Below, in pieces: positions 1-44,504 of a stretch of DNA of 44,504 nt. Position 1 is the stretch's first letter, and every line of letters starts with the position of its first letter. The notes beneath the pieces were generated by a model that was given only the letters and a program-made list of their open reading frames with translations, was not told where the DNA came from and made no database searches. The stretch lies in contig JAFZIG010000169.1 of assembly GCA_017554485.1 (NCBI GenBank), positions 1 through 44,504 of the forward strand, written 5' to 3'. The DNA is from Acidaminococcaceae bacterium (GTDB taxonomy: Bacteria > Bacillota > Negativicutes > Acidaminococcales > Acidaminococcaceae). The position numbers and the translations under genes were made by a program.

Positions 1-52
1 AATTTTTATGGTTGAATTTGAGGGTTTGCATACTTAAATTATACCAAAAGGA

Positions 53-80
53 GAGGCCTTTCGGGGTCTCTTTTTTCTTT
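53..80 (+). terminator. Rho-independent terminator of a gene left of the window
   Basis: A 6-7 bp stem (GAGGCC paired with GGTCTC, including one G-T pair) closes a short loop and is followed by a T-rich tract at 71-82. It points rightward, so it would end a plus-strand gene lying before position 1. It converges with the terminator of the minus-strand tannase gene. Confidence 0.6.
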
Positions 81-90
81 TTCTCATAGA

Positions 91-118
91 AAAATCGGCA
101 CCCTTTCGGATGCCGATT
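91..118 (-). terminator. Rho-independent terminator of the tannase gene
   Basis: The perfect 8 bp inverted repeat AATCGGCA (93-100) and TGCCGATT (111-118) is followed, on the minus strand, by a short T run. It sits 26 bases beyond the tannase stop codon and is the natural end of that transcript. Confidence 0.75.
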
Positions 119-143
119 CATTGGGCTATTTTGTTACAGCCGT

Positions 144-2282
144 TTACTTTTCTTGCACTTGCTTTTTATTCTTCAGAATCGCGTCTGCTTTATCCTTGAT
201 CTTGCAGATGCGGTCTGTCCAGGCGAACAGTTCAGGCAAATCGTAATCGCCATCATGCCCGTAACCCCAGGGGACCTTGAAGTCCACAGTTTTTCCATTA
301 TTCTTTAGTTTCAAAGCAAGGATGGCGGGAATGGCCAATGCCGTATCCCGGTCCAGAGCACCATGGCGGATACGCCAGTGGGGAGCGGTCTGTACTTCCG
401 GATTTCCGATATAGCGGATGGGGTTCATCATTTTTATGATCTGACCGTTCGCCATATATTGGGAAAGATCCAGTTTGTCCTTTTCCATTTGTTCTTCCAG
501 ATTCGCTTTTCTCAGCTTCCGTTTTTCAACAGGGAACGCCAGCGCGTATTGGCGCGCTTTTTCTTCTGCAAGTTCTCTTTCTTCTTCCTGCTTAGGCGCT
601 GTAACAAGTCGGCTCTGTTCCAGCGCATACCGCGTGAAATGTTTGTTGGCGATATCATATGTACCGAACTCATTGTTTTCGCCGGTTGTCATATCAAAGG
701 CATCGAAAGCGGGAATACCTTTTAATCGCTTAACAGCCTTGACATATTTTGGGAAGTCCATATGCACCGCCATACCGTCGCTAACAGTCAGCCAGGGAGT
801 TTTTAGCACGGTTGTATCTCCCGTGTCAATGGCATCCTGGGCAGATTCCAGATATAGCGACTCGATGTACTCCCGGAAGAGGCCGTCTCCGTCCGGCGAA
901 AGGTTCAGCCGGTTGCCAAGGGAATCCCGGAGATTAAGGGAATTCAGGTATTCTGCAAATTTTTCTTTTAATTCTGCGGATATTTCTTTTTGTTCCGGTG
1001 TGATGGCAGTTCCTGTCCCGTCCGCTGACTTTCTGCTGTAGTATGCATTGGCATCGTGGAACATCCATTCATATGCCATATCCGCGTTTTCCAGGTTGGT
1101 AACGGGGCAATAGGCCATGGAAGCGAAAATATCGTCCCGTTCCCTGGCGGCTCCCTGTTCCTTCAAATAAGGAATATAATCTTTTGTGTTTCCGGTAGCG
1201 CCTAATAGGGCAGACAGCGCGCCTCCTGCACTGGTGCCGCAGGAGATGATCTTTTCGGTATCGCCTGCGGGGATACGCTTTGCTTTACGGTTATGCCGTA
1301 CAAAACGTACGGCGGCTTTATAGTCGACGATCAGGGCAGGGGCCTTTCCTGTTTCGTAACCGTTTTTGGCTTTCAGTGAACGTCCGCGGATAGCGGGGGA
1401 AACTACAACATACCCGCTGCTCAGCGCATATAAAGCCGCATTGGCCCCGCCATGACGGGATTCCACCTGCGGTTCTTCGATCGTACCAGGCATATAACCC
1501 CCTACGCTGTTGGGCATAAAAATGGGAGCCGTTTCGGCGGTAAACCCGTTGATACTCTCGCCCTTCAAATACGCTTCGGGAATATATATGCTCAGCATCT
1601 GGCTTTCCGGCTCGAAAGGCTTTTTGACATACACGAGATGCTCATAGGCACGGAAGGTGACCGTTTCCCCGTTGGCGTTCATTGTTTTTGTGGAGTAGTC
1701 TTCCGGATTAAAAACGATACTGTATTCCTGTCTGCCTTTAAACGCATCGGTAAAAGTCTTCGCTTTCCGTTCCTTTTCTTTTGTACGGTCTTTGAGGAAT
1801 TCCTGACGCTGTCTCTGAAGTATCCTGATTTCTTTTTCCAGTTGTGCTATTTCTTTCCATTCGTTCGCGGAAAGTTCTCTTTCGCTTTTATAGGGAACCT
1901 CGCTGCCGGGAATACCTTCCCCCTCTTTCAGGAATTCATTCTGAATAGGTTTGAATTCAGCGGAATGGTCTATACCAGCGGTATTACCGCTGGCATCAGG
2001 TACTGCAACTTCACTTTGCATCCCTGTATTTTGGTTTGATACGGATTGATTAACTGTTTCTTCCTGGTTTGTTCCCGTAGTTTGTTCTACAAGATCGGTA
2101 TTAGCCACATTCTTCGGAGGAATGGCAGAGACGGTCTGTCCAGGGGAGTTTGTCTGTACTGTGACAGGAACTTCAGTAATGACTTCTTCAGCCCGGGCAG
2201 GCGCGGTCGATGTTGCGGAAAGCAGTGCAGCCAGGATTGCGGCTGCCAGATATTTATTTGCAGAGAGGAATCGTAGTTGCAT
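144..2282 (-). CDS. Secreted tannase (subtype B tannin acyl hydrolase)
   Basis: Serine esterase expected to hydrolyse galloyl ester bonds of tannins and gallate esters outside the cytoplasm. The C-terminal two thirds follow the Lactobacillus plantarum tannase pattern: nucleophile elbow GTSAGGALSAL, then AYCPVTNLENADMAYEW, then RHGALDRDT with the acid Asp, and GHDGDYDLPELFAW with the catalytic His. A signal peptide (hydrophobic stretch ending APARA) precedes about 150 residues absent from the Lactobacillus enzyme, including a charged coiled-coil-like stretch rich in E, K, R and Q. The start at 2282 is chosen because AAGGAG lies 9 bases before it (2292-2297) and a TATAAT box covers 2314-2319, which excludes the in-frame ATG at 2315. 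The gene stands alone, with its own promoter and terminator. The family call is firm; the natural substrate is inferred. Confidence 0.88.
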   Translation of the reverse strand: MQLRFLSANKYLAAAILAALLSATSTAPARAEEVITEVPVTVQTNSPGQTVSAIPPKNVANTDLVEQTTGTNQEETVNQSVSNQNTGMQSEVAVPDASGNTAGIDHSAEFKPIQNEFLKEGEGIPGSEVPYKSERELSANEWKEIAQLEKEIRILQRQRQEFLKDRTKEKERKAKTFTDAFKGRQEYSIVFNPEDYSTKTMNANGETVTFRAYEHLVYVKKPFEPESQMLSIYIPEAYLKGESINGFTAETAPIFMPNSVGGYMPGTIEEPQVESRHGGANAALYALSSGYVVVSPAIRGRSLKAKNGYETGKAPALIVDYKAAVRFVRHNRKAKRIPAGDTEKIISCGTSAGGALSALLGATGNTKDYIPYLKEQGAARERDDIFASMAYCPVTNLENADMAYEWMFHDANAYYSRKSADGTGTAITPEQKEISAELKEKFAEYLNSLNLRDSLGNRLNLSPDGDGLFREYIESLYLESAQDAIDTGDTTVLKTPWLTVSDGMAVHMDFPKYVKAVKRLKGIPAFDAFDMTTGENNEFGTYDIANKHFTRYALEQSRLVTAPKQEEERELAEEKARQYALAFPVEKRKLRKANLEEQMEKDKLDLSQYMANGQIIKMMNPIRYIGNPEVQTAPHWRIRHGALDRDTALAIPAILALKLKNNGKTVDFKVPWGYGHDGDYDLPELFAWTDRICKIKDKADAILKNKKQVQEK

Positions 2283-2313
2283 GATACATGGCTCCTTATC
2301 ATTATTTGTGCTC

Positions 2314-2343
2314 ATTATAAATGCAATTTGATTTGCAAATTGC
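2314..2343 (-). promoter_or_regulatory. Tannase promoter with a palindromic candidate operator
   Basis: On the minus strand a perfect TATAAT box (2314-2319) lies about 30 bases upstream of the chosen tannase start. Directly upstream is a perfect 8 bp inverted repeat with a 5-base spacer: GCAATTTG at 2323-2330 and CAAATTGC at 2336-2343. This covers the spacer and -35 area, where a repressor or LysR/TetR-type regulator could act. No regulator gene is adjacent in the window, so the factor is unknown. Confidence 0.5.
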
Positions 2344-2491
2344 GGTATCGGTTCTGGTTTGTTTATGATATACTTAAATCATATTAATATATTATAACAT
2401 TTCATTTCTGTCGTTTCCATAAAAATAATTATAAACTTTGATTTTATTGTGATAAAATATAGAAGAGATATCAGGGAAAGCAGGTGGCGTT

Positions 2492-3631
2492 TTGCATAAA
2501 AAACTGGCAGTACTTGTAATGGCTCTCGGCCTTGTGCTGGGAAGAACCTGGGGTCTGGATAATGTGGTTCATGCGCAGCCGGCGGTTCATCCGGAAAAGT
2601 CCGGAGAAACGGTTCAGGCTGCACCGCAACAGGCAGAAACTGCAGCGGAAACAGAAAAGAAGTTTCCCGTAACAGAAACCGTGGCAGACAGGCAGGATGT
2701 GGTGGTTTTTACCGATGCCAAAAACGGCTTCCGGATTTTTATTCCGGCAGAGCTTCAGCTGTATCCGCTGGGCATCAACCCAGTGGCGGTGCTGCGGGGG
2801 GAGAACATAGAAAAAGGTCTGCGCCTGGCTATTGATGCTTCGGCTATCGACAACAAAGGCCCGCTGATGCCCTTTCAGGTGGAAGAATTCCGGAAAGATT
2901 TCCTGCGTCTGGTAAAGAGCAGCGTCAAGGACAGCGCCAACGCCAAAAAGATCCTGACCAGCGAAGAAGTGGAGCTGGCAGGACAAAAAGCAGTTCATGT
3001 GGTATCTACTACGCTGACTACGGACGGGAAACGCCGGCTGCTCCGGGACGAATACGTCTTTGTCACCCAGAACCGCATGTTCGTGGTCATGTATATGATG
3101 GACGAAAAACTGTATCCGCAGTATCAGGAACGGATTCCCGAATGGATGGCAAGCGTGCAGATTTCCCAGGTCTGGAAGAAGATAACTATTGCAGGAACCG
3201 CGTTTGCCACAGAGGTGCCTGCCTCCTGCATCGACCTGAAGGATCCGGAAGAGAAAGAACGGGCCATGGAAGTGTATGGCAACGAAAGCATCATGGTGGG
3301 ACTGGTTACATATTCCCGTGAACAGTTTGGCTTTATGCCGGGAACCCTTGCGGGACTACAGCAGACGGAAAAGGCCGTTGTGCTTGATGGGCTGCGACAA
3401 AAGCTGACAGCAGATACGAAAGACGCGGCGACAGGTTACAAAGGAGAGTTTGTTGTAATCGGCGGACAGGACTGCGTGAAAGCAACCTACGAAGTCAACG
3501 GCAGTAAAAACGAAAGCTATACTTTTGTGAAAGATGAAAAGGTAGTCGAGCTTGGCTTCGTGTATAAGGGGGAAAACGAAAAGGCTGTGCGTCCGGTGAT
3601 TGAGCATGCAATCGGGAAGTTAGAATTATAA
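2492..3631 (+). CDS. Secreted protein of unknown function, two similar domains
   Basis: No recognised family. The start is TTG, preceded by AGGTGG at 2483-2488. Residues 1-28 form a signal peptide (lysines, hydrophobic core, likely cleavage after VVHA), followed by a low-complexity Q/A/E/T linker to about residue 60. The rest looks like two domains of about 145 residues (roughly 70-215 and 225-379). Each opens with a 'fxIxiP/fateVP' strand and contains a motif of the type 'lagQkavhv' or 'iggQdCvka', followed by a strand carrying a reporter-like 'yVFVtqn' or 'YtFVkDe'. That layout recalls the PsbP/Mog1/DcrB fold, but this is inference from pattern only. It is transcribed away from the tannase gene, with which it shares an AT-rich divergent promoter region. 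Confidence 0.6.
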   Translation: MHKKLAVLVMALGLVLGRTWGLDNVVHAQPAVHPEKSGETVQAAPQQAETAAETEKKFPVTETVADRQDVVVFTDAKNGFRIFIPAELQLYPLGINPVAVLRGENIEKGLRLAIDASAIDNKGPLMPFQVEEFRKDFLRLVKSSVKDSANAKKILTSEEVELAGQKAVHVVSTTLTTDGKRRLLRDEYVFVTQNRMFVVMYMMDEKLYPQYQERIPEWMASVQISQVWKKITIAGTAFATEVPASCIDLKDPEEKERAMEVYGNESIMVGLVTYSREQFGFMPGTLAGLQQTEKAVVLDGLRQKLTADTKDAATGYKGEFVVIGGQDCVKATYEVNGSKNESYTFVKDEKVVELGFVYKGENEKAVRPVIEHAIGKLEL

Positions 3632-3708
3632 ATACGTTGCGGCAATCTGTGACTGCAGTATGAACTTTGCATATGAAATGCAGTATAGATTGTTTATCAT
3701 CCTATAAG

Positions 3709-3714
3709 TATAAT
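3709..3714 (+). promoter_or_regulatory. -10 box of the barnase-barstar operon
   Basis: TATAAT lies 27 bases before the barnase start in an AT-rich gap. No good -35 hexamer sits at 16-18 bases upstream, so basal activity may be modest or need an activator. Confidence 0.4.
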
Positions 3715-3740
3715 GAAGAGCAAAGGGGGAATCGGTTCCA

Positions 3741-4325
3741 ATGAAAAGAGTATTTGCGGTTGCGTTAGCTGTAGTGATGCTGCTAAGTGTAGTTCTCAGC
3801 TGTTCCGGCAATAAAAAGGAAACACCGCCTGCAGCTAATCAGACAAAAATTACAGAGAGCCAGAATAAAGGAAGCGGTAATGCGGTAAAGGTTCCGAACA
3901 AGGCTAAACAGGAGCAAGATATCAGGCAGGAGTCCGTAACAAAGAGTGTTGCAAATGCCAACACCGGCACAGTGGCAAAAGTTGATGTAGAAAAAGGTAA
4001 AGCCTATACCGATAAAGATCGCGTAGCAGCTTATATACATATTTACAAAACATTGCCGCCCAACTATATCACCAAAGGCCAGGCCACCAAGTTAGGCTGG
4101 AAGACCAAAGGGTCGCTGGATCAGGTTGCGCCGGGGAAGAGCATCGGCGGTGATCGGTACGGCAATTATGAAAAAAAGCTGCCGGATAAACAGGGGCGGA
4201 CCTGGAAGGAATGCGACATCGATTATGTGAGAGGCAACCGGAACGCGAAACGGATCTGCTTCTCCAACGACGGGCTGATTTATTATACTTCATCCCACTA
4301 CCAGAAGTTTGAACGCCTGTATTGA
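3741..4325 (+). CDS. Lipoprotein-anchored barnase-family ribonuclease
   Basis: Guanyl-preferring endoribonuclease of the barnase (RNase N1/Ba) family. The N-terminus is a lipoprotein signal (LLSVVLSC, lipidated Cys21), followed by about 65 residues of flexible K/N/Q/T-rich linker. The catalytic domain spans about 88-194 and aligns with barnase throughout: LPPNYITKGQA, GWKTKGSLDQVAPGKSIGGD, GRTWKECDIDY, SSHYQKF. The general base Glu157 (barnase E73), Arg167 and Arg171 (R83, R87), Lys112 (K27) and His186 (H102) are all present, so it should be active. The substrate-loop residue matching barnase R59 is Tyr143. The Shine-Dalgarno run (GGGGG) lies 11 bases before the ATG, which suggests weak translation. 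Barstar follows 92 bases later. The membrane anchor is unusual for this family; whether it sits in the inner or outer membrane is unknown. Confidence 0.92.
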   Translation: MKRVFAVALAVVMLLSVVLSCSGNKKETPPAANQTKITESQNKGSGNAVKVPNKAKQEQDIRQESVTKSVANANTGTVAKVDVEKGKAYTDKDRVAAYIHIYKTLPPNYITKGQATKLGWKTKGSLDQVAPGKSIGGDRYGNYEKKLPDKQGRTWKECDIDYVRGNRNAKRICFSNDGLIYYTSSHYQKFERLY

Positions 4326-4351
4326 ACAGGAATTAACCGGAATTAACAGAC

Positions 4352-4417
4352 ATGAGATATGATACAGAACATAACGGCGTGTATACCGGAGTGTGGCTGC
4401 CTGAGGAGGTTCGCTAA
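4352..4417 (+). CDS. Possible 21-residue leader ORF before barstar
   Basis: An ATG-initiated frame of 21 codons ends in TAA immediately before the barstar ATG. The peptide contains VYTGVWLPEEVR, which looks protein-like. It has no clear ribosome binding site of its own, but its last codons contain the strong Shine-Dalgarno (GAGGAGG) of barstar. It could couple or modulate barstar translation, or be chance. Two GGAATTAAC repeats lie just upstream, at 4329-4337 and 4339-4347. Confidence 0.2.
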   Translation: MRYDTEHNGVYTGVWLPEEVR

Positions 4418-4699
4418 ATGGAAATCGAATTGGACGCAAAGCGTTTTAAAGGAAGGACAAGAGCTCACGCTTATTTAAAGGAAGCACTGCATTTACCTGA
4501 TTACTATGGCAAAAATTTGGATGCGTTATATGACTGTCTGGGGGATATTGCCGAAGAGACGGTGATCGTGGTACCGGAAGTGATACAGAAAAAGGAGTAT
4601 CTTGGTGAATATGGCAAGACCATGCTGCGGGTTTTTAAAGACGCAGCGGAAGAAAACGGGATGCTAAAGGTTATTATAAAAGAAATGCAAAAGAAATAA
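4418..4699 (+). CDS. Barstar-family ribonuclease inhibitor (immunity protein)
   Basis: Small cytoplasmic protein that binds barnase and blocks its active site, protecting the producer. At 93 residues it is close to the classical barstar length. The interface helix reads LPDYYGKNLDALYDCL (26-41) and keeps Tyr29, Asp35 and Asp39 at the same numbering as the Bacillus protein, where Asp35 and Asp39 plug the active site. Trp38 is replaced by Tyr, and the acidic residue matching Glu76 is Asp75. GAGGAGG lies 8 bases upstream, far better placed than the barnase site, so inhibitor should be made in excess. It lies directly downstream of the barnase gene and is probably co-transcribed. Confidence 0.92.
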   Translation: MEIELDAKRFKGRTRAHAYLKEALHLPDYYGKNLDALYDCLGDIAEETVIVVPEVIQKKEYLGEYGKTMLRVFKDAAEENGMLKVIIKEMQKK

Positions 4700-4730
4700 C
4701 GCAGCCGTAGTCGTGTGTTGCAGCTGCGTT
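4698..4730 (+). terminator. Hairpin after barstar, weak terminator
   Basis: The perfect 8 bp inverted repeat AACGCAGC (4698-4705) and GCTGCGTT (4723-4730) begins at the barstar stop codon. There is no T run after it, so it may act as an RNA stabiliser or a partial terminator rather than a strong end. Confidence 0.35.
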
Positions 4731-4824
4731 CAGAAAGTTCCAAGCGTGCATCAAGCGGCTGTTTTAAACTGCAATTCATCAAAGATACGTGATTATCAGT
4801 TATTATTCAGCGAGACAGAGGACC

Positions 4825-5448
4825 ATGGTAAAAGAACTGGATTATTTCTGGGTAGGGGAAGAATATGGGGGAAGGCAGAGCCTGCTGCCGGATTTTATCA
4901 TGCGGTTTGCAGGGTGCGCGGCTGTTACAGCCTGCGACAGCCTGATTTACATGGCGCTGTACAAAAACAAAAAAGGCCTATGCCCTTTTTCCACGGACCA
5001 GCTGCGTGGAAGGGACTATGTAAAGTTTTTTAAAACCGTGAAACCCTACCTCCGTCCCCGGTTCGGGGGCATCAACAAACTGGATATGTTTGTGGATGCC
5101 TTTAAAAAGTTCCTGAAAGAGCATGGGCAGACTCTTTTGGACGTGCTGCCCTGGTCCGGCGATCATGCAGAGAAAAGTACAATAGACGCAATCAGGCAGC
5201 AGATTGATAAAGGTTTCCTCATCCCTTACCTGCTGCTTCACCATCAGAACCCTGCCTTTGAAAACTATGAATGGCACTGGTTTTTGCTGACAGGCTATGA
5301 CGAAAGACCGGATGGGCGCTTCCTGGTGAAAGCGGTGACCTACGGCTCCTATGAGTGGCTGGATTTTGCCAAGCTGTGGAATACGGGCTATGAACGCAAA
5401 GGCGGACTGGTCCTGCTCCAGGAGCATTTACCGCGAGAGAATGCTTAA
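4825..5448 (+). CDS. Papain-like (peptidase C39-like) protein of unknown role
   Basis: No named family is certain. The sequence has the layout of a C39/papain-like fold. A Cys lies in an early helix (FAGCAAVTACDSLIYM, Cys31). A conserved His occurs in YEWHWFLLTGYD (His151), followed by a strand (RFLVKAVTYGSYEWLDFAKLW) that would carry the third catalytic residue. There is no signal peptide, so it is probably cytoplasmic. The ATG at 4825 is preferred (GAGG just upstream, though close); an in-frame GTG at 4789 is the alternative and would add 12 residues. It follows barstar by 125 bases and is closed by the hairpins at 5445-5548. Whether it belongs functionally to the barnase-barstar pair is unknown. 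Confidence 0.6.
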   Translation: MVKELDYFWVGEEYGGRQSLLPDFIMRFAGCAAVTACDSLIYMALYKNKKGLCPFSTDQLRGRDYVKFFKTVKPYLRPRFGGINKLDMFVDAFKKFLKEHGQTLLDVLPWSGDHAEKSTIDAIRQQIDKGFLIPYLLLHHQNPAFENYEWHWFLLTGYDERPDGRFLVKAVTYGSYEWLDFAKLWNTGYERKGGLVLLQEHLPRENA

Positions 5449-5548
5449 GAAAACCCATTTGGTTGTTTTCTTAACCGTATTGCTGTAACGTATATAAAAA
5501 TACCGCCAGCTGACACTTGCGTAATGCACATCGGCTGGCGGTTTTTAA
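5445..5548. terminator. Two hairpins forming a bidirectional terminator
   Basis: The first hairpin is a perfect 10 bp AT-rich inverted repeat (5445-5454 with 5465-5474) that overlaps the stop codon of the preceding gene. The second pairs ACCGCCAGC (5502-5510) with GCTGGCGGT (5534-5542). It has T runs on both strands (5542-5546 rightward, and the complement of 5496-5500 leftward). It can end both the plus-strand C39-like gene and the minus-strand c-di-GMP gene. Confidence 0.75.
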
Positions 5549-5625
5549 TTTGTAGCTGTCTGTTCCCGGATTGCCGCAGCAATGATATGTTGCCTGATAT
5601 TGTCTGTTGTCGGATTACCGGCGTT

Positions 5626-8600
5626 TCACTCTGCTTTTGCCGGCTTCTTTTTCCTTCTGTCGTGATGGATATAATACTCCGCTTTCGCCTCATACATCTT
5701 TTTATCGGCGGCAGCAATGGCTTTTACTATATCTTTCGTGCTTTCGCACCATTCTACGCCGAAGGACATGTTCAGCGAGGTGCGTTTCAGACGGGCTGCA
5801 AAACGTTGTACAAGCTTTTTAAAATCCTGTTCGGAAATACCCGGCAGCAAAACATTAAATTCATCACCGCCGGTACGGTAGACGCTGGAAACGCCAAAGC
5901 ATTTGGTCAGGAAGGCGGCGCTTTTCTTTATCAGCCGGTCTCCTTCCTTGTGGCCGAACTTATCGTTCGTGTCTTTTAATCCGTTCAGGTCGATGAAAAC
6001 AATGCCTGTGCTGATATTTGTTTTCTCCAACGCAGCGGTTTTCTTCTGCATGGCGTAGCGGTTCAGGATTCCTGTGAGCATATCATGGGTATTGATGTTC
6101 TCCAGTTTTTTCATCAGCTGGTAGTTGATGATGCGCCGGGAGATAAAACGGGTTACTGTTTCCAGGATCCGCCGGGTGTCCACTTCTTCCGTGGGATGAT
6201 AGTTATCGGCGCCCAGATAGCCGATGATCCTGCCATTATCATACAGGGGCGCTTCAATTAAACTCCGGATATTCTGTACTTTCAGGATCTCATACATCTG
6301 GGGCTCAGTTTTGCGATAGGCATCTATATTTTCCACAACTAAAGAAGAATGGCCGTCCAGGGCTTTTTCCCATATGTCAAGATACCCTTTGTGGGGAATG
6401 TTCTGCAGCATATGGATAGCCGGTTTAATCCCGTCCGCGCACCACTCAAATGTATTGTTCACTGTCTTGCCGTCGGTTTCCAGTATGTACAGGCGGTCAG
6501 GATGAATAATCCCGCCGATCTCTTCCAGTATGGAATTCATGGTGACGGAGTAAGATCTCTTGCTGTTCAGTACTTCTGTGATGCGGATGATTGCTTTGTC
6601 GGTTTTGCTGACCTTCTCAAACTGCGCACGGTTCTTGTATTCCTTGTCAATGTTTAAGAAGGTGTAGGAGCAATGCAGCGGCATGGAAGTGGGCGCGATA
6701 GTATAGTGAAGCCACAACTGTGTTTCCGTGCTGAATATGGTATCCGTGATCTCTTGTCCCAGGATGGCGGCTTTGTAACAATTGGGGAACCAGTCACCGC
6801 CGGTACCGGTAAAGATACTGCTGAAGCGCTTGCCCAGCAGTTCTTCTTTTGTCTTGTTGACCAGCTCGCAATACTTCTGGTTCACGAAAACATATTCCGT
6901 ATCGATGACCTGGTCTCCCGCCTCATTTAGGATAACATGGTACAGGGCATAGGGAACAGGTATGTCCTTGTAGGTATTCAGCTTAAAGTAATCGTAATCT
7001 ACAGACTGGTTGTAGTTATATACCTTGTTCGCAGAAGCTTCATAGCTTTTCACTTTGTCTTCATACTTCAGCACCGTGCCGTCCGTGGCGACCTCGGCTT
7101 CCGTGGAATAGGGATGGGGCCGGCTGTAATAGAACCCCTGGAGCTTGTCGCAGCCGATCTCCTTCAGGAACCGGATCTGCTCTTTGGTTTCTACTCCTTC
7201 TGCCAGCGTGTCGATACCAAGGGCATAGGCCATTTCTATCAGTTTCTTGATGATGACAGGATTCTTCCGGTTGCGGCCGAACCCCTGGATAAACTGCATA
7301 TCCAGTTTGATCAGGTCGAAATCAAAATCCTGCAGCACGTCCAGGGAAGAAAAACCGGTGCCGAAGTCGTCCATCCAGACCTTGAAACCGGCCTCGTGGA
7401 AACGGCGGATCTGTTCTTTCAGGTAATCCTGGTCGATGCCCTGTACGGTTTCCGTAATTTCAATGATCAGCATTTCGGGAGAAACATCTGCGTTTCTAAC
7501 CCGTTTGCTGATTTCCGCTACCATATCACATTGCTCAAAATCATAGCGGGAAATGTTGACGGAGAACTTAACTACAGGCAGTCCCTGCTCTTTGCGTTCT
7601 ATAATATGCTGCAAGGCCAGTTCCACGATGCGCAGATCCAGCTTATATAACAGTTTTGCTTCTTCCAGTACAGGAATGAATTCCGCAGGGGAAAGCAGGC
7701 CCAGGACAGGGTCGATCCAGCGGGCCAGGGCTTCCTTTCCGCAGATGGCGCCGGTGGCGCTGCGGATGATGGACTGATAATAGACCCGGATATAATTCTC
7801 GCTGATGGCCTGGTCCAGGGTTTCGATGATATAGCGCTTGCGTTCCAGCTTTTCTTTGAGGTCGTCTGTATAGAAGTTATAATACTCAATCTCGCTGAAT
7901 TTGATCTCATCGCAGGCGATTTTGGCAAGGTCACAGATCAGCGCGGCCGAAGTTTCCCCGTGTTCGATGGAGTAGATACCGGCTTTGATATCCACTTTGT
8001 CTTCATCCCGCAGATCCAGGACTGCTTTATGAAAACGGGTGATCTTATCCATCAGGTTTTCCGTTTCCGTGAGCACTACGAAGTGATCATCGGCCAGGCG
8101 GAAAATAAAATTATTATAATAATGTTTGGTCAGCAGGCCGGCAATGCTTTTGAGAATCTCATTACCGGTAGCCATGCCGTATTTGATATTAAAGTATTTA
8201 AAATGGGCAATGTCATAGAAAACCAGGGACTGCCTGATGCTTTCCTGGTTTTTGCCTGCAGGATGCAGCATCATCTCGCTGCTCTCTATAAAGCTGCGCA
8301 TACCCGGAAGGCCGGTGAGCTTGTCGATGTCTATGGTCTGCTGCTTGGACTGGACGTCTACGATGAATACATAGAAGACTTCGCCCTGCTTCGGATCCCG
8401 GTACAATCGGCCGAATTCTACAATGGATTTGACCTTTCCAGTTCGGGTGATGATGCGGTAATACAAATGATCCAGATGATCTACGTCGGATTCCAGCTGT
8501 TTTTGGATGGATCTTTCCGCGGCGTCCATGTCATCGGGGTGGACCAGTCCCCGGAAGGTTCCGCCGGTCAGTTTGAGAAACTGCTCTGCCGTTTCACATT

Positions 8601-8757
8601 CAAAAATATTCAGCAGTTCATGGTTGGCATACAGCAATTCTTTCTCGCCATGGGCTTTGTATACGAAAAAACCGCCGGGGATATTGGCAAGCCCGTTAGC
8701 AATGTATTGCTTGCTGAAATCAGCGTTTAAAAACTCAGCCGCGCTTTCTTTTTTCAT
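5626..8757 (-). CDS. Cyclic-di-GMP turnover protein, PAS-GGDEF-EAL-PAS-GAF-GGDEF
   Basis: Large cytoplasmic signalling protein (1043 residues) with no membrane segment. Domains in order: PAS (about 20-135), a degenerate GGDEF with ADDHF at 222-226 in place of the signature, EAL phosphodiesterase (305-550), a second PAS (590-715), GAF (725-880), and a C-terminal GGDEF with intact GGDEF at 963-967. The EAL domain keeps the catalytic set: EAL at 342-344, NIS, EITE, DDFGTG at 463-468, KLD and EGVET. Both synthesis and hydrolysis of c-di-GMP are therefore possible, while the first GGDEF probably acts as a sensor. No RxxD inhibitory site precedes the active GGDEF, so feedback inhibition is not expected there. 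GAGGA lies 9 bases before the start. It is a single gene opposed to its neighbours. The ligands are unknown. Confidence 0.93.
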   Translation of the reverse strand: MKKESAAEFLNADFSKQYIANGLANIPGGFFVYKAHGEKELLYANHELLNIFECETAEQFLKLTGGTFRGLVHPDDMDAAERSIQKQLESDVDHLDHLYYRIITRTGKVKSIVEFGRLYRDPKQGEVFYVFIVDVQSKQQTIDIDKLTGLPGMRSFIESSEMMLHPAGKNQESIRQSLVFYDIAHFKYFNIKYGMATGNEILKSIAGLLTKHYYNNFIFRLADDHFVVLTETENLMDKITRFHKAVLDLRDEDKVDIKAGIYSIEHGETSAALICDLAKIACDEIKFSEIEYYNFYTDDLKEKLERKRYIIETLDQAISENYIRVYYQSIIRSATGAICGKEALARWIDPVLGLLSPAEFIPVLEEAKLLYKLDLRIVELALQHIIERKEQGLPVVKFSVNISRYDFEQCDMVAEISKRVRNADVSPEMLIIEITETVQGIDQDYLKEQIRRFHEAGFKVWMDDFGTGFSSLDVLQDFDFDLIKLDMQFIQGFGRNRKNPVIIKKLIEMAYALGIDTLAEGVETKEQIRFLKEIGCDKLQGFYYSRPHPYSTEAEVATDGTVLKYEDKVKSYEASANKVYNYNQSVDYDYFKLNTYKDIPVPYALYHVILNEAGDQVIDTEYVFVNQKYCELVNKTKEELLGKRFSSIFTGTGGDWFPNCYKAAILGQEITDTIFSTETQLWLHYTIAPTSMPLHCSYTFLNIDKEYKNRAQFEKVSKTDKAIIRITEVLNSKRSYSVTMNSILEEIGGIIHPDRLYILETDGKTVNNTFEWCADGIKPAIHMLQNIPHKGYLDIWEKALDGHSSLVVENIDAYRKTEPQMYEILKVQNIRSLIEAPLYDNGRIIGYLGADNYHPTEEVDTRRILETVTRFISRRIINYQLMKKLENINTHDMLTGILNRYAMQKKTAALEKTNISTGIVFIDLNGLKDTNDKFGHKEGDRLIKKSAAFLTKCFGVSSVYRTGGDEFNVLLPGISEQDFKKLVQRFAARLKRTSLNMSFGVEWCESTKDIVKAIAAADKKMYEAKAEYYIHHDRRKKKPAKAE

Positions 8758-8835
8758 GAAAAACCATCCTCACTCTTTCCCGATACGATATAGTTCTCCC
8801 TCTCCCAAAAACGATATATGCTATTTTATTAAATC

Positions 8836-8843
8836 ATTATACC
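8836..8843 (-). promoter_or_regulatory. Extended -10 promoter of the c-di-GMP gene; gap 8758-9113
   Basis: On the minus strand ATGGTATAATG gives a TATAAT box with the extended TG motif, about 80 bases upstream of the start. The -35 match is poor. The remaining gap of about 350 bases up to 9113 is AT-rich. I see no gene or strong hairpin in it; it must also hold the rightward promoter of the next gene. Confidence 0.5.
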
Positions 8844-9113
8844 ATATTTATGGCCATGTTGAAGATTTATTCATTAAAGAATATAAAATTTTACGTGTTT
8901 CGATAAACTGACCGCGGCTTTGGAAATCCTGCCATATAACCGGTATATATAATGGATGCGGTTCTTTTCTTTTTTTGACTGCTGTAAGTCACAGTTTTTT
9001 CAAATATATGACGCAGAAAAAACTTCTTTGTCTGTCAAAATACCTATGATAAAAATTATGTAATAAACAGTTAATTATGTAAAATACAATAAGCGAAAAA
9101 CGGGAGGTGCGAC

Positions 9114-9710
9114 ATGAAAGCAAAAAAATGGCTGACAGGAATTGTTCTTTCTCTTTGCCTGCTGCTGAACGGAATTGCGATGCCCACTGCGTCCGCAGGG
9201 GTACTTGAAGATTTTGCAGAAAGCAATTTTCCGACCATCGTTGCCCTGCAGGATCAATTTGACAGTAAAAAAGCCCTGCAGGAGGGCATGGAATACTTTG
9301 AACGCTGGCACGAACTGGTGGACCAGGGCGTTGAAAAGCTGAACGAGTGGGGCGACATGCTGCGGGAAAAAGGAACTTCGCTGGTGCTGGATCATTTTGG
9401 CGCAAAGATTGATGGAATATGTAAATGAAAACGCGCCGCTAAAGATTGAAAAGACTGTGCCACGAAAATAGTACCCGTGGTCACCATAGGCAGCAAGGGT
9501 TACATCGGGGCAGCCCAGATCTGCGGTCCCAAGGAACAGGTGGATAAATGCAAAGCAGCCCTGACGGTGGAAGGGCAGCTGGCTTCCGGTGCGGTACGGG
9601 TTCAGTACCTGGTGCCTATCGATACAAACAAACCCACCAGCCTGGAAAATATTCACCGGGTGCAGGGGGTAGGCGTAAGCGCCCGGCTTGACCTGGGTTT
9701 TCCGGGATAA
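9114..9710 (+). pseudogene. Disrupted gene for a small secreted protein
   Basis: An open frame of 104 codons starts with a clean signal peptide (lysines, hydrophobic core, cleavage near ASAG) and a good site (GGGAGG). It ends at TGA 9426-9428. The same frame carries a second TGA at 9447-9449 and then runs open to 9710 with coding-like sequence (VPVVTIGSKGYIGAAQICGP). Between the stops, the next frame (from 9427) reads ENAPLKIEKTVP, which joins naturally to TKIVPVV. An extra base near 9426 and a missing base near 9461 therefore explain the damage better than two nonsense mutations. The restored protein would be about 199 residues. The family is not recognised. Alternatives are a sequencing error or translation of the first part only as a 104-residue secreted peptide. 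Confidence 0.6.
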
Positions 9711-9751
9711 AGGGCAGAAACGTAAAAACGGCGGGGACATTAAAACAATAA

Positions 9752-9781
9752 TTGGAGTTTCTGTTTTTAGTATGGTATAAT
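9752..9781 (+). promoter_or_regulatory. Promoter with extended -10
   Basis: TTGGAG at 9752-9757 is separated by 18 bases from TATAAT at 9776-9781, with TG one base before the box (TGGTATAAT). It drives the secreted-protein gene at 9870, leaving a leader of about 80 bases. Confidence 0.55.
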
Positions 9782-9869
9782 ATTTTTACAAAAAGCACAG
9801 CGTAAAAGCGGCATTGATCACATGTTTACCCATGTACTGCCTGCGCTGTGACGGAATGGAGGCACGGTT

Positions 9870-10421
9870 ATGAAAAAGATTTCCATATTGGCTGCGGCTA
9901 TGGTCCTTGCGTTAGGTGTTTCGGTCTGCAGTGCGCAGCCTCTTGGGCAGACGGCAGATACGACCGGGGTAACCTGCAAGGACGGTGTGTGTGTAATTGT
10001 TCCTGCCGGCAGCGGTGAAAAGACTGCTTTGGCAGCTGCCAATCCCTATAACAACGCAGTACCGGATATTGAAGGGCAGTGGGAAAGGGAAGTGAAACAA
10101 TTGGGGCCTCATGACACATTTGTAGCTTCCCAGTCAGATCCCCAGGTTGGTGTGGTCTTTTCCGTCAACAGCCCCGTTAAGAATTTTAAGGTGCTGGCAC
10201 TGGAGTTCAAGGACTTTGCCAACGACAAACCGGTCTACCAGGTGAAGGAGCTGTTTACGAAAGACGTACTGCGCCCGGAGCGCCAGCTGCTGGTAAAATA
10301 TACGTTTTTCGGTTCGATCCCCAATAACGGTTTTTCCTACACGGACGGAAACGGTAAGACCCGCTATTATTCCGTCAGCCAAAGCGGCAAGGACGGGTCG
10401 CTGTTTTTCAGCGAATTCTGA
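9870..10421 (+). CDS. Small secreted protein of unknown function
   Basis: 183 residues with a typical signal peptide: MKK, a hydrophobic stretch, and probable cleavage after CSA near residue 22. Two cysteines close together after the signal (TCKDGVCVIV) could form a disulfide. The mature part is mostly predicted beta-strand (VGVVFSVNSPVKNFKVLALEF, QLLVKYTFFGSIPNNGFSY) and ends in an aromatic-rich tail (SLFFSEF). No family or catalytic motif is recognised. GGAGG lies 9 bases before the ATG. It has its own extended -10 promoter and strong terminator, so it is a single-gene unit. Confidence 0.7.
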   Translation: MKKISILAAAMVLALGVSVCSAQPLGQTADTTGVTCKDGVCVIVPAGSGEKTALAAANPYNNAVPDIEGQWEREVKQLGPHDTFVASQSDPQVGVVFSVNSPVKNFKVLALEFKDFANDKPVYQVKELFTKDVLRPERQLLVKYTFFGSIPNNGFSYTDGNGKTRYYSVSQSGKDGSLFFSEF

Positions 10422-10455
10422 TTGCTGTTTTAATAATTCATAGTGTAAAGATTTT

Positions 10456-10490
10456 ACGCAGCCTGAAAACAGACAGGCTGCGTTGTTTTA
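10456..10490 (+). terminator. Rho-independent terminator
   Basis: A perfect 10 bp stem, ACGCAGCCTG (10456-10465) with CAGGCTGCGT (10474-10483), has an 8-base A-rich loop and a downstream T-rich tail. It ends the secreted-protein gene, just before tcdA. Confidence 0.85.
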
Positions 10491-10505
10491 ACAGAGGATA
10501 AGTCG

Positions 10506-11264
10506 ATGGAATCGCCATTCTCCCGTACAGAATTATTATTGGGTAAAGAAAATATGGAAAAACTGGCTGCCGCCCGAGTCTGCATCTTCGGCATCGGCGG
10601 CGTTGGCGGTTACGTGGCGGAAACCCTGGCCCGCAGCGGCGTGGGGCACATGGAACTGGTGGACAATGATGTTGTCTGCCTGTCCAACCTGAACCGGCAG
10701 ATCATTGCCACGCACCAGACTATCGGTCAATACAAGGTAGATGTGATGAGGGAACGGATCCTGTCCATCAACCCGGCGGCAGAGGTAGTTGCCCATAAGT
10801 GTTTCTACCTGCCGGGAACCCAGGCACAGTTTGATTTTACAAACTATGATTACGTGGTGGATGCCATTGATACGGTGGCAGGGAAAATTGCCCTGGTGCT
10901 GCAGGCAGAGGCACGCGGTACGCCCATTATCAGCAGCATGGGGGCAGGGAACAAGCTGGATGCCACAGCGTTCCGGGTTGCGGACATCTATCAGACCAGC
11001 GGCTGTCCCTTGGCGCGGGTCATGCGCAAGGAACTGAAAAAGCGTGGTGTAAAGAAGCTGAAAGTTGTGTATTCCCCTGAACTGCCGGTGAAAGTGCAAA
11101 GCGTGGAAGGAACGGGCAAACTGAAAGTGGATGAGATGAATACGGAAGATAGTCCGACCCAGTCTGTTTCTTCACGCCGCAGCATTCCCGGCAGTGTGGC
11201 CTTTGTACCTTCGGTAGCGGGGCTAATCATAGCGGGAGAAGTAGTTAAAGACCTTATAAATTAG
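10506..11264 (+). CDS. tcdA: tRNA threonylcarbamoyladenosine dehydratase
   Basis: ATP-dependent enzyme of the ThiF/MoeB/HesA (E1-like) superfamily that cyclises t6A at position 37 of ANN-decoding tRNAs to ct6A. The nucleotide-binding loop GIGGVGGYVAETLARSG starts at residue 29, followed by VDNDVVCLSNLNRQ, which carries the adenylation residues. The TcdA-specific stretch is SGCPLARVMRKELKKRGV (about 165-182), which separates it from ThiF and MoeB. At 252 residues it matches the family. The conserved C-terminal segment RRSIPGSVAFVPSVAGLIIAGEV is present. GAGG lies 9 bases upstream of the ATG. It is flanked by terminators on both sides, so it is probably monocistronic. Confidence 0.9.
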   Translation: MESPFSRTELLLGKENMEKLAAARVCIFGIGGVGGYVAETLARSGVGHMELVDNDVVCLSNLNRQIIATHQTIGQYKVDVMRERILSINPAAEVVAHKCFYLPGTQAQFDFTNYDYVVDAIDTVAGKIALVLQAEARGTPIISSMGAGNKLDATAFRVADIYQTSGCPLARVMRKELKKRGVKKLKVVYSPELPVKVQSVEGTGKLKVDEMNTEDSPTQSVSSRRSIPGSVAFVPSVAGLIIAGEVVKDLIN

Positions 11265-11280
11265 TCAAATATTTATTCAT

Positions 11281-11317
11281 TAATCCACTATAATGTTGTA
11301 GTGGATTATCTTTTTTT
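11281..11317 (+). terminator. Rho-independent terminator after tcdA
   Basis: A perfect 10 bp stem, TAATCCACTA (11281-11290) with TAGTGGATTA (11299-11308), has an 8-base loop and seven T residues at 11311-11317. Confidence 0.9.
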
Positions 11318-11330
11318 CATAGCGCATCTG

Positions 11331-11339
11331 TGCTATAAT
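11331..11339 (+). promoter_or_regulatory. Extended -10 promoter for the SH3b gene
   Basis: TGCTATAAT gives a perfect -10 with the TG extension. No good -35 is present because the preceding T tract belongs to the tcdA terminator. The leader to the next ATG is about 125 bases. Confidence 0.5.
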
Positions 11340-11468
11340 AAATTATAATATAAATAAAGCGGGAGCACATTGTCTGCCGTTTAACCGGACTGAAGGCAGT
11401 AGTTTTTGCCGAAGTTTCTGCGATTGGGAACCGCAAAGCTATACGGTTCTCCGGGAAAGGAGCCTTAT

Positions 11469-11792
11469 ATGAAAAAGATGTTAGTCATGCTGGCCATGCT
11501 GCTGTGCATCGCGTCTTCCTGTTTCGCGGCGGAAGAGCGTACCACGAAAGAAATCTTTGCGGATAAAACTATTGCCGATGTGGTGATTACAGGAGACCAG
11601 CTGCGGGTGCGGACGCATCCCGATCTGGACGGGTATATTATTAAAAAGCTTAACAAGGGTACTGTTTGCAAATTTATGAATAAGGTGGATGATAAGAACG
11701 GAACGGATTCCTGGATTTATATCATTATGGAAGACGGTTCTGTCGGCTGGATTTTCGGCGCCTATGCGCGTATCGAAGGTACAGTGGAATAA
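11469..11792 (+). CDS. Small secreted SH3b-domain protein
   Basis: 107 residues. Signal peptide of about 20 residues (MKKMLVMLAMLLCIASSCFAA) with a Cys that could also be read as a weak lipobox. The rest is one bacterial SH3 (SH3b) domain: DQLRVRTHPDLDGYIIKKLNKGTVCKF, ending in WIYIIMEDGSVGWIFGAYA. Such domains bind cell-wall peptides or ligands in exported proteins. The ATG at 11469 is chosen over an upstream in-frame ATG at 11406 because AAAGGAG lies 6 bases before it and the signal peptide starts there. No catalytic domain is attached, so it may be a binding or adaptor protein. Confidence 0.8.
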   Translation: MKKMLVMLAMLLCIASSCFAAEERTTKEIFADKTIADVVITGDQLRVRTHPDLDGYIIKKLNKGTVCKFMNKVDDKNGTDSWIYIIMEDGSVGWIFGAYARIEGTVE

Positions 11793-11911
11793 TAGTTCTG
11801 CTGCTGGGAACACCGGTCTGTCTTTAATGAACGGTACCGGCTGTAGTAACCGTGCTTTCTGTATTTTTTCAAAAGAAAAGGATAATATTATACGAAAAGA
11901 GGAGAATTTAA

Positions 11912-12751
11912 ATGAAAAGTTTGAAAAAGATTGTTCTGGCAGGCGCGGTAAGCGTACTGGCTTTGGCTCTGGCCGGCTGCGGCGGCGGGGATAAGAAGGC
12001 GGACAAGGCGAAACCGGATCCATCCAAGCCGGTCATCGTCGGCGTCAATCCGGGACCCCATGCCATCATTATGGAAAACGTGAAGAAGATCGCGGAAAAG
12101 AAAGGGCTGAAGATCGAGATCAAAGAGTTCAGCGATTTCGTAACGCCTAATGCGGCGCTGGCTGCCGGGGAAATCTGGGCCAACAGCTACCAGCATGAGC
12201 CCTTCCTAAAAGCTACTATGAAGAAGGAACCGAAATACAAACTGGCCAAGGCCTTTAATACGGCGCTGTTCCCCATCAATATTTATTCCAAAAAGCTGAA
12301 ACCCGGAGACAAGATTCCCGACGGTGCCAAGATCGGTATCCCCAACGACCCCACCAACGGCGGACGCAGCCTGCTGCTGCTGGCGGCCAACAACCTGATC
12401 AAAGTGAAGAATCCGAAAGATATTTCCACCACTGTACAGGATATTACGGACAACCCGCATAAGTTGCAGATCGTGGAACTGGAAGCGGCGGCGATTCCCC
12501 GCAGTCTGGAAGACCTGACCTGCGCAGCCATCAATACCACCTATGCGCTGAACGCCGGGCTGAATCCGGCCAAGGATCCCATCGTCAAAGAAACGGCAGA
12601 TTCCCTGTATGTGAATATCGTGGCAGTCCAGGAAAAAGACCTGAACGATCCGCGGCTGAAGATTTTCCAGGAAGCCTACCAGTCTAAGGAAAACGGCGAT
12701 TTCATCAAGACGAAGTTCCCCGGTTCCGTATATCTGGGTTGGAAGGAATAA
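11912..12751 (+). CDS. metQ: MetQ/NlpA-type methionine-binding lipoprotein
   Basis: Substrate-binding lipoprotein of a MetNIQ-type ABC importer, expected to capture methionine (D, L or derivatives) outside the inner membrane. Lipobox LALAGC with Cys23. The NlpA/MetQ signatures are clear: VGVNPGPHAIIMENV, the EFSDFVTPNAAL segment, NSYQHEPFL, KIGIPNDPTNGGRSLLLLA and IPRSLEDLTCAAINTTYAL. GAGGAG precedes the ATG. No metN or metI gene lies near, so it either works with a transporter elsewhere or has specialised. The M20 amidohydrolase starts 7 bases after its stop, suggesting that released or N-acylated amino acids feed the same route. No SAM riboswitch-like leader is visible. A paralogue lies at 17884. 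Confidence 0.9.
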   Translation: MKSLKKIVLAGAVSVLALALAGCGGGDKKADKAKPDPSKPVIVGVNPGPHAIIMENVKKIAEKKGLKIEIKEFSDFVTPNAALAAGEIWANSYQHEPFLKATMKKEPKYKLAKAFNTALFPINIYSKKLKPGDKIPDGAKIGIPNDPTNGGRSLLLLAANNLIKVKNPKDISTTVQDITDNPHKLQIVELEAAAIPRSLEDLTCAAINTTYALNAGLNPAKDPIVKETADSLYVNIVAVQEKDLNDPRLKIFQEAYQSKENGDFIKTKFPGSVYLGWKE

Positions 12752-12757
12752 ATCAAT

Positions 12758-13879
12758 ATGGATATCAGGAAACGGATGGATGTGTTCTGGCCATACCTGC
12801 ACGCCATTCCCGAACCTGCTTTTTGCGAAATCAAAACCTCCGCCTTTGTTGCGGAGGTTTTGCGTAAGGCAGGCTATACAGTACAGGAAGGGGTAGGCGG
12901 TACCACGGCGGTCGTGGGCGTACTGGACAGCGGCAAGCCGGGACCGGTGGCGGCTGTGCGCAGCGATATGGACTGCCTGCTCTTCAAACAGGCAGACGGA
13001 ACGGAAATAGCGGTGCACGCCTGCGGCCACGACGGGCACATGGCCACGGTGCTGACGGTGGCGGAATGGCTGGCGGAAGAGGGCATTCCCTGCGGAAAAG
13101 TTAAAATTTTATTCCAGCCTGCGGAGGAAATCGGCAAAGGCGCATTAGCCATGATCGATGCCGGGGCCGTGGATGATGTGGATTACCTGTTCGGCTTGCA
13201 TGTGATGCCGAAAGATCTGGCCCGGGCAGGGGAGATCATCCCCCAGATCTGCTGGACGGCCTGTACCCTGATCGAAGCAGAGGTGCGGGGCAAAGCGGCC
13301 CATGGCTCCCAGCCCCATTTGGGTGTGAATGCTATTGACGCGGGCGCTGCCATTGTCAACGCGGTGAACGCGCTGCGCTCCGATCCGCTTCTGGGCGGCA
13401 ATGTGAAGACCACGCGCTTCCAGGGCGGCAGCGGTTCCCTTAACGCCATCTGCGATAAGGTGAACCTGGGCTTTGACCTGCGCAGCACCTCCAATGCCGA
13501 GATGCTGGAACTGCGCCGGAAAGTGCGCGATATTATAGCCAATACGGCCAGGGTGTACGGCGCCGAAGCGGACAGTCACATTACCGGCACCTGCCCGGCG
13601 GCAGAGGCGGATACGTCTTTGCTGCCTCTGGTGCGGGAGATTATCGTTGCGGTACTGGGACGGAAGGCTTTGCTGCCGGTAAAAGCCATTACGGTAGGGG
13701 AAGATTTCAATTTCTTTAAGCAGGAACGGCCTCGCCTGAAAACCGTGGACATGGGAGTAGGCTGTGACCTGACCCCCTGCCTGCACGACCCCGCCATGAC
13801 CTATGACCGGCACGCGCTGGAAGGGGCGGTGAAGGTGTTACATGAACTGGTGCTGCGGGTGCTGAAGGAACGGCCGTAA
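12758..13879 (+). CDS. M20D-family metal-dependent amidohydrolase
   Basis: Cytoplasmic di-metal hydrolase of the M20D group (hippurate hydrolase / N-acyl-amino-acid amidohydrolase / IAA-amino acid hydrolase-like), 373 residues. Metal ligands are visible: HACGHDGH with Cys89, His91 and His94, QPAEE with Glu123-124, the dimer/lid His in AAHGSQPH, and a C-terminal His in CLHDPAMTYDRHA. The substrate is not determined by sequence; N-acyl amino acids or small peptides are typical. Its start lies 7 bases after metQ and its Shine-Dalgarno is inside the metQ 3' end, so the two form an operon. The pairing suggests that it processes a methionine derivative imported through MetQ, which is an inference. 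Confidence 0.87.
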   Translation: MDIRKRMDVFWPYLHAIPEPAFCEIKTSAFVAEVLRKAGYTVQEGVGGTTAVVGVLDSGKPGPVAAVRSDMDCLLFKQADGTEIAVHACGHDGHMATVLTVAEWLAEEGIPCGKVKILFQPAEEIGKGALAMIDAGAVDDVDYLFGLHVMPKDLARAGEIIPQICWTACTLIEAEVRGKAAHGSQPHLGVNAIDAGAAIVNAVNALRSDPLLGGNVKTTRFQGGSGSLNAICDKVNLGFDLRSTSNAEMLELRRKVRDIIANTARVYGAEADSHITGTCPAAEADTSLLPLVREIIVAVLGRKALLPVKAITVGEDFNFFKQERPRLKTVDMGVGCDLTPCLHDPAMTYDRHALEGAVKVLHELVLRVLKERP

Positions 13880-13896
13880 ACAGTTTATACAAAATA

Positions 13897-13905
13897 TGAT
13901 ATAAT
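13897..13905 (+). promoter_or_regulatory. Extended -10 promoter of crotonase-hydE
   Basis: TGATATAAT: a perfect -10 with the TG extension, 49 bases before the crotonase ATG. The -35 match is weak. Confidence 0.5.
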
Positions 13906-13954
13906 AAATTATCATACAAACACTCTCACAATAAAAATAACAGGAGGCATTGCC

Positions 13955-14752
13955 ATGGAATTTAAAATGTTGCGTTTTGTTGTGGAAGATGCAGTAGCTA
14001 CTATTACACTTGATTATGCGCCGACCCTGAACGCGCTGGATATGAACCTGGCGCTGGAGCTGGAAGCTGCGCTAAAACAGGCAGAGGAAGACGCTGCGAT
14101 TAAGGTTGTGGTACTGACCGGCGCAGGCCGTGCGTTCTGCGGCGGCGGGGATATTCGTTTCATGAAAGCCCATTGCGAGGAACCGGATTTTGCGGATACC
14201 TCCATGGGACCGCTGGCCGGCAAACTGTCTGAGATCGTGCTGTATATCAAAAAGATGACGAAGCTGGTCATCTGCGCGGTGGCAGGCGCGGCGGCGGGCG
14301 GCGGCTGCAACCTGGCTCTGGGCTGCGATTTTGTCTTTGCGGCGGACAATGCCAAATTCCTGCAGGCTTTTGTGGGCATCGCCCTGATCCCGGATACCGG
14401 AGGCGGTTACATGCTGCCCCGTGCCATCGGCACCCACCGGGCCATGGATATGTTTGTAACGGGCCGTCCCGTGTCGGCAAAGGAATGCTTCGAACTGGGC
14501 TTGGTAAAAGAAGTCACCACGGCGGAAGAACTGCTGCCGAAAGCAACGGCCTTTGCCAAAAAGCTGGCTAAAGGTCCAACCCTGGCCTATGCCAACATGA
14601 AGAAGATGATGTTCGTGAGCATGTATCAGGACTTTGAAAAGTTTGTGAAAGAGGAAGTGGCGCTGCAGAACCAGTGCGCCGGCAGCGCGGACTTCAGGGA
14701 AGGCATTACTGCGTTCCTGGAGAAACGGAAAGCAAACTTCACTGGTAAGTAA
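13955..14752 (+). CDS. Enoyl-CoA hydratase/isomerase (crotonase family)
   Basis: Crotonase-fold acyl-CoA enzyme of 265 residues. The oxyanion-hole segments are present: GRAFCGGGDIRFM and AGAAAGGGCNLALGCDFVFAAD. The active-site helix reads FVGIALIPDTGGGYMLPR: the usual second catalytic Glu of hydratases is replaced by Asp, as in PaaG-type isomerases, and the first Glu position holds Gln/Ala. Isomerase or related chemistry is therefore more likely than simple hydration of crotonyl-CoA; the substrate is unknown. GGAGG is well placed upstream. hydE follows after 2 bases, so the two are co-transcribed. Confidence 0.85.
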   Translation: MEFKMLRFVVEDAVATITLDYAPTLNALDMNLALELEAALKQAEEDAAIKVVVLTGAGRAFCGGGDIRFMKAHCEEPDFADTSMGPLAGKLSEIVLYIKKMTKLVICAVAGAAAGGGCNLALGCDFVFAADNAKFLQAFVGIALIPDTGGGYMLPRAIGTHRAMDMFVTGRPVSAKECFELGLVKEVTTAEELLPKATAFAKKLAKGPTLAYANMKKMMFVSMYQDFEKFVKEEVALQNQCAGSADFREGITAFLEKRKANFTGK

Positions 14753-14754
14753 GG

Positions 14755-15852
14755 TTGGATATTTCAAACGTTTTACACAAAGAAGAATTGAATAAAGAAG
14801 ACTTCGTCTTCCTTTTGGGGCTTACTGCGCCAGAGGATTTGGAACAATTGTACCGTGCGGCGTACGAGACCAAAAAGAAATGGGTAGGAAACGTGGATTA
14901 TTACCGGGGCCTCTTGGAGTTTTCCAACCGCTGCATCAAGAACTGCTGTTACTGCGGTATCCGCAGGGGCAATGGGGAAGTAGAACGGTTTGATACGCCG
15001 AAAGAAGACATCCTTGCTATGGCCCGCTGGTGCTACGAGCAGCAGTACGGTTCCATCACGTTACAGTCCGGGGAGCGGCAGGATGCGGCTTTTATTGATT
15101 TCGTGGAAGAGGTTCTGCAGGAAATCAAAAAGATTGGAAACGGAGCCCTAGGCATCACCCTTTGTGTAGGGGAACAGACGAAGGAAACCTATCAGCGCTG
15201 GTACAATGCCGGAGCGCACCGCTATCTGCTGCGCATTGAAAGCAGTAACCCGAAGTTATATGCTACGTTGCATCCTAACGATGGTCATCACAAATGGGAC
15301 GTAAGAAAAGCCTGCCTTGATATGCTGGCAGAAATCGGCTACCAGGTTGGTACCGGTGTCATGATCGGCCTGCCCGGACAGACGCTGAACGATTTGGCAG
15401 ATGACATTTTGTTTTATAAAAAGCAGAACATTGCCATGATCGGCATGGGGCCTTACGTAGTTCACCACAACACGCCGCTGGGGCAAAAGGTGGTAAGGGA
15501 AGGGCTGGATACGCCGGAGAAAAAAGCAGAGCGCCTGCGCCTGAGCATCAACATGGTGGCGGTGACAAGGCTCTTTTTAAAGGATGTAAACATCGCGGCT
15601 ACAACTGCCATGCAGACACTGCACCCCCTGGGACGGGAGATGGCGTTAAAGGCTGGGGCCAACATCCTGATGCCTCTGGTGACACTGCCGGAATTCCGAA
15701 CCCAATACCAGCTCTACGACAACAAACCCTGCCTGGAAGACGGGCAGGAACAGTGCCGCAACTGCCTCAGCGCCCGGGTAGCTTCTGTGGGGGATACCGT
15801 AGGCTGGGGACAGTGGGGCGACTCCCCGCACTTTTTCAACAACCTGAAATAA
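14755..15852 (+). CDS. hydE: [FeFe]-hydrogenase maturase HydE (radical SAM)
   Basis: Radical SAM enzyme needed to build the organic part of the H-cluster of [FeFe] hydrogenase. The SAM cluster motif CIKNCCYC places ligands at Cys60, Cys64 and Cys67. Family markers follow the Thermotoga HydE pattern: LEFSNRC, LQSGE, GITLCVGE, HRYLLRIESSNP, GTGVMIGLPGQT, ATTAMQTLHPLGRE and GANILMPLVT. The C-terminal Cys triad that holds an accessory cluster in some HydE is present (Cys326, Cys334, Cys337). The frame opens with TTG two bases after the crotonase stop, without a well-spaced Shine-Dalgarno, so translation is probably coupled. A TTG at 14788 is an alternative start. hydF, hydG and the hydrogenase are not in the window. 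BioB or PylB are less likely. Confidence 0.9.
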   Translation: MDISNVLHKEELNKEDFVFLLGLTAPEDLEQLYRAAYETKKKWVGNVDYYRGLLEFSNRCIKNCCYCGIRRGNGEVERFDTPKEDILAMARWCYEQQYGSITLQSGERQDAAFIDFVEEVLQEIKKIGNGALGITLCVGEQTKETYQRWYNAGAHRYLLRIESSNPKLYATLHPNDGHHKWDVRKACLDMLAEIGYQVGTGVMIGLPGQTLNDLADDILFYKKQNIAMIGMGPYVVHHNTPLGQKVVREGLDTPEKKAERLRLSINMVAVTRLFLKDVNIAATTAMQTLHPLGREMALKAGANILMPLVTLPEFRTQYQLYDNKPCLEDGQEQCRNCLSARVASVGDTVGWGQWGDSPHFFNNLK

Positions 15853-15881
15853 TTGACTAATGGACATTGTTGTGGTTTAAT
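15853..15881 (+). promoter_or_regulatory. Promoter of mscL
   Basis: TTGACT (15853-15858), a 17-base spacer and TTTAAT (15876-15881), with TG one base before the -10. It begins immediately after the hydE stop codon. Confidence 0.65.
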
Positions 15882-15967
15882 AATCATGGAGTACTTTTTA
15901 GTTTATTACAGAAAACAACAGATTAACAAACAGTTAAATCAGTTTTCTGACGCAAGGAGGAATTGCC

Positions 15968-16402
15968 ATGAGCTTTATGAGCGAGTTTAAAGAGTTTGCC
16001 GTACGCGGGAACGTAGTAGATATGGCTGTAGGCGTTGTCATCGGCGGCGCTTTCGGCAAGATCGTTACTTCCTTTGTGAATGACATCGTGATGCCTCCAT
16101 TAGGCAAGTTAGTGGGCGATGTGGACTTCTCCAACCTCTACATCAACCTGACCGATAAACAGTTCGCGAATCTGGCAGAAGCGAAGAAAGCCGGCGCGGC
16201 GGTCATCGCTTACGGTTCTTTCATCAACACGGTCATCGACTTCTTGCTGGTGGCTTTTGCCGTGTTTGTGGTGATCAAGCAGATCAACCGCATGCGCAAG
16301 CCTGCGGAAGAACCGGCTCCGCCCCGTATCTGTCCTTACTGCAAGAGCGAAATCGCGGACGATGCTACCCGCTGCCCGCACTGCACCAGCCAGTTAGACT
16401 GA
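15968..16402 (+). CDS. mscL: Large-conductance mechanosensitive channel with C-terminal zinc ribbon
   Basis: Homopentameric inner-membrane channel that opens under membrane tension to release osmolytes after osmotic downshock. The N-terminal amphipathic helix and TM1 ([41 protein letters not shown]) are canonical. A short periplasmic loop follows, then TM2 ([24 protein letters not shown]). The usual cytoplasmic helix is replaced or followed by a Pro-rich link and a zinc ribbon with two CxxC knuckles (Cys122, Cys125, Cys136, Cys139). A strong GGAGG precedes the ATG. The added zinc ribbon is the notable feature; it may stabilise the cytoplasmic bundle or bind a partner. Confidence 0.93.
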
Positions 16403-16446
16403 TGTATGGTCATCAAGGATTTATTTCTTAGTAATCAGGTGGTTCT

Positions 16447-17679
16447 GTGTTGATCGCAAAGAAAAAGAGCAACAAAACAATTTTTCAAATGGTGCTGGCC
16501 CTGCTCGCAGCAGGGCTGGTTTTTTGTGCCACTGCCGCAGCCAGCTTTGTACCGGCTGTCAGTCCCCGCATTAAAACCATGGGGCGCTGGATACCGGCGG
16601 ACAACGGCAGCCTGTATGCTGGGCGTGGCGGAGTCATTGCTTCGGCAGCATTTGAAGGAACCGGTGTGCAGGTACAGATGTACAGCGACTCCCAGGGCGA
16701 TGTCTGGTGGCTGAAAAAGCTGGACGACGGCCCCCTGATCCGTTTTAAGGCCCAGATGGGGATGAACGTGCTGTACCAGAACCTTCCCATGGGCAAACAT
16801 ACCCTGTTCCTGATCCGGGATACGGAAGGCATGCGGGGCGTCACCATACTGAGGGGCTTCTACTTTATCGGGGAACCCGATATGCTGGCCTCTGTACCGT
16901 CCGCTTCGGTTCCTCCTGCCAATAATGGTAATGCAGCCAATAAACGCAACGTTACAACTAATAGAAAGATAGTTGGTAATAAGCCTGCTAACGGGTCTGT
17001 AACCCAGCCGGCGCAGAAGCTTCCCCGCCGCCGGAGCATTGAGATCATCGGCGACTCGGTAGCGGCCGGTGCCTTCATTTATCCTGAAGGGGATTACTTC
17101 CAGCGGGAAAGCGGTTATCTTGCCTTTGGACCTAGGCTGGCCCGGATGCTGCACGCGGACTGGAGTTGCGTGGCCTCTTCCGGGGAAGGGGCAGTACGGA
17201 ACAATGAAGAAAAGGCCCCTTATACTGCCAAGCACGCGGAAGAGCAGATCGAACGGGCTTTCTACACCCAGAAGGAGCCGCGCTGGAGCAACCAGATGGA
17301 CGATCCGGACCTGGTGATCCTGGCCTATGGGGAAAACGATTTCAATGATGATGTACACCGTCCCTCGGATGCCTATTTCAAAGAGCAATATAAAAAGCTG
17401 ATCTTAAAATTACGCCAGTTCCGTCCCAATTCCGCTATCTTCTGCATGACTCCGGCCAATACCGTTACCAGCCGGCGCTCAGTGCCCGGCATGGGCGGCG
17501 CTGTGGCAGAGCTGCGGGCAGCAGGAGACACCAGGGTGTATTTTATGGATCTGAATGAAAACGGACCCTTGTTGAATCCTTCTGATTTTCTGGACGGGGT
17601 GCACCCTCTGGCCAGCGGGCACGAGAAGATTGCCCTGTACCTGCGAAACAAGGCCCGGGCTATTCTGGGCTGGGACTGA
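16447..17679 (+). CDS. Secreted SGNH esterase, CE2-like carbohydrate deacetylase
   Basis: 410 residues. An N-terminal signal sequence or anchor (basic start, hydrophobic 13-33) is followed by a beta-rich domain (about 40-150), an N/T/P-rich linker (155-197) and an SGNH hydrolase domain. Catalytic blocks are IEIIGDSVAAGAF with Ser204, YGENDF (block III, Asn), and DGVHPLASGHEKIA with Asp383 and His386. A jelly-roll domain before an SGNH domain is the layout of CE2 acetyl-esterases acting on plant polysaccharides or cell-wall sugars; a peptidoglycan or envelope O-acetyl substrate is equally possible. The start is GTG at 16447 or TTG at 16450, both served by AGGTGG. There is no strong terminator after it. 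Confidence 0.8.
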   Translation: MLIAKKKSNKTIFQMVLALLAAGLVFCATAAASFVPAVSPRIKTMGRWIPADNGSLYAGRGGVIASAAFEGTGVQVQMYSDSQGDVWWLKKLDDGPLIRFKAQMGMNVLYQNLPMGKHTLFLIRDTEGMRGVTILRGFYFIGEPDMLASVPSASVPPANNGNAANKRNVTTNRKIVGNKPANGSVTQPAQKLPRRRSIEIIGDSVAAGAFIYPEGDYFQRESGYLAFGPRLARMLHADWSCVASSGEGAVRNNEEKAPYTAKHAEEQIERAFYTQKEPRWSNQMDDPDLVILAYGENDFNDDVHRPSDAYFKEQYKKLILKLRQFRPNSAIFCMTPANTVTSRRSVPGMGGAVAELRAAGDTRVYFMDLNENGPLLNPSDFLDGVHPLASGHEKIALYLRNKARAILGWD

Positions 17680-17748
17680 GTAAGGACGTATCATTTTTTA
17701 CACTTTGAAAAATAAGCAAAATTGCTTTCCGGGTTTCTGTAAAAGTAG

Positions 17749-17777
17749 TTGACAAAATTTACAAAGACAATTAACAT
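17749..17777 (+). promoter_or_regulatory. Near-consensus promoter of the second metQ
   Basis: Perfect TTGACA (17749-17754), a 17-base spacer and TAACAT (17772-17777). This is the best -35 in the window. The transcribed leader is about 100 bases and contains a possible 11-codon ORF. Confidence 0.75.
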
Positions 17778-17819
17778 ATTCCTATCGGACAAGTAGAGAT
17801 TGTAAAGAGGGCACATAAC

Positions 17820-17855
17820 ATGGTTTCTGCTGTACAACCGATTTGTCAATTTTAA
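17820..17855 (+). CDS. Possible 11-residue leader peptide upstream of metQ
   Basis: ATG at 17820 opens MVSAVQPICQF followed by TAA. AGAGG lies about 10 bases before it, and it sits inside the metQ leader. It has no run of regulatory codons, so attenuation by starvation for one amino acid is not suggested. It may be chance. Confidence 0.15.
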   Translation: MVSAVQPICQF

Positions 17856-17883
17856 TTTTATAAAAGGAAAAGGAGAAGAGAAA

Positions 17884-18711
17884 ATGAAAAAACTGATTTA
17901 CGGTATTCTGACTGTCGCAATGGCCTCTCTGCTGATGCTGGGCTGCGGTGGCGACAGTAAAAAAGCGGCGGCCCCGGCTGCCAATGCAGGCAAAAAAGTT
18001 GTGGTCAAAGTAGGGGCCACCCCGGTTCCCCATGCGGAGCTGCTGAACTTTGTGAAGCCGCAGCTGGCGAAAGAGGGCGTAGACCTGCAGGTAATGGAAT
18101 TCACGGATTACGTGAAACCCAACCTGTCCCTGGCAGACAAGGAACTGGACGCTAACTTCTTCCAGCACATTCCTTTCCTGGAAAAGACCTGCCAGGAACG
18201 TAACCTGAAACTGGTGGTGCTGGACAAGATCCACATCGAGCCCATGGGCTGCTATTCCAAGAAGGTCAAAGACCTGAAAGACCTGCCTAACGGTGCCAAA
18301 GTAGCCATCCCCAACGATCCCACCAACGGTGGACGTAGCCTGATGCTGCTGGAAGCAGCCGGCCTGCTGAAACTGAAAGAAGGCAAGGGCATCACCGCTA
18401 CGCCTAATGACTTGGCTGCCAATCCCAAGAACCTGAAGATCATCGAAGTGGAAAGCGCCACTCTGCCCCGTGCCCTGGACGACACGGACCTGGCCGTCAT
18501 CAATTCCAACTTCGCCATGGAAGCCAAGCTGAACCCGGTAAAGGACTCCCTGTTCATTGAAAAGGATTCCCCGTACGCCAACGTCATCGCGGTTCGTGCC
18601 GGTGACGAAAAACGGCCTGAGCTGATCAAGATCGCCAAAGCCCTGCGTACCCCGGAAGTGAAGAAGTTCATCCAGGACAAGTACAAGGGAGCCGTAGTTC
18701 CCGCGTTCTGA
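17884..18711 (+). CDS. metQ: MetQ/NlpA-type methionine-binding lipoprotein (second copy)
   Basis: Substrate-binding lipoprotein with a typical signal and lipobox (LLMLGC, Cys21) and an Ala-rich linker. MetQ family signatures are present: VKVGATPVPHAELLNFVKP, EFTDYVKPNLSLADKELDANFFQHIPFL, AIPNDPTNGGRSLMLLEAAGLL and TLPRALDDTDLAVINSNFAM. It is closer to the classical MetQ/NlpA pattern than the copy at 11912, especially at the binding segment 'DANFFQHIPFL'. No metN/metI lies beside it. AAAAGGAG lies 9 bases before the ATG. The strong promoter and double downstream hairpin suggest a highly expressed single gene. Confidence 0.92.
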   Translation: MKKLIYGILTVAMASLLMLGCGGDSKKAAAPAANAGKKVVVKVGATPVPHAELLNFVKPQLAKEGVDLQVMEFTDYVKPNLSLADKELDANFFQHIPFLEKTCQERNLKLVVLDKIHIEPMGCYSKKVKDLKDLPNGAKVAIPNDPTNGGRSLMLLEAAGLLKLKEGKGITATPNDLAANPKNLKIIEVESATLPRALDDTDLAVINSNFAMEAKLNPVKDSLFIEKDSPYANVIAVRAGDEKRPELIKIAKALRTPEVKKFIQDKYKGAVVPAF

Positions 18712-18724
18712 GTAAAGATATCTA

Positions 18725-18760
18725 AGGAAGTGCTGATTCATCAGTACTTCCTAAATTTTT
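18725..18760 (+). terminator. Rho-independent terminator after metQ
   Basis: A 12 bp stem with one G-T pair, AGGAAGTGCTGA (18725-18736) with TCAGTACTTCCT (18741-18752), has a TTCA loop, followed by AAA and a T run. Confidence 0.85.
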
Positions 18761-18766
18761 ATTTTT

Positions 18767-18840
18767 AAAAAGCTGCAAAGGAAAAGACAACGCAATCGTT
18801 TCCTATGTTTTGCTTATGTCTTTTCCTTTGCAGCTTTTTT
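18767..18840. terminator. Long 23-bp perfect hairpin, second terminator-like element
   Basis: Positions 18767-18789 and 18817-18839 are perfect reverse complements over 23 bases, with a 27-base loop. T runs flank it on both strands, so it could terminate in either direction. It lies just 14 bases after the metQ terminator, and such a long perfect stem is unusual for an ordinary terminator. It may be a stable small RNA end or a palindromic repeat unit. Confidence 0.7.
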
Positions 18841-18891
18841 AATTTATTTGCAAATTAGTCACATATAAAACTTTTCTTTTTTCGCTGAATA

Positions 18892-18900
18892 TGATACAAT
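18892..18900 (+). promoter_or_regulatory. Extended -10 promoter of rarA
   Basis: TGATACAAT: one mismatch from TATAAT, with the TG extension, 139 bases before the rarA ATG. It leaves a leader of about 130 bases. Confidence 0.4.
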
Positions 18901-18990
18901 AAATGCGAACAATTGTTTTGCAAGTTGATTTCTTTTGTTATGTACTACAAGAATTAAGCTGTGTGCTTCACTGGCATTTCATAAATTATT

Positions 18991-19030
18991 TGTCAGGAAC
19001 ATTAATCATTATCCTGACAGTTCAGGAAGG
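18991..19030 (+). promoter_or_regulatory. Competing hairpins over the rarA ribosome binding site
   Basis: TGTCAGGA (18991-18998) can pair perfectly with TCCTGACA (19012-19019). The same strand TCCTGA (19012-19017) can instead pair with TCAGGA (19022-19027), which includes the first bases of the rarA Shine-Dalgarno AGGAAGG (19024-19030). The two structures exclude each other, so one would expose and the other mask the site. This is a candidate translational switch; no known riboswitch class was recognised. Confidence 0.4.
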
Positions 19031-19038
19031 TATCTGAT

Positions 19039-20364
19039 ATGGAACAGGCAGGCATTTTTGATGATCTGGTGAGCCAGCCGTTGGCGGCACGTCTGCGGCC
19101 GGAAACGTTAGAGGAATATGTGGGGCAGGAGCATCTGCTGGGAGAGGGCAGGGTGCTGCGCCGCATGATAGAGCAGGACCGTATCTCCTCCATGATCTTC
19201 TGGGGTCCCCCCGGCGTGGGGAAGACCACACTGGCCCAGATCATCGCCCGGATGACGCAGTCGGTGTTTATTAATTTTTCTGCCGTTACCAGCGGCATCA
19301 AAGAGATCCGTGCCGTCATGGAAAAAGCGGAACTGAACCGGCAGATCGGGCAGCGGACCATCGTGTTTGTGGACGAGATCCACCGATTCAATAAAGCGCA
19401 GCAGGACGCCTTCCTTCCCTTTGTGGAAAAAGGCAGCATCATCCTCATCGGCGCCACCACGGAAAATCCTTCCTTTGAGGTCAATGGCGCATTGCTGTCC
19501 CGTTGCCGTGTGTTCGTGCTGCAGCCCCTGTCGGTGGAGGATCTGCTGAAGATGCTGAAGCATGCACTGCAGAGCCCCAAAGGCTTCGGGGGACAGAAAA
19601 TCGAAATCACAGAGGATTTACTGTATCTCATCGCCAACTTTGCCAACGGGGATGCCCGCTCAGCCCTTTCCACATTGGAAATGGTGATACTGAACGGGGA
19701 CATGCAGGGCGATAAGGTCACCGTTACCAAAGAAATATTAGAGCAGTGCATTTCCAAAAAATCACTGCTGTATGATAAAAACGGAGAAGAACACTACAAT
19801 TTGATTTCCGCGCTGCACAAGAGCATGCGCAACTCCGATCCGGACGCGGCGGTGTACTGGCTGGCCCGGATGCTGGAGGCGGGGGAAGATCCTCTCTACG
19901 TGGCCCGGCGGGTGACGCGCTTTGCCAGTGAGGACGTGGGCATGGCGGACCCGAAGGCACTGGAGATCGCGGTGGCAGCCTATCAGGCCTGTCATTTCAT
20001 CGGCATGCCGGAGTGTACGGTGCACCTGACGGAAGCCGTGGTCTACATGTCCCTGGCGCCCAAGTCCAATGCCATGGAGGTGGCCTACAACACTGCCCGG
20101 GTGGACGCGTTAAACATGATCGCGGAGCCGGTGCCGCTGGTGATCCGCAATGCGCCCACTAAGTTAATGAAAGAATTAAAATACGGCAAGGGCTACCAGT
20201 ACGCCCACGATACAGAAGACAAACTGACCAACATGCAGTGTCTGCCGGACTCCCTGCTGGGGAAGACGTATTACGCACCAACGGAAGAAGGCTTTGAGGC
20301 CAGGTACAAAGAGCGGTTGCGGCAGATTAAAGAGTGGAAACGGCAGCACAGGGCAAAAATCTGA
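19039..20364 (+). CDS. rarA: Replication-associated recombination protein RarA (MgsA), AAA+ ATPase
   Basis: Clamp-loader-related AAA+ ATPase that acts at stalled forks and single-strand gaps together with SSB. 441 residues, full length. Walker A is GPPGVGKTT (56-64) and Walker B is IVFVDEIHRF with Asp111-Glu112. The sensor/arginine-finger region IGATTENPSFEVNGALLSRCRVF is typical of RarA/WRNIP1. The C-terminal tetramerisation part includes EHYNLISALHKSMRNSDPDAAVYWLARMLEAGEDP and the 'ASEDVGMADP' segment. AGGAAGG precedes the ATG and may be masked by the leader hairpin. It opens the DNA-repair neighbourhood that continues with the radical SAM pair and addBA. Confidence 0.95.
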   Translation: MEQAGIFDDLVSQPLAARLRPETLEEYVGQEHLLGEGRVLRRMIEQDRISSMIFWGPPGVGKTTLAQIIARMTQSVFINFSAVTSGIKEIRAVMEKAELNRQIGQRTIVFVDEIHRFNKAQQDAFLPFVEKGSIILIGATTENPSFEVNGALLSRCRVFVLQPLSVEDLLKMLKHALQSPKGFGGQKIEITEDLLYLIANFANGDARSALSTLEMVILNGDMQGDKVTVTKEILEQCISKKSLLYDKNGEEHYNLISALHKSMRNSDPDAAVYWLARMLEAGEDPLYVARRVTRFASEDVGMADPKALEIAVAAYQACHFIGMPECTVHLTEAVVYMSLAPKSNAMEVAYNTARVDALNMIAEPVPLVIRNAPTKLMKELKYGKGYQYAHDTEDKLTNMQCLPDSLLGKTYYAPTEEGFEARYKERLRQIKEWKRQHRAKI

Positions 20365-20394
20365 AACGCCGGCAGGTTGCGTAAGAAAACTTTT

Positions 20395-20460
20395 TTTGTT
20401 GCATAAAACAAATTTATATAATACGGCTATTTGTTGCAATATGATAATACTGTAATACGG
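20395..20460 (+). repeat. Two imperfect direct repeats in the promoter region
   Basis: TTTGTTGCA occurs at 20395-20403 and 20430-20438, and TAATACGG at 20419-20426 and 20453-20460. This gives two head-to-tail units of about 35 bases between rarA and the radical SAM gene. Each unit contains AT-rich -10-like sequence (TATAAT at 20417-20422). They may be a duplicated promoter or operator. Confidence 0.4.
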
Positions 20461-20470
20461 AGTGCTGAAC

Positions 20471-22048
20471 ATGGATGTACTGGAGAAACTTAAAATATTA
20501 GCAGATGCGGCAAAGTATGACGCTGCCTGTACATCCAGCGGAGTGGAGCGGAAAGGTAGCGGTTTTGCCATGGGCTCTTCCCGGGACTTTGGTATCTGTC
20601 ACAGTTTTGCGGGTGACGGACGCTGTATCAGCCTGTTAAAGGTCCTGCTTACAAATTGCTGCAGCTTTGACTGTGTCTATTGTGTCAACCGCCGCAGCAA
20701 TCAGGCGCGGCGGACAGCTTTCACACCCCCGGAGCTGGCAGATCTGACCTGGCAGTTTTACCGGCGCAACTATATTGAAGGCCTGTTCCTCAGCTCTGCG
20801 GTCTGGAAGTCGCCGGATTACACCAGTGAGCAGATGCTGCAGGTTCTGGAAATTTTACGCTATGAGTATCGGTTTGGCGGCTATATCCATGCGAAGGTGA
20901 TCCCCGGCACGGACGCCATCCTTATTGACAGACTGGGGATGCTGGCCGACCGCATCAGTGTGAACATCGAACTGCCGTCTTCCGGCAGCCTGCAAAAGCT
21001 GGCGCCGGACAAATCAAAAGACAAAATTCTACTGCCTATGGGGCAGATTCAGAATAAAATCAAGGACAATAAACAGGGCAGAGGGCGCTTTGGCGGTATC
21101 CAGCCTGTAGGAAGCCAAAAACTTATGTGTAAGACATCAATGTTATCACAAATGGGTCAGTCAAACCATTTCACAGATGCAGGATTGGATGACAGGGAAC
21201 AGCGGATTGGCAACCTGTTCCAAAACAGATCCGGAAACGGGCATCATATGCTGCAACAGGACAGCCGTGTCTTGCAAAAGCCATGGAATAAGGGAAGCAG
21301 GAGCTTTGCGCCTGCCGGGCAGAGTACTCAGATGATCGTGGGCGCTTCCCCGGAAAACGACAGGCAGATTTTGCACCTTACGGAAAGCCTCTATCACAGA
21401 TACCAGATGAAGCGAGTCTTTTATTCTGCCTACATCCCGGTGGTGGAGGACAGCCGTCTGCCAACGAAGGAATCAACCCCGCCTCTGTGGAGGGAGCACC
21501 GTCTGTACCAGGCTGACTGGCTGCTGCGGTTCTACGGTTTTTCCGCAGCGGAACTGCTGGATGAAAAGAATCCGCAGCTGCATCCGTATCTAGATCCCAA
21601 ATGCCATTGGGCTATTCGGCATCCGGAACTGTTTCCCATGGAAGTCAACCGGGCGGGGTATGACGAGCTGCTGCGTGTCCCGGGTGTAGGCGTGGAAAGC
21701 GCGCTGCGGATCCTGCGGGCCAGGAAGCTGTGCCCGCTGACCTGGGACGGACTGAAAAACATTGGCGTGGTACTGAAACGCGCCAGATATTTCCTTCTCT
21801 GTAAGGGAAAGCCATTTCCGCTTTTATCCCGCAGGAAAGAAGATTTTTTGCTGGCCATGATGTCTCCGAAAGAAAGGGCGTTATTTCAGAAGCAGGAGCG
21901 TTCCTGGTTCCAGCCGTCCCTGTTTACGGAAAGCGATTTGGCATTCAGCAGGGAAGAAAGAGCCGGTTTTGCAGATATCGCATTGCCCGGGCTGGATAAC
22001 CGTCAGAAGGAGGCACTGGAGTGCGTAAGGATACCTGTTTTCGGCTGA
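20471..22048 (+). CDS. Putative DNA modification/repair radical SAM protein
   Basis: Radical SAM protein of the TIGR03916 type, recognised by its start (LEKLKILADAAKYDAACTSSG), SLLKVLLTNCCSFDCVYCVNRRSN with cluster ligands Cys64, Cys68 and Cys71, then GYIHAKVIPG, SVNIELPS and APAGQSTQMIVGA. The C-terminal part has a helix-hairpin-helix (RAGYDELLRVPGVGVESALRILRARK), consistent with DNA binding. The exact reaction is unknown; the family is linked to DNA repair by its partner and by uracil-DNA glycosylase fusions elsewhere. Residues about 201-277 are a Q/N/G/S-rich insertion between two conserved blocks and look unstructured. At 525 residues it is longer than my recollection of the family (about 420). 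The ATG at 20471 is chosen (GGAG 8 bases before) over GTG at 20462. The partner gene overlaps its 3' end by 28 bases. Confidence 0.85.
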   Translation: MDVLEKLKILADAAKYDAACTSSGVERKGSGFAMGSSRDFGICHSFAGDGRCISLLKVLLTNCCSFDCVYCVNRRSNQARRTAFTPPELADLTWQFYRRNYIEGLFLSSAVWKSPDYTSEQMLQVLEILRYEYRFGGYIHAKVIPGTDAILIDRLGMLADRISVNIELPSSGSLQKLAPDKSKDKILLPMGQIQNKIKDNKQGRGRFGGIQPVGSQKLMCKTSMLSQMGQSNHFTDAGLDDREQRIGNLFQNRSGNGHHMLQQDSRVLQKPWNKGSRSFAPAGQSTQMIVGASPENDRQILHLTESLYHRYQMKRVFYSAYIPVVEDSRLPTKESTPPLWREHRLYQADWLLRFYGFSAAELLDEKNPQLHPYLDPKCHWAIRHPELFPMEVNRAGYDELLRVPGVGVESALRILRARKLCPLTWDGLKNIGVVLKRARYFLLCKGKPFPLLSRRKEDFLLAMMSPKERALFQKQERSWFQPSLFTESDLAFSREERAGFADIALPGLDNRQKEALECVRIPVFG

Positions 22049-22950
22049 ATGGTGCGGAGCGGGGAGTAGCACGGTGCTCAGCAGATAATGCGTTTGCGGT
22101 GCAGAAACCTGCTGCTGTCCCGGAGTCTGCGAGCGAGCATGACGGCACCTTTTCAGCTGCGATACCTCCTGTTACCCCGGAGCTTACATATACTTATGAC
22201 GGGACGTTCGAAGGCTGGCTTTGCTGTGTCGGCGAAAGCTATGAAAGCAAAGAAATCCCCGGCAGGATTGTGGCAGTGCAAGATAATGCTATAATACATA
22301 ATGACAGAATTGAAGAAGAGAGCCTTTTTTATTCCAAAAAGATTGTGACGCTGCAGGAAAAAGCGGAAAGGGTACGAAACGGTATCGCGGCCAAGATCGG
22401 TATCGGCTTCCTGTATCTTCTGGAAAGGAGCTTCTGTACCTGCCGTCCGGACAGGGAAGAAGAGATGCTGCTGTTTACCCATAAAGGCTTCCGGTATGGG
22501 ATGCGGATTATGAACCTGCGTCAGGACCCGGTCATCCGCAATATCCATAAAGGCCTCCGTGACTTGGGACGGGAAATTGATAAGTGGTACGGTTTTATCC
22601 GTTTCAGCGATATGCAGGGGATTTTGGTGGCGGTCATAGGAGCTAAAAATAATGTGCTGCCCTTTTTAGCCTCGCACTTTACGGACCGGTTCCATAACGA
22701 ACGCTTTATGATATATGATGAAAACCATAAAATGGCGCTGGTGTACAGGCCGGGACGTTGTGCCGTCATTCCCATGGAACGCTTTGCCATGGGAGACATC
22801 TGTGAAGAAGAAAAACTGTACAGGAGATTGTGGAAAAATTATTATGACGCAATTGAAATTAAACCACGTCACAATGAAACCTGCCGGCGTACCCTGATGC
22901 CCAAACGGTATTGGGACTATCTTACGGAAATGACAATGGGATCATCTTGA
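22021..22950 (+). CDS. DUF4130-family partner of the radical SAM DNA-repair protein
   Basis: Protein of the TIGR03915/DUF4130 type, which occurs almost always next to the TIGR03916 radical SAM gene or fused to a uracil-DNA glycosylase. The domain starts near residue 56 with LTYTYDGTFEGWLCCVGESYESKEIP. It continues through GLRDLGREIDKWYGFIRFSDMQGILVAVI, FLASHFTDRFHNERFMIYDENHKMALVY and ends with the ETCRRTLMPKRYWDYLTEM motif. Its biochemical role is not established. Translation starts at GTG 22021 with a perfect AAGGAGG 7 bases before, inside the radical SAM gene, giving a 28-base overlap and coupled expression. The first 55 residues look non-conserved and may reflect the overlap. Confidence 0.85.
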   Translation: MRKDTCFRLNGAERGVARCSADNAFAVQKPAAVPESASEHDGTFSAAIPPVTPELTYTYDGTFEGWLCCVGESYESKEIPGRIVAVQDNAIIHNDRIEEESLFYSKKIVTLQEKAERVRNGIAAKIGIGFLYLLERSFCTCRPDREEEMLLFTHKGFRYGMRIMNLRQDPVIRNIHKGLRDLGREIDKWYGFIRFSDMQGILVAVIGAKNNVLPFLASHFTDRFHNERFMIYDENHKMALVYRPGRCAVIPMERFAMGDICEEEKLYRRLWKNYYDAIEIKPRHNETCRRTLMPKRYWDYLTEMTMGSS

Positions 22951-22961
22951 ATGGAAGGTGC

Positions 22962-24473
22962 ATGGTAGTGGAGTTCACAAACAGATTTTTAACAAAGAAA
23001 ACTAAAATTGGTGTTGGCGTCCTGCTAACTGTTATTGTCGCAGGTATCATCACCATGCTTGTCCTGGCCCAACTGGCGCGCCGTGGTGCCGCCGAAATCT
23101 TTAACCGGGAAATGGAAAAACAGACCATGCTGCGGGGCACCATAACGGTTGAATCTCTCATGGCGCATATTACCGGGGATGTGTCCTTTGAAAACCTGGT
23201 CTGGAAGGAACCGGACGGGGACCTGGTCTTGCATGTTCCGGAAGGGAGCTTCCACGTCCGCCCCTGGGACGTCATTACCCGCAACTTTAAATCCACTACC
23301 ATTCAGCAGCTGACACTGAAAAATGCTGTGATCTCTGTGCGCTTTGATGAAAATATGCAGGTGGATTTCCTTGACCAGAAGCCGGCGAAGCTGATGCAGC
23401 CGAAAGAAGAAAAAGAAATAGAAAAAGAGAAAGAAAAGGATACGGAACAAAAACAGGAACAGATTGAGGAAGAATATGTGTATGATGATGACGGCATCAA
23501 CTTTAACCCAGAAGGACGCAGACTGCGGACCGAGATTGTGCTGGATGACTGCCGGCTGGAAGCCCGTTACCGGAAGCGCCATTATGTATTGAATAATGTA
23601 CACATGAAACTGGGATTACATACCTCCGGCATGTCCCATATCGACCTGTCCACCGGCAAATTCGGAGGTACCATGCGGGGGGGCGGCATGTCCATATACG
23701 GTGCTATCAACTTTAAAGGGGATAAGGCCGTGGCTGATGTGGATGTTTCGGTACGGGATGTGGATCCTTCTTCCCTGGGTTTTGGCATGAACGTACACGA
23801 CCTGATGACCGTGGTAGCCCGGCTGGAAGGACCGGTGACCGGTCCTATGGGACGGGGTACTGTCAAAATGAAGGAATTGAACATTCCGGCATTGCGCTTT
23901 ACGGACGTGATCGGCGATGTAACTTATTCCAACGCGCTGTTCCGGTTTTCAGACGTCCATGCGAAAGTGTTCGGGGGTACGCTGCTGGCCCGGGGCTATT
24001 ATCATATGGACAGCAGGAAATACAGAATATACGGGAACGGCAAAGCACTGGACAGCAAGAGAGCCCTGCGGAATCTGCGTTTTTCCTGTCCGGTGGACCT
24101 GAATATAAACCTGGAGTGCGACGGGAATCCCCGGAACATTCTGGCCTACGGGGATTTTAAATCCGGAAAAGGACATTACAGCATCATTCCCTTTGACAGC
24201 CTCCAGGGCCGTTTTACCAACCGGTTCAAGGAATTGCACATTTATGATGCTGTCATCGACACGCAGTACGGAGTCATCCGCACGGACGCATTCAGTATCA
24301 TCAACAGCAAACTGCATCTGGGCAAAATCACGTTAACAGATCCGGACACCGGACAGATCATTACAGTCAGGGAAGAAAAAAACGACGACAAAGCAGCAGT
24401 GTCCGCTGCTGATAAAAAAGAGAACGATGCAAATCGCAAGCTGATGAAAAACAGAAGAAATCCGTCAGATTAA
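22962..24473 (+). CDS. AsmA/TamB-like envelope protein
   Basis: About 503 residues with one N-terminal membrane helix (IGVGVLLTVIVAGIITMLVLAQLA), followed by a long beta-repeat periplasmic part. Repeated strands of the type 'GxFxxGxlxxxGxixfkgdkAxvDvdvs' (about 220-470) are typical of the AsmA/TamB superfamily of bridge-like lipid-transport proteins in diderms. A highly charged E/K/Q insertion lies at about 145-170. The segment GDVSFENLVWKEPDGDLVLHVP recurs in the protein at 32305, so the two are paralogues. The start is ATG at 22962 or GTG at 22968, shortly after the stop of the DUF4130 gene. It separates the radical SAM pair from addB but probably shares their transcript. Confidence 0.75.
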   Translation: MVVEFTNRFLTKKTKIGVGVLLTVIVAGIITMLVLAQLARRGAAEIFNREMEKQTMLRGTITVESLMAHITGDVSFENLVWKEPDGDLVLHVPEGSFHVRPWDVITRNFKSTTIQQLTLKNAVISVRFDENMQVDFLDQKPAKLMQPKEEKEIEKEKEKDTEQKQEQIEEEYVYDDDGINFNPEGRRLRTEIVLDDCRLEARYRKRHYVLNNVHMKLGLHTSGMSHIDLSTGKFGGTMRGGGMSIYGAINFKGDKAVADVDVSVRDVDPSSLGFGMNVHDLMTVVARLEGPVTGPMGRGTVKMKELNIPALRFTDVIGDVTYSNALFRFSDVHAKVFGGTLLARGYYHMDSRKYRIYGNGKALDSKRALRNLRFSCPVDLNINLECDGNPRNILAYGDFKSGKGHYSIIPFDSLQGRFTNRFKELHIYDAVIDTQYGVIRTDAFSIINSKLHLGKITLTDPDTGQIITVREEKNDDKAAVSAADKKENDANRKLMKNRRNPSD

Positions 24474-24596
24474 AACGAAACACAAAACTGAAACCTAAAA
24501 ACGAAAAGTAAAACAGAAAAGTAAAAAACAAAGAAAAAACAGAAAGACTTAAATAAAAGCAAAACAGAAAGGCAAACTCTTATAAACAGGTGGACC
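24474..24596 (+). other. A-rich untranslated spacer before addB
   Basis: About 120 bases dominated by A, with repeated short units such as AAAACAGAAA and AGAAAAGTAAAA, and very few T or G residues on this strand until 24575. No promoter, hairpin or gene is visible. It would give an unstructured mRNA leader. A similar spacer precedes xseB (43725-43848). Confidence 0.6.
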
Positions 24597-27500
24597 ATGT
24601 TGCATTTACTGTGTGTACCGGCAGGCGGCAGCGCTTCTGATATCTTTTTTACAAAAGCCCTGCAGCAGGAATACGGACGTTCCATGCTGGTTACCTCTTC
24701 TACATTTTTGGTACAGCAAGCCCGCATGCAGGGCGTCAACGCTGTCAATTTTGATTACCTGGCCGGCGCCGTCCTCCGTCAGTGCGGACGAACCCGTGTG
24801 CGGCGGATCAGCCGCAGGGCACAGGAACTGATCGTGGGGAACCTGCTGCAATCGTTACAGGAACAGGAACGGCTGCTGTATTTTGCAAAACTTGTTGGCA
24901 AAAAGGGCTTCCTGCGTTCTGTTACTTCTTTAATGGATCAGCTGGGCAGCTGCGGGGTCACGCCGGAGGAGATCGCCGGCGCCTTTTTGCACTGGGACGG
25001 ACGCTCCGGGGCGTACCGGCAGAAAGACAGGGAAACGACAGAGATTTATACAGAATATATCCGGTATCTGATCGCCCATGACGCGTATGACGTGGCCGGC
25101 ATGTACAGGCTGGCGGCGGAAGAAATGGAAACCCTGATCAAAACCGGCGGCACGCTGCAGTGGGACACGCTGTTTTTCATGGGGTTCTATCAGTTCGACG
25201 CGTGGCAGCTGGCTATCCTCCGTTCCCTCAGCCGGCTCTGCGAAGTCCGGGTGGCTTTGCCCTATGAAGCAAACCGGCCCGGCCTCTACGGCGCCACGGA
25301 ATTTACCTATGGGGACCTGATGCGGCAGGCTGTGTTGGAACACACAAGGCTGCCTGCACCGGACCGGGCCGCTTCCCTGCAGCATCTTGTCAAAGCCCTG
25401 CGTGACCCGGAGGCAAAGCCTGTCCCGGCAGACGCGGGCATCGAGATCTGGAAAACGGAAGACCGCACGGAAGAGATGCGGGCGGTGCTGCGCGACATCA
25501 AACAGCTGCTGCGGCAGGAAAAAGTGAAAGCAGAAGAAGTGGCTGTGGTCCTGCGGCGCATGGAAGACTACAGCGGCCTGCGGGCCCTGTGCGATGAGTA
25601 CGGGATCCCGGCACAGCTCCGTGGCAGCGCCTCCCTGGCAGCCAACCCTGTCTTCCATTATATCGTGACGCTGCTGTCATCCGTCTCTTTGCACGGCAGG
25701 GACAAAGCGGAAGCCTGGGGCGCCTTTTTGACGCAGCCCCTGCAGCGCATGGCGCTGGGACTGCCCACGCAGACCGCGGCGGAAATTGCCAAAAGCCATT
25801 ACTACACAGACTATAAAACGCTGTTGACGGATGTATTGAGGAAAACAGGCTGCGAACCGCTCAAGGCTCTATGGGATGCTGCTGAAGAAATCAAACCGGA
25901 AGCGACCGTGGAGGATTACTGCGAAAAAGTCCTGGGCATTTTATCCGCAATTGCATTCAAAGCGAAAGCAGGACAGTTATACAAAGAGGGGCAGATCACG
26001 CTGGCAGGCTTTAAGAACATCGCCTGCGCCCGGGATGCCCTGACTTCGCTTTTGCAGAACCTGCCCCGGGAGTATCTGGCAGGGGGCTGCGAAAACATGA
26101 AAATAACCTGTGCCGGGTTTACGGAAGCCTTGACGGAAGAGGCGGAAAAAACAGCACTGACCCTGCAGCCGGAAAACCGGGAGGGGATTGCAGTCCTGTC
26201 GGCTGTGAACCTGGAAGAGGCTGCCTTTAAGCAGGTCTATGTGCTGGGCCTGCGGGAACACGAGTTTCCGTATTTAAAAAACGAAAACTGGCTTTACAGT
26301 GACAGTGAACGGGCCGACCTGGCTGCCCTGGGCATTGCCCTGCCGTCTGCCGCAGACGGGTACTGGGAGGATATCCGTTTCTTCGCCAATGCCTGTGCCG
26401 CGGCGTCGGAACGCCTGGTGCTGACCTTCTTTACTGATGATGACCAGGGCGTTTCCCCCTATATCGCGGAAGTGAAGTCCCTGTTTACCGATCTGGAGAT
26501 TCAGGATAAAAAACCGGTACGGGAAAGCAGTGAAAGCCTGTCCCGCCGGGAACTGGAGCTGGCCCTGGCCCGTGCCGGGCAGACTGCTTTTTTGCGGCAG
26601 CTGACAGAGGGCTGCGCGGAGGCCGCGGACAGCGACAGGAAACGAATCAAAAGCAAAATGGGCTGGAACGGCAGCATAGCAGATCCGGATCTGCGACAGC
26701 AGGTGGCACAGCAAATCGGCAACCGTTTCAGCGCCTCCAAACTGGAAACCTACCTGGGCTGTCCCTTCCAGTTTTTGGTAAACTATGTATGGCAGCAGCA
26801 GCCCGCGGAAGAAGCGGAAGAGGATATGGATCCCATGCAGCGGGGCAGCCTGCTGCACAAAGTGCTGGAAAAGTTTATCAGCAGACATCTTAGAGAAACC
26901 CTGCAGGCAGCCCGCTGGGAAGAGCTGCGGGAGGAACTGGTTACCGTCTTCGACGATACCTGCCGTGAGTTTGCGGAACAGGGAAAGCTGTATGCAGGCG
27001 ATTTCTGGCGGCACGACAAGGAACAGCTGCGCCTGCTGCTGGAGCAGTGGCTGCGTAATGAGATTTATTACAGCGAGAGTGGCCCGATGCGGCCCGTCTG
27101 TACCGAAATGGCCTTCGGGCAGAGCGGGAACCCGGTGCCCATGGAGATAGAAGGGAAGCAGATTTACCTGAACGGCAAAATAGACCGGATCGATCAGGCA
27201 GGGAATGCTTTCTACATTACCGATTACAAGAGCGGCCAGGCGCCGAAGAAAGCAGAATTTCTGCATACCAACCTGCAGATGCCTCTCTACATCCTGGCGG
27301 CGGACAGGCTGGTAGCAGCCAAAGAAGGCGGCACTGTCACCGGCGGCGGCTACTATGTGCTGAAGGACGGGGAGCGCCAGGAAAGCTTTCTGTTTGCAGA
27401 TGCCCGAAAGGACAGCCTGCCCTGGGACACCTATTCGGACATGACAGATGCTGACGGCACGAAAATCCCGGTCACCGATATCACTGTCCTGCAGGAAAAA

Positions 27501-27656
27501 ACGAAACAGGTACTGGCTGATACCCTTCAGCGCATGAGACAGGGAGAATTCCAGCCGATGCCGTCAAAGGATTGCGATGCGCACTGCCCGGCAGCGAAGA
27601 TCTGCCGTTACCGCCTCTTAAAGCCGGAGCAGGTCGGGGAGGAAGGCCATGAGTGA
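24597..27656 (+). CDS. addB: ATP-dependent helicase/deoxyribonuclease subunit B
   Basis: Second subunit of the AddAB (RecBCD-equivalent) enzyme, which processes double-strand breaks for recombination and degrades foreign linear DNA. 1019 residues. The first strand-loop reads VPAGGSASDIF, so the Walker A GKT/S signature is lost, as in RexB-type subunits. The inactivated helicase region carries AVLSAVNLEEAAFKQVYVLGL. The C-terminal nuclease domain has RGSLLHKVLE, NGKIDRID and ITDYKSG (PD-(D/E)xK). An iron-sulfur cluster is indicated by Cys in LETYLGCPFQF and the final Cys group DCDAHCPAAKICRY. AGGTGG precedes the ATG. Its last 8 bases overlap addA, so the two are translationally coupled. Confidence 0.93.
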   Translation: MLHLLCVPAGGSASDIFFTKALQQEYGRSMLVTSSTFLVQQARMQGVNAVNFDYLAGAVLRQCGRTRVRRISRRAQELIVGNLLQSLQEQERLLYFAKLVGKKGFLRSVTSLMDQLGSCGVTPEEIAGAFLHWDGRSGAYRQKDRETTEIYTEYIRYLIAHDAYDVAGMYRLAAEEMETLIKTGGTLQWDTLFFMGFYQFDAWQLAILRSLSRLCEVRVALPYEANRPGLYGATEFTYGDLMRQAVLEHTRLPAPDRAASLQHLVKALRDPEAKPVPADAGIEIWKTEDRTEEMRAVLRDIKQLLRQEKVKAEEVAVVLRRMEDYSGLRALCDEYGIPAQLRGSASLAANPVFHYIVTLLSSVSLHGRDKAEAWGAFLTQPLQRMALGLPTQTAAEIAKSHYYTDYKTLLTDVLRKTGCEPLKALWDAAEEIKPEATVEDYCEKVLGILSAIAFKAKAGQLYKEGQITLAGFKNIACARDALTSLLQNLPREYLAGGCENMKITCAGFTEALTEEAEKTALTLQPENREGIAVLSAVNLEEAAFKQVYVLGLREHEFPYLKNENWLYSDSERADLAALGIALPSAADGYWEDIRFFANACAAASERLVLTFFTDDDQGVSPYIAEVKSLFTDLEIQDKKPVRESSESLSRRELELALARAGQTAFLRQLTEGCAEAADSDRKRIKSKMGWNGSIADPDLRQQVAQQIGNRFSASKLETYLGCPFQFLVNYVWQQQPAEEAEEDMDPMQRGSLLHKVLEKFISRHLRETLQAARWEELREELVTVFDDTCREFAEQGKLYAGDFWRHDKEQLRLLLEQWLRNEIYYSESGPMRPVCTEMAFGQSGNPVPMEIEGKQIYLNGKIDRIDQAGNAFYITDYKSGQAPKKAEFLHTNLQMPLYILAADRLVAAKEGGTVTGGGYYVLKDGERQESFLFADARKDSLPWDTYSDMTDADGTKIPVTDITVLQEKTKQVLADTLQRMRQGEFQPMPSKDCDAHCPAAKICRYRLLKPEQVGEEGHE

Positions 27657-30600
27657 ATTGCAGTTTACGCCTGCACAGGAAAAGGCGATCCATTGTATCG
27701 ATAAAAATGTTGCGGTCTCGGCCGGCGCCGGCAGCGGCAAGACCCGTGTGCTGGTGCAGCGCTTCCTGCATCTGGTAAGCAGGGGGGCAACTCATCCGGA
27801 GGACAGGGTGCTTCCCCGCGAGATCCTGGCAGTCACCTTCACTCGGAAAGCCGCGGCGGAAATGCGCGACAGGATCCGCCGGGAAATGGAAAAGAAACTG
27901 AACAGGGAAACGGAAGGAGAGCAGGATGCGGGGCCGAACCGTGCCTACTGGGAACAGCAGCTGAAAGGACTGGACCAGGCGCAGATCGGTACCATACACA
28001 GTTTCTGCAGCAGCCTGCTGCGGGGCAACCCCGTGGAATGCAATCTGGATCCGGACTTTACGGTGCTGGAAGAAACCGACTATGACGAGTTCCTGGCCAC
28101 TGAGGTCAGAAACAGACTGCGCAGCCTGCTGCATGAAGAAGACCATGCCGCCGGCCTTCTCTGTGATGAATACGGCAGCCGCAGCCTGCTGGAGCAGACA
28201 ATAGCGCTGCTGCAGAAAGGCGTTACCCTTACGGCGGGAACAGCGGCTGTACGCTACGAAGAAGCCGCAGCGGCAGCAGAGCTGGAAGCGGAACGGCTGC
28301 AGTCAGTACTTACACAGGATTTTGCGGCATCCTGCGCGAAGGGCAACTGTGCACTGCTGGAACAGAATCTGGTAAATATTCATAACGCCTTAGCGGATGT
28401 AACAAAACCGGAAAGCATTGAATGTCTGCAGGCTGTCTGCAAAAGCCTGAAGGCTAACGGCAAAAATAAAGAAGAGGTAGTCCGGGTCAAAGAGGGCCTG
28501 GACCTGGTGCTGTCCCTGCCTCTCAGCCGGAAAGCGGTCACCCTGGCACCTGCCTGGGAAACGTATTTACTGCAGATGCAGGAGAACATCAGAAATAAAA
28601 AACTGGAGCTGGGCCTGCTGGGCTTCGATGACCTGGAAGACATGGCCCTCTCCCTGCTGGAAAGCCATCCGGAAGTGCTGGATAAATGCAGACGGCAGTT
28701 CCGTTACATCATGGTGGACGAATTCCAGGACACCAATGAACGCCAGCGCCGGCTGGTGTATCTCCTGTGCGGTGGCAGTAAAGACACGCTGCAGGGGAAC
28801 CGCCTCTTCGTGGTGGGGGACGCCAAGCAGTCCATCTACCGGTTCCGGGGAGCGGACGTCAGCGTATTCGCCCGGGTACGGAATGAAATTACGGACAAAG
28901 GCGGCGAACTGATTCCGTTAAATGTAAATTTCCGGACTGTGGATGCCGTGCTGCAGCTTTGCAACGGCATCTTCCCGGACCTGATGGGGACGGAAGAAAC
29001 ACAGGACGCTTATTATGAAGCCCTGCAGGCAGACCGGGAGGCCGGGCCGCAGCCGGAATTCTGTCTGTTCCGTTATGTAAAAGACAGATCTTCTGCGGAG
29101 GAAGCCCGGCAGGCAGAAGCAGACTGGCTGGCCGCGCGCCTCGCGGAACTGCACAGCAAAGGACTGGCCTATGGGGACATGGCGGTGCTGCTGCAGACCA
29201 TGACACACATCTCCCTGTTGACAGAAGTCCTGCAAAATCACAGAGTACCCTGTACCGTGGTAGACGGGCGTGGCTTTTACAAACGGCTGGAAGTGCAGGA
29301 CCTGCTAAACCTGTTTGCCTTTGCCGTGAATCCCCATGACAACCTGAACCTGGCCGGCGTCCTCCGTTCCGTCTATATGGGACTGGATGACGAGACCCTG
29401 ACCCGCATCCATCTGGCGTTGGGGGAAAAGAATACTAAACTCTCTTTGTGGGATTTTCTGCAGCAGGAAAGCGTGGCCTTAAATGCCGATGCGGCCGCGT
29501 CCCTGCACAGGGCAGTCACGCTTTTACGTCAGATACTGGCTGCCGGCAGCGTCCTGAATCTGCCGGACTTCTGCCGTGAACTGCAGCAGCTGCTGCATCC
29601 GGAAACGGTGCTGGCGCTGCAGCGCAACGGAGAGGAACAGCTGGCGAACCTGCGCAAGTTCTTCCGGCTGGCTTACGAGTTCAGCACGCAGAAGCAGGGG
29701 AGCATCCAGGATTTTGTGACCCGCGTGACACAGCTGCAAAGCATGAATAACAAAGAAGCTGCGGCAACAGTACCGTCAGAGGACGCGGTGCAGGTGATGA
29801 CCGTCCACAAATCAAAAGGACTGGAATTCCCGCTGGTGGCCGTACCGTTTTTGGACGCTCCTTTTCAATCAGATAAGCAAAAGTCAGCCTTCCATCCCGG
29901 CATGGGCCTGGGCATCTCCCTGCGGAACAACGGGGGTAAGATCGTTTCCAGCACTGTGCTGAACCAGATTTTGGAAGATAATAAGACAAAAGACCTGGAA
30001 GAAAAAGTGCGCCTGCTGTACGTGGCCATGACACGTGCGAAAGACAGGCTGATCCTGTCCGGTTCCCGGCAAATTACAAAAGATACTTCCAAAGCCGTTC
30101 ATTGGCTGAACTGGCTGGATAAGTATCTGAAAGACAATGTTTCCCTGGCAACCCAGGCAGAGGTTACGTTAGGAGAGGAGCCTGCCGGTACCGAAGCAGA
30201 GGAACCCCAACCCTCCCCGGCAACAGGGCAGACGCAGCCTGCATCAGCAGATAATCAGCCACAGACTTCTTCAGCAACAGAGCAATGTCAGCCTGTGACA
30301 GAAGCAGAGCAGACGCAGCCTGCAACTGCAACAGAACTTCCGGAAGAAATAAAAATTACTTTACTGGAAAAGGCCGCGCCACTGGAAAGCTACGGGGGCC
30401 GGGCTATGAACCGGTTCTCCGCTTCCTCGCTGCAGACTTACGAGACCTGTCCCCGCAGGTATTATTATCAGTACGTCGAAACCGTGCCGCCCCTGGACAC
30501 ACGGGAGAAACAGGGCGCCAGCCTGCCTCCCGACGTGCTGGGAACTTTGGTGCATCAGGTGCTGGAAAAATATGCCAAATGGCGTATGGAAAACCATTTT

Positions 30601-31257
30601 GCGGAGGACGATGCGATCTGGACCGAATATTACCGTGCGGCCGTGGAAGAGCTGGCGGCGGGACGTTTTGACCTGGCCGAAGAGGCGGAAACCATTCTGA
30701 GGGAGTATCTCCATTCCGATTTGTACCGGTCGTTTGCCGCAAAGCAGAGATTTGCGGAATATGAATTCCAGATGCTGCTGCGGGACGGGGAACACAGTTT
30801 TACCATCACAGGTTACATTGACGCGGTGGCGGAAACTTGTCCCGGCGAACTGGTGATTATCGATTACAAATCCGGGCGGCCGCCCATGGAAAAAGCCATT
30901 AGTGAAAACTGTGACGGACAGACGACTTTGGAACAAACCGCCGGCAAAGTCTGTGAAGGACAATTGCCTGTGGAACAAACCATCAGCAAAGGCTACGCCT
31001 GGCAGCTGGCGTTGTATAAAATGGCGGTGGAACACCTGCTGCAAATGAAAAGAAAGTCTTCTTTCAAAGTGACAAAGGCAGCGCTGCACTATTTGCGAAA
31101 CGGCAGCGAGTGGGTGCTTCCGGAAAAAGACTGCCGGCAGGAGATCCTGCAGGTCTGCAGAGAGATTGCAGAAAAGAAAACGGAAAAAGATTTTAATCTC
31201 AAAACAGAGCACTGCGCCTACTGTCCTTTCTCTTATATGTGTAAGAAAGAAAACTGA
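27649..31257 (+). CDS. addA: ATP-dependent helicase/nuclease subunit A
   Basis: UvrD-like 3'-5' helicase and nuclease subunit of AddAB. Walker A is SAGAGSGKT (24-32), Walker B is MVDEFQDTNERQ (about 355-366), and DAKQSIYRFRGAD and VMTVHKSKGLEFPLV are the later helicase motifs. The nuclease domain ends the protein (GYIDAV, LVIIDYKSGRP, WQLALY), with cysteines in CAYCPFSYMC. Two features are unusual. Residues about 840-900 are a T/Q/P/A/E-rich low-complexity linker between helicase and nuclease. Residues 1083-1124 are three 14-residue units inserted between two nuclease motifs (see repeat). A strong GGAGGA lies in the end of addB. Length is 1202 residues, near the family norm. Confidence 0.95.
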   Translation: MSELQFTPAQEKAIHCIDKNVAVSAGAGSGKTRVLVQRFLHLVSRGATHPEDRVLPREILAVTFTRKAAAEMRDRIRREMEKKLNRETEGEQDAGPNRAYWEQQLKGLDQAQIGTIHSFCSSLLRGNPVECNLDPDFTVLEETDYDEFLATEVRNRLRSLLHEEDHAAGLLCDEYGSRSLLEQTIALLQKGVTLTAGTAAVRYEEAAAAAELEAERLQSVLTQDFAASCAKGNCALLEQNLVNIHNALADVTKPESIECLQAVCKSLKANGKNKEEVVRVKEGLDLVLSLPLSRKAVTLAPAWETYLLQMQENIRNKKLELGLLGFDDLEDMALSLLESHPEVLDKCRRQFRYIMVDEFQDTNERQRRLVYLLCGGSKDTLQGNRLFVVGDAKQSIYRFRGADVSVFARVRNEITDKGGELIPLNVNFRTVDAVLQLCNGIFPDLMGTEETQDAYYEALQADREAGPQPEFCLFRYVKDRSSAEEARQAEADWLAARLAELHSKGLAYGDMAVLLQTMTHISLLTEVLQNHRVPCTVVDGRGFYKRLEVQDLLNLFAFAVNPHDNLNLAGVLRSVYMGLDDETLTRIHLALGEKNTKLSLWDFLQQESVALNADAAASLHRAVTLLRQILAAGSVLNLPDFCRELQQLLHPETVLALQRNGEEQLANLRKFFRLAYEFSTQKQGSIQDFVTRVTQLQSMNNKEAAATVPSEDAVQVMTVHKSKGLEFPLVAVPFLDAPFQSDKQKSAFHPGMGLGISLRNNGGKIVSSTVLNQILEDNKTKDLEEKVRLLYVAMTRAKDRLILSGSRQITKDTSKAVHWLNWLDKYLKDNVSLATQAEVTLGEEPAGTEAEEPQPSPATGQTQPASADNQPQTSSATEQCQPVTEAEQTQPATATELPEEIKITLLEKAAPLESYGGRAMNRFSASSLQTYETCPRRYYYQYVETVPPLDTREKQGASLPPDVLGTLVHQVLEKYAKWRMENHFAEDDAIWTEYYRAAVEELAAGRFDLAEEAETILREYLHSDLYRSFAAKQRFAEYEFQMLLRDGEHSFTITGYIDAVAETCPGELVIIDYKSGRPPMEKAISENCDGQTTLEQTAGKVCEGQLPVEQTISKGYAWQLALYKMAVEHLLQMKRKSSFKVTKAALHYLRNGSEWVLPEKDCRQEILQVCREIAEKKTEKDFNLKTEHCAYCPFSYMCKKEN
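30895..31020 (+). repeat. Triplicated 42-base unit inside addA nuclease domain
   Basis: Three in-frame 42-base units (30895-30936, 30937-30978, 30979-31020) encode AISENCDGQTTLEQ, TAGKVCEGQLPVEQ and TISKGYAWQLALYK. The last one contains the conserved nuclease motif QLALY. The first two look like degenerate duplicates inserted before it. Confidence 0.55.
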
Positions 31258-31377
31258 TCTGCAGCCAAAGACAGCACACGTGCATTGCATCTGTGTTTGC
31301 GAATGTAAAAAGGACAGCGGCCGTTAGTAAATTTTTAGTGAAAAATATTAATTAAAAGCGTTATGACAGGCAAAATG

Positions 31378-31386
31378 TGGTAAAAT
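31378..31386 (+). promoter_or_regulatory. Extended -10 promoter of ireB
   Basis: TGGTAAAAT lies 90 bases before the ireB start in the 218-base gap after addA. The -35 is weak. Apart from this I see no gene or strong hairpin in the gap. Confidence 0.4.
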
Positions 31387-31475
31387 ATTTATAGGTATGT
31401 AAACATGAATCCATAAGGTATTCGACAAGTCATAACAAATCAGCAAGTTAATTAAACCGAAAAGGAGTGATATAC

Positions 31476-31736
31476 ATGGCAAACGTATCCCAGGAAACCA
31501 TGATGTTCAAACGGAACCGCGAGAAGACCCCGGTAGATCAGACCATCCGCGAGGTCTGCGAAGCATTAAAAGAAAAAGGCTACAACCCCAAGGACCAGCT
31601 GGTAGGCTACCTGCTTTCCGGCGACCCCACTTACATCACCAGCTATAAGGACGCCCGCAACAAACTGCGCCAGTACGAACGCTACGAACTGGTGGAAGCG
31701 TTGCTGGAAAACTATCTGGCCTCCATTCAGCAATAA
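31476..31736 (+). CDS. ireB: IreB family regulatory phosphoprotein (UPF0297)
   Basis: Small cytoplasmic protein of 86 residues, a substrate of the IreK/PrkC Ser/Thr kinase in enterococci, where it influences cephalosporin tolerance. The family core is clear: TMMFKRNREKTPVDQTIREVCEALKEKGYNPKDQLVGYLLSGDPTYITSYKDARN. The N-terminal Thr region matches the phosphorylated segment in other Firmicutes. The ATG at 31476 is chosen because AAAGGAG lies 9 bases before it. ruvX follows within 33 bases, the standard Firmicute order. Confidence 0.93.
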   Translation: MANVSQETMMFKRNREKTPVDQTIREVCEALKEKGYNPKDQLVGYLLSGDPTYITSYKDARNKLRQYERYELVEALLENYLASIQQ

Positions 31737-31768
31737 GAAAAATTTAATGAGATCATTATAAAAACATT

Positions 31769-32218
31769 ATGAGAACAATGTCTCTGGATCTGGGCAGCCG
31801 CACCATCGGCGTGGCGGTCAGCGACCTGACCGGCCTCATCGCCAACGGGGTGGAAACGATCCGCAGGACCTCTCCCGAACGCGACTTCAAACGGATCGGC
31901 GAGCTGATTACCGAATGGGAAGTGGGGGAGATCGTCCTGGGCTACCCGAAAAACATGAACGGAACCATCGGCGAACGGGCGAAACTCTCGGAAGCCTTTG
32001 CGGAAGAGCTGCGCAGTCGATTTGCAGGCATCACTGTTGTCCTGTGGGACGAGCGCCTGTCCACGGTAGCGGCGGAGCGCGTCCTTATCGACGCGGACCT
32101 GCAGCGCAAAAAACGGCGCCAAGTCATCGACATGATGGCCGCCGTGGTCATCCTGCAGAACTATCTGGACAGCAAGACGCTCCGCAGCAGGAACAGCGCC
32201 CCAACGCAGCAGCAGTAA
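31769..32218 (+). CDS. ruvX: Holliday junction resolvase-like / pre-16S rRNA nuclease YqgF
   Basis: RNase H-like nuclease implicated in 5'-end processing of pre-16S rRNA and once proposed as a Holliday junction resolvase. 149 residues. The family opens with [19 protein letters not shown], carrying the first catalytic Asp; [20 protein letters not shown] supplies the second strand, and [14 protein letters not shown] the Glu/Asp. The final acidic residue lies in [18 protein letters not shown]. No clear Shine-Dalgarno precedes the ATG, so it may depend on ireB translation. The C-terminus adds a Q-rich tail. Confidence 0.93.
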
Positions 32219-32304
32219 CCGCTGCGGAGTTCGTGCAAAAGCAGCAGTAACTTTTTTACCGGCGCAGTGCCGGACAAACATTTTCATAATACAGGTGGAA
32301 CGAC

Positions 32305-33924
32305 GTGGAAGAGGTTTCCTCAAAACATAAAATCATCATGGGAGGGGCTCTGGCAGTGTTAATTGCCATTGCCCTTGTTATTAAATTCGGCGGCGGCGCG
32401 GCGGCGCGCATGGCAGAGCTGATGCTGGCCAGGCAGAACATCGTGGCCGGCACGCTTACCTATGAAAAAATCAATGCCGGCTTTGCCGGGGATGTAGAAA
32501 TACGGAATCTGGTCTGGAAGGCTCCCAACGGGAAAGTAAAGCTGGAAATGCCCCTGGCTACCGCTTCCGTTAATTTTTTTGACACCCTGCGCCAGGGAGG
32601 CGGCGTCGGCGCCGTGACCAACATCGTCCTCAACGGCCCCAAATTTTACGGGATCTATGAAGAAGGACAGGGACTGGACCTGCTGAACCTGCTCCTGCTG
32701 GCCGGGGATAAAAACCTTCCGGCTGACGGGAAAAAGGCAGAGCGTGATGTGAAACCAACCAGCTTCCGGGGCCTCATCGAAGTGAAAGACGGTTCCTTGG
32801 ACCTGGTCTCCAACGGCAAAAAAGTGCAGCTGGACAAAATGAATGCCCAGATGACATTCAAGCAGTATCCCCAGCTGCGGGCCAGCGCCACAGCCAGCAA
32901 GGCAAACTGCGATGTGGTCCTGAACATGGTGTATGAAAACGGCACCGCCCAGGTAACCGGGGAAACCAAAAACGCGGCAGTGGCAGACGTGATCGCCATG
33001 TACCCGGACCTGAAACACATCCGGATCACCGGCGGCACCATTCCCACGGTGAAGATTGCGGCCTCCAAGGACAATGGCGGTTGGCACATCCGGCTGGACG
33101 GCAAGCCCCGCAACATGGCAGGGGAATTCTTCGGCATCCCCTTTGCCGAAGGAGAAGGAAGCTTTGCCGCCGACCGGGACGAAGCCCAGTTCTATTCGCT
33201 GAAAGCCAGTGTGAACGGCATGCCGGTGACCCTGCAGGGACGGATCAGAAGCGGCAGGGGAACGCCGCATCCTCCGGGTTTTGACCTGGTGTTTGCTTCC
33301 GAATTCTTTAAGACCCAGGCCTTAAGCAAAGGCCTGTACCTGGATGACAGCGGCATCACCTTTTCCGGCAAGCTGACAGGTACCGCGGTGGAACCGAAAC
33401 TGGAAGGCGTTTTCAGCAGCAACTATCTGTTTGCGTCGCCCCTGCGGCTGAACAACGTGCACGGCACCTTTGTCCGGGAAGACGACAAGCTTGTGCTGAA
33501 AAACGCGGAGGCGCTGGGGGCCGGGGCAAAAATTGCCCTGGCAGGCTATGTGGATCCGGCAACAGGCTACTATGACCTTTCCCTCTCGGGCGACAGCCTG
33601 GACGCCGCCCAGATGACGGACAGCAAAGTCACGGGAGTGCTGCGGATGCATACCCGCGTCACGGGACGGAATCAGGCAGACTCCGCCACAGGCAGCGGGC
33701 AGTTTGCCATGGAGAAGGGACGGTATTTTTCCGCGGAAGGCAATCTCCGGGGTGAAGAGATACGCCTGCTGGAAGGGGATATCGTGATCCAGAACGGCCA
33801 GCTGGGAACCCAAAACGCGGTGATGAAGCTGGGGCGCAGCAAATACAGCATCGCCGTGACAGCCGGCGACAAGGACGCGGCGGAGATTACACTGGGGAAG
33901 AAACAGGCCTCTTCGTTATTTTAA
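32305..33924 (+). CDS. AsmA/TamB-like envelope protein (second copy)
   Basis: 539 residues with an N-terminal membrane helix (IIMGGALAVLIAIALVIKF) and a long beta-strand-rich periplasmic region, consistent with the AsmA/TamB superfamily. The N-terminal segment GTLTYEKINAGFAGDVEIRNLVWKAPNGKVKLEMP matches the equivalent segment of the protein at 22962, so the two are paralogues. The C-terminal part has typical strand repeats (ITFSGKLTGTAVEPKLEG, LRGEEIRLLEGDIVIQNGQLG). The start is GTG 32305, with AGGTGG 6 bases upstream. It is inserted between ruvX and the DUF1292 gene, which are usually adjacent in Firmicutes. Its precise lipid role is unknown. Confidence 0.75.
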   Translation: MEEVSSKHKIIMGGALAVLIAIALVIKFGGGAAARMAELMLARQNIVAGTLTYEKINAGFAGDVEIRNLVWKAPNGKVKLEMPLATASVNFFDTLRQGGGVGAVTNIVLNGPKFYGIYEEGQGLDLLNLLLLAGDKNLPADGKKAERDVKPTSFRGLIEVKDGSLDLVSNGKKVQLDKMNAQMTFKQYPQLRASATASKANCDVVLNMVYENGTAQVTGETKNAAVADVIAMYPDLKHIRITGGTIPTVKIAASKDNGGWHIRLDGKPRNMAGEFFGIPFAEGEGSFAADRDEAQFYSLKASVNGMPVTLQGRIRSGRGTPHPPGFDLVFASEFFKTQALSKGLYLDDSGITFSGKLTGTAVEPKLEGVFSSNYLFASPLRLNNVHGTFVREDDKLVLKNAEALGAGAKIALAGYVDPATGYYDLSLSGDSLDAAQMTDSKVTGVLRMHTRVTGRNQADSATGSGQFAMEKGRYFSAEGNLRGEEIRLLEGDIVIQNGQLGTQNAVMKLGRSKYSIAVTAGDKDAAEITLGKKQASSLF

Positions 33925-34040
33925 AAACTAAACGTAAAAGAACTGCGAGTTAATGATACAGCAATGTTGATGAGAAATTGCAGAACAGACAGTGATTGCA
34001 AATTTATTTTTATAGAGAAAGCAGAAAAAGGAGAATCATC

Positions 34041-34430
34041 ATGACAGAAAAAGACGTGAAGGAAGTTATGGACGCAGAGGAAGAAACCATTGAGACCTTT
34101 GAATTTACCGATGAGGAAGGACAGGATCACTGCTTTGTGGTAGAAAGCAAATTCAAAGTCGGCAAAGAAGAATACGTGGCCCTGCTGGAAGTGGATCCGG
34201 CCATCTTTGAGGAAGAGGAAGAAGAGTGCGGCTGCGGTCACGAACATGAACACGTTCATGCCGAAACCTGCGGCTGCGGTCATGACCACGCAGAAGAAGA
34301 CGAGGACGAGGAACCGAACATCATCCTGGCGAAAGTCGTGACGGATGAAAACGGGGAAACGGATCTGCAGGAGCTCACCGACGAGGAATTCGAGAAGGCA
34401 GTAAAAGTTTACGAGTCTCTGGAAGCATAA
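34041..34430 (+). CDS. DUF1292 (YrzB-like) protein with His/Cys-rich metal motif
   Basis: Small acidic cytoplasmic protein of 129 residues. The DUF1292 core is visible at FEFTDEEGQDHCFVVESKFKVGKEEYVALLEVD and at ILAKVVTDENGETDLQELTDEEFEKAVKVYE. Between these halves lies an insertion (about 60-90) with two CGCGH motifs, several HxH pairs and a run of E and D, a likely metal-binding segment not expected in the family. The ATG at 34041 is chosen because AAAAGGAG lies 7 bases upstream. The order ireB-ruvX-DUF1292 is conserved in Firmicutes, but the function is unknown. Confidence 0.88.
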   Translation: MTEKDVKEVMDAEEETIETFEFTDEEGQDHCFVVESKFKVGKEEYVALLEVDPAIFEEEEEECGCGHEHEHVHAETCGCGHDHAEEDEDEEPNIILAKVVTDENGETDLQELTDEEFEKAVKVYESLEA

Positions 34431-34569
34431 GCACAAAACATATTGGTGCATGACCGTGCAGGGCGCATTATTTGCGCTGACGCATGCAACGCAGAACGCA
34501 TCGCGCCGGTGCGCGGCATTTCATTGCAATGCAATGCACGCATAACACACATCACAGGCAACGGAGGTA

Positions 34570-35592
34570 ATGGAATTGTTCAAACGCATACTTCCATTAT
34601 TGTTCGCGCTCACGCTGATGCTGGGGCTGGGGGCCTACTGGCTGCTGTACTATACCGGCAACAACACGGAGTACGCGAAAGGGCACCGCTACCTGGTCAC
34701 CATCAAACCGGGGATGACCACAGCGGACATCGCCGACCTGCTGCACAAAAAACATCTGGTGAAGACACCGGAAGCCTTCCGTATGGAAGCGCGGCTGCGG
34801 GGCCTGGCCGGCAAGCTGGAAGCAGGCCGCTACGAGATCATCGGCGGCATGTCTAACAGCGAGATCGTCACCATCCTCTCCAAGGGGCAGACCTACAGCG
34901 TGAAATTCACCGTGCCGGAAGGCTTTAATGTAGTCAAGACCGGGCGCAAGCTGGAAGCGGAAGGCCTGGGGGACGCCAAAAAATTTGAAGAGGCCTGCCG
35001 CAACTACACGCCCTATCCCTACATGGAAACCAAAAACCCGGATGTGCTATTCAAGGCGGAAGGCTTCATCTATCCCACCACCTACCATCTGGACCCGGAC
35101 ATGACGGAGAAGGACATCCTGGCCCTCATGGTGCGGACCTTTAACACGGAAATAAACAAAGAAAAGATTCCGGAGCTGGCCAAAAAGCAGGGCATGAAAC
35201 TCCGGGACCTGGTGAACCTGGCGGCCATGGTGGAACTGGAAGCCGTCTTCCCGGAAGAGCAGGCCTGCATCGCAGGCGTCTTCCTTAAGCGGCTGGAAAT
35301 TGAGATGCCCATCCAGTCGGACACCACCATTCAGTATCTGCTGGGGTCGCAAAAAGAAGAAGTCACCATCGCGGACACCCGGATCCAAAGTCCTTACAAC
35401 ACCTACCGGAACGCAGGCCTGCCGCCGGGGCCCATCGGCTCTCCCGGCATGGACGCCATCAAAGCCTGCCTGAACCCGGAGATCACGGAATATCTGTATT
35501 TTGTGGCGGAGAAGGACGGCCATCACCGCTTCACCAAGACCTACGGGGAACACCTGAAGGCCATCGCGGACATACATAAAGACGACAAGTAG
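34570..35592 (+). CDS. mltG: Endolytic murein transglycosylase MltG
   Basis: Inner-membrane lytic transglycosylase (YceG family) that cleaves nascent glycan strands and sets their length. One N-terminal transmembrane helix (LPLLFALTLMLGLGAYWLL), a LysM-like subdomain (TIKPGMTTADIADLLHKKHL), then the catalytic domain with LVNLAAMVELEA containing the catalytic Glu, IAGVFLKRLEIEMPIQSDTTIQYLLG and SPYNTYRNAGLPPGPIGSPG. 340 residues, family length. GGAGG ends only 2 bases before the ATG; a TTG at 34576 has better spacing (8) and may be the true start. The 139-base gap upstream holds no recognisable element. Confidence 0.93.
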   Translation: MELFKRILPLLFALTLMLGLGAYWLLYYTGNNTEYAKGHRYLVTIKPGMTTADIADLLHKKHLVKTPEAFRMEARLRGLAGKLEAGRYEIIGGMSNSEIVTILSKGQTYSVKFTVPEGFNVVKTGRKLEAEGLGDAKKFEEACRNYTPYPYMETKNPDVLFKAEGFIYPTTYHLDPDMTEKDILALMVRTFNTEINKEKIPELAKKQGMKLRDLVNLAAMVELEAVFPEEQACIAGVFLKRLEIEMPIQSDTTIQYLLGSQKEEVTIADTRIQSPYNTYRNAGLPPGPIGSPGMDAIKACLNPEITEYLYFVAEKDGHHRFTKTYGEHLKAIADIHKDDK

Positions 35593-35619
35593 TCTGAAGT
35601 GAAGGGAAGAAGCTCATTA

Positions 35620-35696
35620 ATGGAGGAAAAGTTTCCTCAACCTCTTCCGTGCGCGACACCCTTTTAATGAAAAACAACATAATTGAAACGACATGA
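35620..35696 (+). other. Two tiny overlapping ORFs leading into the U32 gene
   Basis: ATG 35620 opens a 15-codon ORF (MEEKFPQPLPCATPF). Its stop overlaps ATG 35667 of a 9-codon ORF (MKNNIIETT), whose TGA overlaps the U32 ATG as ATGA. The U32 gene itself lacks a good Shine-Dalgarno. The chain could deliver ribosomes by reinitiation, or it may be coincidence. Confidence 0.2.
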
Positions 35697-36916
35697 GAAA
35701 GATACAGAAGCCGGAGCTCTTAGCCCCGGCAGGCAGCATGGAAAAACTGCGCATGGCCCTGCTGTACGGCGCCGACGCGGTGTATCTGGGCGGCAAGCTC
35801 TTTGGCCTGCGGGCCTTTGCCAGCAATTTTTCCACTGAAGAATTAAAAGAAGCCGTGGCCTTTGCCCACAGCCTGCATAAAAAAGTATATGTAACAGTGA
35901 ACATCTTCGCCCACAACGAAGACATCAACGCCCTGCCGGACTACCTGTGCAGCCTGGAAGAAGCGGGGGCGGATGCCCTGCTGATCTCGGACCTGGGGGT
36001 CTGGAATGTGGCAAAAGGAGTGATCCCCCACATGCCGCTGCACGTCAGCACCCAGGCCAACAGCACCAACTGGGCGGCGGTGAAAGCCTGGGAAGACCTG
36101 GGCGCCGGCCGCGTGGTGCTGGCCCGTGAGCTTTCCTTAAAAGAAATGCAGGAGATCGGCAGCAAAACCAACGTGGAACTGGAAGCCTTCGTGCACGGCG
36201 CCATGTGCATCTCCTACTCGGGCCGCTGCTGGCTCAGCAGTTATTTAACCGGCCGCGACGGCAACCGGGGCGCCTGTGCCCAGGTGTGCCGCTGGGAGTT
36301 CGCCCTCACGGAAAAGAACCGGTCCGGGGAAGTCTACGACGTGGCAGGGGACGAACAGGGCACCTACATCATGAACTCCAAAGACCTGTGCCTGCTGCCG
36401 TACTTGCCGGAATTAATGAAAGCAGGCATCTGCAGCTTCAAGATAGAAGGGCGGATGAAGAGCGCCCACTACGCAGCCAGCGTGGTAAGCGTGTACCGGA
36501 GGGCCATCGACGCCTGTTGGGCGGATCTGGAACACTACACCGTGAAACAGGAATGGCTGGAGGAACTGGAAAAAGTTTCCCACAGGCCATACACCACAGG
36601 CTTTGCCTTAGGGAAACCGGATGCAAGCGCCCAGGAGTATAACAGCTCTGCCTATCTGCAGACCCACGACTTCACCGGCCTGGCCAAAAGCTGGCAGAAC
36701 GGCAGGCTCACGGTGGAACAGCGCAACCACATGAAAGCAGGGGAGACATTAGAAGTCTTTTGTCCGGACGGCAGCCTGAAGACACTGGTGCTGGAGGACA
36801 TGCGGGACGAAGAGGGAAATGCGATTACCGTGGCCCCTCATCCTCAGATGATCTTCACCTGCAAGGCGGCGGAAGAAATTCCGGAAGCCGCCATCCTGCG
36901 CCGCCGCATAAATTAA
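35693..36916 (+). CDS. U32 family protein, tRNA hydroxylation TrhP-like
   Basis: Member of peptidase family U32, of which close relatives (TrhP/YrrO, YegQ) are now known to act in prephenate-dependent 5-hydroxyuridine formation at position 34 of tRNA. The start KPELLAPAGSMEKLRMALLYGADAVYLGG is canonical, and the U32 signature EAFVHGAMCISYSGRCWLSSYLTGRDGNRGACAQVCRW contains Cys172, Cys179, Cys195 and Cys199, likely part of an iron-sulfur site. 407 residues, the length of TrhP. In Bacillus the order is mltG, an O-methyltransferase, then two U32 genes; here only one U32 gene remains in the window. The ATG overlaps a tiny upstream ORF and lacks a clear ribosome binding site. Confidence 0.88.
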   Translation: MRKIQKPELLAPAGSMEKLRMALLYGADAVYLGGKLFGLRAFASNFSTEELKEAVAFAHSLHKKVYVTVNIFAHNEDINALPDYLCSLEEAGADALLISDLGVWNVAKGVIPHMPLHVSTQANSTNWAAVKAWEDLGAGRVVLARELSLKEMQEIGSKTNVELEAFVHGAMCISYSGRCWLSSYLTGRDGNRGACAQVCRWEFALTEKNRSGEVYDVAGDEQGTYIMNSKDLCLLPYLPELMKAGICSFKIEGRMKSAHYAASVVSVYRRAIDACWADLEHYTVKQEWLEELEKVSHRPYTTGFALGKPDASAQEYNSSAYLQTHDFTGLAKSWQNGRLTVEQRNHMKAGETLEVFCPDGSLKTLVLEDMRDEEGNAITVAPHPQMIFTCKAAEEIPEAAILRRRIN

Positions 36917-36939
36917 TGGTAGCGAAATCCCTGCGCCTA

Positions 36940-36948
36940 TGATATAAT
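36940..36948 (+). promoter_or_regulatory. Extended -10 promoter of pepP
   Basis: TGATATAAT: a perfect -10 with the TG extension, about 40 bases before the Xaa-Pro peptidase start. The -35 is poor. Confidence 0.5.
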
Positions 36949-36986
36949 AATAAGGCAACTATTGTATAAAGAAGGTATGAATCGTA

Positions 36987-38057
36987 ATGGAACGCATTGG
37001 CAGAATATTTAAGTTCATGAAAGAACATGGCTTAGAGTGTATCGCTATCAAAGATGTCTATACTATTCGTTACCTTACCGGGTTCACGGGCGACTCCAGC
37101 ATCCTTTACGCGGACGACCGTATTGCCGTCCTGGTCACCGACGGTCGCTACACCGACCAGGCCCGCGCGGAACTGAAGTACTGCCGTGTACTGGAATACA
37201 AAGCAGAAAACAACAGCAGCATCTGGGAAGCAGTGGGCAAACTGGCAGCCAAGCATCAGAAGATCGGCTTCGACGGGGATGTTTTTTCCTTTGAAGATGC
37301 CAAAGCATTACGGGAAGCGCTGCCGGGAACGGCGGAGATGGTCAGCGTCAGCCTGAGCACCCTGCGTCTTGTGAAGGACGAACGGGAACTGGAGTATTTG
37401 TGGCAGGCCCACAAAATTGCGGATGCGGCTTTTGAACGCCTGCTGAAAGAACTGAAAGCGGGCATGACGGAAAAGGAACTGGCAGCCCGGCTGGAATATT
37501 ACATGCGCAGTCTGGGATCCGAAGGCGTGTCCTTCGATACCATCGTGGCCTCCGGTCACCGCAGCGCCCTGCCACACGGAGCGCCTACCGACAAGGTAGT
37601 GGAAGTGGGGGATTTCGTGACATTCGACTTTGGCGCGCTGTATCAGGGCTACCACTCCGACACCACGCGCACCGTGGTCATGGGCATGGCCAACTTCTGG
37701 CACCGGGAACTCTACACCGTGGTGCAGGAAGCCCAGTACCGGGGCATGAAAGCGGCGAAACCGGGCATTACCGGCAAAGAGCTGGACGCAGAGATCCGGG
37801 GATACATAGAATCAAGAGGTTACGGAAAATATTTCAACCACGGCCTGGGGCACGGCGTGGGCCTGGAGATCCATGAGCTGCCCAACATCAACAGCCGGGG
37901 CGACATCCCGCTGCAGGAAGGCATGGTCTTCAGCATCGAGCCCGGCGTGTACATCCAGGGCCGGGGCGGCGTGCGCATCGAAGACACCGTGGTGCTGACC
38001 AAAGAAGGGGTCCACAGCCTCACAGCCCTGAAGAAAACCTTGACGGAAATCGTGTAA
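36987..38057 (+). CDS. Xaa-Pro aminopeptidase (M24B)
   Basis: Cytoplasmic dimetal peptidase that removes the N-terminal residue before proline. 356 residues: an N-terminal creatinase-like domain (about 1-125), then the pita-bread catalytic domain. Metal ligands are Asp214 and Asp225 (FDFGALYQGYHSDTTRTV), His in HGLGHGVGLEIHE, and two Glu in FSIEPGVYIQGRGGVRIEDTVVL. The size and the location just before efp match the usual Firmicute yqhT-efp order, which makes functional linkage to translation of proline motifs attractive. AAGGT lies 8 bases upstream of the ATG. efp follows after 79 bases with no terminator between them. Confidence 0.93.
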   Translation: MERIGRIFKFMKEHGLECIAIKDVYTIRYLTGFTGDSSILYADDRIAVLVTDGRYTDQARAELKYCRVLEYKAENNSSIWEAVGKLAAKHQKIGFDGDVFSFEDAKALREALPGTAEMVSVSLSTLRLVKDERELEYLWQAHKIADAAFERLLKELKAGMTEKELAARLEYYMRSLGSEGVSFDTIVASGHRSALPHGAPTDKVVEVGDFVTFDFGALYQGYHSDTTRTVVMGMANFWHRELYTVVQEAQYRGMKAAKPGITGKELDAEIRGYIESRGYGKYFNHGLGHGVGLEIHELPNINSRGDIPLQEGMVFSIEPGVYIQGRGGVRIEDTVVLTKEGVHSLTALKKTLTEIV

Positions 38058-38136
38058 CGCGTTAAGATAGGAACTGATTTTTAATAATTTTAAATTATAA
38101 ACTGATTATTTATCAGAAGCACAGGAGGATGTATTT

Positions 38137-38694
38137 ATGGTATCTACCAACGAATTTAAAACCGGTCTGACAGTCACCATCGACAACGACCCCTGGCAGG
38201 TCGTGGAATTCCAGCATGTAAAACCGGGGAAGGGCGCTGCTTTCGTACGGGCCAAGATGCGCAACCTGGCCACCGGCGCCGTAGTGGAACGCACCTTCAA
38301 CGCCGGCGAGCGCATGCCGAAAGCGAATATCGAACGCCGCGTCATGCAGTACCTGTATGAAGGCGACGGCAACTTCGTGTTCATGGACAACGACACCTAC
38401 GAACAGACCGAACTGAGCAAAGAACAGATCGGCAACGGCATCAACTTCCTGAAAGAGAACATGGATGTCAAAGTCATTTCCTATGAAAACCGCATCCTGG
38501 GTGTGGAACTGCCTAACACCGTGGAGCTGGTGGTCGTAAAGACCGAACCGGGCATCCGGGGCGACACCGCTACCGGCGGCAGCAAACCGGCCACCATGGA
38601 CACCGGCTACATCGTAAAAGTGCCTCTGTTCATCAACGAAGGGGACCATCTCCTCATCGATACCCGCAGCGGCGACTACATCCAACGGGCATAA
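38137..38694 (+). CDS. efp: Elongation factor P
   Basis: Ribosome-binding factor that relieves stalling at polyproline. 185 residues with the three-domain EF-P layout: N-terminal KOW-like domain, then two OB folds. The modified loop is [14 protein letters not shown] with Lys32, the position 5-aminopentanolylated in Bacillus; no epmA/B/C-type modification gene is present in the window. The C-terminal signature [42 protein letters not shown] is intact. AGGAGG lies 9 bases before the ATG. It is closed by a strong terminator at 38776. Confidence 0.97.
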
Positions 38695-38775
38695 GCGCCG
38701 TTGCGCGTAAGGCGCAGCACACGAAATGCGGGCACATTGCGCAGCGCGTAAGGCAGACAGCATAAACAGATTTTT

Positions 38776-38806
38776 AAAAGGACTTCTGCAAAGAAGTCCT
38801 TTTTTC
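38776..38806 (+). terminator. Rho-independent terminator after efp
   Basis: A perfect 11 bp stem, AAAAGGACTTC (38776-38786) with GAAGTCCTTTT (38793-38803), has a 6-base loop and a T run. The 80 bases before it contain GCGCGTAAGGC twice (38703 and 38744 area) but no gene. Confidence 0.9.
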
Positions 38807-38881
38807 TTTGCAGTTTCCCTGTGCTTCCTGTAATTTTTCTTTGCCGGCTGCCGGCGTAAACTTTTATTTTTATACAAACTA

Positions 38882-38890
38882 TGGTATAAT
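38882..38890 (+). promoter_or_regulatory. Extended -10 promoter of the Asp23 operon
   Basis: TGGTATAAT lies 47 bases before the Asp23 start. The -35 region (TTTTAT) is weak. It is the likely head of the run asp23-amaP-DUF2273-nusB onward. Confidence 0.55.
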
Positions 38891-38936
38891 AATACATACT
38901 GTAAAAATGGGGTAGTTTGTCATTTTGGAGGTAAAG

Positions 38937-39461
38937 ATGGCGGACGAAAAAGCAAAAAAAGGATATCCCGGCGAACGGGCTGCTGCAAACCGGCCCTCCG
39001 CTGTGAAGCGGTCTGCCGTACCGAAGCAGCCTGACACAAAAATTCCGGTAGATGAGGACGAGGAAGACCTGGGCTACATCGAACTGGCAGATGACGTGAT
39101 CGCCATCGTGGCCAGCCTGGCGGCCCTGGACGTTCCCGGGGTCATCTCCATGACCACAGGCTTCCGGGAAGAACTTAGCAACTTTCTGGGCAAGAAGAGC
39201 CTGGCCAAAGGCGTGCGGGTGAAGGTCACGGGGCGCAGCTGCCGCATCGCCGTCTACGTGACGGTGGAATACGGCTGCAACATCCCGGAAGTGGCCATGA
39301 AGCTGCAGAAAAAAGTGAAAAGCGCCGTGGATGAGATGACGGAATACACGGCGGAGTATGTGGACGTTCACGTGGAAGGCGTGCGCCGCAGGGAAAAGAG
39401 TGAGCTGGAGATCAGCTTCAACAACCCGGAAGAAGGCAAACAAGGCAGCATTTTTAATTAA
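38937..39461 (+). CDS. Asp23/Gls24 family envelope stress response protein
   Basis: Cytoplasmic protein that is held at the membrane by AmaP and contributes to cell-envelope homeostasis. 174 residues: a charged, probably disordered N-terminus (1-40), then the Asp23 core, with IELADDVIAIVASLAALDVPGVISMTTGFREELSNFLG, VRVKVTGRSCRIAVYVTVEYGCNIPEVAMKLQKKVKSAVDEMT and VDVHVEGV. The ATG at 38937 is chosen because GGAGG lies 5 bases upstream. It is followed by amaP and DUF2273, the conserved partner set. Confidence 0.93.
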   Translation: MADEKAKKGYPGERAAANRPSAVKRSAVPKQPDTKIPVDEDEEDLGYIELADDVIAIVASLAALDVPGVISMTTGFREELSNFLGKKSLAKGVRVKVTGRSCRIAVYVTVEYGCNIPEVAMKLQKKVKSAVDEMTEYTAEYVDVHVEGVRRREKSELEISFNNPEEGKQGSIFN

Positions 39462-39555
39462 AACAGTAGGGCACGGCAAGCGCGTTGTGTTTGCGCCATT
39501 AACAGACGCAATGAATAAACAGGCAACTGCGTCCCCTTAATAAGGAGTGAAAAAT

Positions 39556-40092
39556 ATGGGAATACCGGATCGAATCATATTGACGTTATACACTTTTCTG
39601 ATGGCAGTGTTTGCCGTCACCGTGATCCTCATCACCATGGGGATCATGCCCCCGGACTTTTTCATGCGGGTCATCACCGGACTGCCGGGGAACTGGGAGT
39701 ACGCGCTGGGCGGCGCCGTGGTGTTCATCCTCAGCGTGCGGCTGCTGCTGGCGGGCATCGGCATGCTGGGTGAAAGCAGCACACTGACCCTGGCCGATGC
39801 GGAATCCGGCAAGACCGTTGTTTCCAAGCGGGCCCTGGAAGACTACATTGCGGACATAGCCCAGGAGGTCTACGGCATCTACGGCGTGAAGGTAGTGGTG
39901 GAAACGGAAGACAAGACCACCATCAACGCCCGCATCCACGCCTCTTTGGAGCCGGGGGTCAACGTGTTTGAAACCACGGAAGAAGTAAAAGACAACATCA
40001 GGGAGACCATGAAAAAAGTGGTGGGCCTGGAAGTGAAAAACATTGAGCTGTACTTCAAAAAAATCAAGAACAGCGGCAAGGATAAAGGTTGA
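39556..40092 (+). CDS. amaP: Alkaline shock response membrane anchor protein AmaP
   Basis: Membrane protein of 178 residues that tethers Asp23. Two transmembrane helices are visible (about 8-30, IILTLYTFLMAVFAVTVILITMG; about 48-68, ALGGAVVFILSVRLLLAGIGM). A cytoplasmic Asp23-like domain follows: ALEDYIADIAQEVYGIYGVKVVVETED and INARIHASLEPGVNVFETTEEVKDNIRETMKKVVGLEVKNIELYFKKI. AAGGAG lies 8 bases before the chosen ATG. DUF2273 follows 15 bases later with its own strong site. Confidence 0.9.
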   Translation: MGIPDRIILTLYTFLMAVFAVTVILITMGIMPPDFFMRVITGLPGNWEYALGGAVVFILSVRLLLAGIGMLGESSTLTLADAESGKTVVSKRALEDYIADIAQEVYGIYGVKVVVETEDKTTINARIHASLEPGVNVFETTEEVKDNIRETMKKVVGLEVKNIELYFKKIKNSGKDKG

Positions 40093-40107
40093 TAAGGAGG
40101 TGCTGTG

Positions 40108-40335
40108 ATGTTTAAAGACATATTCACCGACATCTGGCTCAACTACCGCGGCCGCTTCCTGTGCTCCCTCTCGGGCCTGGTCATCGCCTCGCTGTTTCTC
40201 ACCGTGGGCTTCTGGCGGACGCTGTTCCTGATCCTGTTTGCCGGCGGAGGCTTCTTCATCGGCCATAAAATCGATAAAAAAGAAGACCTCACCGAGTGGC
40301 TGGACCGGCTGCTGCCGCCGGGCTATCATAAGTAA
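40108..40335 (+). CDS. DUF2273 small membrane protein
   Basis: 75 residues with two closely spaced hydrophobic helices (FLCSLSGLVIASLFLTVGF and TLFLILFAGGGFFIGHKID) and a charged C-terminus (KKEDLTEWLDRLLP). The family is nearly always found with Asp23 and AmaP and is presumed to belong to the same membrane complex. A perfect AAGGAGG lies 7 bases before the ATG. Confidence 0.9.
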   Translation: MFKDIFTDIWLNYRGRFLCSLSGLVIASLFLTVGFWRTLFLILFAGGGFFIGHKIDKKEDLTEWLDRLLPPGYHK

Positions 40336-40428
40336 CAGAGTGCGTGAAACAGGCTGTGAAAAACAGCAGGCTGCCGTCAGCAGAACGCGCCGCCGGATGC
40401 GACAGATATTTTACGGAGGATACATTAC

Positions 40429-40851
40429 ATGATTCGCAGAGTCGCGAGAGAAATGGTGCTGCAGAGTTTGTTCCAGATGGACTTCACCCAGGCCGAGCCC
40501 GCGGAAGCGCTGGCCATCGCCCTGGAAGTCCAGCAGGATGAAGAAAACAGCGAAGAAGCTGCCAAAGCGGTTAAATACGCGGAAAAAGTGCTGAAAGGCA
40601 CCGCGGAAAAGCTGCCGGAGATCGATGCCCTGATCGGCAAATATGCCATTAACTGGGATGTAAAGCGGATGCCCGGCATCGACCGCAACATTTTACGCAT
40701 GGCTATCTACGAGATGCGTTTCGCCGACGAGAAAGTGCCCGTGAACGTGGCCGTCAACGAAGCGGTGGAGCTGGCCAAGCTGTTTGGCACGGACAAATCG
40801 GCCCGCTTCATCAACGGCGTCTTAGGCAGACTGATGCGGGAAGAAAAATAA
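40429..40851 (+). CDS. nusB: Transcription antitermination factor NusB
   Basis: RNA-binding helical protein that joins NusE (S10) on boxA RNA for rRNA antitermination. 140 residues. The start RRVAREMVLQSLFQMDFTQ is canonical, as are INWDVKRMPGIDRNILRMAIYEMRF and VPVNVAVNEAVELAKLFGTDKSARFINGVLGRLMRE. GGAGG lies 10 bases before the ATG. It sits between the Asp23 cluster and the TsaD-like gene, as in related Firmicutes. The following 76-base gap is GC-rich and has a possible CGCGCC/GGCGCG stem. Confidence 0.96.
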   Translation: MIRRVAREMVLQSLFQMDFTQAEPAEALAIALEVQQDEENSEEAAKAVKYAEKVLKGTAEKLPEIDALIGKYAINWDVKRMPGIDRNILRMAIYEMRFADEKVPVNVAVNEAVELAKLFGTDKSARFINGVLGRLMREEK

Positions 40852-40927
40852 GGAAAGAGACGCGCCGCGGCATAGTTGGTTTTAGTATTGCAGCGAAGCG
40901 GGCGCGCCGTAACGGAAGAAGCACAGC

Positions 40928-42088
40928 ATGACAGAAGTTTATCTTGGTATCGATACCAGCTGCTATACCACGTCCCTGTTCTTTATGGACAGGCAGGGAA
41001 ATAAAGTGGCGGAAGCCCGGCGCATCCTGAAAGTGAAGCTCGGAGGCTGCGGCCTGCAGCAAAGTGAGATGCTCTACCAGCACACCCGGAACCTGCCGGA
41101 GCTGATGGAAGAGGCCGTGCAGGGACATAGCTTTTCCCTTCTGGGCATCGGCGTCTCCGCTAAGCCAAGGCCGCGGGAAGACTCCTACATGCCGGCCTTT
41201 TTGGCAGGGCTGAGCTTTGCCAGGTCGCTGGCAGCACTGCATCACATTCCGCTGTGGCAGATCAGCCATCAGGAAAACCATCTGGAAGCGGCAGCGTGGT
41301 CAGCGAAAGGTCCGGATGCGGATCGTTTCCTCTTTTTGCATGCGTCAGGGGGAACGACAGACTTATTGTTAGCAGAGAAAAATGTAAGCGAAGCTGCTGC
41401 AACTGAGAAAAAGATTAAAGACAATGCGGTAGCAGAAAAAAAGTCTGACGTTGCAGCAATTGCAACAGAAAAAAGTAATTTAGTTTCCAACTACACGTTA
41501 CAAGAAATCGGCTGCAGTCTGGACCTGCATGCAGGACAGTTCGTTGACAGAGTGGGCGTGGCATTGGGACTGGGTTTCCCCGCCGGGCCTGCGTTGGAAC
41601 GGCTGGCATCACAACACACAGAAATCATTGAGATTCCGGTCTCTGTACATAAAACGGAAGTAAGTTTTTCCGGGCCATGCACCTGGGTATTGCGTAAAAT
41701 AGAACAGTGCTTAACTGCAAAAACAGATTTTGATGCAGATAATTGCACAGAGGCAGAGCATCTTTCTTCAACAGAAATTCTGCAAAGCACTGCAGCATTG
41801 CAAACCAAAACAGCCATGCCGCAAAATGATTTTGCGGCAAACATCGCTGCTGGCGTGCAGTGGGGACTGGCAGAAACATTTGTACGAATGATCCGCAATG
41901 CAGCGGCAGAATATAACTGCAGGGAAGTTTTACTGGCGGGAGGCGTGGCTTCCAACCAATGGATCCGCAACCAAATCATAGAGAAATTAGCCAAACGCCA
42001 AACCAGAGTGTGGTTGCCGGAAGCAAAATACAGCGGCGACAACGCAGCAGGCTGCGCAGCCTACGCGCGGCGGCAAAGTGAAAGTTAA
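40928..42088 (+). CDS. TsaD-like (Kae1/M22 family) paralogue
   Basis: ASKHA-fold protein related to TsaD, the t6A-synthesis subunit, but too divergent to be the housekeeping copy; such paralogues occur next to nusB-xseA in several anaerobic Firmicutes. The N-terminal phosphate loop is YLGIDTSCYTTSLFF. The metal-binding HxxxH (His114, His118 in ISHQENHLEAA) and the distal Asp371 (YSGDNAAGCAAYA) are conserved, so it may still bind metal and nucleotide. Two A/E/K/T-rich insertions (about 150-187 and 262-300) interrupt the fold. No good Shine-Dalgarno is seen. The real tsaD is not in the window, and the function of this paralogue is unknown. Confidence 0.8.
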   Translation: MTEVYLGIDTSCYTTSLFFMDRQGNKVAEARRILKVKLGGCGLQQSEMLYQHTRNLPELMEEAVQGHSFSLLGIGVSAKPRPREDSYMPAFLAGLSFARSLAALHHIPLWQISHQENHLEAAAWSAKGPDADRFLFLHASGGTTDLLLAEKNVSEAAATEKKIKDNAVAEKKSDVAAIATEKSNLVSNYTLQEIGCSLDLHAGQFVDRVGVALGLGFPAGPALERLASQHTEIIEIPVSVHKTEVSFSGPCTWVLRKIEQCLTAKTDFDADNCTEAEHLSSTEILQSTAALQTKTAMPQNDFAANIAAGVQWGLAETFVRMIRNAAAEYNCREVLLAGGVASNQWIRNQIIEKLAKRQTRVWLPEAKYSGDNAAGCAAYARRQSES

Positions 42089-42191
42089 AAACGTTTCACA
42101 GCGTTGCACAAGAAACAAATGACTGCAAGTGCAGGCTACTCACAACGGCTGCCTGCGCTTAACGACTATAGATCAACTTCAGGAGAACAAC

Positions 42192-43724
42192 ATGGCTGAA
42201 GCCAAAACCTATACAGTCACGGAAATGAACCGCCTCATCAAAAACATTGTGGAAGGCAGCGGCCTCGTGGCCAACGTGCAGGTCCGTGGCGAAGTCAGCA
42301 ACTTCAAACGGTATACCTCCGGACACTGCTACTTTTCTTTAAAAGATGCAAACAGTGTGCTGAAGTGCGTCATGTTCCAAAGTCAGGCAAGACATCTGAC
42401 AAAATTCCCTGACAATGGTGACACAGTGGTCGCCATCGGCCGCATCGCCATCTACGAGCGGGACGGAGTGTACCAGCTGTACACGGACATGCTGATTCCG
42501 CAAGGCGTCGGCGACCTGATGCAGAAATATGAAAAACTGAAGAATAAACTGAAAGCAGAGGGCCTGTTTGCTCCGGAACGGAAAAAACCGCTGCCGACTC
42601 ACCCAAGGATCGTGGGCATCATCACTTCTCCTTCAGGGGCGGCGGTGCGGGACGTGATTACCGTGTCCCGGCGCCGGAACCCCGGGGTGAAACTGCTGTT
42701 GTATCCGGTGCAGGTACAAGGCAAAAACGCGGCGGGGGACATCGCCCATGCCATCCGTTTCATGAACCGGCACCAGCTGGCGGACGTGCTCATCTTGGGC
42801 CGGGGCGGCGGTTCCATGGAAGACCTGTGGGCCTTCAACGAAGAAATTTTAGTGCGGGCAGTGACGGCATCACAGATTCCTGTCATCTCTTCTGTGGGCC
42901 ACGAAACGGATTTCACCTTGTGTGACTTTGCGGCGGATCAGCGGGCAGCCACTCCATCCCAGGCAGCGGAACTGGCGGTGGAAGACACCAGGCTGATGCG
43001 GCGGCAGGTACTGGAGCGGCAGCAGCGGCTGACTAATGCCATACAGCGCATGCTGCAGCAGCACACAGACACCTTGCGCCGGCTTAGTAAGAGCCGCATG
43101 TTGCAGGATCCGTTACGCATCACAGACAGGGCAGCGGAACGGCTGGACAAGGCGATGATGAAGCTGCAGCAGACGCTGCCCCGGCGACTGGAGAACAGAG
43201 AGTTAAGACTGCAGCAAGCCATGAAAGCACTGCAGCGTCCCGAACGGTTGCTAATGAAACCGGAAGCCAGACTGCAGCAGGCACTGAAGGCGCTGCAGCA
43301 TCCTGAAAAGATTTTGCTGGAGCCGGAGCGCACACTGCAACTGGCTTTGAAGGCGCTGCAGCATCCGGAACGCGTGGTTGAAAAGGCAGAACAAAGATTA
43401 AACGCAGCACAAAAATCTTTGGAAAAACAAAAAACATTTTTAGAACCTTATGATACAAAATATCAAAACACCTGGAACCAGTTCATTACACTGGCCAAAG
43501 GCCTCACGGATAAAAATGAACAGCAGCTTGCACTGCTGTCTTCCCATCTGGACGCAGTGAGTCCCTTAAAGATTTTAGCAAGAGGGTACTCCTTCACCAG
43601 CAACGAGCAGGGGAAAATCATCAAATCAGCAAACGACGTGCACTGGGGAGAAGAGATACGGACGAGACTTAACGACGGGGAACTTCGATCCGTAGTGCAG
43701 GAGATTTTACCTAAGACTGAGTAA
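42192..43724 (+). CDS. xseA: Exodeoxyribonuclease VII large subunit
   Basis: Catalytic subunit of exonuclease VII, which degrades single-stranded DNA from both ends. 510 residues from the ATG at 42192 (AGGAG 6 bases upstream). An N-terminal OB fold (TVTEMNRLIKNIVEGSGLVANVQVRGEVSNFKRYTSGHCYFSLKD) precedes the catalytic domain with GVGDLMQKYEKLK, IVGIITSPSGAAVRDVI, LGRGGGSMEDLWAFNEE and PVISSVGHETDFTLCDFAADQRAATPSQAAE. A long coiled-coil follows, containing three exact-length 21-residue repeats (339-401), then the C-terminal segment LKILARGYSFTSNEQGKIIKSA. It is followed by xseB after an A-rich spacer. Confidence 0.96.
   Translation: MAEAKTYTVTEMNRLIKNIVEGSGLVANVQVRGEVSNFKRYTSGHCYFSLKDANSVLKCVMFQSQARHLTKFPDNGDTVVAIGRIAIYERDGVYQLYTDMLIPQGVGDLMQKYEKLKNKLKAEGLFAPERKKPLPTHPRIVGIITSPSGAAVRDVITVSRRRNPGVKLLLYPVQVQGKNAAGDIAHAIRFMNRHQLADVLILGRGGGSMEDLWAFNEEILVRAVTASQIPVISSVGHETDFTLCDFAADQRAATPSQAAELAVEDTRLMRRQVLERQQRLTNAIQRMLQQHTDTLRRLSKSRMLQDPLRITDRAAERLDKAMMKLQQTLPRRLENRELRLQQAMKALQRPERLLMKPEARLQQALKALQHPEKILLEPERTLQLALKALQHPERVVEKAEQRLNAAQKSLEKQKTFLEPYDTKYQNTWNQFITLAKGLTDKNEQQLALLSSHLDAVSPLKILARGYSFTSNEQGKIIKSANDVHWGEEIRTRLNDGELRSVVQEILPKTE
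43206..43394 (+). repeat. Three tandem 63-base units in xseA
   Basis: Units 43206-43268, 43269-43331 and 43332-43394 each encode 21 residues of the pattern RLQQALKALQHPEKILLEPE. They lengthen the coiled-coil stalk by an integral number of turns. Sequence between units differs at many codons, so the duplication is not very recent. Confidence 0.8.
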
Positions 43725-43848
43725 ATTGTTTTAAATAAAAACTTAAACAAGAAACCAAGTTAAAACAAATTCTTTTAAAGAAAAAACGAAAACGGAAAAG
43801 CAGAAAACAAAACTGCATACAGTTAGTTGTATTAAGGGGTGAAAGGAA
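43725..43848 (+). other. A-rich spacer before xseB
   Basis: About 120 bases, mostly A and short A-rich words (AAAACGAAAA, AGAAAAAAC), similar in style to the spacer before addB. No promoter or hairpin is apparent; the last bases hold the xseB ribosome binding site. Confidence 0.55.
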
Positions 43849-44115
43849 ATGGCAGCTAAGAAGATGAATAAAAACATAAAATTTGAAGAAGCGCTGGCAG
43901 AACTGGAAGCAGCCGTAGAAAAGCTGGAAAGCGGCGATCTGCCGCTGGAAGAAGCCATAGAAGAATTCCAGAAAGGTACGGAATTGAGCAAGATTTGTTT
44001 AGAAAAGTTAAACAAAGCCAAGGCTGTTGTGCAGAAACTTGTTGTAAGTCCTGTTAATGATGAAGACTTTCATACAGAAGATTTCGAAGAGTTGGCGGAA
44101 AACGAAGAGGATTAA
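43849..44115 (+). CDS. xseB: Exodeoxyribonuclease VII small subunit
   Basis: Helical hairpin subunit (88 residues) that coats the XseA coiled coil in the exonuclease VII complex. The family core is FEEALAELEAAVEKLESGDLPLEEAIEEFQKGTELSKICLEKLNKAKAVVQKL. The C-terminal 20 residues are strongly acidic. AAGGGG and AAAGG precede the ATG. ispA follows, the usual order xseA-xseB-ispA. Confidence 0.96.
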   Translation: MAAKKMNKNIKFEEALAELEAAVEKLESGDLPLEEAIEEFQKGTELSKICLEKLNKAKAVVQKLVVSPVNDEDFHTEDFEELAENEED

Positions 44116-44144
44116 CACCCGACTGCCGTCGCTTTTCGTGAATG

Positions 44145-44188
44145 ACTGCGTCAATGTCCCTCGACGTAGTATCTGTCTTCGGGACATT
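44145..44188 (+). terminator. Hairpins between xseB and ispA
   Basis: AATGTCCC (44153-44160) pairs perfectly with GGGACATT (44181-44188), with TT following. CTGCGTC (44145-44151) can also pair with GACGTAG (44163-44169), including one G-T pair, so a nested or alternative fold is possible. It is a partial terminator or processing site at most, because the T run is short. Confidence 0.35.
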
Positions 44189-44245
44189 TTCATGTCCTTC
44201 ACAAAATTCCACGGCAATCAAACAATTTTAGGAGGAAATAGTTTC

Positions 44246-44504
44246 ATGGATTTCAAACAGTATTACGAAAGCAGAAAACTATTAGTAAACAGTTTCCTTG
44301 AAAAGCGCATGGAAAAACGGGGCATCTCCAATGTGGACGATGCCATGAAATACAGTTTGTTGGCGGGTGGCAAGCGCCTGCGACCCATTCTTTTGATGGC
44401 CACGGCGGAAGCAGTGGGAGCTAACGGCTACGACTATTTGCCCGTGGCATGCGGACTGGAGATGATCCATACCTTTTCCCTGATTCACGACGACCTGCCC
44501 TGCA
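44246..44504 (+). CDS. ispA: Polyprenyl (farnesyl/geranyl) diphosphate synthase, partial
   Basis: First 86 codons of an all-trans prenyltransferase; the window ends inside the gene. Visible markers are YSLLAGGKRLRPILLMA (the GGKRLRP diphosphate site) and CGLEMIHTFSLIHDDLPC, which begins the first Asp-rich motif DDxxD. The enzyme would condense IPP with DMAPP/GPP for quinone and undecaprenyl precursors. GGAGG lies 10 bases before the ATG at 44246. The placement after xseB supports ispA rather than another prenyl synthase; the chain length cannot be judged from the fragment. Confidence 0.92.
   Translation, partial: MDFKQYYESRKLLVNSFLEKRMEKRGISNVDDAMKYSLLAGGKRLRPILLMATAEAVGANGYDYLPVACGLEMIHTFSLIHDDLPC

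What the first reader, a model, noticed from the sequence alone, without database searches (positions are those of the whole stretch)
3741..4699. Membrane-anchored barnase with a changed barstar interface
The barnase domain has all its catalytic residues but is preceded by a lipobox (Cys21) and a 65-residue linker, whereas the classical enzyme is freely secreted. In the Bacillus complex barnase R59 contacts barstar E76 and W38. Here the R59 position is Tyr, W38 is Tyr and E76 is Asp, while Asp35 and Asp39 are kept. The changes fall on both sides of the same contact, as expected for a co-evolved specificity pair. The immunity gene has a much better ribosome binding site. Together this suggests a surface or periplasmic toxin rather than a scavenging RNase.
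Basis: partly seen in the sequence, partly recalled or inferred. Interest (0 to 1): 0.72.

Follow-up and report, generated by a model that had tools for sequence, protein, structure and literature searches.

The report
Lipid-anchored barnase with cytoplasmic barstar
A rumen bacterium makes a barnase-type RNA-cutting enzyme that appears to be tethered to its own cell envelope by a lipid, with its dedicated inhibitor encoded next door; this form turns out to be common in related bacteria, and one contact between enzyme and inhibitor has clearly co-evolved.

Summary
At 3741-4325 (+) lies an intact barnase (PF00545) with a lipobox at Cys21, a disordered linker of about 65 residues and all catalytic residues; at 4418-4699 lies a barstar (PF01337) without a signal peptide. 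The genome is a Succiniclasticum (Acidaminococcaceae). Against Bacillus barnase/barstar, Arg59 is Tyr, Trp38 is Tyr and Glu76 is Asp, as stated.

With relatives from about 1,670 genomes: the lipobox occurs in 30 of 30 Acidaminococcaceae barnases and 100 of 185 sampled overall, against 3.5% of other ORFs, so anchoring is the usual form here. In 149 barnase-barstar pairs, position 59 co-evolves with barstar 38 and with the charge at 76, beyond control column pairs on the tree. The Glu76-to-Asp change itself is not specific to Tyr59.

The step from this to 'toxin rather than scavenging RNase' is not supported. The domain is under strong purifying selection (dN/dS 0.03-0.05), the locus is stable in the genus, no delivery module or swapped toxin tip is present, and Bacillus relatives are phosphate-starvation enzymes. 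Most likely it is an envelope-tethered scavenging RNase with a cytoplasmic self-protection inhibitor: a variant of a known kind.

The parts
3741..4325 (+). Barnase-family RNase, 194 aa, predicted lipoprotein precursor
   Evidence: PF00545 E 3e-17; about 55% identity to barnase/binase; model confident from about residue 81 on
3741..3803 (+). Lipoprotein signal peptide MKRVFAVALAVVMLLSVVLS-C, lipobox VLSC with Cys21
   Evidence: Same motif in 30 of 30 Acidaminococcaceae barnases; G20/C21 nearly invariant in relatives (Ser at 20 here); LspA gene present in the genome
3804..3998 (+). Low-complexity linker of 65 residues, predicted disordered
   Evidence: pLDDT under 50 at residues 25-77; 33% mean identity in the genus against 86% for the domain
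3999..4322 (+). Barnase catalytic domain
   Evidence: PF00545 match 94-193; catalytic residues invariant; Foldseek hits are barnase/binase
4167..4169 (+). Tyr codon at the position of barnase Arg59
   Evidence: Alignment to binase 1buj; Tyr in 51 of 149 pairs, Arg in 69
4401..4417 (+). Shine-Dalgarno region of barstar (GAGGAGG)
   Evidence: Duplex energy -12.8 kcal/mol
4418..4699 (+). Barstar (inhibitor), 93 aa, no signal peptide
   Evidence: PF01337 E 1.3e-20; 159 of 185 barnases sampled have a barstar just downstream
4529..4531 (+). Tyr38 of barstar (Trp38 in Bacillus)
4640..4642 (+). Asp75 of barstar at the position of Glu76

Best explanation
The pair is a conserved, chromosomal, lipid-anchored guanyl-preferring RNase with its cytoplasmic inhibitor. 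The enzyme is made with a lipoprotein signal, exported by Sec, lipidated at Cys21 and cut by LspA, and stays tethered in the envelope (periplasmic face of the inner membrane, or the outer membrane of this diderm) on a flexible arm of about 65 residues. There it cuts RNA, most likely to recover nucleotides, bases and phosphate. Barstar stays in the cytoplasm and neutralises any enzyme that folds before export. Shown here: architecture, conservation, pairing, purifying selection, co-variation of the interface. Inferred: lipidation, location, RNase activity, nutritional role.
For: Lipobox in 30 of 30 family members and 100 of 185 barnases overall against 45 of 1287 other ORFs; LspA present; disordered, poorly conserved but always present linker; catalytic residues invariant; 13 of 14 genus genomes carry the pair, usually beside the same genes, in a housekeeping neighbourhood; dN/dS 0.03-0.05 in the domain; barstar directly downstream in 159 of 185. 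Bacillus relatives are induced by phosphate starvation (PMC5021464).
Against: No Pho box was looked for, and no nucleotidase or uptake gene was seen beside the pair; location is predicted from sequence by rule, without SignalP or an experiment. A tether is not obviously useful for scavenging polymeric RNA outside an outer membrane unless the enzyme is surface-exposed.
Confidence: 0.6

Rival explanations
1. Surface or periplasmic antibacterial toxin: the tethered barnase is delivered to neighbouring cells by contact and barstar is the immunity protein.
For: Toxin-immunity gene order; barnase is a known tip of polymorphic toxins with barstar as immunity (PMC3482391); a co-evolving interface.
Against: No delivery domain in the 194 aa; no alternative toxin tips or orphan barstars in the genus; strong purifying selection; much the same interface state throughout the family. 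The 2012 survey itself sets simple barnase-barstar pairs apart as lacking notable polymorphism.
Confidence: 0.12
2. Envelope RNase acting as a barrier to incoming RNA or phage: an envelope-located defence enzyme.
For: Location at the entry face (inferred from the lipobox); not excluded by any result here.
Against: Housekeeping neighbourhood; high conservation in a genus is unlike most defence genes.
Confidence: 0.08
3. Ordinary secreted barnase: the signal is cut by signal peptidase I and Cys21 is incidental.
For: Classical Bacillus barnases are Sec-secreted; some sampled homologues have a hydrophobic leader without a lipobox.
Against: Cys with a lipobox in 30 of 30 relatives while the linker after it drifts.
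Confidence: 0.08

Closest known systems
Barnase-barstar of Bacillus amyloliquefaciens (and balifase-YrdF of B. licheniformis)
   Same: Same RNase and inhibitor families, same catalytic residues, same gene order as balifase with its inhibitor
   Different: Lipobox and long linker instead of a signal plus propeptide; Tyr59/Tyr38/Asp76 in place of Arg/Trp/Glu
Polymorphic toxins with a Tox-Barnase tip and Imm-Barstar
   Same: Same nuclease and immunity families and order
   Different: No secretion, repeat or delivery domains and no tip swapping here
Lipobox barnases of other Bacillota sampled here (e.g. L051, L054, L045, L024, L025)
   Same: Lipobox, linker, barnase, barstar downstream
   Different: Shorter linkers in many (about 20-40 residues); Arg59/Trp38 interface in the group around G444

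Membership tests
Barnase (guanyl-preferring N1/T1 RNase, PF00545) | Profile match and barnase fold | tested here: met
   63.3 bits against a cut-off of 24; Foldseek top hits barnase/binase, TMt up to 0.90
Barnase (guanyl-preferring N1/T1 RNase, PF00545) | Catalytic Lys27, Glu73, Arg83, Arg87, His102 | tested here: met
   All present; Glu73, Arg87 and His102 in 149 of 149 pairs
Barnase (guanyl-preferring N1/T1 RNase, PF00545) | RNase activity with guanine preference | not testable with these tools
   Needs the purified protein
Barstar (PF01337) | Profile match, Asp35 and Asp39, no export signal | tested here: met
   73.6 bits against 23.4; Asp35/Asp39 present; no signal peptide seen in the sequence
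Bacterial lipoprotein | Positively charged start, hydrophobic core, lipobox Cys, LspA in the genome | tested here: met
   Lgt was not searched for
Bacterial lipoprotein | Lipid actually attached to the Cys | not testable with these tools
   Needs labelling or mass spectrometry
Polymorphic toxin / contact-dependent toxin | N-terminal delivery module and swapped C-terminal tips at one locus | tested here: not met
   Only signal, linker and barnase; same content in all genus loci examined

The most novel reading that the evidence does not exclude
Lipid-anchored barnase is the commonest form in the sampled Bacillota, the free Bacillus enzyme being the less usual one, and natural pairs fall into interface classes (Arg59/Trp38/acidic 76; Tyr59/Tyr-or-His38; acidic or polar 59/basic 76) that inhibit poorly across classes.
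Probability: 0.35. Interest if true: 0.5.

Novelty: new variant of a known kind. Interest (0 to 1): 0.4.

Why it matters
Barnase-barstar is a standard model of protein-protein binding, studied almost wholly on Bacillus proteins. Natural pairs with a different solution at a measured contact, and with apparent charge reversal there, would give ready-made tests of binding specificity. A widespread lipid-anchored form also raises the question of what these RNases do at the cell envelope.

Tried and rejected
Independent-pairs test on the tree: almost wholly concordant but without power, medians not significant. Commonest-residue coding of 59 against 76: not above controls (LR 6.4; 77 of 220 controls as high); only the charge coding is. 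Tyr/Phe59 against Asp76: not significant (p 0.15). A simple tree-simulation null is too lax, since all inter-protein pairs average z 2.0 against it; ranked by that z, 59-76 is 46th and 59-38 100th of 4745. The promoter and terminator scan gave nothing clearly above shuffles. Plasmid collection: only four distant records. Papers on a lipoprotein barnase: none recognised in the lists returned.

Full report
What is there. The window belongs to an assembly of 2.57 Mb. Close orthologous loci (up to 95% identity in the domain) are titled Succiniclasticum, Acidaminococcaceae or Selenomonadales, among them Succiniclasticum ruminis DSM 9236. The ORF at 3741-4325 is a barnase (PF00545, 63.3 bits) and that at 4418-4699 a barstar (PF01337, 73.6 bits). 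The barnase domain is about 55% identical to barnase and binase, and AlphaFold2 gives a confident domain from about residue 81 on, with residues 25-77 under pLDDT 50. Catalytic positions are invariant among 27 relatives. The stated interface residues are right: Tyr at barnase 59, Tyr at barstar 38, Asp at barstar 76.

Anchoring. A rule-based lipobox test (no SignalP was available) finds the motif in 30 of 30 Acidaminococcaceae barnases and in 100 of 185 barnases in all, against 45 of 1287 other ORFs of at least 100 aa in the same loci. An NlpA-type lipoprotein in the same window (11912-12751) shows the same kind of motif, LAGC. The genome has a signal peptidase II gene. The linker is 33% identical in the genus against 86% for the domain. 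So a lipoprotein is the better reading than a free enzyme, and it is the family's rule.

Pairing and spread. 13 of 14 genus genomes have the barnase and the same 13 have one barstar each. The barnase is found in 31 of 59 genomes of the family, 35 of 380 of the class and 19 of 398 drawn from the phylum. Further samples centred on other genomes gave 53 of 150, 56 of 391 and 28 of 250. Of 185 barnase hits, 159 have a barstar close downstream. The sample was chosen by barnase hits and is uneven across groups, so overall fractions are rough.

Interface. In the Bacillus complex, Arg59 contacts Glu76 by its side chain and Asp35 by its main chain (PMC4207830); the Arg59-Glu76 coupling was measured as relatively weak (PMC7830974). 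Among 149 pairs the 59/38/76 states are RWE 45, YYD 27, RWD 17, YHD 12 and many rarer ones. An aromatic residue at 59 goes with a residue other than Trp at 38 (53 of 56; 11 of 93 otherwise). All 75 pairs with Arg/Lys59 have an acidic 76; six of twelve with Asp, Glu, Asn or Thr at 59 have Arg or Lys at 76.

Control for kinship. On a tree built without these columns, Pagel's dependent model is better for 59-38 (LR 31.6) and for basic 59 with acidic 76 (LR 27.0). Control pairs of columns reach at most 18.4 (220 pairs, where 59-38 in the same coding scores 22.6) and 14.9 (248 pairs in the same charge coding). By mutual information with APC the two pairs rank 18 and 16 of 5168. The groupings were chosen after seeing the table, and the independent-pairs test lacks power. 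I take the co-variation as real for 59-38 and for charge at 59-76, but Glu76-to-Asp on its own says little.

What it does. Within the genus the domain has dN/dS of 0.03-0.05 in the comparisons where dS could be computed. In several genus loci the pair sits between the same secreted protein and the same unnamed 219-aa protein; in the window it lies near RarA/MgsA, NlpA and M20 peptidase genes. There is no delivery domain and no sign of tip exchange. Zhang et al. 2012 list barnase-barstar among polymorphic toxins but suggest that the simple pairs represent an incipient order without notable polymorphism (PMC3482391). Balifase and binase, Bacillus enzymes of the family, are induced by phosphate starvation, and balifase lies in an operon with its inhibitor (PMC5021464). 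I therefore favour an envelope-tethered scavenging RNase with a cytoplasmic safety inhibitor at 0.6; a contact toxin is possible at 0.12.

Novelty. Both protein families and their pairing are known. The lipid-anchored form and the second interface solution were not found described in the papers searched, which is a limited library. I score it as a new variant of a known kind.

Noticed in passing
L147, L153, L154, L156, L162, L163: Short barnase proteins without a signal peptide whose start carries a CxxC...HGKIY...HxxCRC-like motif, resembling phage MuF-type minor head proteins (resemblance from memory); several have Asp, Asn or Thr at 59 and Arg at barstar 76.
   Followed up: partly
L054 and L064 (both genome G743): One genome carries two barnases, one with a lipobox and one with a plain hydrophobic leader, each with its own barstar; other genomes of that group also have two barnases.
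   Followed up: partly
L166, L167: Barnase domain at the C-terminus of reading frames of about 580-595 aa within the stretch held, without a barstar found close by.
   Followed up: no
window 4326-4417: The gap between barnase and barstar is 92 bases here but mostly 9-23 in the other family loci; it holds a short repeat, GGAATTAAC.
   Followed up: partly
window 4789-5448: A 219-aa protein with no Pfam or NCBIfam match, over 70% identical near the pair in much of the genus.
   Followed up: no
L052: Barnase domain fused behind what looks like an alpha/beta-hydrolase domain (386 aa), with a barstar downstream.
   Followed up: no
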